Origin: Chitinophagaceae bacterium | GTDB lineage: Bacteria > Bacteroidota > Bacteroidia > Chitinophagales > Chitinophagaceae | Length of the DNA: 44,819 nt | NCBI GenBank assembly: GCA_016786785.1 | Contig: JAEUVR010000071.1 | Location: 1 to 44,819, forward strand | Direction of reading: 5' to 3' | Shown: piece by piece, positions 1-44,819 of the stretch | How the letters are laid out: each line of letters begins with the position of its first letter | Position numbering within the stretch: the stretch's first letter is position 1 | Position numbers and translations under genes: made by a program | The notes under the pieces: model-generated | Told to the model about the DNA's origin: nothing | Databases searched by the model: none | What the model saw: only the letters and a program-made list of their open reading frames with translations

Positions 1-295
1 CAGCTTGCGTGAAAATGTACTTGCCCTCAACCATTTCTAATTTTGCAATGGTCTTACAACTAAAACTTTCTATTTCCACTTTAAAGTTTTGGGCGATTGC
101 TAAAAATGTAGCCATATAACAACTGTTGATTGCGGAAACAAATAAATGCTCTGGCGACCATATACCCGGAACGCCATTTGGAAATTCGGGAGGGGTTGCA
201 CATTCAATTGTATCGTTTAAAACTGGTGATGACAATTCTCCAATTCTTGCTTCTTTCCATTGGATGTTTACTTCGTAAAAATGTGTTTGTGACAT
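1..295 (-). CDS. OsmC family protein, partial (3' end outside window)
   Basis: The reverse strand reads from an ATG at 295 to the window edge without a stop, giving about 98 residues of an OsmC-type protein. OsmC/Ohr proteins are cytoplasmic thiol peroxidases that reduce organic hydroperoxides or persulfides with a cysteine pair. The segment WSPEHLFVSAINSCYMATFL matches the family motif around the first redox cysteine; the second cysteine should lie beyond the edge. It starts 18 bases after the TSUP exporter stop, so the two genes are probably cotranscribed with the Crp/Fnr gene upstream. With a sulfur-anion exporter next to it, a role in persulfide or sulfur detoxification is plausible but inferred. 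The family call is firm, the substrate is not. Confidence 0.8.
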   Translation of the reverse strand, partial: MSQTHFYEVNIQWKEARIGELSSPVLNDTIECATPPEFPNGVPGIWSPEHLFVSAINSCYMATFLAIAQNFKVEIESFSCKTIAKLEMVEGKYIFTQA

Positions 296-313
296 ACTAT
301 TTAATATTTTAGA

Positions 314-1111
314 TTACTTGATTATTGTTTCTTTAATGATGATGTAAATACCCATTACCAATACAAACCAACCGAATGCGGGCTTTAGCTTTTTACCATC
401 AATTTTTTTAGAGAGATAACTTCCTATAAGCACTCCCGTAATGGCGAGAGCCAAAATTTTGAGAAGAAAAATCCAATCTATTGTATAATGTGTAACGGAA
501 ATAGCAAAACCAAAAAGCGAATTAAGGGCAATGATAATTAGCGAAGTACCGATGGCTTTTTTAAATTCTAAACGCAATAAATTAACTAATGCCGGAATGA
601 TTAAGAAGCCACCACCAGCACCAATTAATCCGGTAACCAAGCCTACAAACATTCCCTGAATAATAATTAATAAGGTACTTGCGGTGGGTGTATCGGTAGG
701 TAAACAATCCTCTCCTTTACATTTTTTTATCATACTGTAGGAAGCGAAAATCATCAGTACGGCAAAAAGCAACATCAACAACATATTTTTGGTAACGGTA
801 AAATTTCCGATGTTGAAAATTTCCTGTGGAATGGCAGGAACGATGTATGCCCTTGTAAGGAAAACGGCTATAATGGACGGAATACCAAAAACAATAGCTG
901 TTCTGATATTAACCAAGCCTTTTGAGAAGTAGGAAAATGAACCTATGGCACTTGTTGTACCAACTACAAAGAGAGAATAAGCAGTTGCCAAAACTGCATC
1001 TATTCCAAAAAGATACACCAAAACCGGAACGGTCAGAATACTACCACCTCCGCCGATTAATCCTAAAGAGATTCCGATAAAAATTGATGCTGCGTAACCT
1101 GCTATATCCAT
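314..1111 (-). CDS. TSUP family (TauE/SafE) sulfite/anion exporter
   Basis: This is an inner-membrane protein of about 265 residues with eight or so hydrophobic segments and the two-fold repeat typical of TauE/SafE transporters. The glycine-rich motif G-L-I-G-G-G-G-S near the N-terminus recurs as G-L-I-G-A-G-G-G-F in the second half. The family moves sulfite, sulfonates or other anions out of the cell. I take the ATG at 1111 as the start; the reading frame extends to a TTG at 1135, but those extra eight residues are not needed. It lies 61 bases after the Crp/Fnr gene and 18 bases before the OsmC gene on the same strand, which suggests one operon controlled by the Crp/Fnr protein. The exported ion is unknown. 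Confidence 0.85.
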   Translation of the reverse strand: MDIAGYAASIFIGISLGLIGGGGSILTVPVLVYLFGIDAVLATAYSLFVVGTTSAIGSFSYFSKGLVNIRTAIVFGIPSIIAVFLTRAYIVPAIPQEIFNIGNFTVTKNMLLMLLFAVLMIFASYSMIKKCKGEDCLPTDTPTASTLLIIIQGMFVGLVTGLIGAGGGFLIIPALVNLLRLEFKKAIGTSLIIIALNSLFGFAISVTHYTIDWIFLLKILALAITGVLIGSYLSKKIDGKKLKPAFGWFVLVMGIYIIIKETIIK

Positions 1112-1172
1112 TGATTTCTGAATTTGATGTAGCAAATTTCCACCAATTCAAAAACCTATACAGCTACTTTGG

Positions 1173-1796
1173 TTACATAAGAGTGATTTTGTTTCTACCC
1201 AATTTTACTTTACCGATTTCTTCCAATTGTTTCAGTAATCGGGACACGACAACTCTTGCGGTTCCAAGTTCATTGGCTAACTGTTCGTGGGTAATGTTTA
1301 GTGTTTTGTTTCCTGTGAGTTCTTGTTTTTTGTACAGCAAATCCAACAATCTTTCATCAACTTTTTTAAAAGCAATAGCGTTTACGATTTCCAACAGTTC
1401 TTCAAAACGTTTGTGATACAAACGGAAAATATAATCTAACCATTGCGGATATTCTTTGATGAATAGCGAAACTTTGTCCATCGGCAAAAACAAAATTTCG
1501 GCATCTTCTTCCACTTCGGCTCTTACTTTGCTGGTTTCGTTGTGCATTCCGCCCAAAAAAGACATAATGCAACTTTCTCCTGCTTTGATGTAATACAATA
1601 GAATTTCCCTGCCATCTTCTTCGGTTCGGATAACTTTCAAAGTTCCTTTGACAACAATTGGAATGGAGCGGATAGAAGCATTTTCGTTGAGAATAACGCT
1701 ACCCGCTTCGTATTCTTTTCTGATGCTGTTTTGTTGTAATTTCTCAATTAATTTAGGTGAGGTCTTAAATTCTTTTATCTGTTCCAATGGTTCCAT
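1173..1796 (-). CDS. Crp/Fnr family transcriptional regulator
   Basis: The 207-residue protein has an N-terminal cyclic-nucleotide-binding-like beta barrel (about residues 20-110, including G-T-L-K-V-I and the E-D-G-R-E-I-L strand), a long dimer helix, and a C-terminal winged helix-turn-helix (I-T-H-E-Q-L-A-N-E-L-G-T-A-R-V-V-V-S-R-L). There is no N-terminal cysteine cluster as in Fnr, so an iron-sulfur oxygen sensor is unlikely. The ATG at 1796 is preferred to the TTG two codons earlier. It heads a probable operon with the TSUP exporter and OsmC, and likely autoregulates that operon in response to a sulfur or redox signal; this last point is inference. Confidence 0.88.
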   Translation of the reverse strand: MEPLEQIKEFKTSPKLIEKLQQNSIRKEYEAGSVILNENASIRSIPIVVKGTLKVIRTEEDGREILLYYIKAGESCIMSFLGGMHNETSKVRAEVEEDAEILFLPMDKVSLFIKEYPQWLDYIFRLYHKRFEELLEIVNAIAFKKVDERLLDLLYKKQELTGNKTLNITHEQLANELGTARVVVSRLLKQLEEIGKVKLGRNKITLM

Positions 1797-1926
1797 CTGC
1801 AAATTTTTAAGGCTTACTTAATACTACAGCTGTATATCTACTAACTACCATAGTAAAATACGTAACCTACAAATTTACACTATCTGCTTGCTATATACTA
1901 TAACTTTTGTTACAAAATGAATGATT

Positions 1927-3927
1927 TTATCCCTCTTGCACCAAATGCTGTAAGTTGGGGTCGTTCTTGATACGCTCCTTTTCATTCTCAACAATGCTCA
2001 CAACATCCAGCTTTATTTGTTTGTAGTTACTATCAATTTCTTGCTTCATATTATCTGCCCCCTTTTCGTCTGTAAAAGATAGTATCTGCGGTATCTTTTT
2101 GTAGGCTTTGATTTCGGCGGCAACCTTTTCATTATCTACTACAATTTCTGCGTGGAAAATTTTCTGTTCGATACGTTCGTCAAAATTATCGGAAACCGAA
2201 CCGACAAACATACCTTGTGTAAGTGTTGAAATTTTAGAAGCGGGAATAAGGCTGTCTAATTGGGTAGAAATTGAAGTAGATTTGTCGTTACGGTTGATGG
2301 TCATACTTTGGCGTTTCTGTAAAACTTTCCCGAAGCGTTCTGAAAGGGCTTTTGCCGTTTCACCAACAACCTGACCGCTAAAAATATTACCAACCGTATT
2401 TTGAATAACCTTGCTTTCCTTGTCGCCATAATCACGGATTAACTGCGAAAAATCCTGAAAGCCTAAACACACAGCTACTTTATTACTTCTCGCTGTTGCA
2501 ATCAAATTATCCAGTCCCCGAAAATAAATAGTAGGCAACTCGTCTATGATAACCGAGCTTTTAAGCTGTCCTTTCTTGTTGATGAGCTTTACAATGCGTG
2601 AATTGTACAAACCCAAAGCTGCGGAGTATATATTTTGTCGGTCGGGATTGTTGCCCACGCATAAAATCTTTGGTTCTTTTGGATTATTAATATCCAATGA
2701 AAAATCATCGCCTGTCATCACCCAATACAACTGCGGGCTTATCATTCTCGATAATGGAATTTTTGCCGATGCAATTTGTCCCTGTAACTGGTCTTGTGCG
2801 CCGCCGAGCCAAGCATCCATGAAGGGAGATAAATAATTTTCCAGTTCGGGATATGAAGTAAGTATCGTGAATACGTCAGCGTATTTTTTATTCAGTAGTT
2901 CGATAGTGTGCGGGAACGTACAGTATTTGCCATTTTCGTAAATCTTCAAATACCAAATGATGGCTGCCAATAGAATGATTGGACTTTCTACAAAGAAATC
3001 CCCTTGCTTCAAAATCCAGCTTTTGTTAAGGTTCAGCATGATAGTATAAGCGGCTTCGTAAGCATCCGATATGTCCGTCATAAAAGCGGGATTGAGTGGG
3101 TTGCAACGGTGGCTCCGGCGTGGGTCGTCAAAGTTGATGACGTAGAATTGAGGCTTTATCTTATACTTATCGGTGTGCTTCAGTAAATGGTTATAGGCAA
3201 TGGTTGAAAGGTCGTCAAACTTGAAATCGTAGATGTACATACTAAAACCTTTCTCAATGTGCTGCTTGATGTAATTGTTTACGATGGCATAGGATTTTCC
3301 ACTGCCCGGAGTACCCAGCACGATTGAGGCACGAAAAGGATTGACGACATTAATCCAGCCCTCGTTCCATTTTCCCTTATAATAGAACTTGGTCGGAAGA
3401 TTGACGGAATATTCATTTTCCATCAACTTGGTTTCCTGCTGGAAACTTTCGTTCTCATTATTGAAAACATCGTCCATCAGGTTGTTGCGCAGCAAACGGC
3501 TCATCCATACACCCGCCATCATTAAAGCGATATAGCCTAACGAAGTGGTGAGGATATAAAGCGAAGTAGCCATCCCTGCGGACAGTTTTAAAAGCGGTAT
3601 GTTCAGGAAGAACAGGACAAAGCCGATAGCTAAGGCAATGTAAATCTTGCGCCATGTTATCTTTTCATTCTTTACGCCCTTAGTCCCCAAACAGCTTAAT
3701 GCCAATAGGATTAAAGCAAAAATTTTGGTGTACAGTGTGTTTGAAAACAGCCCGGCGGTGCGGTTGAAATTGGTCAGTATCTTGGCTATAATTTCGAGTG
3801 TCCAGCCACGTTGGGCAAAGAACCCGAAGCAAAACCAATAGAAGTGCATCAACACAACGATGATGCTTACTGCTCGCATAAATGCCATTATTTTGGCAAG
3901 CCCTCTTAAATCGTCTTCCCCTTGCAT
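1927..3927 (-). CDS. mobC: MobC, TraG/VirD4-type conjugative coupling ATPase
   Basis: This 666-residue protein is the coupling protein that docks the relaxase-DNA complex to the secretion channel and powers DNA transfer at the inner membrane. Four hydrophobic helices occupy roughly residues 15-37, 64-80, 95-113 and 119-141. A Walker A motif, GTPGSGKS, sits at residues 205-212, and a Walker B-like stretch (S-S-V-I-I-D-E-L-P-T) lies in the ATPase domain. Size and layout fit Bacteroidota MobC. It is the third mob gene, separated from the relaxase stop by 155 bases that contain a perfect 15-bp hairpin. The start ATG at 3927 has no competing upstream start. Confidence 0.92.
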   Translation of the reverse strand: MQGEDDLRGLAKIMAFMRAVSIIVVLMHFYWFCFGFFAQRGWTLEIIAKILTNFNRTAGLFSNTLYTKIFALILLALSCLGTKGVKNEKITWRKIYIALAIGFVLFFLNIPLLKLSAGMATSLYILTTSLGYIALMMAGVWMSRLLRNNLMDDVFNNENESFQQETKLMENEYSVNLPTKFYYKGKWNEGWINVVNPFRASIVLGTPGSGKSYAIVNNYIKQHIEKGFSMYIYDFKFDDLSTIAYNHLLKHTDKYKIKPQFYVINFDDPRRSHRCNPLNPAFMTDISDAYEAAYTIMLNLNKSWILKQGDFFVESPIILLAAIIWYLKIYENGKYCTFPHTIELLNKKYADVFTILTSYPELENYLSPFMDAWLGGAQDQLQGQIASAKIPLSRMISPQLYWVMTGDDFSLDINNPKEPKILCVGNNPDRQNIYSAALGLYNSRIVKLINKKGQLKSSVIIDELPTIYFRGLDNLIATARSNKVAVCLGFQDFSQLIRDYGDKESKVIQNTVGNIFSGQVVGETAKALSERFGKVLQKRQSMTINRNDKSTSISTQLDSLIPASKISTLTQGMFVGSVSDNFDERIEQKIFHAEIVVDNEKVAAEIKAYKKIPQILSFTDEKGADNMKQEIDSNYKQIKLDVVSIVENEKERIKNDPNLQHLVQEG

Positions 3928-4030
3928 AGTTCAAAAATTTGTTTTGATGCAAGTGTAGCTGCTATGGATATGCGTCTATGGAAAGCGGTGTAAGATGGCT
4001 TTTAGTGGCAGTATTTGGCATTAATTGCGA

Positions 4031-4072
4031 AACCCACAAAGACCAAGATGTTAATCCTGGTCTTTGTGGGTT
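4031..4072. repeat. Perfect 15-bp inverted repeat between mobB and mobC
   Basis: AACCCACAAAGACCA at 4031-4045 is exactly inverted at 4058-4072, with a 12-base loop. It lies between the relaxase stop (4083) and the MobC start (3927). Only three T residues follow the stem on the minus strand, so it is a poor intrinsic terminator. It could attenuate, protect an RNA end, or mark a processing site. Confidence 0.8.
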
Positions 4073-4082
4073 AAGGGATACT

Positions 4083-5381
4083 TTATCGTTGTCTTCCCAG
4101 TCTTTTTTTCTTTTTCTTCATACGGTCGGCAAATGCCTGTTCCTCGTAATCCTCGCCCTGCGCTTCAGGTAATAATCCGCCCAAGCCGTCTATCAATCCA
4201 AAATCATCGGTCGGTTGCTCTTTATTAAGGAAATCGAAAAACCCGTGTGTCTCTTCTTTTTCATCAGCATTAGGTTTTCCGGTTGCGGGTAAATATGCAT
4301 TGCTGGTCTGTTCTGTGTGTTGGCGTTGGGCAATGGCTTCTTCTTTCCACCACTCATTAAAGACATTCGCAGATAGCTTTTTATCCAAAGCTGAACCGTT
4401 CCAAACACTGCGGCTTTCATGGTCTATAAAAGTCATTCCGAAAATGCGCCTCTCATCATTGCGGCGTACAACGGTATTGATGCCTTGCTCCATCAGTTGC
4501 TTTTTAAAATCCGTTTCACCCATAGCGGTGTGCATCGCTGCCTCAATGGTGTTTTTGAGGATGGCTCTTGCAGGGTTGGTTTTCATTTTTTTCTTGGCTT
4601 CTGCAAAGTGGTTTTGTAATTCCTCCAATCCAGCGTGCTTGCCGAATAGTGATGCCTTAAAAGGGTTGCTGGCTTTTTCTCCTTGTTCGTTCAGGGCGAA
4701 ATACACCAGCCCGTTTTTGGGCTGCCCATGCAGTTCACCTTTTACTTCCTCTGCCGTTATATTGAATAAGGAAAGCAAAGCATTGTAAGCCCCGATGTTT
4801 TGGTATTGGTAATACTTCGGCAGGTATCTCACCACGGATGCAATTTGGCTCTTAATATCTCCGGCTCTGTAATCCACCGGACGAAATGCCTGCTCATCGC
4901 CAGTGCGCTGTTTTTCTGTGGCGGGCGTTAGATTATACTTCTGCTCTAAATCCCTGCAAATTGCCATTGATTGCGGATGGTCGTAACTGTCGCTTATCTT
5001 TTTGCCATCTATGCCTACACAAACCGTTACGATATGGATGTGGGTGCGTTCAATATCGGTATGTTTAAAAACGACATAAGGCTGTTTGCCATACCCCATA
5101 CGTTCCATGTACTCCTGTGCCATTTCTACAAACTGTGCATCGCTCACCTTGTCCTTTGGGTCAGGGTTCAGTGATATATGCCGAACAGGTTTTTCTGTCC
5201 TGATATTGGCAGACAAATAAGGTTCAAAACACTGGTGCAGATAATTAGTCGAATAGGTATTATCCAGCGTTTCGGGTATCTTGTTCAATAACAAAACCTG
5301 CCCGTTTTCGCTGTCAATCTTTTTCTGATTGTAAGAAATTGCACCGTACAAATTCTCACCTTTACCAATTTTCGCTATCAT
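4083..5381 (-). CDS. mobB: MobB, relaxase/mobilization nuclease
   Basis: The protein nicks oriT and pilots the transferred strand into the recipient. Numbered from the ATG at 5381 it has 432 residues. The relaxase fold is at the N-terminus: R-H-I-S-L-N-P near residue 67, then H-T-D-I-E-R-T-H-I-H-I-V (His107, His114, His116), the metal-binding histidine motif of MobA/VirD2-type relaxases. The C-terminal half is charged, ending in K-K-K-K-K-R-L-G-R-Q-R. The frame can be read further back to a TTG at 5414, but that would overlap mobA; the ATG at 5381 leaves one base between the genes and begins with the conserved M-I-A-K-I-G-K-G. It is cotranscribed with mobA and probably mobC. Confidence 0.93.
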   Translation of the reverse strand: MIAKIGKGENLYGAISYNQKKIDSENGQVLLLNKIPETLDNTYSTNYLHQCFEPYLSANIRTEKPVRHISLNPDPKDKVSDAQFVEMAQEYMERMGYGKQPYVVFKHTDIERTHIHIVTVCVGIDGKKISDSYDHPQSMAICRDLEQKYNLTPATEKQRTGDEQAFRPVDYRAGDIKSQIASVVRYLPKYYQYQNIGAYNALLSLFNITAEEVKGELHGQPKNGLVYFALNEQGEKASNPFKASLFGKHAGLEELQNHFAEAKKKMKTNPARAILKNTIEAAMHTAMGETDFKKQLMEQGINTVVRRNDERRIFGMTFIDHESRSVWNGSALDKKLSANVFNEWWKEEAIAQRQHTEQTSNAYLPATGKPNADEKEETHGFFDFLNKEQPTDDFGLIDGLGGLLPEAQGEDYEEQAFADRMKKKKKRLGRQR

Positions 5382-5382
5382 G

Positions 5383-5820
5383 TTATTTGTCTTTTTGCAG
5401 GTGTTCTTTTTCAAACGCTGCTGTTAATTCAATCACTTTGCGGCATAGGGCAGCCATTTCTGCGGTCTGTTTTTCCAGTTTAAAGAGGTAAGCCGATGCC
5501 TTTTTTTCCGAGAAATTGCGGTACAATATTTTCACGATTTGGTTATAGTTCACACCAACGGCTCTAAACTGGCTGTAAAAATTGGTAAGCCTTGTATGAA
5601 AATCTATGGCATCCATATCAATTTTTACGGTCTTTATAGTTTTCTGAAAAATGCAGGCGGTAATAAAATGTGCCATTACTTTCATTCCCGATTGTTCAAA
5701 CAACGTCAGGAATTGTGCATTTTCCGTGTCGTTCAAGCTAATCGAATAACGGTGTGTCGCCGGGTCATTTTTAGGCTTGCGCCCCACCTTGCTTGTTTGA
5801 TTTCTTTTACTGTCTTCCAT
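5383..5820 (-). CDS. mobA: MobA, relaxosome accessory protein
   Basis: This 145-residue protein has a basic N-terminus (K-R-N-Q-T-S-K-V-G-R-K-P-K), then R-Y-S-I-S-L-N-D-T-E, which looks like the beta strand of a ribbon-helix-helix DNA-binding domain. The middle, V-G-V-N-Y-N-Q-I-V-K-I-L-Y, matches the conserved core of MobC/MobA-type mobilization accessory proteins. Such proteins bind near oriT and help the relaxase open the nick site. It is the first gene of the mob operon, one base before mobB, with a long hairpin-rich non-coding region immediately upstream where oriT would be expected. Confidence 0.88.
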   Translation of the reverse strand: MEDSKRNQTSKVGRKPKNDPATHRYSISLNDTENAQFLTLFEQSGMKVMAHFITACIFQKTIKTVKIDMDAIDFHTRLTNFYSQFRAVGVNYNQIVKILYRNFSEKKASAYLFKLEKQTAEMAALCRKVIELTAAFEKEHLQKDK

Positions 5821-5886
5821 ATCTCAATCCATTATAATTATCATAAACCACGACTTCGGAGTGCGTTTTCCAGCCCCCTGCTAAGG

Positions 5887-5940
5887 GCAAGTTGTTTTTA
5901 GCTGCGGAAAGTATTTCGAGCAGCTAAAAACATAACTTGC
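5887..5940. repeat. Large inverted repeat upstream of mobA (candidate oriT hairpin)
   Basis: GCAAGTTGTTTTTAGCTGC at 5887-5905 is inverted at 5920-5940; the right arm carries two extra bases in the middle. The loop is 14 bases. It lies 67 bases upstream of the mobA start, a typical place for a relaxase or accessory-protein recognition repeat. Confidence 0.7.
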
Positions 5941-6014
5941 TCCTTTCGGGTGAAAGGAAAATCCGCCCTGCGGGACGGATTAGATAAAGCAGAAAAAAAC
6001 GGCTTTGAGCCGTT
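5941..6014. repeat. Three further hairpins next to the candidate oriT repeat
   Basis: TCCTTTC-GGGT-GAAAGGA occupies 5941-5958; ATCCG-CCC-TGC-GGG-A-CGGAT occupies 5961-5980; AACGGCT-TTG-AGCCGTT occupies 5998-6014. None is followed by a T run on the relevant strand, so they are not simple terminators. Confidence 0.7.
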
Positions 6015-6232
6015 CCAATCCCCGTGTACTATCTGTAATGATTTCTCCATTCACCTTTCGTATTGAAGCCAATACAAAATAAGCGCAGCTTTCCCAAAGC
6101 ATTGCCCTGTTACACACTGCCAAACACTGCCACAGAACGCCAATACAGGACAGGTTGAATAAAGCAGGTATATATCTGCATTCTTTTGTGTAGGCATTTG
6201 CGATTGCCTGTATATGTACGTATGGACGTAGC

Positions 6233-6246
6233 TGCGTAGCTACGCA
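6233..6246. repeat. 14-bp perfect palindrome TGCGTAGCTACGCA
   Basis: The palindrome sits in the repetitive stretch upstream of the ParA-like traA gene. Its symmetry suits a dimeric DNA-binding protein. A second hairpin, GTGCTT-TT-AAGCAC, lies at 6394-6407. Confidence 0.75.
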
Positions 6247-6527
6247 AATACGCAGGCAGGTAATCAGGCAAATAACCCTGTATGCGAATGGGTAAGTCTG
6301 TATAAAATGATGTAAGCAGCCATGCAGGTAAGCAAATGAAAACGTGCAGTTGCATCCACCCGCATACGGATAAAATCACAGGCATAAGGATGTGTGCTTT
6401 TAAGCACCTGCATACAAAAGCCTGCAAATAAAAATGTGCGGATGTGCCATTGCACCGATGCGCATAAATGGATAAGCAGCTATAAGCGTATAGCGATACA
6501 TAAATAGGTAGATAATTAAAAACAGTT

Positions 6528-7301
6528 ATGCACATGGACACAAACAAACAACCTTTGTTTATCGCCTTTTCCTCCCAAAAGGGAGGCGTAGGCAAAAGCA
6601 CCTTTACCACGCTGGTGGCAAGTCTGCTTCATTATCGGCTCGGCTATAATGTTGCCGTATTCGACTGCGATTTTCCGCAACACAGCCTTATGCAAATGAG
6701 GGCAAGGGATATGAGCAGCATCATGGGCAATGAGGTGTACAAAAAACTTGCTCATAAGCAATTTACGAGCATCAACAAAAAAGCCTACCCCGTCATGCAG
6801 CACCGGGCAGACGGTGTACTGGATGCCGTAGCGCAATTCCTGCAATCGGCTACTGTTTCGGTGGACGTGGTTTTTTTCGACCTGCCGGGTACGGTCAATT
6901 CCGCAGGGATATTGAAAACGCTGGCAGGGATGCACCACATCTTTACGCCCATCATTGCCGACCGTGTTGTGATGGAAAGCACGCTGATTTTTACACAAGT
7001 CCTGAACGATGTTGTCAGGAAGCAGGGCGCAACGGCTATCCAAAGCATCAACCTTTTTTGGAACCAAGTGGACGGCAGGGAAAAGTCCACATTGTACGGC
7101 GTTTATGAGGACTTGATTAAGAAGTTAGGTATTCACCTCATGCGCACCCGTATCACGGATAGCAAGCGTTTTCGCAAAGAGGGCGAAGCCGATGCAAAAA
7201 CGGTCTTCCGCTCCACTTTGCTCCCTGCCGATGAGCGGTTAATGAAAGCCTGCCGACTGGATTTGTTTATGGATGAATTTTTAAGAACCGTGAAATTGTA
7301 G
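6528..7301 (+). CDS. traA: TraA, ParA/MinD-family ATPase
   Basis: The 257-residue protein carries the deviant Walker A motif KGGVGKST at residues 18-25, an A'-type motif (V-F-D-C-D-F-P-Q) and a V-F-F-D-L-P-G Walker B-like strand. ParA-like ATPases bind DNA non-specifically and move or position cargo. In CTnDOT-type elements this is the first gene of the transfer region and is usually called TraA. It is followed after four bases by a DUF3408 gene, and the repetitive DNA upstream could be its partner site. Its role in ICE transfer or maintenance is not well defined. The start is the ATG at 6528; an ATG two codons later is also possible. Confidence 0.88.
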   Translation: MHMDTNKQPLFIAFSSQKGGVGKSTFTTLVASLLHYRLGYNVAVFDCDFPQHSLMQMRARDMSSIMGNEVYKKLAHKQFTSINKKAYPVMQHRADGVLDAVAQFLQSATVSVDVVFFDLPGTVNSAGILKTLAGMHHIFTPIIADRVVMESTLIFTQVLNDVVRKQGATAIQSINLFWNQVDGREKSTLYGVYEDLIKKLGIHLMRTRITDSKRFRKEGEADAKTVFRSTLLPADERLMKACRLDLFMDEFLRTVKL

Positions 7302-7305
7302 CCCT

Positions 7306-7734
7306 ATGGATAATCAGAATAAAAAGAAAAACCAACCGGAGATAGACGAGGAATTTTTAATGAACATTATCGCCGATGGTGTGAAAAAAGAGGGCTTAAC
7401 CGTACCGCCTGAACCGCCCCAAAAGCAGGAGCCGGAGAAAGTGGACAAAGAACCTGACAAGCCTGTGAGCAGGGAAAGGAACCGTACTAAAAAAGCCAGT
7501 GAAGCGGACTACGAAAAGCTGTTTTTCAAACGAGCGGAAACCAATGCCCGTTACGGAAAATCGGTGTACATACGTCCCGATTTTCACGAAAGGCTCACCC
7601 GTATCGTGCAGGTCATCGGTGAGGACAAGATAACGATATACGCCTACCTCGATAATCTGCTGGAATACCACTTTCAGGAATTTGGCGAGGACATCATCAA
7701 AAGTTTTAACGACAAGTATAAACCCATTATATAA
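7306..7734 (+). CDS. TraB-like DUF3408 protein
   Basis: The protein has 142 residues. The N-terminal half is acidic and proline-rich (P-P-E-P-P-Q-K-Q-E-P) and probably disordered. The C-terminal half has the DUF3408 signature V-Y-I-R-P-D-F-H-E-R-L-T-R-I-V-Q-V-I-G, which looks like a small ribbon-helix-helix type fold. It starts four bases after traA. The next gene carries the same domain, so the pair may form a hetero- or homodimer acting with the ParA-like protein, perhaps as its DNA-binding partner; that is inference. Confidence 0.8.
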   Translation: MDNQNKKKNQPEIDEEFLMNIIADGVKKEGLTVPPEPPQKQEPEKVDKEPDKPVSRERNRTKKASEADYEKLFFKRAETNARYGKSVYIRPDFHERLTRIVQVIGEDKITIYAYLDNLLEYHFQEFGEDIIKSFNDKYKPII

Positions 7735-7742
7735 TCATACTC

Positions 7743-8006
7743 ATGGAAAAGAACAATAAAAAGCAGGCAGGCAAACGCAGCTATGGGAGCCAGTTTTTAA
7801 AAAAGCATTCAATGAACCGCAGGGGCGATAAAGCTATTTACGTCCGCAAGGAGTACCACGAACGGCTGTCCCGTATTGTACAGGTTATTGGTAGTAGCAA
7901 TATACCGTTGTATGCTTATCTCGACAATATACTCAAACACCACTTTGAGTTGTTTAGCGAAGATATTGTAGAAGATTTTTATAAAATGAACAAACCACTT
8001 TTTTAG
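7743..8006 (+). CDS. TraC-like DUF3408 protein (short)
   Basis: At 87 residues this is a short relative of the preceding gene. It shares I-Y-V-R-K-E-Y-H-E-R-L-S-R-I-V-Q-V-I-G and the following Y-A-Y-L-D-N-I-L-K-H-H-F segment, but has only a brief basic N-terminus. The two genes look like an ancient tandem duplication. Spacing is eight bases after the first copy and two bases before traD, so all are cotranscribed. Confidence 0.8.
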   Translation: MEKNNKKQAGKRSYGSQFLKKHSMNRRGDKAIYVRKEYHERLSRIVQVIGSSNIPLYAYLDNILKHHFELFSEDIVEDFYKMNKPLF

Positions 8007-8008
8007 TC

Positions 8009-8647
8009 ATGGAAATTATAATCGTTATCTGTTTGCTCATTGTCATTGTGCTGTTAGCCAAAGACAAAATCATCATTAAAAAAGTGGTGAAAGGCAAGCC
8101 TGAACAATCAACGGTAAAACAAGATTTACCGGAAATAGTGGGCAGACCAAAGCCCGTAGAACGACACGTAGTGCCAACTACTGCCACTAAACGCCAAAAA
8201 GAAGAACCCGAAGAAATACCTGATAATTTTGAAACAGAAACCCACGAGACAGGTTTTGCGAGGGAAATTCCGCCGGAGGAATTGGATGATGTTTTTGGGA
8301 GTGAACCTGTTTCCGATTTTGAGAACGAGGACGAGGAATGGGAAGAACAGGGATTACCGAACAGCGACAATGGGTTTGCCACAGGGGTTACCTACGAGGA
8401 ACTAACAACCGTGGGGGCATTGCTTCAGAAAGATATACTGGAGCCTGCCTCTCAACAAAAAGCGGTGGATATAGTTCAGCGAATGCAGGGAACCGAATTG
8501 TTTAGTCTGCTCGAAAACTCCATAGAGGGGGCTTCTCGAAAGATTGCGGAGCTGCTGGATAAAAGCCTCCCTGCCGGAGCGGATTTCAGTTCTTCCGATG
8601 AGCGGAAAAGTGATGTGGGTGATTTTGACATTGGGGAGTTTGTCTGA
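8009..8647 (+). CDS. traD: TraD, conjugal transfer protein of unknown role
   Basis: The 212-residue protein starts with a strong membrane helix (residues 1-16, I-I-I-V-I-C-L-L-I-V-I-V-L-L-A), followed by a basic stretch and a long acidic, proline-rich linker. The C-terminal domain includes F-A-T-G-V-T-Y-E-E-L and G-T-E-L-F-S-L-L-E-N-S and ends D-F-D-I-G-E-F-V. That pattern is typical of the protein annotated TraD in Bacteroidota ICEs. It is likely anchored in the inner membrane with a cytoplasmic domain. It is not the F-plasmid TraD coupling protein; MobC has that job here. Confidence 0.75.
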   Translation: MEIIIVICLLIVIVLLAKDKIIIKKVVKGKPEQSTVKQDLPEIVGRPKPVERHVVPTTATKRQKEEPEEIPDNFETETHETGFAREIPPEELDDVFGSEPVSDFENEDEEWEEQGLPNSDNGFATGVTYEELTTVGALLQKDILEPASQQKAVDIVQRMQGTELFSLLENSIEGASRKIAELLDKSLPAGADFSSSDERKSDVGDFDIGEFV

Positions 8648-8704
8648 AAAGACAGCTTCCCTATGTCTTTTTAAGAGCAAAGAAATTTTTAAAATATTGC
8701 AGCT

Positions 8705-9484
8705 ATGATTAAATCGAAGAACGACCCTGATTATACATTCGAGGAATACAACGGATATACAATAGCCAGCCATAAAAACAATGTTCCTGAAAGGGACATT
8801 AATAATCTCATAATTGTGTATCGTACAGATGATTTTCCCAATTATGGTTTTATTATAGGGCTTGACGACAGCAAATTATCCGGGCGAAGAAAATCAGTGC
8901 CTAACAACATGGAAGATGCGAGGAACTATATTGATTGGGTGGTAGAAGCCCGTCAGGAAAAGGCTGCCATAAAACCGAAAGAAATCACAGTTGACCCCAA
9001 AGACTATGATTTGCGTGTAAATAAAGGAATGTTGCCCACACTGGATATTAAGGGGCAAACTTTCTATGTGGATTTACAAATGGATAAGCTACGACCTAAA
9101 GATGATTTTCTTTCCAATGGCATTGTGTTCTCGGACATCGAACTTTATTACGACTTAGACAAAAGAGCCTATACTATTCCCTACAATCCTAAAACACACG
9201 AATTTCAGGAACCTGATTACATGAATATAAAAGAGTTTCCCAAAGATTTAATTGCTGTCGAATTTCCATCCGAAAGATTACTGGACAGAATAGGCTGGAA
9301 CAGGAAATATGGGTTTGACCTTACGCACGGGCTGGATAAGAGCGGCTTGCAATTAAAATTTACAGCAAAAGAAATTCCGTGGCAACAAACCTTTCTTGCT
9401 GGTCTGATTAAGAGTAACCTTAATGCTGAAAACAAGCAAAAAGAAGCACCAAAGAACAGTACAAGAAAAGGGCGCAAAATGTGA
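8705..9484 (+). CDS. Conserved ICE protein of unknown function
   Basis: The 259-residue protein is soluble and charged, without a signal peptide or membrane helix. The centre (about residues 95-190) has a regular pattern with D-I-K-G-Q-T-F-Y-V-D-L, F-S-D-I-E-L-Y-Y-D-L-D-K and Y-N-P-K-T-H-E-F-Q-E, suggesting a beta-rich domain. The C-terminus is basic (K-N-S-T-R-K-G-R-K-M), which could bind nucleic acid. It begins 57 bases after traD and ends 20 bases before a strong terminator, so it closes the traA-D transcript. I do not recognise the family; it has no CTnDOT tra letter that I know. Confidence 0.7.
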   Translation: MIKSKNDPDYTFEEYNGYTIASHKNNVPERDINNLIIVYRTDDFPNYGFIIGLDDSKLSGRRKSVPNNMEDARNYIDWVVEARQEKAAIKPKEITVDPKDYDLRVNKGMLPTLDIKGQTFYVDLQMDKLRPKDDFLSNGIVFSDIELYYDLDKRAYTIPYNPKTHEFQEPDYMNIKEFPKDLIAVEFPSERLLDRIGWNRKYGFDLTHGLDKSGLQLKFTAKEIPWQQTFLAGLIKSNLNAENKQKEAPKNSTRKGRKM

Positions 9485-9504
9485 TACGCCAATCAAATTT
9501 ATAG

Positions 9505-9537
9505 AACGTCAAAACGGTTTTGTTTTGGCGTTTTTTT
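9505..9537 (+). terminator. Intrinsic terminator after the traA-D block
   Basis: AACGTCAAAAC (9505-9515) pairs with GTTTTGGCGTT (9522-9532) through 11 pairs with one G-U, loop of six, followed by a T run to 9537. It separates traA-D plus the unknown gene from traE onward, so the secretion genes probably have their own promoter. Confidence 0.85.
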
Positions 9538-9602
9538 ATGCCCTGAAACAAGATTACAACGCCACTTACTGCCAAGTAATTCCACTGAAAGACACATCGT
9601 TA

Positions 9603-9630
9603 TTGTGCCTTGTTTTTCCTGACACTTTTG
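9603..9630 (+). promoter_or_regulatory. Possible traE promoter
   Basis: TTG at 9603-9605 and CACTTTTG at 9623-9630 are separated by 17 bases, close to the Bacteroidota pattern TTG...TAnnTTTG with one mismatch in the -7 box. It lies between the terminator at 9537 and the traE start at 9685. Confidence 0.35.
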
Positions 9631-9684
9631 TTCCGAAAGCCCGCAATGAGGCGGGAAAATGTAACAAAATAATTCATTCAGATT

Positions 9685-9990
9685 ATGGAAAAACAAAGCA
9701 AAAAAGTGTTGCTGACAGGCGCCCTGCTGCTGTCGGCATTTGGTGTGTTCGCACAAGGGAACGGCTCGGCTGGTATTACCGAAGCTACGCAAATGGTAAC
9801 CTCTTATTTCGACCCCGCAACCAAATTAATCTATGCGATTGGTGCGGTCGTGGGGTTAATCGGAGGCGTAAAGGTTTACAACAAATTCAGTTCCGGCGAC
9901 CCTGACACAAGCAAGACAGCGGCATCGTGGTTTGGTGCGTGTATCTTCTTAATTGTTGCCGCTACTATTCTCCGTTCATTCTTCCTGTAA
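9685..9990 (+). CDS. traE: TraE, VirB2-like pilin subunit (DUF4134)
   Basis: The 101-residue protein has a signal peptide (K-K-V-L-L-T-G-A-L-L-L-S-A-F-G-V-F-A-Q), then two hydrophobic segments split by a short polar hairpin, the layout of VirB2-type pilins. G-A-V-V-G-L-I-G-G-V-K-V-Y-N-K-F-S-S-G-D-P-D is the conserved DUF4134 core. It begins the secretion-channel operon and is followed by traF after 11 bases, in the VirB2-VirB3-VirB4 order seen in type IV systems. Confidence 0.9.
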   Translation: MEKQSKKVLLTGALLLSAFGVFAQGNGSAGITEATQMVTSYFDPATKLIYAIGAVVGLIGGVKVYNKFSSGDPDTSKTAASWFGACIFLIVAATILRSFFL

Positions 9991-10001
9991 ACCGATGCCC
10001 T

Positions 10002-10334
10002 ATGAGTAATTACAACATTAATAAAGGCATTGGAAGAACGGTCGAGTTCAAAGGGCTAAAGGCGCAATACCTGTTCATTTTTGCGGGTGGCTTGCTCGGT
10101 GTGCTTATCCTCGTAATGGTCATGTACATGGCAGGCGTAAACTCTTACGTGTGCCTGTTCATCGGGGCTGGCGGGGCATCGCTCATCGTGTGGAAAACAT
10201 TCGCATTGAATGGCAAGTACGGCGAACACGGATTGATGAAAGTCGGAGCAAGAAAAAGGCATCCGAAGTATATCATCTGCCGCAGGTCTGTACACCGCTA
10301 TTTGAAGTTCACCCCTAAATCCAATGCCCTATGA
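10002..10334 (+). CDS. traF: TraF, VirB3-like inner membrane protein (DUF4133)
   Basis: The protein has 110 residues from the ATG at 10002. Two adjacent transmembrane segments occur at about residues 24-46 and 48-65 (Y-L-F-I-F-A-G-G-L-L-G-V-L and S-Y-V-C-L-F-I-G-A-G-G-A), followed by a basic tail with R-K-R-H-P-K. This matches DUF4133/TraF, the VirB3 equivalent that helps assemble the pilus with the VirB4 ATPase. The stop overlaps the traG start in an ATGA, indicating translational coupling. Longer frames upstream of 10002 overlap traE and are not needed. Confidence 0.88.
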   Translation: MSNYNINKGIGRTVEFKGLKAQYLFIFAGGLLGVLILVMVMYMAGVNSYVCLFIGAGGASLIVWKTFALNGKYGEHGLMKVGARKRHPKYIICRRSVHRYLKFTPKSNAL

Positions 10335-12838
10335 GAAACACAGGAAAAGCCACAACGCTGGAAAGCAAGTTTCCATTACTGGCGGTGGAACACAACTGCA
10401 TCATTTCAAAAGATGCAGATATTACCGCTTGCTTTCGTGTACACCTGCCGGAACTGTTCACAGTAGCATCGCCTGAATATGATGCCATTCATTCGGCATG
10501 GCATAAGGCTATCAAAACCTTACCGGATTATTCCATCATCCACAAACAGGATTGGTTTATCAAAGAAAGTTACGCACCTGATATTGCACAGGACGGATTG
10601 AGTTTTCTTGCAAAGTCCTATCAGCAGCATTTCAACGAGCGACCTTTCTTAAACCATTACTGTTACCTGTTCCTCACCAAGACCACCAAAGACCGGATGC
10701 GGATGCAAAGCAACTTTAGTTCGCTTTGTAAGGGCGTGCTAATCCCGAAAGAAATAAGGGATAAAGAAGCCGTGCGCAGGTTCATGGAGGCGGTAGCGCA
10801 GTTTGAGCGGATAATGAACGATAGCGGTTTTGTGAAACTGGAACGTCTTACCGAAGATGACATTATCGGTACAGGCGACACGCAGGGTTTGCTGGAACAA
10901 TACCTAACCCTGTCAAGGGAAACGGGAACTCCTATGCAGGATATAGCATTGGGAAGTGAGGACGTGCGTATCGGCAACAAACGGTTGTGCCTGCATACGC
11001 TTTCGGACACGGACGATTTGCCCGGAACGGTATCGGCAAATACGAGGTATGAAAAGCTATCTACCGATAGAAGCGATTGCCTTTTGTCCTTTGCTGCTCC
11101 GGTAGGTCTGCTCCTTAGCTGCAATCACATTTACAATCAGTATTTGTTTTTGGATAACAGCGATGAGAACCTGCGCAAGTTTGAAAAGTCCGCACGCAAT
11201 ATGCACTCGCTGGCAAGGTACAGCCGGGCTAATCAGATTAACAAAGAGTGGATAGAAAACTACCTGAACGAAGCGCATAGTTTCGGGCTGTCTTCTATCC
11301 GTGCGCACTTCAACGTTATGGCGTGGTCGGATGACCCGCACGAGTTAAAACAGCTAAAGAACGATACAGGTAGTGCGCTGGCTTTAATGGAATGCAAGCC
11401 ACGCCACAATACTGTGGACGTTGCCACGCTGTATTGGGCAGCCATGCCGGGCAATGCGGGCGACTTTCCGAGTGAAGAAAGTTTTTACACGTTCATAGAA
11501 CCTGCATTATGCTTCTTTACGGAGGAAACCAACTATCAAAGTTCGCCCTCACCGTTCGGTATCAAAATGGCGGACAGGCTTACGGGCAAGCCCATTCATT
11601 TGGACATATCGGATTTGCCTATGAAAAAAGGTATTATCACGAACCGCAACAAGTTCATCTTGGGGCCATCAGGTTCGGGTAAATCTTTTTTCACCAATCA
11701 CATGGTTAGGCAATACTACGAACAGGGCGCACACGTCCTGCTCGTAGATACGGGTAACTCGTATCAGGGATTGTGCGAACTGATTAAGGGCAAGACCAAA
11801 GGTGAAGACGGTGTTTACTTCACCTATACCGAAGACAACCCCATCGCCTTTAACCCGTTCTACACGGACGATGGCGTATTTGATATTGAAAAAAGGGAAA
11901 GTATCAAAACGCTTATCCTCACCCTTTGGAAACGGGACGATGAGCCGCCCAAACGCTCCGAAGAAGTGGCGTTGTCCAACGCTGTGTCGGGTTATATCGA
12001 ACACATCAAAAAGGATGATACCTATCCCTCGTTCAATGGTTTTTATGACTACGTGCAAGGCGATTACCGCAAGGTATTGGAGGAAAAGCAGGTAAGGGAA
12101 AAAGACTTTGATATTGCCAATTTCCTGAACGTGCTGGAACCTTATTACAAGGGCGGGGAATACGATTATTTGTTGAACTCCAACAAGCAATTAGACCTGC
12201 TTTCCAAACGCTTTATAGTCTTTGAAATTGATGCGATAAAAGACCACAAAATTTTATTTCCCATAGTCACGATTATCATTATGGAGGTCTTCATCAACAA
12301 GATGCGCAGGCTCAAAGGCGTGCGTAAACTGATACTGATTGAAGAAGCGTGGAAGGCGATAGCCAAAGAGGGCATGGCAGAATACATCAAGTATTTGTTC
12401 AAAACCGTCCGCAAATTCTTTGGCGAGGCGATAGTCGTAACGCAGGAGGTGGACGACATTATCCAGTCGCCCATTGTCAAAGAAAGTATCATCAACAACA
12501 GCGATTGCAAAATCCTCTTAGACCAGCGTAAGTACATGAACAAGTTTGACGACATCCAAGCGATGTTGGGGCTTACGGACAAAGAGAAAGGGCAGGTACT
12601 TTCCATCAACATGAACAATGACCCAAGCCGCCTTTATAAAGAGGTTTGGATTGGGTTGGGTGGCACGCACTCCGCTGTATATGCTACCGAGGTTTCTCTC
12701 GAAGAATATTTAGCCTATACCACCGAAGAAACCGAAAAACTGGAAGTGATGCAGCTTGCTCACGAGCTGGGCGGCAATGTGGAGCAAGCCATTAAGCGCA
12801 TCGCACTCCAAAGGCGTGAAAAATCTAATAGTTATTAA
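10331..12838 (+). CDS. traG: TraG, VirB4-like conjugation ATPase
   Basis: At 835 residues this is the main energising ATPase of the secretion channel. The N-terminal domain (about 1-420) resembles the VirB4/CagE region; the C-terminal ATPase has Walker A GPSGSGKS at 445-452 and a Walker B strand K-L-I-L-I-E-E-A-W-K, followed by the family motif I-V-V-T-Q-E-V-D-D-I. Length and order are normal for Bacteroidota TraG. It is coupled to traF by ATGA overlap and followed after 20 bases by traI. No frameshift or missing motif is seen. Confidence 0.93.
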   Translation: MRNTGKATTLESKFPLLAVEHNCIISKDADITACFRVHLPELFTVASPEYDAIHSAWHKAIKTLPDYSIIHKQDWFIKESYAPDIAQDGLSFLAKSYQQHFNERPFLNHYCYLFLTKTTKDRMRMQSNFSSLCKGVLIPKEIRDKEAVRRFMEAVAQFERIMNDSGFVKLERLTEDDIIGTGDTQGLLEQYLTLSRETGTPMQDIALGSEDVRIGNKRLCLHTLSDTDDLPGTVSANTRYEKLSTDRSDCLLSFAAPVGLLLSCNHIYNQYLFLDNSDENLRKFEKSARNMHSLARYSRANQINKEWIENYLNEAHSFGLSSIRAHFNVMAWSDDPHELKQLKNDTGSALALMECKPRHNTVDVATLYWAAMPGNAGDFPSEESFYTFIEPALCFFTEETNYQSSPSPFGIKMADRLTGKPIHLDISDLPMKKGIITNRNKFILGPSGSGKSFFTNHMVRQYYEQGAHVLLVDTGNSYQGLCELIKGKTKGEDGVYFTYTEDNPIAFNPFYTDDGVFDIEKRESIKTLILTLWKRDDEPPKRSEEVALSNAVSGYIEHIKKDDTYPSFNGFYDYVQGDYRKVLEEKQVREKDFDIANFLNVLEPYYKGGEYDYLLNSNKQLDLLSKRFIVFEIDAIKDHKILFPIVTIIIMEVFINKMRRLKGVRKLILIEEAWKAIAKEGMAEYIKYLFKTVRKFFGEAIVVTQEVDDIIQSPIVKESIINNSDCKILLDQRKYMNKFDDIQAMLGLTDKEKGQVLSINMNNDPSRLYKEVWIGLGGTHSAVYATEVSLEEYLAYTTEETEKLEVMQLAHELGGNVEQAIKRIALQRREKSNSY

Positions 12839-12858
12839 TCATTTAAAAATCAGAAACA

Positions 12859-13491
12859 ATGAAAAAAGCAATGTTACTGGTGCTAACGGCATTTATGCTT
12901 GCCGCAGCACCATCCGCTAAAGCGCAGTTTGTAGTTACTGACCCCGGAAATCTTATTTCAGGTATTCTCAATAGTGCAAACGAAATCGTACAAACGTCCT
13001 CCACTGTGAGCAACGTGGTTAAGAATTTCAATGAGGTGAAAAAAGTGTATGACCAAGGCAAAGAGTATTATGACAAACTCAAAGCGGTCAACAACCTTGT
13101 GAAAGATGCCCGTAAGGTACAGCAAACCGTTTTGCTGGTGGGCGATGTGTCCGAAATGTATGTAAAGAATTTCGGCAAGATGATGAACGACCCCAATTTC
13201 TCCCCGCAGGAATTGTCGGCGATTGCCAACGGTTATTCTACGCTCCTGAACGAAAGTACCGAGCTATTGAAAGAACTCAAACAGATTGTTACCAATACCG
13301 GGCTTTCACTGAACGACAAAGAGCGTATGGATGTGATAGATAAGGTGTACAACGAGGTAAAGGACTATCACAACCTTGTGCGCTACTATACCAATAAAAA
13401 TATCTCTGTAAGCATTTTGAGGGCTAAAAAGAAGAACGATACCAAACGAGTATTGGAATTGTACGGAACCGCAGAACAAAAATATTGGTAA
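12859..13491 (+). CDS. traI: TraI-like periplasmic protein (DUF4141), VirB5-like
   Basis: The 210-residue protein opens with a clear signal peptide (K-K-A-M-L-L-V-L-T-A-F-M-L-A-A-A-P-S-A-K-A), cleaved before Q-F-V-V-T-D-P-G-N-L. The mature part is almost entirely helical with heptad-like spacing, as expected for DUF4141 and for VirB5-type proteins at the pilus tip or channel. It sits between the VirB4-like traG and the membrane protein traJ, three bases before the latter. The VirB5 comparison rests on layout and is inference; the DUF4141 call is more certain. Confidence 0.82.
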   Translation: MKKAMLLVLTAFMLAAAPSAKAQFVVTDPGNLISGILNSANEIVQTSSTVSNVVKNFNEVKKVYDQGKEYYDKLKAVNNLVKDARKVQQTVLLVGDVSEMYVKNFGKMMNDPNFSPQELSAIANGYSTLLNESTELLKELKQIVTNTGLSLNDKERMDVIDKVYNEVKDYHNLVRYYTNKNISVSILRAKKKNDTKRVLELYGTAEQKYW

Positions 13492-13494
13492 GCT

Positions 13495-14493
13495 ATGGAA
13501 TGGAATAATCTTCATGAAATGCTGCGCAGCCTGTATGACGAAATGATGCCGTTAACGGCAGATATGGCTGCGATAGCAAAAGGTATCGCCGGGTTGGGCG
13601 CACTGTTTTATGTTGCCCTAAAGGTCTGGCAGGCGTTGAGCCGTGCGGAGCCGATAGACGTATTTCCTTTGCTCCGTCCGTTCGCCATCGGGCTTTGTAT
13701 CATGTTCTTTCCGACAATGGTTTTGGGTACTATCAATGCGGTAATGTCGCCCGTGGTGAAAGGTACGCACGGGATGCTCGAAGACCAGGTGCTTGACCTC
13801 AACAAGCTGCAAGAGCAAAAGGACAAGCTGGAATACGAAGCCATGATACGCAATCCCGAAACGGCTTACCTCGTAAGCGATGAGGAATTTGATAAGAAGC
13901 TGGACGAATTGGGATGGTCGCCGTCCGATTTGGCAACCATGTCGGGCATGTACCTCGACAGGCAAGCCTATAAGATAGAGAAAGCCATAAAGGAGTGGTT
14001 TCGCAACCTGCTGGAAATACTCTTTCAGGCGGCGGCATTGGTCATAGATACGATACGGACGTTCTTCCTTATCGTGCTGTCTATATTGGGGCCGATAGCC
14101 TTTGCCATAAGCGTATGGGACGGTTTTCAGTCCACGCTGACGCAATGGCTGACCCGATATATCAGCGTTTACCTGTGGCTGCCCATTTCGGATATGTTCA
14201 GTTCCATACTGGCAAAAATCCAATCGCTCATACTGGAACGGGATATTGCAATGCTCGCCGACCCCACGTATATCCCTGACACTTCCAATACCGTGTATAT
14301 CATTTTCATGCTGATTGGCATAGTGGGGTATTTCACTATTCCTACCGTGGCTGGATGGGTAATACAGGCAGGTGGTGCAGGAAACTTTATGCGCAACGTA
14401 AACTCTACGGCATCAAAAACCGGAAACCTTGCCGGAGCCGGAACCGGAGCCGCAGTAGGCAACATCGGCGGCAGACTATTGAACAAAAAATAA
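13495..14493 (+). CDS. traJ: TraJ, VirB6-like polytopic membrane protein
   Basis: The 332-residue protein has several membrane helices: about residues 20-40, 55-80, a pair near 175-205, and one near 260-290. A soluble loop (about 85-160) includes the conserved G-W-S-P-S-D-L-A-T-M-S-G-M-Y. The end is glycine/alanine-rich (G-N-L-A-G-A-G-T-G-A-A-V-G). It fits conjugative transposon TraJ, which forms part of the inner-membrane channel. It starts three bases after traI and ends 11 bases before traK. Confidence 0.9.
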   Translation: MEWNNLHEMLRSLYDEMMPLTADMAAIAKGIAGLGALFYVALKVWQALSRAEPIDVFPLLRPFAIGLCIMFFPTMVLGTINAVMSPVVKGTHGMLEDQVLDLNKLQEQKDKLEYEAMIRNPETAYLVSDEEFDKKLDELGWSPSDLATMSGMYLDRQAYKIEKAIKEWFRNLLEILFQAAALVIDTIRTFFLIVLSILGPIAFAISVWDGFQSTLTQWLTRYISVYLWLPISDMFSSILAKIQSLILERDIAMLADPTYIPDTSNTVYIIFMLIGIVGYFTIPTVAGWVIQAGGAGNFMRNVNSTASKTGNLAGAGTGAAVGNIGGRLLNKK

Positions 14494-14504
14494 TCATCGT
14501 AAAA

Positions 14505-15128
14505 ATGGAATTTAAGACTTTAAGAAACATCGAAAACAGTTTTAGACAGATAAGACTGTATGCTATTGTCTTTGCCGTTCTCTGCATCAGCGTGGTGGGA
14601 TATGCCGTATGGCAGTCCTACCGCTTTGCGGAGTTACAAAGGCAAAAGGTTTATGTACTGGACAATGGTAAATCATTAATGCTTGCCTTAGCACAAGATG
14701 CCAGCATTAACAGACCTGTGGAAGCCCGTGAACACGTGAGGCGTTTCCACGAATTGTTTTTCACCCTTGCACCGGATAAAAATGCTATCGAAAGCAATAT
14801 GAAGCGGGCTTTTAATCTTGCTGATAAATCGGCTTTTGATTACTACAAAGACTTATCGGAAAAGGGCTATTACAACCGTATCATTTCGGGCAACGTGCAA
14901 CAGCGCATTGAGGTAGATAGTGTGGTTTGCAATTTTGATAACTACCCCTATGCGGTGCGTACCTACGCCAAACAATTTATTATCCGCTCAAGCAATGTTA
15001 CAAGGCGCAGCCTGATAACCTCCTGCTATCTCGTGAACTCCGTCCGCTCGGACAATAACCCGCAGGGCTTTAACATCGAAAAATTTGCCGTGCTGGAAAA
15101 TAAAGACGTGGAGGTCATAGAACGCTAA
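14505..15128 (+). CDS. traK: TraK, VirB8-like inner membrane protein
   Basis: Read from the ATG at 14505 the protein has 207 residues, with a short cytoplasmic start (M-E-F-K-T-L-R-N-I-E-N-S-F), one membrane helix (about 19-38) and a periplasmic domain of mixed strands and helices. This is the VirB8-type layout, and the position after traJ is the CTnDOT order. A frame running back to 14355 overlaps traJ and is rejected. It ends 10 bases before an unnamed gene that separates it from traL. Confidence 0.9.
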   Translation: MEFKTLRNIENSFRQIRLYAIVFAVLCISVVGYAVWQSYRFAELQRQKVYVLDNGKSLMLALAQDASINRPVEAREHVRRFHELFFTLAPDKNAIESNMKRAFNLADKSAFDYYKDLSEKGYYNRIISGNVQQRIEVDSVVCNFDNYPYAVRTYAKQFIIRSSNVTRRSLITSCYLVNSVRSDNNPQGFNIEKFAVLENKDVEVIER

Positions 15129-15138
15129 AATCAATTTT

Positions 15139-15564
15139 ATGGAAGCATTATCAGATTTAAACACGTTTGCCAAAATCCTTACCGACAAAGGATATAACGG
15201 CTATTTCCATACGCAGGGTGCGTATGCCGGAAAACTCAAAGACAGCATAGGCGAATACCTCGAAAGCTGCCAGAAAGGTACGGAGGGCGCAGTTAAGCCT
15301 GAACTGCTGGTTACGGGCTATCTGCAATGGGCTGGTGAAGACAAACCCCGTGTGGAATGCAGTATGTGGGTCAAGTGCGTGAACGGAAAATTTTTCCTTT
15401 CCAAAATGGAGGTTGCACGAAAAGACCAATACGGGCAACTACTGAAACAATCGGAACTGACAAACCTGTCCGTGGTTACTGCGCCCAAAGTAAGGGAAGC
15501 TATCGCTATGGTCAGCGATGCGCCTGCGCAAAAGGCAGTCCGTTCAAACAGGCGTTTCAGGTAG
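15139..15564 (+). CDS. Unknown protein inserted between traK and traL
   Basis: The 141-residue protein is soluble, without signal peptide or membrane helix. It has an alternating pattern of helices and strands with G-Y-L-Q-W-A-G-E-D-K-P and W-V-K-C-V-N-G-K-F-F-L-S-K-M-E-V-A, and a basic tail (R-S-N-R-R-F-R). The spacing (10 bases after traK, 24 before traL) shows it is translated with the channel genes. I do not recognise a family. Since it would stay in the cytoplasm among membrane components, a role at the cytoplasmic face of the channel is possible, but unproven. Confidence 0.7.
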   Translation: MEALSDLNTFAKILTDKGYNGYFHTQGAYAGKLKDSIGEYLESCQKGTEGAVKPELLVTGYLQWAGEDKPRVECSMWVKCVNGKFFLSKMEVARKDQYGQLLKQSELTNLSVVTAPKVREAIAMVSDAPAQKAVRSNRRFR

Positions 15565-15588
15565 GCAATAACGGAAAATAGTCAAGGT

Positions 15589-15873
15589 ATGAAAAATTTA
15601 AGAACAGCAATCAGTAATTGGTTTGACAGGCTCGGTGACAGGTGGCGGGCGTTGCCTGTTAAAAAACAGCACCGCTATACGCTGTTGCTTTTTGCGGGCT
15701 ATGCGCTGTTGTCCGTTGTGGTACTATTGAAAGTATGCTATGATGTAGCACAGTCCAACAATGCAATAACGATAGAGCATATCGAAAACCCAATTATCAA
15801 GCAAAAAAAGTCCCCGGTATCTCCGCAGGACAGTATAACAACAATCTTAAAAAATCAATTGTATGAAAGATAA
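15589..15873 (+). CDS. traL: TraL, small membrane protein (DUF3989)
   Basis: The 94-residue protein has a basic N-terminus with R-W-R-A-L-P-V-K-K-Q-H-R-Y, one membrane helix (about 33-52, T-L-L-L-F-A-G-Y-A-L-L-S-V-V-V-L-L) and a short periplasmic tail. This is the DUF3989/TraL layout. Its last 11 bases overlap the start of traM, implying coupled translation and joint assembly. Confidence 0.85.
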   Translation: MKNLRTAISNWFDRLGDRWRALPVKKQHRYTLLLFAGYALLSVVVLLKVCYDVAQSNNAITIEHIENPIIKQKKSPVSPQDSITTILKNQLYER

Positions 15874-17191
15874 CGAAAACAAAAGAGTGAGTTTTCTGGT
15901 CGAAGATGACGACCAAAAAACCGGAGCGGATGCGCCCAAAGAGGGAGCGCAGAACAAAGCCGAAAAGCTGAAAAAGCCAATCATTTTTGTGCTTATGGCT
16001 GTAGTATTTCTCGGCTGTATGTGTTTAATCTTCAAACCGTCTTCCGATAAGAAAAAGCCTGAAGATATTGGTTTGAACGATGCCGTACCGCAGGCAACCG
16101 ATGCAGGTTTGCAGTCGGATAAGCAAAAAGCGTATGAGCAGGAAATGCTGGAACAGAAAGAGCAGGAAAAGCGCAATTCGCTCATGTCCCTTTCAGACTA
16201 TTGGAGCGAGGACAGTACCGCCGACAAGGAAGCAGTTGTTCCGGATGAGGAATACGAAGACGGATCTGCTTACGGAGGTGGTACACGAAGGGGTGGCAAT
16301 CCGGCTTTAAGCAGTTACCGAAATGCCCAAAGTACGTTAGGCTCGTTTTACAACAACAACGATTACCAAACGCAGGAACTGCAAAGGCAGGTTGAGGAAC
16401 TAAAAGAAAAGCTGGCAGAAAAGGACGTACCCGCCACAACGACCGTGCAAGACCAAATGGCTTTGATGGAAAAGTCCTACGAAATGGCGGCGAAATACCT
16501 GCCCTCGAACAATCAGGGGCAGGCTGGCAAAGCCGATACCACTGTTTCGGTGAAAGGCGGTACACAAAAGGAACATTTTGTAGCGTTCACGCCCGTAAGG
16601 AAAAATGCGGTATCTGCCCTGTACCGTGAGCCTACCGACAGTGCTTTTTTGGCAAACTGGAACGAAACCCGCAACAGGGGATTTTATACCGCCGGGACAA
16701 ATGAGCAGGTCGTGCAGCCTAAAAACAGTATCAGGGCAATAGTGCAGGAAACGCAGACCATCACCGATGAAAGCGGTGTGCGCTTGCGCTTGCTGGAAAT
16801 GGCTAAAACGCCAAGCCTTACCATTCCGGCGGGAACGGTGCTAACGGCAAACGCCAAGTTTTCAGGCGGCAGGTTACAGTTAAAGGTAACGTCTATCGAA
16901 TTTGAGGGCAATATTATCCCTATGGAAATAACGGTGTACGATTTGGACGGGCAGCAAGGGTTATATGTGCCATATTCTCCCGAAATGAACGCCCTTACCG
17001 AGATTGCCTCCAACATGAGCCAAACCTCCGGCACATCCATTATGATGACCCGCTCCGCAGGACAGCAGGCAGCAGGCGACCTTTCCCGTGGCGTGGTGCA
17101 GGGCATATCGGGCTACTTCTCCAAAAAAGTAAAAACGCCGAAAGTTACCGTTAAAGCCGGTCATCAGATTTTCCTTGTTTCAAAAAACTAA
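15863..17191 (+). CDS. traM: TraM, VirB10-like channel protein
   Basis: The 442-residue protein has a charged cytoplasmic N-terminus, one membrane helix (about 34-54), a long low-complexity linker with a coiled-coil stretch (Q-E-L-Q-R-Q-V-E-E-L-K-E-K-L), and a C-terminal TraM domain with beta-rich segments such as I-P-A-G-T-V-L-T-A and L-K-V-T-S-I-E-F-E-G. This is the VirB10-like energy-sensing scaffold spanning the envelope. It overlaps traL and is followed by traN after 27 bases. Length is normal. Confidence 0.9.
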   Translation: MKDNENKRVSFLVEDDDQKTGADAPKEGAQNKAEKLKKPIIFVLMAVVFLGCMCLIFKPSSDKKKPEDIGLNDAVPQATDAGLQSDKQKAYEQEMLEQKEQEKRNSLMSLSDYWSEDSTADKEAVVPDEEYEDGSAYGGGTRRGGNPALSSYRNAQSTLGSFYNNNDYQTQELQRQVEELKEKLAEKDVPATTTVQDQMALMEKSYEMAAKYLPSNNQGQAGKADTTVSVKGGTQKEHFVAFTPVRKNAVSALYREPTDSAFLANWNETRNRGFYTAGTNEQVVQPKNSIRAIVQETQTITDESGVRLRLLEMAKTPSLTIPAGTVLTANAKFSGGRLQLKVTSIEFEGNIIPMEITVYDLDGQQGLYVPYSPEMNALTEIASNMSQTSGTSIMMTRSAGQQAAGDLSRGVVQGISGYFSKKVKTPKVTVKAGHQIFLVSKN

Positions 17192-17218
17192 TGTTCAACA
17201 CTAAAAATCAGAATTAAA

Positions 17219-18121
17219 ATGAAAGCAATATTTAAAAGCCTTTTGGCAATGGTTTGTTTGATAGCCTTTAATGCCACTACGAATGCACAGCAGGTTGCAT
17301 CCAATACAAGCAAATTGAGCATGGGTAAGGTGGAACCTTACGAAATGCAGGTAACGTATAATAAGACCTCCCATTTGATATTTCCGGCAGCAATCCGGTA
17401 CGTGGATTTGGGCAGCGAGTACCTTATCGCTGGCAAGGCAGATGATGCCGAAAACGTACTGCGAATAAAGGCTACCGTTAGGGACTTTACCGAAGAAACT
17501 AATTTTTCCGTGATTACCGATGACGGACGTTTCTACAACTTCAACGTTTATTACAGTGCCTATCCTGCCACCCTCAATTATGACCTGCTTACAATGCAAA
17601 AAGCGTCCGACAGGGATAACGGCAACGATGTACTTTTTGAGGAACTGGGGAGCAATTCGCCATCGCTGGCCGGATTGCTTTTAGAAACGATTTACAAAAA
17701 GGACAAAAGGATTGTAAAGCATATCGCATCTAAAAGCTACGGTATTCAATTCCTGCTCAAAGGTATTTACGTGCATAACGGAAAATTCTATTTCCATACG
17801 GAATTACGCAATAAAAGCAATGTGCCGTTTAACATTGACTTTGTGAATTTCAAGATAGTGGATAAGAAAGTAGCGAAGCGTACCGTAGTGCAGGAAAAGC
17901 CGATGACACCATTGCGTATGTATAAACCGCTTACGGAAATTGCCGGAAATGCAACCGACCAAAACGTGTTCCTGCTCGACCAATTTACGATTACCGATGA
18001 TAAGGTGCTGGTAATTGAAATCTTTGAGAAGAACGGCGGCAGGCAGCAGACCTTAGAGGTGGAAAACTCCGACCTCGTAAACGCAAGGCAAATAAACGAT
18101 ATGCACCTAAAGATTAATTAA
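17219..18121 (+). CDS. traN: TraN, VirB9-like periplasmic/outer membrane protein (DUF4138)
   Basis: The 300-residue protein has a signal peptide (F-K-S-L-L-A-M-V-C-L-I-A-F-N-A-T-T-N-A-Q). The mature part is beta-rich, with the conserved L-I-F-P-A-A-I-R-Y-V-D-L-G-S near the N-terminus and F-Y-F-H-T-E-L-R-N-K-S-N-V-P-F-N in the C-terminal half, both typical of DUF4138. By position and pattern it corresponds to VirB9, the outer-membrane core subunit that binds the VirB10-like TraM. It is followed by traO after 17 bases. Confidence 0.9.
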   Translation: MKAIFKSLLAMVCLIAFNATTNAQQVASNTSKLSMGKVEPYEMQVTYNKTSHLIFPAAIRYVDLGSEYLIAGKADDAENVLRIKATVRDFTEETNFSVITDDGRFYNFNVYYSAYPATLNYDLLTMQKASDRDNGNDVLFEELGSNSPSLAGLLLETIYKKDKRIVKHIASKSYGIQFLLKGIYVHNGKFYFHTELRNKSNVPFNIDFVNFKIVDKKVAKRTVVQEKPMTPLRMYKPLTEIAGNATDQNVFLLDQFTITDDKVLVIEIFEKNGGRQQTLEVENSDLVNARQINDMHLKIN

Positions 18122-18138
18122 TCCAAAACAGAAGAACA

Positions 18139-18696
18139 ATGATAAAATACATTTTTGCCGTTATGCTTGCCGTGTTGAGCATGACGGTAGCACAGGCGCA
18201 AAGGATGACACCCGGACAGAAAGGGCTGGAAGTAAACGCAGGTTTATTGTCCAAAGAGGTAAAGGATAATTACTATCTGAATTTGACCCTTACCGTAAAT
18301 AGCAGGAACGGTAATTATTGGATTTGGGGCGCAGAATATACTCACCAATTTGCCGATTACAGGACTGTACAGATACCGCTCGAAACCTATACGGGCGAAA
18401 TGGGGTACAGTCTCCAGCTTTTGGGTGATGCGAGAAAGACAATAACGCTTAATGCGGGGCTTACTGCCGTTGCCGGGTATGAAACCATTAACCGCAATGA
18501 AGCAACGCTGTATGACGGCTCTAAAATCCTCGACAAAGACAATTTTGTTTACGGAGCCGGAGGGCGGTTGTCTTTTGAGACGTATTTGTCTGACAGGTTT
18601 GTGCTGCTCCTGCAAGGTCGTACCAAAGTATTATGGGGTACGGATTTAAAACAGTTCCGTCCATCGGCAGGCGTTGGGCTAAGGTTTAACTTTTAA
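18139..18696 (+). CDS. traO: TraO, outer membrane conjugation protein
   Basis: The 185-residue protein has a signal peptide (about 1-20, ending V-A-Q-A-Q) and a mature region of alternating amphipathic strands that ends in G-V-G-L-R-F-N-F, an outer-membrane beta-barrel terminal signature with terminal Phe. This agrees with conjugative transposon TraO. It follows traN after 17 bases and precedes traQ after 11 bases. Confidence 0.87.
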   Translation: MIKYIFAVMLAVLSMTVAQAQRMTPGQKGLEVNAGLLSKEVKDNYYLNLTLTVNSRNGNYWIWGAEYTHQFADYRTVQIPLETYTGEMGYSLQLLGDARKTITLNAGLTAVAGYETINRNEATLYDGSKILDKDNFVYGAGGRLSFETYLSDRFVLLLQGRTKVLWGTDLKQFRPSAGVGLRFNF

Positions 18697-18707
18697 AATG
18701 AACAACA

Positions 18708-19142
18708 ATGAAACGATTTTTGAATAGAAATAAATTTGTGTGGCTGCTTCTCCTGGTCTTTGCAAGTGCCATTACATTATCATCCTGTGATAAGGAAGAA
18801 TTGGACATACAGCAGAATTACCCGTTTGAGGTTAAAGTGATGCCTGTTCCGGGAGATATATCCAACGGACAGACCGTTGAAATACGTATTACGATTGAGC
18901 GGAGCGGTAATTTCAGCGATGCAGGTTATTTTATACGCTATTTCCAATATGACGGGCAGGGTACATTGCGGTATTATAGTGAACCGCCGTATATGCCCAA
19001 TGACCTGTATCAGTTGCCAGCTACGCAATTCCGGCTGTACTATACTTCGCAGTCCACCGTATCACAGTCATTTGATATATGGATAAGCGACAATTTCGGA
19101 AATGAAAAGCAGGTAAGTTTTGAGTTTAACAATGTAGATTAA
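18708..19142 (+). CDS. traQ: TraQ-like lipoprotein (DUF3872)
   Basis: The 144-residue protein has a lipoprotein signal with lipobox L-S-S-C, predicting lipid attachment at the cysteine near residue 27. The mature part is a small beta-sandwich-like domain with Y-P-F-E-V-K-V-M-P-V-P and Y-F-I-R-Y-F-Q-Y-D-G, typical of DUF3872/TraQ. It is the last gene of the plus-strand transfer operon and runs directly after traO; the primase-like traP that separates them in CTnDOT is absent. A strong terminator follows 28 bases downstream. Confidence 0.85.
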   Translation: MKRFLNRNKFVWLLLLVFASAITLSSCDKEELDIQQNYPFEVKVMPVPGDISNGQTVEIRITIERSGNFSDAGYFIRYFQYDGQGTLRYYSEPPYMPNDLYQLPATQFRLYYTSQSTVSQSFDIWISDNFGNEKQVSFEFNNVD

Positions 19143-19169
19143 AGAAGCGGGATAACAAACCGTAAATAG

Positions 19170-19207
19170 AAAAAGTCGTCTGACCTCAATAGTCGGGCGA
19201 CTTTTTT
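19170..19207. terminator. Bidirectional terminator between traQ and the receiver-domain gene
   Basis: AAAAAGTCGTCTGAC (19170-19184) pairs with GTCGGGCGACTTTTT (19192-19206): 15 pairs including two G-U, loop of seven. T runs follow on both strands, so it can end both the tra operon and the convergent minus-strand unit. Confidence 0.9.
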
Positions 19208-19230
19208 GCATTTTGCAAAATGAGTTGGGG

Positions 19231-19647
19231 TTACTTTGTAAAATATTCCGTTGCTATCCCACTAATCCCCAAACTGAAATATCTTCCGCCATCGGCTAAC
19301 GCTTTTACGGCGGTTACAATCTCATCGGGGTCGGCGTATTTCAGCACATAACCTGAAACGCCTGCTTTCAGCATATCCGTAACTCTCTTTTCGCCATCGT
19401 CTGTGCTTGAAATTAATACCTTTAAATGGGAGTGTGTTTCCAGCAATAATTTTGCTGCTTTAAAATCTTCCTCTACGATACAGACATCGGGTAAATCATT
19501 ACCCGCCATTTTTTCGAGGGCTTGTTGTGCGGTGTCCGCTTGAAAAAGTATCGAAAAACCGGAGGCTTTAAGTTGCTTTACAGATACATCCCGAAGCTGC
19601 GTATTGTTATCTACGACAGCTATCTGTATTATATTATTACTACTCAT
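19231..19647 (-). CDS. Stand-alone receiver-domain protein with altered phosphorylation site
   Basis: The 138-residue protein is a single CheY-like receiver domain with no DNA-binding output domain. I-A-V-V-D-N-N (Asp13, Asn14) replaces the usual acidic pair, and at the phospho-acceptor position P-D-V-C-I-V-E places Glu59 where Asp is normal. The conserved Ser/Thr (L-I-S-S, 78-81) and the lysine (Y-V-L-K, Lys103) remain. Glutamate often mimics phosphorylated aspartate, so it may be constitutively in the active form. It lies 14 bases after a small unknown gene on the same strand and ends at the shared terminator. Its partner is unknown; the fold is secure. Confidence 0.82.
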   Translation of the reverse strand: MSSNNIIQIAVVDNNTQLRDVSVKQLKASGFSILFQADTAQQALEKMAGNDLPDVCIVEEDFKAAKLLLETHSHLKVLISSTDDGEKRVTDMLKAGVSGYVLKYADPDEIVTAVKALADGGRYFSLGISGIATEYFTK

Positions 19648-19661
19648 TACAATTACATTTT

Positions 19662-19919
19662 TTATTTCTTAAACAATCCTTTCCAGCCTTTACCTGAATT
19701 AGTAACGCACGGTTCTTCTTTTTTAGTTTCTGTCTTTTGTATATCCCTTACGTTGTGGCTTGTAAGCCAGCAATAAAAATCACCTACATTATCAGGTGTG
19801 AAATTTATGATTTTACCGTTTTTGAGGGAAATAATAAAGCAGTCAATTGTAACTGCAAACGCCGATAGCTCGGAAGCAGGAAATTCTAAGGCAGGATAGG
19901 TATTGTTTGCAGTGTCCAT
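19662..19919 (-). CDS. Small unknown protein downstream of a structured leader RNA
   Basis: The 85-residue protein starts at the ATG at 19919. It has an alternating pattern (A-V-T-I-D-C-F-I-I-S-L-K-N-G-K-I-I-N-F-T) suggesting a small alpha-beta domain, then a polar, lysine-rich tail ending G-K-G-W-K-G-L-F-K-K. There is no signal peptide. I do not recognise it. The frame upstream of 19919 is open to 20036, but that part would translate the paired leader and gives a cysteine-rich, unlikely sequence, so the ATG is preferred. It is probably cotranscribed with the receiver gene 14 bases downstream. Confidence 0.6.
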   Translation of the reverse strand: MDTANNTYPALEFPASELSAFAVTIDCFIISLKNGKIINFTPDNVGDFYCWLTSHNVRDIQKTETKKEEPCVTNSGKGWKGLFKK

Positions 19920-19939
19920 AATATCCGTTTTTCGTAGTG

Positions 19940-20115
19940 GCTGCCTGCAACAAAAAAAGCGCAGGCAACTACACTTACCGACATTAAGGCACTGGTACGC
20001 CTCTCTCCGAATAAGCGAGCGCCCACGCCGTAGCATGAGCGTTCTTACTTATTGTCTCGGAGATATAAAAATTACCAGTTTCTAATGTCGAGACTTAAAG
20101 CAAAAACACTTTAAG
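19940..20115 (-). ncRNA. Highly structured leader or small RNA upstream of the 85-residue gene
   Basis: On the minus strand the segment folds in order as a 7-bp hairpin CTTAAAG/CTTTAAG (20115-20094), then a nested long stem-loop: an outer helix CGACATTA..ACTGGTA (20090-20073) paired with TACCAGT..TAATGTCG (19997-19979); a middle helix CTCCG..AATAAG paired with CTTATTCGGAG; and an inner GCTCATG/CGTGGGC stem with loop CTACGG. A 9-bp hairpin follows (19969-19940). Wobble pairs in the inner and last stems are G-U only when read on the minus strand, which fixes the orientation. A matching promoter lies upstream. It does not fit a family I can name. Confidence 0.6.
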
Positions 20116-20135
20116 ATTTTTCTATATTTTCATAG

Positions 20136-20166
20136 CAAAGATAACAATGTTAGCTGTTTTACACAA
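20136..20166 (-). promoter_or_regulatory. Bacteroidota-type promoter for the leader RNA unit
   Basis: On the minus strand TTG (20166-20164) and TATCTTTG (20143-20136) are separated by 20 bases, a perfect TAnnTTTG box with normal spacing. Transcription would start near 20130, about 15 bases before the first hairpin of the leader RNA. Confidence 0.65.
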
Positions 20167-20190
20167 CCAATGATTTACCTTTCTACTTAC

Positions 20191-20484
20191 TTATGGCTTG
20201 CTAATGTAATTGCGTTCTAATATTGCCAGTAAATCGGATTGCCTGAAGATAATTTTACCACCGATTTGCACATACGGCAGGATATTGTCGTCCCGGTATT
20301 GTTGTAAGGTACGTTTGCTGATATGTAACAGCTTGCACACATCTTCGCCCGATAAATAGACTTCTCCGTTCATTACAGGGCGGTAATTCTTTAGTATCAG
20401 TTCCAAACGGGTACGGAGTTCCTCAAATTTGCTTTTGTAGTAGGCTATTTCCTCCGCATCGCTATCAAAAAGTTCCATACTCAT
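20191..20484 (-). CDS. Helix-turn-helix protein, excisionase-like (second of a pair)
   Basis: The 97-residue protein has an acidic helical N-terminus and then a MerR/Xis-like winged helix (HTH_17 type): Y-L-S-G-E-D-V-C-K-L-L-H-I-S-K-R-T-L-Q-Q-Y-R, followed by the wing V-Q-I-G-G-K-I-I-F-R. Such small proteins act as recombination directionality factors or regulators in Bacteroidota ICEs. The ATG at 20484 overlaps the stop of the preceding HTH gene (ATGA), so the pair is translationally coupled; longer upstream readings are rejected. Confidence 0.82.
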   Translation of the reverse strand: MSMELFDSDAEEIAYYKSKFEELRTRLELILKNYRPVMNGEVYLSGEDVCKLLHISKRTLQQYRDDNILPYVQIGGKIIFRQSDLLAILERNYISKP

Positions 20485-20771
20485 TTGTTTGCGGTTTGAG
20501 CATCGGAAGCAAGCAAACGCTGTACATCCGAAAATTTGTAATAATTCTTCCGGTTCAATTTTGAAAAAGGCAAAAGCCCTTTGTCTTTGTAGGATTGCAA
20601 GGTGCGTTTGGTAATGCCGAGCATGAGGCATACCTCCTGATTATCGAGCCACTTTTCTTCGTTAAAAATGCCTATATAGGCTTCGCTTGCATCGGTGGTA
20701 AGCTGTAACAGTTCGTCCAGCTCTGCGGTCAGTTCTTTTAGAACAGACTTCGGTATTGCTATTACTTCCAT
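20481..20771 (-). CDS. Helix-turn-helix protein, excisionase-like (first of a pair)
   Basis: The 96-residue protein has a leucine-rich helical N-terminus (L-K-E-L-T-A-E-L-D-E-L-L-Q-L) and a MerR/Xis-type HTH with W-L-D-N-Q-E-V-C-L-M-L-G-I-T-K-R-T-L-Q-S-Y. It is homologous to the next gene (R-T-L-Q-x-Y and I-L/L-L-P following), so the pair arose by duplication and may act together on the att site or on transfer promoters. Function is inferred from ICE context. Confidence 0.82.
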   Translation of the reverse strand: MEVIAIPKSVLKELTAELDELLQLTTDASEAYIGIFNEEKWLDNQEVCLMLGITKRTLQSYKDKGLLPFSKLNRKNYYKFSDVQRLLASDAQTANK

Positions 20772-20874
20772 ATTCCTTTCCTCACTTTTTCACGTCAGAA
20801 ATGGAAAATAGGAAAGGTTTTAGGGCGTATCTTATTTGGGGGTGTGTTTGGCTTTGAGTGGTAAGGTTTGGCGC

Positions 20875-20913
20875 AAAAGAAAACGGTACAAGCCTGTAAA
20901 GACCTATACCGTT
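20875..20913 (-). terminator. Probable terminator after the 90-residue membrane protein gene
   Basis: On the minus strand AACGGTA (20913-20907) pairs with TACCGTT (20888-20882) around an 18-base loop with internal pairing (AGGTC.../...AGGCT), followed by TTCTTTT. It lies just after the stop at 20932. Confidence 0.4.
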
Positions 20914-20931
20914 ATAAGATTGTGAGGTTAT

Positions 20932-21204
20932 TTATCGGGGATTTTGTACCTCTATATTTTGAGGTATCTTTTCCTTTTTTTCTCTCGAATATACCCATAA
21001 CGATAACAGCCCGAAAATAATCAAAGCATACGCTACCCATTTGCCAACTTTTTCGACAAATTTAATGGCGACTTTTTTCTCATAACTGGAAAACCCCTCT
21101 GCTCCGGTGGGGCTGCGCCTGTAAAATTTCCTGCGGTTAATCCAATAACGCAAACCTAAGCCTGCTACCAAAAATATTATTCCTATAACTAATGATGATG
21201 CCAT
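20932..21204 (-). CDS. Small two-helix membrane protein of unknown function
   Basis: The 90-residue protein has membrane helices at about 3-17 (L-V-I-G-I-I-F-L-V-A-G-L-G-L) and 54-71 (W-V-A-Y-A-L-I-I-F-G-L-L-S-L-W), joined by a basic loop R-R-K-F-Y-R-R-S. Similar short proteins occur in this position in other Bacteroidota ICEs, but I know no function. A TATTTTTG box at 21257-21250 resembles a -7 element without a clear -33 partner. It appears to be a single-gene unit. Confidence 0.65.
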   Translation of the reverse strand: MASSLVIGIIFLVAGLGLRYWINRRKFYRRSPTGAEGFSSYEKKVAIKFVEKVGKWVAYALIIFGLLSLWVYSREKKEKIPQNIEVQNPR

Positions 21205-21288
21205 AATTCTACCGTTTAAAATTTAGTACAATATCCGCTCCGCTATAAACAAAAATACAATTTATAAACGTGGGGTGGATGAAGAAAA

Positions 21289-21488
21289 CTACCCAACTTG
21301 GGTAAACTTTTTTGTTTTTAATGCTTTTAATTTCTCGTGCATATCTGCCCAATATGCTGCTGCTCTTTGTCGCTTTCTAATGGTGGTTCGTGCTGATATG
21401 TTTTGTACCAACCTGCCTGCCGAATGGCTTTATTAAGGTCTGTAACTTCGATTTGGCGACCTTTCAAATCTGTGATGTATAAGTTCAT
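21289..21488 (-). pseudogene. Small ICE gene apparently broken by a frameshift
   Basis: From the ATG at 21488 the frame reads M-N-L-Y-I-T-D-L-K-G-R-Q-I-E-V-T-D and runs to a stop at 21327, giving 53 residues. A natural-looking continuation (A-Y-W-A-D-M-H-E-K-L-K-A-L-K) lies in another frame, overlapping and extending to a stop at 21289. The joined length is not a multiple of three, so one base seems gained or lost near 21370-21395. The gene may be inactive, or the base may be an error. No function is known. Confidence 0.5.
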
Positions 21489-21498
21489 ATCAATTGTT

Positions 21499-21822
21499 TT
21501 AAAGTGATTTTTTACTGCTTTGGAAAAGAATAGCCTGCGCTTTCCTTTGCGCTTTCTTCCCTTTGATTTCATAACCTACGCTTAGATACCAGCGTATCAT
21601 TGCCGATTTATCGGGATTGCGTACCTGAAATTTATATGCTCCGTACTTGGTTAGGTCAATCATTACAGTTTTAGAAGTTCCTACTACATCAGGTATGATT
21701 TTGCCTTTTTCGATTGCACTGTACACGCTCGTAGCATATACCATTTTCCTGAAAGCGAAGTCCATAACTGTCTCATAGGACTTCAATAAGTGATTATTGT
21801 ATTTATCGTTTCTGCGTTTCAT
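21499..21822 (-). CDS. Unknown small basic protein
   Basis: The 107-residue protein is basic at both ends (M-K-R-R-N-D-K and K-K-A-Q-R-K-A-Q). Its middle, A-I-E-K-G-K-I-I-P-D-V-V-G-T-S-K-T-V-M-I-D-L-T-K-Y-G, has the helix-then-strands pattern of a small winged-helix domain, but I cannot assign a family. It starts 19 bases after the next gene upstream and ends 10 bases before the frameshifted gene, so the group is probably cotranscribed. Confidence 0.6.
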   Translation of the reverse strand: MKRRNDKYNNHLLKSYETVMDFAFRKMVYATSVYSAIEKGKIIPDVVGTSKTVMIDLTKYGAYKFQVRNPDKSAMIRWYLSVGYEIKGKKAQRKAQAILFQSSKKSL

Positions 21823-21841
21823 TGTTTTACTATTTTATTTG

Positions 21842-22318
21842 TTAACCTATGTGAGCGGTCTTCCTGAATTGCTCAATAAGTGCCTCCACTTCGTTTAAGG
21901 TCTTGCACCCGGACAATTCTTTTGACAACCGTTCTATTTCTTCAATCCGTATCAATGCTGAAAAACTGTACTCCCATATCTTACCCTCAACTTTTAATAG
22001 CATCCTGTATGGCTTGGTCATATTCCTGCGCAACTGTTCAGCCTTTAAAGCATAGTCTGTATTCTCGGTAGCCCTGTATAGTTCGTTAAGCTGTTCCATA
22101 CGTCTAAACCTGCCATATCGGATTAGCGGGGATTTGGCTTTTCTGCGCTTTGGCTTTGTACGATACCGTAGGTCTTCCCAAAAATCATCAGGTGAATAGC
22201 TTGGGTGTTCCTTGCTTAGAATACCGTATGCGAATAATGGTACTTTCTTAAATAATCGTCTTGCCTTTCGCATCCTGCGAATAGAAGCCAGTCTTTCAGG
22301 TGTGTACGGTTTGCCCAT
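21842..22318 (-). CDS. Unknown basic helical protein
   Basis: The 158-residue protein is strongly basic in its first 75 residues (M-R-K-A-R-R-L-F-K-K and T-K-P-K-R-R-K-A-K) and ends with an acidic helical segment (E-I-E-R-L-S-K-E-L-S). There is no signal peptide or membrane helix. The charge pattern suggests nucleic-acid contact, but no family is recognised. A conserved stem-loop at 22333-22362 lies 14 bases upstream of its ATG. Confidence 0.6.
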   Translation of the reverse strand: MGKPYTPERLASIRRMRKARRLFKKVPLFAYGILSKEHPSYSPDDFWEDLRYRTKPKRRKAKSPLIRYGRFRRMEQLNELYRATENTDYALKAEQLRRNMTKPYRMLLKVEGKIWEYSFSALIRIEEIERLSKELSGCKTLNEVEALIEQFRKTAHIG

Positions 22319-22332
22319 TGCTTTTGGATTAT

Positions 22333-22362
22333 AAAGGCAACCGCCGTTGCAGACGGTCGCCT
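22333..22362 (-). repeat. Conserved intergenic stem-loop, copy 2
   Basis: On the minus strand an 11-bp stem (AGGCGACCGTC/GGCGGTTGCCT) closes the hexaloop TGCAAC, followed by TTT. It differs from copy 1 at five of 30 positions, all transitions, and every stem change keeps a Watson-Crick or G-U pair. Confidence 0.8.
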
Positions 22363-22369
22363 GTGGATG

Positions 22370-22819
22370 TTATTCCCAATCTTCCCTTATGGGTTTTGGG
22401 TTTGGTTGTATTGCCTCCATATTATCCCATATATGGTTGAAAATTTCCTGTATGTCCTTGTCGGAAAGTTTACGGAGTATGATGGCGTGTCGGTAATCGT
22501 CATATATCTCTATTTCACGATTTGGAAAACTGCCCGTTGCAATTTTACATGCGCTTCGTCCGCTTCTTATACATAGATGCAGCGTGTTATTGCTCCAACC
22601 CTCATAACCGATTATAAGCGTTTCATCCAAAGGAACTGCACCGGGCAAAGCCTTGTTAACGGCAGGGTCTGTGAATGTCAATTTTGCAAGGCGGTTGCAA
22701 TAGGGCATACCCTCATGTTCTGCCATCATTTTGGCAAACAATACCTGCTCAATAGCCCCTTTGGGATTTTCTATACCAAATAGCAGGGTTTCAATGTTGA
22801 ATGAGATTTTATTTTTCAT
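22370..22819 (-). CDS. Unknown ICE protein
   Basis: The 149-residue protein is soluble, with a segment A-L-P-G-A-V-P-L-D-E-T-L-I-I-G-Y-E-G-W and a strand pair I-E-I-Y-D-D-Y-R-H-A-I-I-L-R. It has no motif I recognise. Its ATG lies three bases after the stop of the preceding gene, so the two are cotranscribed. A conserved stem-loop follows its stop codon. Confidence 0.6.
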   Translation of the reverse strand: MKNKISFNIETLLFGIENPKGAIEQVLFAKMMAEHEGMPYCNRLAKLTFTDPAVNKALPGAVPLDETLIIGYEGWSNNTLHLCIRSGRSACKIATGSFPNREIEIYDDYRHAIILRKLSDKDIQEIFNHIWDNMEAIQPNPKPIREDWE

Positions 22820-22822
22820 GGC

Positions 22823-23230
22823 TTATTTGTTTATGTCTATTACAATCATTTTTTCGTATCCAAAAAGCAGGTGTATAGCCTCTTTTAACTTGCGGTCGCA
22901 ATTTTCCCTCTCTGCATATTCTATCAGGCAGTTTGTTAGGAATATCGCATTGTAGCCGTCAAAAAGCTGGTCGGAGAATACCCGCAAACTGCGGTGTAGC
23001 ATGACGTTGTACCGCTTTAATATCTGTTCGGTATTGCCTACCAAGCCGAACCAAAAATCTGCGGTTAATAGGGTCTTGTCTGCCCAAATGCTGCGCATAT
23101 ATTCCTCCTGCGCTCTGAAACGCTCCGTTTCCTCTTGTACAAAAGCGGTCAATTCTTTAAGGGTGTCGGGGAATAGCTTTGCAAGCAAATACGCCCGTTC
23201 TACGTTGTTCATTTTATCTAATGCTCTCAT
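22823..23230 (-). CDS. Unknown helical ICE protein
   Basis: From the ATG at 23230 the protein has 135 residues, mostly helical (L-A-K-L-F-P-D-T-L-K-E-L-T-A-F-V-Q-E-E-T-E-R-F). I prefer this start because the alternative ATG at 23260 lies in the loop of a conserved stem-loop (23246-23275). No family is recognised. It lies between DUF932 and another unknown gene, all in one direction. Confidence 0.6.
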   Translation of the reverse strand: MRALDKMNNVERAYLLAKLFPDTLKELTAFVQEETERFRAQEEYMRSIWADKTLLTADFWFGLVGNTEQILKRYNVMLHRSLRVFSDQLFDGYNAIFLTNCLIEYAERENCDRKLKEAIHLLFGYEKMIVIDINK

Positions 23231-23245
23231 TGTATTGATTTTTTT

Positions 23246-23275
23246 AAAGGCGACCACCATTGCAGGCAGTCGCCT
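23246..23275 (-). repeat. Conserved intergenic stem-loop, copy 1
   Basis: On the minus strand an 11-bp stem (AGGCGACTGCC/GGTGGTCGCCT, two G-U pairs) closes the hexaloop TGCAAT, followed by TTT. It lies just after the DUF932 stop codon and 15 bases before the next start codon, the same relative position as copy 2 holds between its neighbours. Confidence 0.8.
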
Positions 23276-23283
23276 TTGGTTAA

Positions 23284-24357
23284 TTAATTAAGTTGAAATA
23301 CGTCTGCTCCGATTTTCTCGAATGAGGTACACAGGTCAAAGGCTTTTTGGGTCTTTAGCTGCGCAGTACCGCCCATTACGATGCTCTGTAATTTGGCTTC
23401 ATCGTCTTTGTAGTTCCTTACATTCTGAAAGTAGCCTGTAACAGCATTGTACGCTCCGAACAATGTGCCTTTAGTGGTGTTCATCTGCTGCGTGTCGCTG
23501 GTCATAGCGTATGCAAAGGCATCATCTACGGTATTTTTAAATACGGTGGAAACTTCATCTTCCGCACCCTTTTTAATGAGGTCAAGCGTTTCCTTATTCG
23601 GGCAAAGCGCAAGCTGTATCAGCTTCCTAACTTCCCTGTCCGATACCTGAACTTTTGCCCATTGGTTGAAAATATCCTCTAACTGATTGCTAAGGGTGTT
23701 CGCTAATCCCATAACCTTGTGAGCATTGTCAAGGCGTTGTTTTGCGCCTGCTGTGTGCTTAATGCGTACAACATTGCTCATGCTGCGGAGTGATGCGTTT
23801 AAGGTGTTTTGACAAACTATGCGAATGGGTGTAAACGCTGCGGTAATACTTCCGCTACCGTCATGCGAAGTAGTCAGGAAAATGTATTTTTCGGTTACAT
23901 CATCCCCGTTGCCTACACGGATATAGTCAGGCAGTTTTGCAGTAATGAAAATACGCTCACCCTGTCCTAATGCTCCTGCTGTCTCGTATAAGATACCATC
24001 ACCACCGCCTACGATTGCATCAAAGAAATTAAAGGCTTCCCGGTTCTGTACAATATGGTAGTCTTTGCCCACCACGCCCAATACTGCATTGTTATCGGTT
24101 CTGATGTTGGCGAAGTAGTTAGGTACGTCTAACTGGCTGTCCGCTATCTCGATGCCCTGTGCGGTTTCGATGATGTTTGAGCCTGTGGTAAACAACGGAC
24201 TTTTTACGACTTCATAGTCAAGCCCTGCATGTTTGATGGCTTCCGCACTTGTTGGGTATTCCTCGATGATTTGCCCTAAGTTGTGCCATGCTTTTTCCTT
24301 TACGCTAAAGAATGAATAACGTCCGGTTCTGCTGTTGAAATTAAGATTGTGTGCCAT
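23284..24357 (-). CDS. DUF932 domain protein (phage/plasmid-like, TIGR03299 type)
   Basis: The 357-residue protein matches the DUF932 pattern: N-terminal W-H-N-L-G-Q near residue 25, V-L-G-V-V-G-K-D-Y-H-I-V-Q-N-R-E-A-F-N-F-F-D, and F-T-P-I-R-I-V-C-Q-N-T-L-N-A-S-L in the centre. The family is widespread on plasmids, phages and ICEs with no settled function. It is the first gene of a minus-strand group with three unknown proteins and carries a stem-loop directly after its stop. Confidence 0.88.
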   Translation of the reverse strand: MAHNLNFNSRTGRYSFFSVKEKAWHNLGQIIEEYPTSAEAIKHAGLDYEVVKSPLFTTGSNIIETAQGIEIADSQLDVPNYFANIRTDNNAVLGVVGKDYHIVQNREAFNFFDAIVGGGDGILYETAGALGQGERIFITAKLPDYIRVGNGDDVTEKYIFLTTSHDGSGSITAAFTPIRIVCQNTLNASLRSMSNVVRIKHTAGAKQRLDNAHKVMGLANTLSNQLEDIFNQWAKVQVSDREVRKLIQLALCPNKETLDLIKKGAEDEVSTVFKNTVDDAFAYAMTSDTQQMNTTKGTLFGAYNAVTGYFQNVRNYKDDEAKLQSIVMGGTAQLKTQKAFDLCTSFEKIGADVFQLN

Positions 24358-24862
24358 GATTTTTTACTTTTTTAGTGATTGTTTGAATTGAATTTTTTTG
24401 AGATTTATTCGGTATGGTGGGGAGGTGCTGTTTCGTTTCGTTACCTTTTCCAATGCTGTTAATCTTCATACCTGACATTTTTTTTATTCGTCTAAGGAGC
24501 CGGAGTATGCTATGTTTCGTTTCATGAGCAGTTGAGGTTAGTGTTTAGGAGGCACAAGGTTTTGGGAAACAAATACTACCCAACGGGTGGAGATTTTTTG
24601 CCAAACTTGCATGACCTTTTGCCTCCGTTAAGAACACGTCCAACCTTTGCTCTTGACAACGGGACTAAAAGACATACAGGCTCCTTGAATAAAAAAAATG
24701 CGTGGAAGGCAATGAAGATTGCATTGGTAAAAGGTTCTAAATGGGATAGAAATTTTACTTCCAACACACTGGATTTCTAAACACCATTTTTAGATGTGTG
24801 TGGCTTTTAAAGCCACAGGATTTAGGAAAGTAATAGCGGAGATAAGCCCAAAATAACGGGCA
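24358..24862. other. Region without a confident gene between DUF932 and the integrase terminator
   Basis: A plus-strand frame of 82 codons (24532-24780) begins with TTG, with no good ribosome site, and ends K-G-S-K-W-D-R-N-F-T-S-N-T-L-D-F; it could be a degraded gene. The segment has several inverted repeats: AAGGAGCC (24494-24501) with GGCTCCTT (24679-24686), GGAGGCA (24547-24553) with TGCCTCC (24620-24626), and GTGTTTAG (24541-24548) with CTAAACAC (24777-24784). Structured RNA is an alternative. Confidence 0.4.
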
Positions 24863-24891
24863 TAAAAAAAGCAGGATTTAATAATCCTGCT
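24863..24891 (-). terminator. Intrinsic terminator of the integrase gene
   Basis: On the minus strand AGCAGGAT (24891-24884) pairs with ATCCTGCT (24877-24870) around a six-base loop and is followed by seven T residues (24869-24863). It lies 26 bases after the integrase stop. Confidence 0.9.
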
Positions 24892-24917
24892 CTTGGTTAA
24901 TGATATAGCGGCAAACG

Positions 24918-26246
24918 TTACACGGCGTATTCTAATTTCTGTTCATCAACAATAACTTTGACATTGGTAACAGTTTCCTCCTGCGTAGCAGCTTCCGCTT
25001 GCATGGCAACAAATGCGTTTTCCATTGCTGCAAATTTTGGAGAAACCAAATCCATATCCTTGCTGATTTTTTGGCTGGTGATTTTAGCGTAAATCTGCGT
25101 AGTGGTAATATGCTTGTGTCCCATCATCTTGCTAAGGCTTTCAAGAGGCACACCCTCGGTTAAGAACATCGTAGCGAATGTATGGCGGGCTGTGTGGAAC
25201 GATATTTTCTGTTCGGTAATAATACCTGCTTCCTCCGTAAGTTTTCTTACGTGGACATTACAGGTTGAATTGGATGGAACCGGAAATATAAAATCGTTGC
25301 GGGTAACACCCCTATACTTTTCAATGATACGTTTGGGGATTTCCATAAGCCGGACGTTGGAAGCAACATCTGATTTTTTCCTCCGGCTGATAATCCATTG
25401 ATGCCCGTCAAAAAAGGATTGAATGTTGCTCCATTTTAGCTTTTTAATATCAATGTAGGAAAGCCCTGTAAAGCAACTGAAAATAAAGAGGTCTTTTACG
25501 AGTTCATACCTGCTTTTGGACGGCTTTAAAAGCATGAGCCTTTCCACATCCTCTTTCAAAAGATAAGAGCGGTCGGTTTCCTCCATGCTGATTTCGTAAT
25601 CCTCAAAAGGATTATCCCGTATCAGCTTGCATTTGACAGCCAGTTTAGCCAATGCGATAACTGGCATGGTATAAACCCAAACAGTATTATGGGTGCATTC
25701 CTTATCAATCCTCAAAAAGAAGTCAAACTCACGAATGAAGTCCGACTTCAATTCACGGAAAGCCATATCCTCCCGATGGTAGCGTAGTTTAATGAACTCC
25801 GCAAGGTGTTCGTAAACTTTCTTGTACTTGGCGTAGGTGCTTGCTGACCTTTCGCCTTTTGCTACCATCCTTTCAAATTCCTTATTTTCTTGTTTGAAGA
25901 CCTTTAGGATAGCATCATCCATTACTCCGACACCGAGAAACGTTAGCTTTACCTTATCGGCAGTGGCAAAGCCCTCGTCTTTCATCATGTCCTCGTAAAT
26001 CTTATCAATACGTGTCCGTATTTTATTCAGCTTGCCGTTAAGCGTTACAGCAAGATTGCTCTTGCCCAAAACACGTCCGTACTTCAAATCCCAACTATCG
26101 GGGTGGATTTCCAACTTGGTACTGAATGATGCGGGTTTGCCATCAACGGTAATTCGTCCCATGATTGCAACCGCTCCGTTCTTCTTCGGCTCGTTTTTCT
26201 TTAGGTAAAAAAGCAGTTTAAACGTTGACCTTTTCGACTGTTCCAT
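24918..26246 (-). CDS. int: Tyrosine recombinase (ICE integrase, IntDOT-like)
   Basis: The 442-residue protein integrates and excises the element. An arm-binding N-terminal region is followed by a SAM-like core-binding domain (about 110-210) and a catalytic domain with H351-T-A-R354-H, G-H377, and the nucleophile Tyr386 in T-T-T-Q-I-Y-A-K. A lysine (R-R-K-K, about 290) fits the beta-strand Lys. At the usual first catalytic Arg position the motif reads T-G-L-S, so Ser263 replaces Arg, as reported for IntDOT of CTnDOT. It is the last ICE gene, transcribed inward, with its own terminator. The start ATG at 26246 lies close to the presumed att end. Confidence 0.93.
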   Translation of the reverse strand: MEQSKRSTFKLLFYLKKNEPKKNGAVAIMGRITVDGKPASFSTKLEIHPDSWDLKYGRVLGKSNLAVTLNGKLNKIRTRIDKIYEDMMKDEGFATADKVKLTFLGVGVMDDAILKVFKQENKEFERMVAKGERSASTYAKYKKVYEHLAEFIKLRYHREDMAFRELKSDFIREFDFFLRIDKECTHNTVWVYTMPVIALAKLAVKCKLIRDNPFEDYEISMEETDRSYLLKEDVERLMLLKPSKSRYELVKDLFIFSCFTGLSYIDIKKLKWSNIQSFFDGHQWIISRRKKSDVASNVRLMEIPKRIIEKYRGVTRNDFIFPVPSNSTCNVHVRKLTEEAGIITEQKISFHTARHTFATMFLTEGVPLESLSKMMGHKHITTTQIYAKITSQKISKDMDLVSPKFAAMENAFVAMQAEAATQEETVTNVKVIVDEQKLEYAV

Positions 26247-26354
26247 AACTCAATTGTTTAATGTTTAAAATTAAAAATCAATGAGTTACAAGGGGGTGTG
26301 AAAAGGAGTGCAAAAGACTGAAATATAATCAGTTATATTAAGGGTGGTCAGACT

Positions 26355-26378
26355 GTAACCAGTAACGATTTAGTAACC
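26355..26378. repeat. Short direct repeats, possible integrase arm sites
   Basis: GTAACC (26355), AGTAAC (26361) and AGTAACC (26372) recur within 24 bases between the integrase start and the proposed ICE end, where arm-type integrase sites would be expected. The repeats are short, so chance is not excluded. Confidence 0.3.
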
Positions 26379-26479
26379 TAACCCTGTCTTTTTAAGCCCA
26401 AAAACCAAAGTACAGAGACTTCCAATTTTAGACCCACGTGTTATAAACTACTGTGTTTTAGCGGACTTCGCCGTTTTGC

Positions 26480-26489
26480 TTATTTTTGC
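26480..26489 (+). other. Putative attachment core (ICE-chromosome junction)
   Basis: TTATTTTTGC matches the CTnDOT-family core GTAnnTTTGC at nine comparable positions except the first base. It also contains a TAnnTTTG promoter -7 box, 35 bases before the dapD start. CTnDOT-type elements are known to use such promoter-like cores. The other att end is outside the window, so the direct repeat cannot be confirmed. Confidence 0.45.
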
Positions 26490-26523
26490 TTTTTGTCGTT
26501 ATTTTTTATTAAAAAATACATTG

Positions 26524-27336
26524 ATGGAAACGCAAGAAATGATATTGGCCGCCTGGCAGAACCGGGAGTTATTAAAAGAAACAAAGTATGCCGAAACAGT
26601 AAGAGCCGTTATTGAAGAAATGGACAAGGGAAGGCTGCGCGTAGCCTCTCCGCAAGGCGACGGATGGGCCGTCAATGAATGGGTGAAGCAAGCCATCCTG
26701 TTGTATTTTAGCGTTCAACCCACGCAAACCTGGAAGGTCGATCCCTTTGAATTTCACGATAAGATGTTATTAAAATCGAATTATAAGGAGTTGGGCGTTC
26801 GGGCCGTTCCCAGCGCCGTGGCGCGATATGGCGCATTTGTAGGCCGGAACGTGGTGTTGATGCCCTCCTATGTAAATATTGGCGCTTATGTGGACGAAGG
26901 CACGATGGTAGACACCTGGGCAACCGTAGGCAGCTGCGCCCAAATCGGAAAGAACGTACATTTAAGCGGCGGCGTAGGCATCGGCGGCGTATTGGAGCCC
27001 CTGCAGGCAAGCCCTGTGATCGTGGAAGACGGTTGTTTTATCGGCAGCCGCTGTATTGTGGTAGAAGGCGTAAGGGTAGAAAAAGAGGCGGTGCTGGGCG
27101 CCAATGTCGTTTTAACGCAAAGCACCAGGATCATTGATGTCAGCGGCGCTGAACCAGTGGAATATAAGGGTCGCGTGCCTGCCGGCAGCGTTGTCATCCC
27201 GGGCTCTTATAAAAAACAATTCCCCGCGGGCGAATATTCGGTAAGCTGCGCCCTGATCATCGGCAAAAGAAAGCCCAGCACCGACCTTAAAACCAGCTTG
27301 AACAATGCATTGAGGGATTTCAACGTAGCCGTTTAA
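26524..27336 (+). CDS. dapD: 2,3,4,5-tetrahydropyridine-2,6-dicarboxylate N-succinyltransferase
   Basis: DapD transfers succinyl from succinyl-CoA to tetrahydrodipicolinate in the succinylase branch of lysine and meso-diaminopimelate synthesis, in the cytoplasm. The 270-residue length is normal. The C-terminal two thirds form a left-handed beta helix of hexapeptide repeats (V-L-M-P-S-Y-V-N-I-G-A-Y-V-D-E-G), with the conserved active-site stretch L-S-G-G-V-G-I-G-G-V-L-E-P-L-Q-A. I use the ATG at 26524; an in-frame upstream extension to 26476 would translate the proposed att region. It is the first chromosomal gene after the ICE and may now rely on ICE-derived sequence for its promoter upstream of -7. 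Confidence 0.95.
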   Translation: METQEMILAAWQNRELLKETKYAETVRAVIEEMDKGRLRVASPQGDGWAVNEWVKQAILLYFSVQPTQTWKVDPFEFHDKMLLKSNYKELGVRAVPSAVARYGAFVGRNVVLMPSYVNIGAYVDEGTMVDTWATVGSCAQIGKNVHLSGGVGIGGVLEPLQASPVIVEDGCFIGSRCIVVEGVRVEKEAVLGANVVLTQSTRIIDVSGAEPVEYKGRVPAGSVVIPGSYKKQFPAGEYSVSCALIIGKRKPSTDLKTSLNNALRDFNVAV

Positions 27337-27356
27337 TTCCAGCGGCGGCAATCATT

Positions 27357-28289
27357 TTGAGTAGAAACAATATTTCTTTTGCCGGGTTTATCATTTGCCT
27401 GATCGGCTCGCTGTTGTTTTCAACAAAAGCCATCATCGTAAAGCTGGCCTTTGCAGACAGCGGGGTCGACGCATTGACCTTGCTAACCATTCGCATGGCT
27501 TTTTCGCTGCCCTTCTTCCTGGCGGCGGCATTCTGGTCGGCCAATAAAAATGCAAATGCAAAGCTCGGATTAAGGCAATATCTCCAGATCGTATTGCTTG
27601 GGCTATTCGGGTATTATCTAAGCAGCTATTTTGATTTCGTGGGACTGCAATATATTTCCGCAGGCCTTGAAAGGCTGATCCTGTTTTTATATCCCAGTAT
27701 CGTCGTGTTGATCAACGCTTTTTTCTTTCGTCAGCGGATTACCCGTATCCAGTTGATCGCCTTACTGCTCACCTACCTTGGAATAGGGCTGGCTTATTAC
27801 GGCGAAATGCAATTCGATGCCGCTTATCCGAACTTCGTATGGGGAAGCATGCTGATCTTTTTATGCTCGATCACCTATGCCATATACATTGCAGGAAGCG
27901 GGCGGATAATTCCCTATATCGGACCGTCCCGGTTTACGGCCTACAGTATGCTTGCCGCTACGGCGGGAATATTCATTCATTTCGGCGTGAGCAGGAACTA
28001 TACAGAACTGATGGCCACAGCGGGTATCTGGCAATACGGGCTGCTATTGGCGATAGCCGCCACAGTTCTACCTACTTTCCTGATTGCGGCAGGGATGTCG
28101 AGGATCGGGTCTAATAATGTAGCCATCATATCCAGCATCGGACCGGTGAGCACGATCCTGCAAGCCCACTGGCTATTGGGAGAACCCATTCATAGCGGCC
28201 AGATAACCGGCACAGTCCTGGTCATTGCCGGCGTGCTGCTAACGGGCTGGAAAAGCGGGGCTGCGCAGATAGTCCAGGATCGCCGCTAG
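27357..28289 (+). CDS. EamA family (DMT superfamily) transporter
   Basis: The 310-residue inner-membrane protein has ten hydrophobic segments in two EamA repeats. The first begins F-I-I-C-L-I-G-S-L-L-F-S-T-K-A-I-I-V-K, and the second ends with the family motif S-T-I-L-Q-A-H-W-L-L-G-E-P-I. Such proteins export metabolites or amino acids; the substrate here is unknown. The only start that keeps helix 1 is a TTG at 27357. It begins 20 bases after dapD and overlaps the convergent cutC gene by 51 bases at its 3' end. Confidence 0.88.
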   Translation: MSRNNISFAGFIICLIGSLLFSTKAIIVKLAFADSGVDALTLLTIRMAFSLPFFLAAAFWSANKNANAKLGLRQYLQIVLLGLFGYYLSSYFDFVGLQYISAGLERLILFLYPSIVVLINAFFFRQRITRIQLIALLLTYLGIGLAYYGEMQFDAAYPNFVWGSMLIFLCSITYAIYIAGSGRIIPYIGPSRFTAYSMLAATAGIFIHFGVSRNYTELMATAGIWQYGLLLAIAATVLPTFLIAAGMSRIGSNNVAIISSIGPVSTILQAHWLLGEPIHSGQITGTVLVIAGVLLTGWKSGAAQIVQDRR

Positions 28290-28982
28290 CGATTTTTCGT
28301 CCGGCAAATAAACCTGGCCGGAGTCCAGCACTTTGGGATTAGCAGAAGCCATGAAGCGCTTAACCGGTTTACGTAGCGATCCATGAAATTCAGTCGCGGC
28401 TGTAGCTTCCTGAATAAATCCAATATTCTCGGCAGTAATGCCGGCTCCTGGCATCACGATAATGCGATTGCCCGCCTGCTTCACCAGCGCTTTCAACAGC
28501 GCGACGCCCTGCGGCGCGCCGGCTTCCTGGCCCGAAGTAAGTATCCGCTCGCAACCGCAATCGATCAAATCTTCCAAGGCTTTCATCGGGTCGGGGGTAG
28601 CGTCAAACGCCCGGTTACAGGTAACGCCCATGGGATGGGCCAGCTCCACAAACCGCTTCATCCGCTCCTTATCGATCTCTCCATCGATTTGCTGTACGCC
28701 GATCGAAATGCCATCGCAACCGAGTTCCTTACAAATTTGAATATCCTTTTCAAGGATCGCTATCTCGTCGTCATCATAAAAATAGTCGCCCGCCCGCGGA
28801 CGAAGGATCGGGTAGAGTTTCATGCCCGTCCTTTCCCTGACCTGGCGGATCGTACCGTAACCAGGCGTTGTTCCGCCTTCAGAAGGATTATCGCACAACT
28901 CCACCCGGTAAACGCCTAATTTATCGGCGAGCAGGCAGGATTGTATATTAAACGCGCACAATTCAAAATGATAAGTAGACAT
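28239..28982 (-). CDS. cutC: CutC family protein
   Basis: The 247-residue protein is a TIM-barrel CutC: V-E-L-C-D-N-P-S-E-G-G-T-T-P-G-Y-G near the start, L-Y-P-I-L-R-P-R-A-G-D-Y-F-Y, and I-L-T-S-G-Q-E-A-G-A-P in the middle are all family motifs. CutC was linked to copper homeostasis, but its biochemical role is unclear. Its 3' end overlaps the convergent EamA gene. The ATG at 28982 is the only reasonable start. Confidence 0.93.
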   Translation of the reverse strand: MSTYHFELCAFNIQSCLLADKLGVYRVELCDNPSEGGTTPGYGTIRQVRERTGMKLYPILRPRAGDYFYDDDEIAILEKDIQICKELGCDGISIGVQQIDGEIDKERMKRFVELAHPMGVTCNRAFDATPDPMKALEDLIDCGCERILTSGQEAGAPQGVALLKALVKQAGNRIIVMPGAGITAENIGFIQEATAATEFHGSLRKPVKRFMASANPKVLDSGQVYLPDEKSLAAILDYLRSPAFPAR

Positions 28983-29321
28983 GATTGTTCAATTCAAGTT
29001 GTCAGGATAAAGTTGGCATCTTTTAGAAATAAGAGGCTTAAAATAACAAATCCCTCTTATATATGACTCCCAATTATTTAAAAGATCCCTGAGCGTTTAG
29101 GCGCTGTTGAACAGTCAATGGACAATATCCGTGAAAACGGGATCGAGCCGGATTGCCCGTGTTCGACCTGACGCCGTTTCTATCTCTTCGCTTGCCGGGT
29201 TACCCGCCTTCGGCGGATGACCCGGATTTCTGCTAGGGGGGAGAGCTCAGCTTCAGCTTTAACGCTTTATGGGGCAGCGGATAAAAATTTAAAATGAGTC
29301 GCTACTTAAAACCGAATAAAT
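28983..29321. other. Intergenic region with a REP-like hairpin
   Basis: No gene is seen in these bases. A strong palindromic hairpin occupies 29195-29225: CCGGGT/ACCCGG outer stem and CCGCC-TTC-GGCGG inner stem, resembling repetitive extragenic palindromes. No second copy was found in the window. Confidence 0.6.
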
Positions 29322-29351
29322 TTGAAGCGTTTCAATTTCTTACTATATTTG
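29322..29351 (+). promoter_or_regulatory. tRNA-Leu promoter
   Basis: TTG (29322-29324) and TATATTTG (29344-29351) are separated by 19 bases, an exact Bacteroidota -33/-7 promoter. The tRNA begins 17 bases after the -7 box. Confidence 0.8.
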
Positions 29352-29368
29352 CAACCCTGAATCAGGAT

Positions 29369-29452
29369 GCCCAGATGGCGAAATTGGTAGACGCACTGTG
29401 TTCAGGTCGCAGCGCCGGCAACGGTGTGCTGGTTCGAATCCAGTTCTGGGCA
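29369..29452 (+). tRNA. tRNA-Leu(CAG)
   Basis: The 84-base sequence folds as a class II tRNA. The acceptor stem is GCCCAGA/TCTGGGC with discriminator A; the D arm includes GGTAGACGC; the anticodon stem-loop CTGTG-TTCAGGT-CGCAG gives anticodon CAG; a short variable arm and the T arm GCTGGTTCGAATCCAGT follow. CCA is not encoded (the next bases are CAA). It decodes CUG. No duplicated 3' end of the gene was found downstream. Confidence 0.96.
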
Positions 29453-29453
29453 C

Positions 29454-29490
29454 AAAACCCTGCAATAAAATTGTGGGGTTTTTTATTTTT
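29454..29490 (+). terminator. Intrinsic terminator after tRNA-Leu
   Basis: AAAACCCTGCAAT (29454-29466) pairs with ATTGTGGGGTTTT (29470-29482) through 13 pairs with two G-U, loop AAA, followed by a T-rich tail. Confidence 0.9.
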
Positions 29491-29655
29491 GGAAGCGAGC
29501 CAGGCTTGTCCGTTAAATTTGTCGTGATTCAACAATATTCTGCTGTTATCTTCCCTTAATTTGACGCGATTGTGTTTATTGCGACATTTTTGCATTAACC
29601 GCGAAGAAATAGAAATACCACGCCTTCGCCGTGGCAAAGGCTTTAGGTACACCCC

Positions 29656-30036
29656 TTGATTCTGAAAGCTTACAGCCTTCTGCAGCATCCTTTTGCAAGG
29701 GCGGCGTATATGATGTTCATGATAAGCGAAGTACATCCTTTCCTGGATGGGAACGGAAGAATTGCACGCGTGATGATGAATGCAGAATTAAGCGCTAAAG
29801 GGTTGTCAAAGATCATCATCCCCACTGTTTTCCGGGAGGACTATATGGTAGCGCTAAAGAAACTGACCAAACAGCGAGATGCCGGCGCATATATCAGAAT
29901 GCTGCTTCGCGCATGGGAATTTAGCGGCCATGTCCATAATAAGAGCCTTGATGCAATGGAGGAATATTTGACAACGTGTAACGCATTCCTTTCACCCAAG
30001 GAAGAGTATTTAAAAATAATACCTGACGCTGGGTAA
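29656..30036 (+). pseudogene. 5'-truncated Fic domain gene remnant
   Basis: The frame gives 126 residues with the intact Fic motif H-P-F-L-D-G-N-G-R at residues 27-35 and the following conserved I-I-I-P-T-V-F-R-E-D-Y. Full Fic proteins of this type have over 300 residues; here the upstream N-terminal half, including the helices of the Fic core and any inhibitory helix, is missing, and the codons before S-L-L-Q-H-P-F are preceded by unrelated DNA without an ATG. Fic enzymes AMPylate target proteins; this fragment is unlikely to be active. It lies between the tRNA-Leu terminator and the convergent SusD gene. Confidence 0.75.
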
Positions 30037-30064
30037 TTTTAGCAATTCATACCGTCTATTTTAC

Positions 30065-31759
30065 CTAATTAACGTACCCGGGATTTTGTTTAAGTTCGCC
30101 CTCGGTGTTTGAATCAAACTCTCTTTGCGGAATGGGGAGCAGTTCCCAGAATGTTTCAACTTTATCAGGCGAAGACCATGGGTTATATTTAGTAGTTCTC
30201 TCATGCCATTTACCCAATCTCATAAGGGTCATGCGTCTTTGCTCTTCAAACATCAATTCTCTTAGCCTTTCATCTAAGATATAGTCAATATCGATTTTAG
30301 ATTCATCGACTGGCGTCGCTCCTGCTCTATTACGCACAACATTAATAGCTTCCGCGGCTTTATGCGTATTCCCATCTCCTAAATAAGCTTCAGCCATTAA
30401 CAGATACGTTTCGGCAAGCCGGATCATAGGCCAGTTATGAGCGGTATTTCCCGCTGTAGCCCATACCACGCCAGTTGCAGGATTATTGATCATCTCGATA
30501 GGATGATCATTAGGCGTAGTAAGCTTCATCCAGTAAGGAGCAATATGAAGGAGCGTATCAGTATCGGGTCCTTTGGGAAAGTTGTTGACAGTATCTCCAT
30601 AATATGGAGAACTAGGATTATCCGCGATATAGATTCTTTTTAAGTTACAGGAAGCATTCCTTATATCATTATCCCAATCTCCTTCCCAGATATCATATTT
30701 AACATGATTGGTAGGCGCTACGAACCCTCCTGACCTCCCTCCATTTTGAGTTGTAGGGCCAATGAAGGCGCTGCTTCCATCCGGACTTTTAGCAAACCAA
30801 TACCATGGGCCCAAAGCCCGCTCATGCTGTAAATTACCCGGCGCGCTAAATGGAATAAATGAACCGCCGCCAGGAACTCCATAGTTGATTTGTAAAGCCC
30901 AAATTGTCTCTTTATTGCCAGCTTGATAGTCAATATTCCCTCTCTGAAAAAGGTCCCAAAAAACATTAGTATTGGGAACGCTGGTTCTTCTACCAAAACG
31001 TTCGGTCATCAAATGGAAATTCCCGCTTTTATTAATAACCCAATCCGAAGCATCTATGGCGTCCTGCCAACGCTTTAACGAAATATACACTTCAGTTAAA
31101 AAATGATAGGCGCTGGCTTTACTTACCCTTCCTGCCGCCTTCACCTCATTAATCGCCGGTAAATTCTCAGTCGCAAATTTCAAATCCTCTGCAGCTTGAG
31201 CATAAACTTCAGATCTTTCAGCGTTCGTATAATCTCTTTTTGGCTTCTCAATAAAATCAAGAACAATAGGAACATTCCCATACAAATTAGCCAAATTCCT
31301 ATAGGCAAATCCTCTAAAGAATTTAGCTTCAGCTACATGTTTAGCCTTCTCTTCCCCTGAGGAATAATTGATATTATCTATTACATGTAAAATCAGGTTT
31401 GCATTCTTGATTATTTCATACATCGTATTCCACATCAAATCGACATACTGCGTAATAGGAGTGATCCGGGATGAGCCAGCTCCGCCAGATTTGAACTGGT
31501 CGCTACGGTTCCTCGGCGCCATGCAGGCATCAGTGCCGATGAACATATAATTATTTTTCTCCGACCCATCATATACTATCAATGTGCCTTTGTACAAATC
31601 AGTGATCACCATCTCTATATCATCGGGCGACTTAAATGAATTCGGCAGCGTATAGACGTCTAATGGCATCTCCTTCAAAAATTCGCGTTCGCTACAAGAA
31701 ACTGAAAAAAAGAAAAGAATGGCCATTAAAGAAAATGCAAGGTTTCTTTTAATATCCAT
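30065..31759 (-). CDS. SusD/RagB family outer membrane lipoprotein
   Basis: The 564-residue protein begins with a lipoprotein signal (F-F-F-S-V-S-C, lipidation at about Cys22). SusD-like features include the N-terminal helical segment L-P-N-S-F-K-S-P-D-D-I-E, the TPR-like helices A-K-F-F-R-G-F-A-Y-R-N-L-A-N-L-Y-G-N-V-P, and the C-terminal W-P-M-I-R-L-A-E-T-Y-L-L-M-A-E-A-Y and L-R-E-L-M-F-E-E-Q-R-R. It caps the SusC channel and binds the substrate at the cell surface. It starts 10 bases after the SusC stop, in the usual susC-susD order. The ligand cannot be read from sequence; context suggests a glycoside. Confidence 0.95.
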   Translation of the reverse strand: MDIKRNLAFSLMAILFFFSVSCSEREFLKEMPLDVYTLPNSFKSPDDIEMVITDLYKGTLIVYDGSEKNNYMFIGTDACMAPRNRSDQFKSGGAGSSRITPITQYVDLMWNTMYEIIKNANLILHVIDNINYSSGEEKAKHVAEAKFFRGFAYRNLANLYGNVPIVLDFIEKPKRDYTNAERSEVYAQAAEDLKFATENLPAINEVKAAGRVSKASAYHFLTEVYISLKRWQDAIDASDWVINKSGNFHLMTERFGRRTSVPNTNVFWDLFQRGNIDYQAGNKETIWALQINYGVPGGGSFIPFSAPGNLQHERALGPWYWFAKSPDGSSAFIGPTTQNGGRSGGFVAPTNHVKYDIWEGDWDNDIRNASCNLKRIYIADNPSSPYYGDTVNNFPKGPDTDTLLHIAPYWMKLTTPNDHPIEMINNPATGVVWATAGNTAHNWPMIRLAETYLLMAEAYLGDGNTHKAAEAINVVRNRAGATPVDESKIDIDYILDERLRELMFEEQRRMTLMRLGKWHERTTKYNPWSSPDKVETFWELLPIPQREFDSNTEGELKQNPGYVN

Positions 31760-31769
31760 AGCAATAATT

Positions 31770-34700
31770 TTAAAATGAAATGTTTAATCCAACGTTATAA
31801 TTTCTTAAAACAGGGTGACCTACTAAAAATCCAGAACCAACCTCGGGGTCCTGGCCATACCATTTAGTCCAGGTAATCAGATTTTTACCGCTAACATATA
31901 TGGAGATTCCGGAGAATCCGCTTGTCTTAAAAAAACCGATCTTATCAGCAGGTAAATTATAAGAAAGCGAAACGTCTTGTAATCTCACGAAGTTTCTTTG
32001 AAAATACCTGTTATTCTGTATGGGATCAGCTTTGAAAAGTTCTTTGAACGGAGAATTTGGATTGCTGGGCGTCCAAAAGAACTGAAAATGTTCAACCCCA
32101 TAATTCTGTTTTCGCACGTTATCATCTATATTAGCTCCTGTTGGTCCCGTAATAGGCGCCCAAAAGCGGCTCTTTCCTCCCTGCATTGTGTTAACAAAGA
32201 ACATGAGATTCCAGGGTCCGTAATTAAACGTGTTTCTAATACCCATTGTAAAAGAGGGGTCTCCATATCCCAAAATCTTACGATCAGACGGGCTGATAAT
32301 GCCGTCGCCATTAACATCTTCATACCTGTATAATCCCGGCCCTGAGTTGTTGGGAATATGATCGTCTCCCAATTGATATAAACCCAAGACATTATATCCA
32401 TAAACCGTGTTTACAGGTTGTCCAATAAACAGATTTTCGGTAATAATATTATCTTCAACGCCGTCATTGTTTGCGTCAATGCCAAGCAGGCTCACGATCC
32501 TATTGCGATTCAGTGAAAATATGACATCCGTTTTCCAATCAAACTTGTTTCTCCTGATGTTAGTAGAATTAAGTTGAATCTCTAAACCGTGATTCTTCAT
32601 TTTACCCAGGTTGGTAAGACTGCTGCCAATACCGCCAATTAAAGGCAGCGACACATCAAAAAGCATGTCAACCGTATTTGAAATGTAATAATCGATAGAA
32701 CCGCCTAATCTAAAATTGAGAACGTTGAAATCAATTCCAAAATTTAAACTCCTCGTGGTCTCCCATTTCAAATCATCATTACCCATTGTCGCTGTAGACA
32801 TGCCCATAGCAGGATCCCCCCCAAACACGTAATCATATCCAAGGACCATCTTGGCTAAGGTTTCATATCTACCTACTGTTCGGTTTCCATTTGAGCCATA
32901 TGATATCCTTAACTTACCGTCGTCCATCCAATTGAAAAGAGAGCTTACTAAATTATCCTTAGTAAATCTCCATGCAAAGGCCACGGAAGGAAAGTATCCT
33001 ATTTTATTACTGCTTCCAAAACCAGAAAACCCGTCCCGCCTTAGCGTCCCTGTTAGTAAATAGATATTTTTGAGCCCATATTGAAGCCTCAGCATTTGAT
33101 AAATGCTTGTTTCTTTCCAGGCCTGAGTAGTTGTCGCTTGCCTGTCAACGCTTCCATCCTGAAGCCTATTCCAGTCGACTCCCATCCTACTAAAACTCCC
33201 CGAAGACGCAAGGGTACTTTCAAATGTTCTCTTTTCTGCGCCTATCGCTAAGGTGCCATCAATGCTATGAACGCCAATATTTTGTTTGTAATTAATCCTG
33301 CCGTTAAAATTTTGATCAAAACTGGTGGCGTTTAACTTAGACGCTGAGCCTTGTTCGGACAGATCATAAGGATTAAACATGAAATCCCGATGCGTCCTGT
33401 AAAAAGGATTGTAATCTAACTTTACCTGAAGTCCTTTTATAAAGGTTTCATCAAGCTTTAAGTAGAAATCTCCATTTAAATCCAAATAGTTATTTAATCT
33501 CGGATTTAGCTGATAGATCAGCGGCGTTAAGAAACCGTCCGGATAAATAAACAATGATCCATCGTCATTTAGCCCTTTTGCCAAAGGAGACATCTGCATG
33601 ATAGACCCCAGGTTTGCTCCGCTACCCTTATAGTCCGATACGGCAGAATTGGCCAAAACGCCAAATCTAAGCCCCTTCACTAATTCATTTTCAATATTTG
33701 CCCTAATGGTATATCTTTTGTTATTATCATCCGTAACATATCCTTTTGAGTCTGTGTACCCTAAAGACAAGTAATATTTATGATCTTTTAAATTGCGCTC
33801 GATGCTTATAAACTGATTATTTATAGTTCCGGTCCTCACTGCCAAAGATTTCCAATCGGTGTTTGTCCCATCTGCATAACCTTCATTTTGGTGAATGGTC
33901 ATGAGCGCGCTTAAATCATTAAAATCAGGATTGGGTTCAACATAATTCGGAGGCAGAAAGGCTTGTCTCCACCATACAGCTCTGTTTTTTTCAAAAAATT
34001 GTTCTCTGTTTGCAGGAGTATAAAGTTCCGTAGGAGTCTGAACGGCAATACTTCCTGAATAATGAACCCGAAGTTTCCCATCAGACTTCCCTCCGCTTTT
34101 CGTAGTAAATATCACTACTCCATTCGCAGCCTGAGAGCCATAAATTGCAGCAGCGCTAGCGTCTTTTAAGATTGTTACAGATTCAATATCAGCCGGGTTT
34201 ATATCCACAACCCTTCCTCTATAAATATTATCATCGACAACAATTAATGGCTGACTGGAGCCCGATAAACTATTTAATCCTCTCACGGACATGCCAATAT
34301 CCTGACCCTGAGTGGTTGGGACGCCGATATTTAAACCTGGAACGGCGCCCTTCAGCGATTGAACAATATCGGTATTTGCCGTCTTCTTTGACCAGGACAA
34401 ATCAGGCGTTGATATTGCGCCGGTTAAGTCGCTCTTCTTTTGCGTCCCAAATCCCACCACTACCACATCGCTCAACCCCTCCGCATCAATGCTCAGGGAC
34501 ACATTAACTTCCTGCTTGTCGCCTACAACAATTTCTATGGTTTTATAGCCGACAAAACTGAACTGCAGCACATCTCCCTTTTCAACCGAAATGGAGTATG
34601 CGCCCAAAGCATCGGTAATAACGCCCTTATCGGAGCCCTTCACCGTTACAGACACGCGGGAAAGCGGTTGCCCGTATGAGTTGGTAACAATTCCATGAAC

Positions 34701-35108
34701 GGCAATTAAGGGAGATATGCTTTCGGGCGCAGTTGTCTTAAACGCATCCCTTTGAAAAATATAAACAAAGTTGTTTTCAATTTTATAGGAAAGGGGCAGG
34801 TTCCTGAAGCAGGCGTCAAGGGCTTCGGTAAGGCTGACATTTTTTAACTGCACGCTGACGCGCGGAGCGGAGCTGAGGAGCTGATCTTTCCAAAAAAAAG
34901 CATATCCTGATTGCTTTTTTATATTCATTAAGACTTTCTCCAGCGGAACGTCTGATGCAACAATAGTAATTTTTTGAGCAGTAGCATTGGCATTTGCCTG
35001 AAAAGTTGCGACAAGCAAAAGAAAAGCGGCCAACCTCATAATGATCCATTTTTTTTTAAGCAAAGACCGGTAACCGACCGGATCCCTGCGCAAAGCAAAA
35101 ATTTTCAT
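31770..35108 (-). CDS. SusC/RagA TonB-dependent transporter with STN domain
   Basis: The 1112-residue protein carries an N-terminal signal sequence (about 24-44), an STN domain (about 46-115, I-V-A-S-D-V-P-L-E-K-V-L), a carboxypeptidase-like regulatory domain (about 132-205, V-H-G-I-V-T-N-S-Y-G-Q-P-L), a TonB-box-like D-V-V-V-V-G-F-G-T-Q-K-K, a plug with R-G-L-N-S-L-S-G-S-S-Q-P-L-I-V-V-D, and a barrel ending in phenylalanine (G-L-N-I-S-F). It imports the substrate bound by SusD using TonB energy. The STN domain normally contacts a FecR protein, and a FecR and ECF sigma gene lie directly upstream, so transport and signalling are probably linked. Confidence 0.96.
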   Translation of the reverse strand: MKIFALRRDPVGYRSLLKKKWIIMRLAAFLLLVATFQANANATAQKITIVASDVPLEKVLMNIKKQSGYAFFWKDQLLSSAPRVSVQLKNVSLTEALDACFRNLPLSYKIENNFVYIFQRDAFKTTAPESISPLIAVHGIVTNSYGQPLSRVSVTVKGSDKGVITDALGAYSISVEKGDVLQFSFVGYKTIEIVVGDKQEVNVSLSIDAEGLSDVVVVGFGTQKKSDLTGAISTPDLSWSKKTANTDIVQSLKGAVPGLNIGVPTTQGQDIGMSVRGLNSLSGSSQPLIVVDDNIYRGRVVDINPADIESVTILKDASAAAIYGSQAANGVVIFTTKSGGKSDGKLRVHYSGSIAVQTPTELYTPANREQFFEKNRAVWWRQAFLPPNYVEPNPDFNDLSALMTIHQNEGYADGTNTDWKSLAVRTGTINNQFISIERNLKDHKYYLSLGYTDSKGYVTDDNNKRYTIRANIENELVKGLRFGVLANSAVSDYKGSGANLGSIMQMSPLAKGLNDDGSLFIYPDGFLTPLIYQLNPRLNNYLDLNGDFYLKLDETFIKGLQVKLDYNPFYRTHRDFMFNPYDLSEQGSASKLNATSFDQNFNGRINYKQNIGVHSIDGTLAIGAEKRTFESTLASSGSFSRMGVDWNRLQDGSVDRQATTTQAWKETSIYQMLRLQYGLKNIYLLTGTLRRDGFSGFGSSNKIGYFPSVAFAWRFTKDNLVSSLFNWMDDGKLRISYGSNGNRTVGRYETLAKMVLGYDYVFGGDPAMGMSTATMGNDDLKWETTRSLNFGIDFNVLNFRLGGSIDYYISNTVDMLFDVSLPLIGGIGSSLTNLGKMKNHGLEIQLNSTNIRRNKFDWKTDVIFSLNRNRIVSLLGIDANNDGVEDNIITENLFIGQPVNTVYGYNVLGLYQLGDDHIPNNSGPGLYRYEDVNGDGIISPSDRKILGYGDPSFTMGIRNTFNYGPWNLMFFVNTMQGGKSRFWAPITGPTGANIDDNVRKQNYGVEHFQFFWTPSNPNSPFKELFKADPIQNNRYFQRNFVRLQDVSLSYNLPADKIGFFKTSGFSGISIYVSGKNLITWTKWYGQDPEVGSGFLVGHPVLRNYNVGLNISF

Positions 35109-35186
35109 ACATTCGATTAGTTTGGGTTTTAAATTAATAATCGCCGAGTCCTGAACCGGGACGCTGGATGGTTTCCCAACAATACT

Positions 35187-35218
35187 ACCGGGAGCGGTTC
35201 AAGCGCTTCCGGTTTTTT
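35187..35218 (+). terminator. Plus-strand terminator-like hairpin between FecR and SusC genes
   Basis: ACCGGGAGCG (35187-35196) pairs with CGCTTCCGGT (35204-35213), one G-U, loop of seven, followed by six T on the plus strand. Both neighbouring genes run on the minus strand, so it would stop an antisense transcript rather than either gene. Confidence 0.6.
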
Positions 35219-35286
35219 GTTTACAGCTTTCTACAATAGAAACATTTTATTTTTCTTTCATGCGCCATTTTTTTTGATGAAGAAAT

Positions 35287-36447
35287 TTACTTACCTAAAA
35301 CCGTTACCGTTTTTCCCTCAAGAATGCAGTGTACATCATTTGATTCAAGGGCTGACAACAGATAATGGAGATTCACCTGCCTGCTTAAAGCGCCGCTGAA
35401 GCTAACTACCGGAGGAGCGCCTTTATAAACAATATCTACGTCGTACCACCTTGATATTTGCCGCATGAGCGCTGTAATATCCGTTTTTGACATTGGAAAC
35501 TGCCCGTGCAGCCATGCTATAGCGTTATCCGCATCTGCTTCTTTTATCAGGGTTATACGGGTATCAGTATTATCAACCCGCGCCTGTTGTCCGGGAGACA
35601 GTTTCATTGTTTTTCCGTTACTGCTTATGCTTATAGCTCCTTCCAGCAGCGTTGCAGCTGTATAAGGCTCATTGTCGTAAGCCATGACATTGAAGTGAGT
35701 GCCCAGCACTTTTATAGCCGAAGCGCCCGTTTTCACTATGAAAGGACGCTCATTATCTTTAGAAACCTCAAAATAAGCTTCTCCTGTAATGTCTACCTCG
35801 CGGGAGCTTCCCTGGAATGCTACCGGGAAACGTATAGATGAAGAGGCATTAAGCCAAACCTTTGTGCCGTCTGCCAAAGTGAGCGGAGGAGATTGTTCCG
35901 CCCTTCCGGTGGTAAGCGTATTGTATACCGGCTGAGAACCGGTTGCAATGCCATCATATACAATAGTCCCATCCCGGTTAAAGACCATAGCCCCTTCCTG
36001 CGTAGCCAGCTTCCCTACCTGAGCGTTGTCAAGTATTATTTTCTGTCCGTTAGCCAGGATAAGCATTGCTTTTACAGCGCCCGGAGGAACATCACGCTGC
36101 ACAATTTGGCGATCATCGGTCTTCTCCTCGGGTCTGTCTTTCTGTTGATAAAATATAACAGCGGCGCCACATATCAGTAAAATAACGGCCGCTGCATATT
36201 TATACCAGGAAGTTTTCTTCTTTATAGAAGGATTGCCTGCATTTTTTCTGATCTTCGATTGGATGGCGCTTAATATGGCAGATCTTAGCGCTTCGGGGGA
36301 GCCGACAAGATCATCATCCCATTCAACATCACGATCGGGCAACGATTTGTACCATTGCTCGAGTTTCGCTTTATCTTCGTCGGAGATAGCGCCTTTGAGA
36401 TAGGCATCTGCCCAAATCAATATTTGGTCTGGCACAGCATGTTCCAT
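35287..36447 (-). CDS. FecR family anti-sigma factor
   Basis: The 386-residue protein has a short cytoplasmic N-terminus (about 1-80, W-A-D-A-Y-L-K-G-A-I-S), one membrane helix (about 83-100), and periplasmic FecR and DUF4974 domains (L-A-D-G-T-K-V-W-L-N-A-S-S-S-I-R-F-P, V-L-G-T-H-F-N-V, and near the end I-S-R-W-Y-D-V-D-I-V-Y). It inactivates the neighbouring ECF sigma factor until the STN domain of SusC signals substrate. Gene order sigma-FecR-SusC-SusD is the standard one. Spacing to the sigma gene is 71 bases. Confidence 0.95.
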   Translation of the reverse strand: MEHAVPDQILIWADAYLKGAISDEDKAKLEQWYKSLPDRDVEWDDDLVGSPEALRSAILSAIQSKIRKNAGNPSIKKKTSWYKYAAAVILLICGAAVIFYQQKDRPEEKTDDRQIVQRDVPPGAVKAMLILANGQKIILDNAQVGKLATQEGAMVFNRDGTIVYDGIATGSQPVYNTLTTGRAEQSPPLTLADGTKVWLNASSSIRFPVAFQGSSREVDITGEAYFEVSKDNERPFIVKTGASAIKVLGTHFNVMAYDNEPYTAATLLEGAISISSNGKTMKLSPGQQARVDNTDTRITLIKEADADNAIAWLHGQFPMSKTDITALMRQISRWYDVDIVYKGAPPVVSFSGALSRQVNLHYLLSALESNDVHCILEGKTVTVLGK

Positions 36448-36518
36448 AATGGCAAAACAACTTTCTTTATAGTCTTTGGAACTGCCGTTCTTCCCCTACC
36501 CGGGATAAAAATATTTTT

Positions 36519-37079
36519 TTAAAAAAGAAAATCGAAAAGCAGCCTTAGCGCTTTCCGCAAGCGGAACAAGGCCTTGGTCAGGTGATTTTCAACGGTTTTC
36601 GGAGATATCTGCAGGCGATGGGCAATTTCAGGAGTGGAGAGCCCGCTTTCCCTGCTCAGCTTAAATACCAGCCTGCATTTTTCCGGAAGTTGCAAGACTG
36701 CCTTTTCCAGGTCTTCCCGGAGCTGGTCATAGCTAAGCCATTCTTCTGTGGATGTGCTTGTCAGCTTCGTTTGCAATTTCCGATAATTGGAAAGCTCCTT
36801 TTTTCTTTTGGCTAATAACGTAAATATCTTGTATTTGACAGATCCTGCAATATACGCATGAAAGTTCCCAGGTATTTGAAAATTGGACCGGCGGTTCCAC
36901 ATATCCAGAAATACATCCTGCACCACTTCCTTTGCATCAGCGCCGGATTGTAACTTTATATAGGCAAAAGTTACCATTTGCTCCCAATATCTATTATATA
37001 ATGCCGTATAAGCCAACTCATCGTCTTGTTTAAGCAAACTCAGAAGGCTCTCATCATCATATAAATGATAATAACTCAT
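36519..37079 (-). CDS. ECF RNA polymerase sigma factor
   Basis: The 186-residue protein has sigma region 2 (A-Y-T-A-L-Y-N-R-Y-W through E-V-V-Q-D-V-F-L-D-M-W) and region 4 with the HTH L-S-T-P-E-I-A-H-R-L-Q-I-S-P-K-T-V-E-N-H. This is the Bacteroidota FecI-like type. It should drive transcription of its own cluster, here FecR, SusC and SusD and perhaps the oxidoreductases, after release from FecR. The ATG at 37079 is well placed. The 244-base gap upstream has no gene. Confidence 0.95.
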   Translation of the reverse strand: MSYYHLYDDESLLSLLKQDDELAYTALYNRYWEQMVTFAYIKLQSGADAKEVVQDVFLDMWNRRSNFQIPGNFHAYIAGSVKYKIFTLLAKRKKELSNYRKLQTKLTSTSTEEWLSYDQLREDLEKAVLQLPEKCRLVFKLSRESGLSTPEIAHRLQISPKTVENHLTKALFRLRKALRLLFDFLF

Positions 37080-37323
37080 AGCAATTACAAGGCATTAATG
37101 TTTTTAAGCCTTCGAGCGCTTCGGAAAGGGCTTTTTTCAGCTTCGATATTTTGTTGTCTTTACCTGCAATATAAAAGTATTAAATTTTATTCCAAATTTT
37201 TATCGCATCCCAAAACCAATTTTGTTCCACTAACATTGGCTTTGATAAAATTATTATTGGTTCTATTCTTAAAAGGGAAAAATCATCGCAACTGAACGCC
37301 GGGCTATTTTAACGCCAATTTCC

Positions 37324-39564
37324 TCACTCAGGCATCGCCAATAAGTCTTTCTCTGTAAGAATACCTGAAGGCTTGTTCCTTAATTTACGTATTTCTTCCG
37401 CCGTAATGGCTTTGGGGCGCAGGTTACGCCTTTTAGGATCGCCGGACACGAACGAATTATGCAAATAAACAATAATACCTTCGATATCATCATCCGTAAA
37501 ATTATTTCTAAAGTCCGGCATCATACCATCAAACTCATAGCGCTGTCCTTTTACATGAATAGGACCTTTCAACCCGTTTAGAATAATCATTGCCAGCCTG
37601 GCCCCTGATCCTGAAAGATATTCAGAGCCATTCAATGGCGGCCCTGCGTACGCGATCCCTTCGCCCTCAGCGCCATGGCACGAAGAACATACGCTCCGAA
37701 AAATATTCAACCCTTTATTCAGTACGTCAACTGGTAGTGTTTTTTGAATAAATATTGGATTTATTATGTTGTCTTTTTTGTTCCTGATCGTCTGAGCCAA
37801 CAAGCTATCCCTTATTTCGCTTGTTTTGGTAACATAAGATTTAAAATTTTCCTCCTGTCCCTTTAAACTGCTCATTACCGCCTCCTGAAAAACGGCATTA
37901 CCAGGATAGATATCAGATAGTTTTGCAAGTATGGGTAAAAATGTTTCATGGGAAGCAGATGCCCATGAGCCTAATGACATTGCCAGGTAAAGATTCACCA
38001 TGGTATCATTCCTATTCATTAGATCCATAGCCAGCTTTTCCATTGGCTTAATATGATCAACAGCTTGATACCTTTTCAATAGAAGAAGCGCATGGGCCGT
38101 CAATTCGGGTTTTCCGGAAGCTGCAACTTTTTCAAGAAACTCAAAAGATAATGCGTTTATCCCCTCCATGGTATGTAGCGCATGTATGGCGGCAACTGTA
38201 TTTTCACCTTCTTCGATCAATCTTTTTAATTTAGGCTCCGCCTGATGCGCTTGTTTATAGATGATCATTTGTTGGGCTCTGTCTCTTATCCAACCATTAT
38301 TACTTTTTAACAAGTCGACCAAATCGGCGGCGGACGCGTTGGTAAGATCAGGGATTTTACCAAGACCCTTATCTTTATATTTTATCCTTAATATCCGCCC
38401 TGCGTCTAATAGGGTATCCAGTTTTTTGTCGACAATACTTTTTTTGTAATAAGGCGTGGCAGATATTATATGTTGCATAACGCCGCGGTGCATGTCTACT
38501 ACATACATGGCGCCATCCGGACCGTTTACTAAATTGACAGGGCGGAAGCCTTCATCTGTTGATGCAACAAATTCCCTGTCGTCCCAGGCCTGGGTGGCCG
38601 TAGTTTTAAGGCTTTCAAAACTAAGTATATTTCGTTTTATCAGATTTCCCTGAGGTTCGCAAGTAAAGGCGTTTTGGGCGTAGTCAGCGGGGAACTGATC
38701 GCCCCTATAGATCAATGGGCCGCATGCCGCGGTAAACTCTTTTAGGAGACTATCCTGATTAAGCACCCCTTCCATATAGCCGCGATTTACCGTGGTGGGA
38801 TGCAAGGGATAAACCTTCTGGTTAGCAGTCAGCTTCTGGTGAATGGCCGATTTAGGTTTGAAGTAAGGATTATTAATTAAGGCGCCAGGTAGCGCATAAT
38901 CTCCTACAAGCTGCGTTGGATTATAATTATAGTAAAGCCGTCCGAAATTATCTTTTGTAATGCCAAATTGTCCACGAAATGAGGTAGGCTCCTTTATCCA
39001 CTTTCCATCTTTCAGCTGATACCTGGATGAAGAATGGGCGCTATATATCCAGTTGTCGATCCCCATCATTAAGCCGTTTGCCTGATTTTCCGGGTCGGAA
39101 TAAGCGTCCGAATATGTTGAATCAACAAGGGTCTTTTTACCCGGTTTATCATTATCTATCTCAACAAACCAAAGATTGGGCGGGGCAGAATATAACAAGC
39201 CCCCATAAACAAGCGCCAAGGCCCTGGGAAGCACCAAACTATCTAAAAATATTTTAGCCTGCCGCGCTCTTCCCTTTTTATCCAAATCTTCCAAAATACT
39301 AATCCTGCCGTTCGGATTATCCTCGCCCGTTCCTGCAATATTTGGCATATAACCGCGCATTTCAACTACCCATATTCTACCCTTATTATCAAAATCCATC
39401 GCAACGGGCGCCTGAATCAAAGGTTCTGCAGCTATAAGCTGCATTTCAAAACCTTCTTCAATTTTATACTGGTCAAAAGAAAAATCGGCATTTTCGGGTC
39501 CAGTCTGGCATCGGGAAATTAATATTCCCACTAAAAACAATACAATTAAATCCTTGGTCTTCAT
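37324..39564 (-). CDS. PVC-type membrane-bound dehydrogenase / cytochrome c lipoprotein
   Basis: The 746-residue protein starts with a lipoprotein signal (L-V-G-I-L-I-S-R-C). Residues of about 30-370 form a beta-propeller-like putative dehydrogenase domain (I-E-E-G-F-E-M-Q-L-I-A-A-E-P, D-N-K-G-R-I-W-V-V-E-M-R-G-Y). Residues about 400-600 look like HEAT repeats. A C-terminal cytochrome c has heme motif C-S-S-C-H at 626-630, a candidate axial Met in G-M-M-P-D near 681, and F-T-D-D-D-I-E-G-I-I-V-Y-L. It is thus anchored in the envelope and can carry electrons. It is 34 bases downstream of the GMC gene and may be its electron acceptor. Confidence 0.92.
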   Translation of the reverse strand: MKTKDLIVLFLVGILISRCQTGPENADFSFDQYKIEEGFEMQLIAAEPLIQAPVAMDFDNKGRIWVVEMRGYMPNIAGTGEDNPNGRISILEDLDKKGRARQAKIFLDSLVLPRALALVYGGLLYSAPPNLWFVEIDNDKPGKKTLVDSTYSDAYSDPENQANGLMMGIDNWIYSAHSSSRYQLKDGKWIKEPTSFRGQFGITKDNFGRLYYNYNPTQLVGDYALPGALINNPYFKPKSAIHQKLTANQKVYPLHPTTVNRGYMEGVLNQDSLLKEFTAACGPLIYRGDQFPADYAQNAFTCEPQGNLIKRNILSFESLKTTATQAWDDREFVASTDEGFRPVNLVNGPDGAMYVVDMHRGVMQHIISATPYYKKSIVDKKLDTLLDAGRILRIKYKDKGLGKIPDLTNASAADLVDLLKSNNGWIRDRAQQMIIYKQAHQAEPKLKRLIEEGENTVAAIHALHTMEGINALSFEFLEKVAASGKPELTAHALLLLKRYQAVDHIKPMEKLAMDLMNRNDTMVNLYLAMSLGSWASASHETFLPILAKLSDIYPGNAVFQEAVMSSLKGQEENFKSYVTKTSEIRDSLLAQTIRNKKDNIINPIFIQKTLPVDVLNKGLNIFRSVCSSCHGAEGEGIAYAGPPLNGSEYLSGSGARLAMIILNGLKGPIHVKGQRYEFDGMMPDFRNNFTDDDIEGIIVYLHNSFVSGDPKRRNLRPKAITAEEIRKLRNKPSGILTEKDLLAMPE

Positions 39565-39598
39565 TACGCAATGTACTCAATTTTAATATAGGTAAAAC

Positions 39599-41290
39599 CT
39601 ATAAATTCATCTTCTTTAACTCTTTCACCGCATAGTCACAGGCGCGGGCGGTAAATGCCATATAAGTAAGGGAAGGATTCTGACATGCCGATGAAGTCAT
39701 GAAAGCGCCGTCGGTTATAAACACATTTTTTACTTCGTGCATCTGGTTCCATTTGTTTACTACCGAGGTTTGGGGGTCGCGGCCCATCCGCGCCGTACCC
39801 ATTTCATGTATGGCCATGCCGGGAACGGCGCCATTATCAAACGTCTTTATGTCTTTCATGCCGGCAACCTCAAGTATTTCAGCCGCATCATTCATCATGT
39901 CAACCCGCATCTTTTTCTCGTTCTCTTTAAATTCACAATCAATAGCCAATAGCGGCTGCCCCCATTTATCCTTTTTTGAATGGTCAAGCGTTACCTTGTT
40001 TTCATAGTAGGGCAACATCTCGCCAAATGACCCCAGACCCATAACCCATGGGCCGGGTTGAGTAGCCTCGTCTTTTAATCCGGATCCATAACTCATCTCG
40101 GCAATAGCATGTTGCCATCCTGTACGGCTGGCGCCTCCTCCGTAATGAAAGCCGCGAATGTAACCCCTGTTTTCATTTTTATTATCCAAATTTCTAAAAC
40201 GGGGAATATAAATTCCTGCAGGACGCCTGCCATAGTAATATTTATCATCAAAACCTTCAGCCCTGCCCGAGGCTCCTATCTGGAAATGGTGGTCCATGAG
40301 GTTGCGCCCTAACTGCCCGCTGCCATTACCCAGACCGCTAGGAAAAACCTCTGAAACAGAATTAAGCAGGATAAAGGTGGTGCCAAGCGTTGAAGCATTT
40401 AGAAAAATTATTTTAGCATAAAATTCTATCGTTTCATTGGTTTCTGCATCAATGACCCTGACCCCGGCAGCTCGCCTTTTTTCCTTGTCATAAATTACGG
40501 CATTAACTATGGAAAACGGACGAAGCGTAAGATTACCTGTTGCCACAGCCGCCGGAAGCGTAGAAGACTGGGAGCTGAAATAAGCCCCAAACGGGCACCC
40601 TCTGCTGCAAAGATTGCGGTACTGACAACTACCGCGGCCTAAATGAGGAACAGTAAGGTTTGCCATTCTGTAAATGGTCATCATGCGGGCGCGATTATAA
40701 TGCTCTTCTATTCTTTTCTTTACTGCCTTTTCAACACAATTCATTGGCATAGGCGGAAGAAACTGTCCATCCGGCAATTGTGATAAGCCCTCATTCTGAC
40801 CATTGACTCCCGCAAAGCGTTCTACATAATCATACCATGGCGCTATGTCTTTATAACGAACGGGCCAGTCCACGCCAAAACCATCTTTTGCATTGGCTTC
40901 AAAATCCATCTCGCTTAAACGCAGGCATCCCCGTCCCCACATCAGCGATCTCCCTCCTACATGATAGCCCCTGAACCAATCAAATCGCTTCACTTCCGTG
41001 TAAGGGCATTCTAAATCGTTTACCCAGAATTTTTCATTAAACTCGCTATAACTACCGGCCCTCGACTGTATCGGATGCGTTCTTTTCTGCTCTACGGTCA
41101 GCCTTCCCCGATGCTTAAATTCCCACGGCGCCTTCATAGCCGTATCGTAATCCTTTACATGTTCTATATTTCTACCATGTTCTAATAACAAGACCTTTAG
41201 TCCTTTTTCGCATAGTTCTTTAGCCGCCCATCCGCCGCTGATACCAGAGCCAACTACAATAGCATCGTATGTATTTGTTTTTGTTCCCAT
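39599..41290 (-). CDS. GMC family oxidoreductase (FAD)
   Basis: The 563-residue flavoprotein begins with the FAD-binding motif V-V-G-S-G-I-S-G-G-W-A-A-K-E (about 12-25), has the family signature G-G-R-S-L-M-W-G-R-G near 113, and a C-terminal domain with I-H-E-M-G-T-A-R-M-G and the N-P-S-L-T end motif. Cys222, Cys228 and Cys232 (C-x5-C-x3-C) resemble the cysteine set that binds an Fe-S cluster in the flavin subunit of FAD glucose dehydrogenase. It lacks its own signal peptide and may be exported with the Tat-leader subunit next to it. The substrate is likely a sugar or glycoside; the exact one is unknown. Confidence 0.93.
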   Translation of the reverse strand: MGTKTNTYDAIVVGSGISGGWAAKELCEKGLKVLLLEHGRNIEHVKDYDTAMKAPWEFKHRGRLTVEQKRTHPIQSRAGSYSEFNEKFWVNDLECPYTEVKRFDWFRGYHVGGRSLMWGRGCLRLSEMDFEANAKDGFGVDWPVRYKDIAPWYDYVERFAGVNGQNEGLSQLPDGQFLPPMPMNCVEKAVKKRIEEHYNRARMMTIYRMANLTVPHLGRGSCQYRNLCSRGCPFGAYFSSQSSTLPAAVATGNLTLRPFSIVNAVIYDKEKRRAAGVRVIDAETNETIEFYAKIIFLNASTLGTTFILLNSVSEVFPSGLGNGSGQLGRNLMDHHFQIGASGRAEGFDDKYYYGRRPAGIYIPRFRNLDNKNENRGYIRGFHYGGGASRTGWQHAIAEMSYGSGLKDEATQPGPWVMGLGSFGEMLPYYENKVTLDHSKKDKWGQPLLAIDCEFKENEKKMRVDMMNDAAEILEVAGMKDIKTFDNGAVPGMAIHEMGTARMGRDPQTSVVNKWNQMHEVKNVFITDGAFMTSSACQNPSLTYMAFTARACDYAVKELKKMNL

Positions 41291-41358
41291 GAAGGCTTAT
41301 AATTTATTTTTTATCTTATACTTATCCAACAAAACAATTAGCCATTTTTTAATTCCTG

Positions 41359-41937
41359 CTATATCGCCCAGGCTTTCTGGCCTTTTTCCAATATAGTACA
41401 CTCCTCATACCTTCCAGGAATGGCGACATAGTTCAATGCCTGCGTAGCGCCTATCTCGGAAGTGAAATAGCCAAATAAGGTAAGTTCTCTTATCAATGTA
41501 AAAAACTCCGTTGATACGCCTTTTGATTCACCCTTCGAAGTCTCCTTTTTATTTTTAATCTCTTCTTCCATTTTTTTCAAAAGGCTTTCTCTATCCTCTA
41601 ATGATAACAAAATAAAGTCCTTTTTATAGTTCGATTTCGACCTTTTCTGTATTTCGTTTAGCCCGCTGATGACAACTTTCTTATCGCTTTCGGGATAACA
41701 GTCATTTATCATCATTACAATGAATGGCCCCACTCCGGCCTTTTTGGCGCCAGGGGTATCGGTATCCGGAATAATGGTATCCGCAATTTCAGCAAGAATG
41801 TTTTCATGTTCTTCATTAAATGCAGCTTCATTATCCTGCTCAGATCCTGGTTGACAACCGGCAATCCCTAAAGTAGTTATGGAAAACCCTGCGCTCACCA
41901 GGAAAGTAAAATTCTTAAGCGCTTCTCTTCTATCCAT
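41359..41937 (-). CDS. Gluconate 2-dehydrogenase subunit 3 family protein
   Basis: The 192-residue protein has a Tat-type leader M-D-R-R-E-A-L-K-N-F-T-F-L-V-S-A-G followed by G-I-A-G-C, which could also serve as a lipobox. The mature domain has the family pattern I-L-A-E-I-A-D-T-I-I-P-D-T-D-T-P-G-A-K-A and the closing segment F-G-Y-F-T-S-E-I-G-A-T-Q-A-L-N-Y. Small subunits of this kind support and export the GMC flavoprotein, whose gene follows 68 bases downstream. Together with the cytochrome they form a three-part dehydrogenase. Confidence 0.93.
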   Translation of the reverse strand: MDRREALKNFTFLVSAGFSITTLGIAGCQPGSEQDNEAAFNEEHENILAEIADTIIPDTDTPGAKKAGVGPFIVMMINDCYPESDKKVVISGLNEIQKRSKSNYKKDFILLSLEDRESLLKKMEEEIKNKKETSKGESKGVSTEFFTLIRELTLFGYFTSEIGATQALNYVAIPGRYEECTILEKGQKAWAI

Positions 41938-42328
41938 GGAGTAAATACATTTTGAATAAGAATTCAGTTAGAGGCCCGCCACGAATATACAGAACACCTA
42001 TTATTTGGGCAACAGGCAATAAAAATATCGCTAAATAAATTCCAGGGCATCTTTAGTATTGATTCCCGATTATTCCGTTTCTGGGCGTTTAGGAGAAGAT
42101 CAATTATATTTTAAAAAATATTCGAAAAACAAGTAGGTTTGCTCATTTGACTCAGGCGTTGCTATGCCTCTGACGATTGGTCATTGCTACCCTGTGCTTA
42201 TAGTCCAATAAATGATTTACAGCAATGGCGTGGTTTAATGGCATCCAAGGTTCTGGCATATCTTCTGAACCGCTGAAAACGAGGGAGGGCCCGGAGCGCA
42301 ATTAACGCATGCAACTCATGATCCGTAG
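41938..42328. other. Non-coding region with a possible gene remnant
   Basis: No complete gene is seen. On the minus strand a 49-codon frame (42301-42152) reads protein-like (E-D-M-P-E-P-W-M-P-L-N-H-A-I-A-V-N-H-L-L) and ends in a stop, but has no good start beyond an internal ATG at 42280. It may be the tail of a decayed gene. Otherwise nothing is recognised. Confidence 0.4.
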
Positions 42329-43648
42329 CTATATTCTAATATAATTTGTTCCATAAGGTTTTCGCTGCGGACGCGATAGCAGCGCATTTGCCTCCGGATC
42401 ATTTCTGAATTGCTCTTTTTCCGGGTTCCAATATAATTTCCTGGACAACTGCATGGAGATATCGCTCAAAAGCGCAACGCTACAACTCCGGTGCGCTACT
42501 TCCGCAGGCACAAGAGTCGTTTTACGGGTTTGAATACAGTCGAGCCAATTACCGTGCATGCTATCGGTTTGTAACAAGCGAATCTCATTTTCTTTTATTA
42601 CTGAATTAAGAATCGCAGGATCGCTCGCTTCAAATGGCTTGGTAGTTATCCAACCTTCCGTTCCCTCATACTTTATCAATCCCGAATAAAGCGAACTCAT
42701 GTAAAGCGTTACATCATTTTTGTATACTGCTTTTACCAAAAAATCGCCAGGAACATCAAAGATTCCTGTTCTTGGGTATTTACCAACTGCTTCAATAGAA
42801 ACAGGACCCGTATACTCTGTATCCATAGCCCATGCAGCAACATCTATATAATGCTGTCCTGTATTGCTAATTCCACCTGCTCCAAATTGATGGCGTTTCA
42901 TCCAACCGGGGCGGCCGTAACCTTCCTGCGGATGCACCCCCATTTCTGTATAAAATGTTTCGGGGGTTGAACCAAGCCATTTGTCATAGTTAAAGGTTTT
43001 GGGAACCGGCATTTTCTCCGCCGCGGGACCAGGCGATTCTCCGCCAATGTTAATGGAAACCGTATGTAACTTACCTATTCTCCCATTTCGCACTAATTCA
43101 CAAGCAATCCGGTTATATGAAAATGTACGGTGCTGGGTACAGATTTGAACAACAGTTCCTTTTTTCTTAGCAATATCAGCAAACAGCCGCCCTTCAGCAA
43201 TTGTCAAAGAAGTAGGCTTCTGGCAGAAAACATCTTTACCAGCTAATGCAGCCTCAATGGCAATTTGCATATGCCAGTGATCGGGCGTACTGATAACCAC
43301 TGCGTCAATGTCTTTGCGCGCCAATAATTCTCTATAATCATCAAACATCTTTGCATTGATATAATCGGTTTTACCCGTCTTTTCAGCGTAATATTGATCA
43401 ATCTTAGCTTTCCCTGCCGTAAGCCGATTGCCATCAAGATCGCTACAAGCTATTACCCGAGCGGTATCGCGTTTCATTATGCCAGGAAGATCCATCGAAA
43501 CGGCAATCCTTCCCAAACCTATCTGACCGACATGTATTTTATTGCTCGGCGCATTTTTTCCTAAAACAGAAGAGGGAATAATGGTTGGCGCTGCAAAAGC
43601 TCCGGCGGTAGAAATAATTGCGTCTTTTAAAAACACCCGTCTTTTCAT
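42329..43648 (-). CDS. Gfo/Idh/MocA family oxidoreductase, Tat-exported
   Basis: The 439-residue protein has a Tat leader (M-K-R-R-V-F-L-K-D-A-I-I-S-T-A-G-A-F-A-A-P) and then the Rossmann motif V-G-Q-I-G-L-G-R-I. The family lysine-proline motif reads V-F-C-Q-K-P-T-S-L-T (usually EKP). Substrate-domain motifs such as G-G-I-S-N-T-G-Q-H-Y-I-D-V-A-A-W follow, and the end is typical of the Bacteroidota Tat-exported group. Members bind NAD(P) tightly and act on sugars; periplasmic ones often perform redox-neutral keto-sugar chemistry. It lies in the same direction as the GMC cluster, after a 391-base gap. Confidence 0.93.
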   Translation of the reverse strand: MKRRVFLKDAIISTAGAFAAPTIIPSSVLGKNAPSNKIHVGQIGLGRIAVSMDLPGIMKRDTARVIACSDLDGNRLTAGKAKIDQYYAEKTGKTDYINAKMFDDYRELLARKDIDAVVISTPDHWHMQIAIEAALAGKDVFCQKPTSLTIAEGRLFADIAKKKGTVVQICTQHRTFSYNRIACELVRNGRIGKLHTVSINIGGESPGPAAEKMPVPKTFNYDKWLGSTPETFYTEMGVHPQEGYGRPGWMKRHQFGAGGISNTGQHYIDVAAWAMDTEYTGPVSIEAVGKYPRTGIFDVPGDFLVKAVYKNDVTLYMSSLYSGLIKYEGTEGWITTKPFEASDPAILNSVIKENEIRLLQTDSMHGNWLDCIQTRKTTLVPAEVAHRSCSVALLSDISMQLSRKLYWNPEKEQFRNDPEANALLSRPQRKPYGTNYIRI

Positions 43649-43789
43649 TATTTTTAATTTAGATGATTAACGTAATACCTGAAGTATGCAGAATGATTTC
43701 TATCCAGGACTTCATCCCTCCTGATATTCCTCTCGGTAATTCTTAAGCGTTGTGAAATAATATGTACTAACTGAAATCTTAAATCCTCC

Positions 43790-44818
43790 TTATCGTAACC
43801 TTGCCGCCTGTTCTTTTGCGCTATTCATTACGAATGATATGGATACCGGAGCGCCCCCGTTGTTTTTGCTTATATCCGCCGCTTCCATAAATGCAAGTAT
43901 CTCAAGGGTTTCCTCAGGCTTTACCGGCGCTATACCGGTATTAAAATATTCAACGATAGCTAAAAGCAAGGGCTTATATCCTGCAAACTCTCCAATCGGT
44001 TTAATAGCTGTTACTCCAAAAGCGGAGCCCCCGAATCCTCCCTTTCCGCCGGCCGGAGCGCCTCTGAATGTGCCAATCCTACCATCATTCCATGTGCCGA
44101 CAACAATGTCGGATCCATCCGTACTAATGTTTACCACATTCTTACAGCCGACCCCCATAATAGTGAACAATGATTCTACTCCATGTATCCCATAAAAAAA
44201 TAAATCGGGATGTCCTACGGCCTTACCTGTAGGACTGTACGTATCGGCTCCCAAAATTTTACCAGTCGTAGCGCCGCTAATAATTTCACGAGCAGCCGGA
44301 GCAAATCTTGTTGCCGAGGAAGAAAATATAGGAACCTTATACTTCTCTGCATCTTCAAAAATCTTCATGGCGCCCGACAGAGAAGAGGATATCGGCTTAT
44401 CAATAAACATCCGTTTACCGGCTTTCAGAACGGGTAATGCCTGTTCATGATGCGGACGGCCGTCCACAGATTCCAATAACACCACATCCACTTTTTCCAA
44501 CAGTTCTTCAATAGAACCGACTATTTCAGCTCCATTTTTCCTTACCTGTTCTGTAAACCCGGCGATCCTGTTGACGCTAAATGACATGTCGGCGCTTCCT
44601 TTTGTAGGATAGGCGGCAACCACCTTATACCCGTCAAACTCGGGTCCCGCTGATGGACTATTCAAGGTGTTGGTAAAAGCTGCCACATGGGAAGTATCAA
44701 GACCAATAATCCCAACTCTTTTACCAGATGGGGCCTGGTTATTGTTATGTAAAGAGGTTGTATTACCTGACAATCCAAGCCAGACGCCCCCAAGCGTCGC
44801 CGTTTTTACAAAATCACG
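43790..44818 (-). CDS. Gfo/Idh/MocA family oxidoreductase, partial (5' end outside window)
   Basis: The frame is open to the right edge without an ATG. The first codons read R-D-F-V-K-T-A-T-L-G-G-V-W-L-G-L-S-G, the end of a Tat-like leader, so the true start lies outside. The Rossmann motif V-G-I-I-G-L-D-T-S-H and F-I-D-K-P-I-S-S-S-L (DKP in place of EKP) identify the family, and the C-terminal domain is short, so the protein is smaller than its 439-residue neighbour. It is probably exported. It lies 141 bases before the second Gfo/Idh gene on the same strand. Confidence 0.88.
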   Translation of the reverse strand, partial: RDFVKTATLGGVWLGLSGNTTSLHNNNQAPSGKRVGIIGLDTSHVAAFTNTLNSPSAGPEFDGYKVVAAYPTKGSADMSFSVNRIAGFTEQVRKNGAEIVGSIEELLEKVDVVLLESVDGRPHHEQALPVLKAGKRMFIDKPISSSLSGAMKIFEDAEKYKVPIFSSSATRFAPAAREIISGATTGKILGADTYSPTGKAVGHPDLFFYGIHGVESLFTIMGVGCKNVVNISTDGSDIVVGTWNDGRIGTFRGAPAGGKGGFGGSAFGVTAIKPIGEFAGYKPLLLAIVEYFNTGIAPVKPEETLEILAFMEAADISKNNGGAPVSISFVMNSAKEQAARLR

Positions 44819-44819
44819 A

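Follow-up and report, generated by a model that had tools for sequence, protein, structure and literature searches.

What does the RNA do that precedes a small regulator operon in an integrative and conjugative element (ICE) of a Chitinophagaceae bacterium, and does it belong to that locus alone? In the window, the whole 44,819-nucleotide stretch analyzed here, a leader of about 210 nt lies 5' of genes for an 85-residue protein and a receiver-domain protein. A preliminary description regarded promoter, leader and genes as a self-contained unit. It proposed that the RNA was too ordered for chance, matched no nameable family, and could be a sensor, a transfer-repressing small RNA, or a riboregulator of the receiver protein. 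Our analysis suggests that the leader attenuates transcription in cis by adopting one of two mutually exclusive folds, a reading to which we assign a probability of about 0.78. Judged by comparative sequence analysis, the leader is a member of a predicted RNA-switch family that is absent from Rfam and spread across Bacteroidota.

All elements of the operon lie on the minus strand. A -7 box of the Bacteroidetes type (TATCTTTGC, 20143-20135) and a possible -33 element (TTGGTTGTG, 20170-20162) place the expected transcription start near 20130. The near-consensus promoter described earlier is thus present, but it is not sigma-70-like, and a scan for E. coli-type promoters at the leader start gave no match. 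The structured part of the leader (20115-19971) is followed by the 85-residue ORF (19662-19919, stop included) and by a stand-alone pseudo-receiver gene (19231-19647; Pfam Response_reg, E 3.3e-10), both as previously proposed. The strong terminator placed at 19170 also held up: a hairpin at 19169-19206, assigned to neither strand, lies between the receiver gene and the convergent traQ, with folding energies of -13.4 (minus) and -21.1 (plus) kcal/mol and a T-run on both strands. TraO and TraQ adjoin the RNA region, while a tRNA (29369-29452, plus strand) and a tyrosine recombinase gene (24918-26246, minus strand) lie close to what is probably the end of the ICE. Identical copies of the RNA region in another genome of the family (G274) and in UBA1930 (L002) point to recent transfer.

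The 85-residue protein has homologues in Olivibacter, Chryseobacterium flavum, Pedobacter, Filimonas and other Chitinophagaceae, with more copies in relatives. Searches of Pfam, NCBIfam, PHROGs and PADLOC returned no usable family. The predicted fold of this small protein family is beta-beta-beta-alpha (pLDDT about 90 for residues 10-60); against the PDB it gave no match below E 0.001, and the best ones, FERM-like and the FtsH N-domain, were uninformative. One genome (G054) carries ten divergent copies of the family (L011, L016, L018-L025), several without the RNA. The protein is thus also found where the RNA is absent, and the pairing of the two is not obligate. In the window's receiver, the phospho-acceptor Asp is replaced by Glu (IVEED where relatives have IVDxNMPxM) and a six-residue loop is absent; in other ICEs, the receivers encoded behind the RNA retain the canonical DxNMPxM.

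The leader is far more stably folded than expected by chance. The minimum free energy of 20130-19919 is -78.7 kcal/mol, compared to -50.7 +/- 4.2 for 200 dinucleotide shuffles (z = -6.6), none of which folded as well. Hairpin 1 (20094-20115), a long multi-tier hairpin (19979-20090) and a 3' hairpin (about 19938-19970; GUUGCCUGC/GCAGGCAGC, -18.0 kcal/mol in the window) all fold as the preliminary description had drawn them, and its judgment that the RNA is too ordered for chance stands. We refer to the fold with the long hairpin as state A; its helices are P2 (CGACAUUA/UAAUGUCG), P3 (ACUGGUA/UACCAGU), P4, P5 and P7.

A covariance model built from ten homologous sequences (R1) detected the RNA in at least 158 of 396 genomes of the window's family (~40%) with up to at least eight copies per genome, counts that are lower bounds because the best eight candidates were scored per genome. 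A search of the phylum with a second model (R2) found it in 54 of 395 genomes (~14%), other classes included. Across 695 kb of fetched loci there were 103 matches, of which the weakest had E 1.3e-16, and none fell between that value and the cut-off of 1e-3, on E-values that rest on a short calibration. In many homologous loci the RNA lies directly 5' of the 85-residue ORF, its stems altered yet still pairing. The earlier statement that the RNA matches no family agrees with Rfam 15, where the sole window match was the tRNA at 29369-29452 and none reached threshold at the RNA (E up to 5); for 15 other members, none passed the gathering threshold, and in both searches permissive thresholds produced chance matches only. 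Plasmid collections (protein and DNA) and phage collections (DNA) held no match, nor did an exact-pattern search of viral contigs. Literature searches covering the main texts of openly available papers gave no description of the RNA, and the main texts of PMC11109978 and PMC8040213 were checked for key terms.

State A is strongly supported by covariation. Double changes occur in 33 of its 47 pairs among 73 copies and in 38 of 47 among 103 copies; the covariation score in the larger set is 0.426 compared to 0.165 for shuffled alignments (0/500), and below 0.1 in slid-strand controls. P2 and P3 are paired in 97.8% and 99.7% of cells, respectively, with 13 of their 14 pairs doubly changed (103 copies), and GAAA and UUU stretches beside P3 are conserved in all lineages. 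The preliminary description had named uncompensated stem substitutions in homologues as what would refute it; the compensation seen in both sets strongly favors its view and places the RNA in the sensor or riboregulator class that it suggested. Strict orthogonality of loop sequences among copies of one genome was not seen, as ACUGGUA recurs within G376.

The wobble pairs also carry information. On the minus strand, 493 cells are G-U and 102 are A-C (103 copies), which identifies this strand as the functional RNA, in keeping with the G-U wobbles reported earlier. These counts bear on whether the element acts as DNA, that is, as a recombination site, oriT or operator with the form of an inverted repeat. 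Such sites often contain inverted repeats and the window copy lies in an ICE next to TraO and TraQ, but the wobbles are strand-specific, the promoter spacing and the position of a U-tract are fixed on one strand, the alternative folds covary (see below), and the copies of most genomes lie outside mobile elements. We consider a DNA element very improbable; an attC- or oriT-like site was rejected in view of the strand evidence.

A second fold emerged from the same RNA. RNAalifold on the first alignment returned a different, fully nested consensus, here called state B, with two serial hairpins. The 5' half (20038-20110) folds on itself through helix Q, in which the loop and 3' arm of hairpin 1 pair with 20053-20038, through helix B2 (GUCUC/GAGAC), and through an apical hairpin, HpA (20084-20066), with ACUGGUA in its loop. 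The 3' half (19959-20029) forms a single intrinsic terminator hairpin of -32.9 kcal/mol when folded alone, with UACCAGU in the loop of its apex, HpB (20003-19986), and ends at a U7 tract (19952-19958). Because they share strands, states A and B are mutually exclusive.

State B is conserved as well. Overall, 92.7% of its cells are paired compared to 86.6% in shuffles, and it scores 0.296 compared to 0.185 (0/500), on an alignment fitted to state A and thus unfavorable to state B. Helix B2 alone is 94.2% paired (score 0.423 compared to 0.251) and is rewritten as AUCU/AGAU or GUCC/GGAC in other copies. The apex pairs of state B reached z values of 16 and 12 in a covariation scan of the 103 copies. 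The bases flanking the P3 strand form a hairpin, GGC...GCC, in which columns 115-124 read UA in 50 copies and CG in 41, and columns 116-123 read AU in 58 and CG in 18, plus GU and UG. The loop of hairpin 1 pairs with the strand before P7 (A6 columns 11-96: GC 38, AU 25, UA 9).

The terminator arms have changed together. At their core positions, the P7 3' arm and the element just before the U-tract are 98-100% complementary (103 copies), and pairing a locus's own arms gives -15.9 kcal/mol, compared to -13.8 when arms are swapped between loci (0/5000 permutations). Among distant lineages the values are -16.7 for own arms and -11.2 across lineages; there, GGACGCGC with GUUGCGUCC-U7 replaces GGCGUGGG with CCACGCC-U6, P7 is UGCGUCCA/UGGACGCGC, and the element before the tract is GUUGCGUCC-U7. 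Joint arm rewrites also appear in the L147 and L139 lineages, and the middle stem of the terminator behaves likewise (own -7.0, swapped -5.6 kcal/mol; 0/5000). Of 132 copies, 121 have a U-tract, whose distance past the core hardly varies, and 11 lack a recognizable one; 3' halves folded alone place the stem end beside the tract in 113 of those 121 (median z -4.5). The RNA therefore has both the stem and U-tract that define an intrinsic terminator and the alternative fold using a terminator arm, with both folds conserved, that defines an attenuator.

This second fold changes the interpretation of the 3' hairpin, previously described as a 9-bp hairpin. That hairpin exists, but its loop holds the U7 tract and so contains the end of a larger terminator hairpin that had been missed; the preliminary description caught one of two folds. 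After read-through, the post-terminator hairpin may take back the 3' arm of the terminator, although only 40 of 121 copies have a comparable downstream partner that outperforms all 20 shuffles.

Comparison of the surrounding loci points to action in cis. TAnnTTTG, the -7 consensus, occurs within 70 nt 5' of the RNA in 85 of 131 copies, compared to 7 for control windows and 7.7 for shuffles. Matches peak 20-40 nt 5' of the RNA (70 in that bin), with a shoulder at 40-80 nt, and fall to 0-5 per bin elsewhere (>100 nt upstream, within or after the RNA). A conserved GCGAn(1-3)CTTCA lies 45 nt before the RNA, between it and the -7 box, in 54 of 131 loci (e.g., L083 and L048); it could be an initiator element or a pairing partner of the UGAAG of hairpin 1. 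On the other side, an ORF on the same strand follows the RNA in 128 of 132 distinct loci. Those ORFs encode members of the 85-residue family (23 loci), SusC/TonB transporters (21), receivers (12), ECF sigma factors (12), two uncharacterized protein families (10 and 9), TlpA-like thioredoxins and others, so the RNA is a widespread multi-copy module 5' of many different genes and not part of a self-contained unit. In 61 of these 128, no more than 75 nt separate the core from the ORF start, which leaves no room for another promoter and implies that RNA and gene are co-transcribed.

A promoter at the 5' end and a terminator at the 3' end also make a complete sRNA gene. State B could end the transcript once, releasing a product of ~180 nt that would then adopt state A and work in trans, with the gene fed by read-through; the four loci without a same-strand ORF downstream and the greater stability of state A fit this scheme. 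We regard it as quite unlikely, since nearly all loci do have such an ORF, often close behind the RNA, and a terminator alone needs less than the conservation of both folds. Moreover, the stems diverge freely while pairing is kept, so that no conserved single-stranded target-binding stretch stands out.

Several other features of the neighborhoods were recorded. Two families (MNNAVATPAQ... and MKTKHHKDPF...), neither with a Pfam match, recur behind the RNA (L048, L066, L071, L073, L075, L091). Toxin-antitoxin-like genes of RelE or HicA type were seen by eye just 5' of the RNA in distant lineages (L136, L155, L146). At L154, a retron-like reverse transcriptase gene lies ~470 nt past a weak but complete RNA copy; as an RT-like gene was found at this locus only, a retron or RT was rejected as a general partner of the RNA.

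Comparative evidence at the level of sequence establishes the RNA and its strand, two conserved folds that exclude each other, an intrinsic terminator in one of them, the promoter position and a gene in cis. From these we infer regulated termination and read-through, as well as the role of the regulator pair. In the model, state B would halt transcription at the U7 tract, whereas in state A the two hairpins would unzip and pair with each other, their loops becoming P3, their internal loops P2 and P4, and their lower stems P5 and P7, thereby blocking the terminator and allowing transcription into the 85-residue and pseudo-receiver genes. On average, state A lies 8 kcal/mol below the two-hairpin state B, so that read-through would be the default at equilibrium and switching would need kinetics or a factor. 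A cellular signal would choose the fold by stabilizing or opening the 5' hairpin. The ICE would in this way set the output of the regulator pair beside its transfer genes, and other Bacteroidota would use the same switch 5' of SusC/TonB and ECF-sigma operons.

Two kinds of trigger were weighed, as overlapping shares of the attenuator reading. The 5' half may be an aptamer for a general Bacteroidota signal molecule, which would make the leader a metabolite riboswitch. Two exclusive folds with a terminator are a standard riboswitch expression platform, a global signal would suit many copies per genome 5' of unrelated genes, and the GAAA and UUU stretches around P3 are conserved in all lineages. 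Nonetheless, apart from bases that pairing constrains in both folds, no single-stranded pocket is conserved, and the genes behind the RNA share no metabolic theme, leaving a metabolite a possible but rather doubtful trigger. We class the leader with terminator/antiterminator leaders, not with riboswitches, because ligand binding is only putative.

The trigger could instead be a DNA- or RNA-binding protein that binds the nascent 5' hairpin and picks the fold. The simplest candidate is encoded upstream: a small divergent ORF, mostly of XRE-type HTH, starts 80-160 bp 5' of the RNA in 59 of 132 loci, and 60 upstream genes form one similarity cluster. These HTH genes (L048-L142) are very diverse at a nearly fixed divergent position, as if they were interchangeable modules. 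Such diversity is hard to reconcile with a conserved RNA core, and HTH proteins of this type usually bind DNA, which makes promoter control simpler. The ICE copies, including that of the window, also lack the divergent gene; there the RNA neighbors traQ, HTH_17 genes run in its own direction and receivers follow it. A protein trigger of this kind therefore appears unlikely.

The predicted geometry bears on how the two folds interconvert. The apical loops of state B are the P3 strands and its internal loops hold the P2 and P4 strands, so contact between loops would let the two hairpins recognize one another and zip together as state A; this 'zipper', with its putative kissing contact, is our inference from the pairing. 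We tentatively propose, at somewhat less than even odds, a new class of Bacteroidota regulatory RNA in which sensor and terminator hairpins fuse into an antiterminator through kissing and matching internal loops, respond to one global signal, and have been adopted by conjugative elements to control their regulators. A large RNA with two covarying folds at such frequency, often in multiple copies, seldom goes unnoticed. The genes behind it include those for SusC/TonB transporters, ECF-sigma/FecR systems and ICE regulators, all at the heart of how Bacteroidota use glycans and transfer genes, and the signal, if found, would be a common input to all three. The model predicts 3' ends at the U-tract and opposing effects of mutations in state A and state B.

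Known systems share parts of this design. Terminator/antiterminator riboswitches and trp/his-type attenuators likewise combine a leader RNA, exclusive folds, one intrinsic terminator and a gene in cis. The leader described here differs in that it has no leader peptide, its ligand is only putative, it is not in Rfam 15, and its antiterminator pairs the entire 5' half with the entire 3' half through complementary apical and internal loops. In plasmids pT181 and pIP501, antisense-controlled attenuators contain hairpins with complementary loops and a leader terminator, and the loop partner is an antisense RNA supplied in trans. Our leader resembles them in its complementary-loop hairpins and terminator, but both loops reside in one molecule; a pT181-type mechanism was rejected because the TAnnTTTG position scan revealed no antisense promoter peak at the RNA copies. 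RteR of CTnDOT is a short trans-acting RNA located after rteC. Both RNAs occur in conjugative elements of Bacteroidota. The earlier suggestion of an RteR-like, transfer-repressing sRNA is not supported, given the position of the RNA, the cis layout with ORFs often too close to the U-tract for a promoter of their own, and occurrence 5' of SusC, ECF and other chromosomal genes, mostly outside transfer regions. Comparative genomics has also yielded sets of Bacteroidetes candidate RNAs (Weinberg 2010, PMC2864571; Fremin and Bhatt 2021, PMC8040213), some of them near TonB genes. One of these, HMP2_1032, is a palindromic 106-bp candidate for a plain terminator, unlike the two-state leader reported here.
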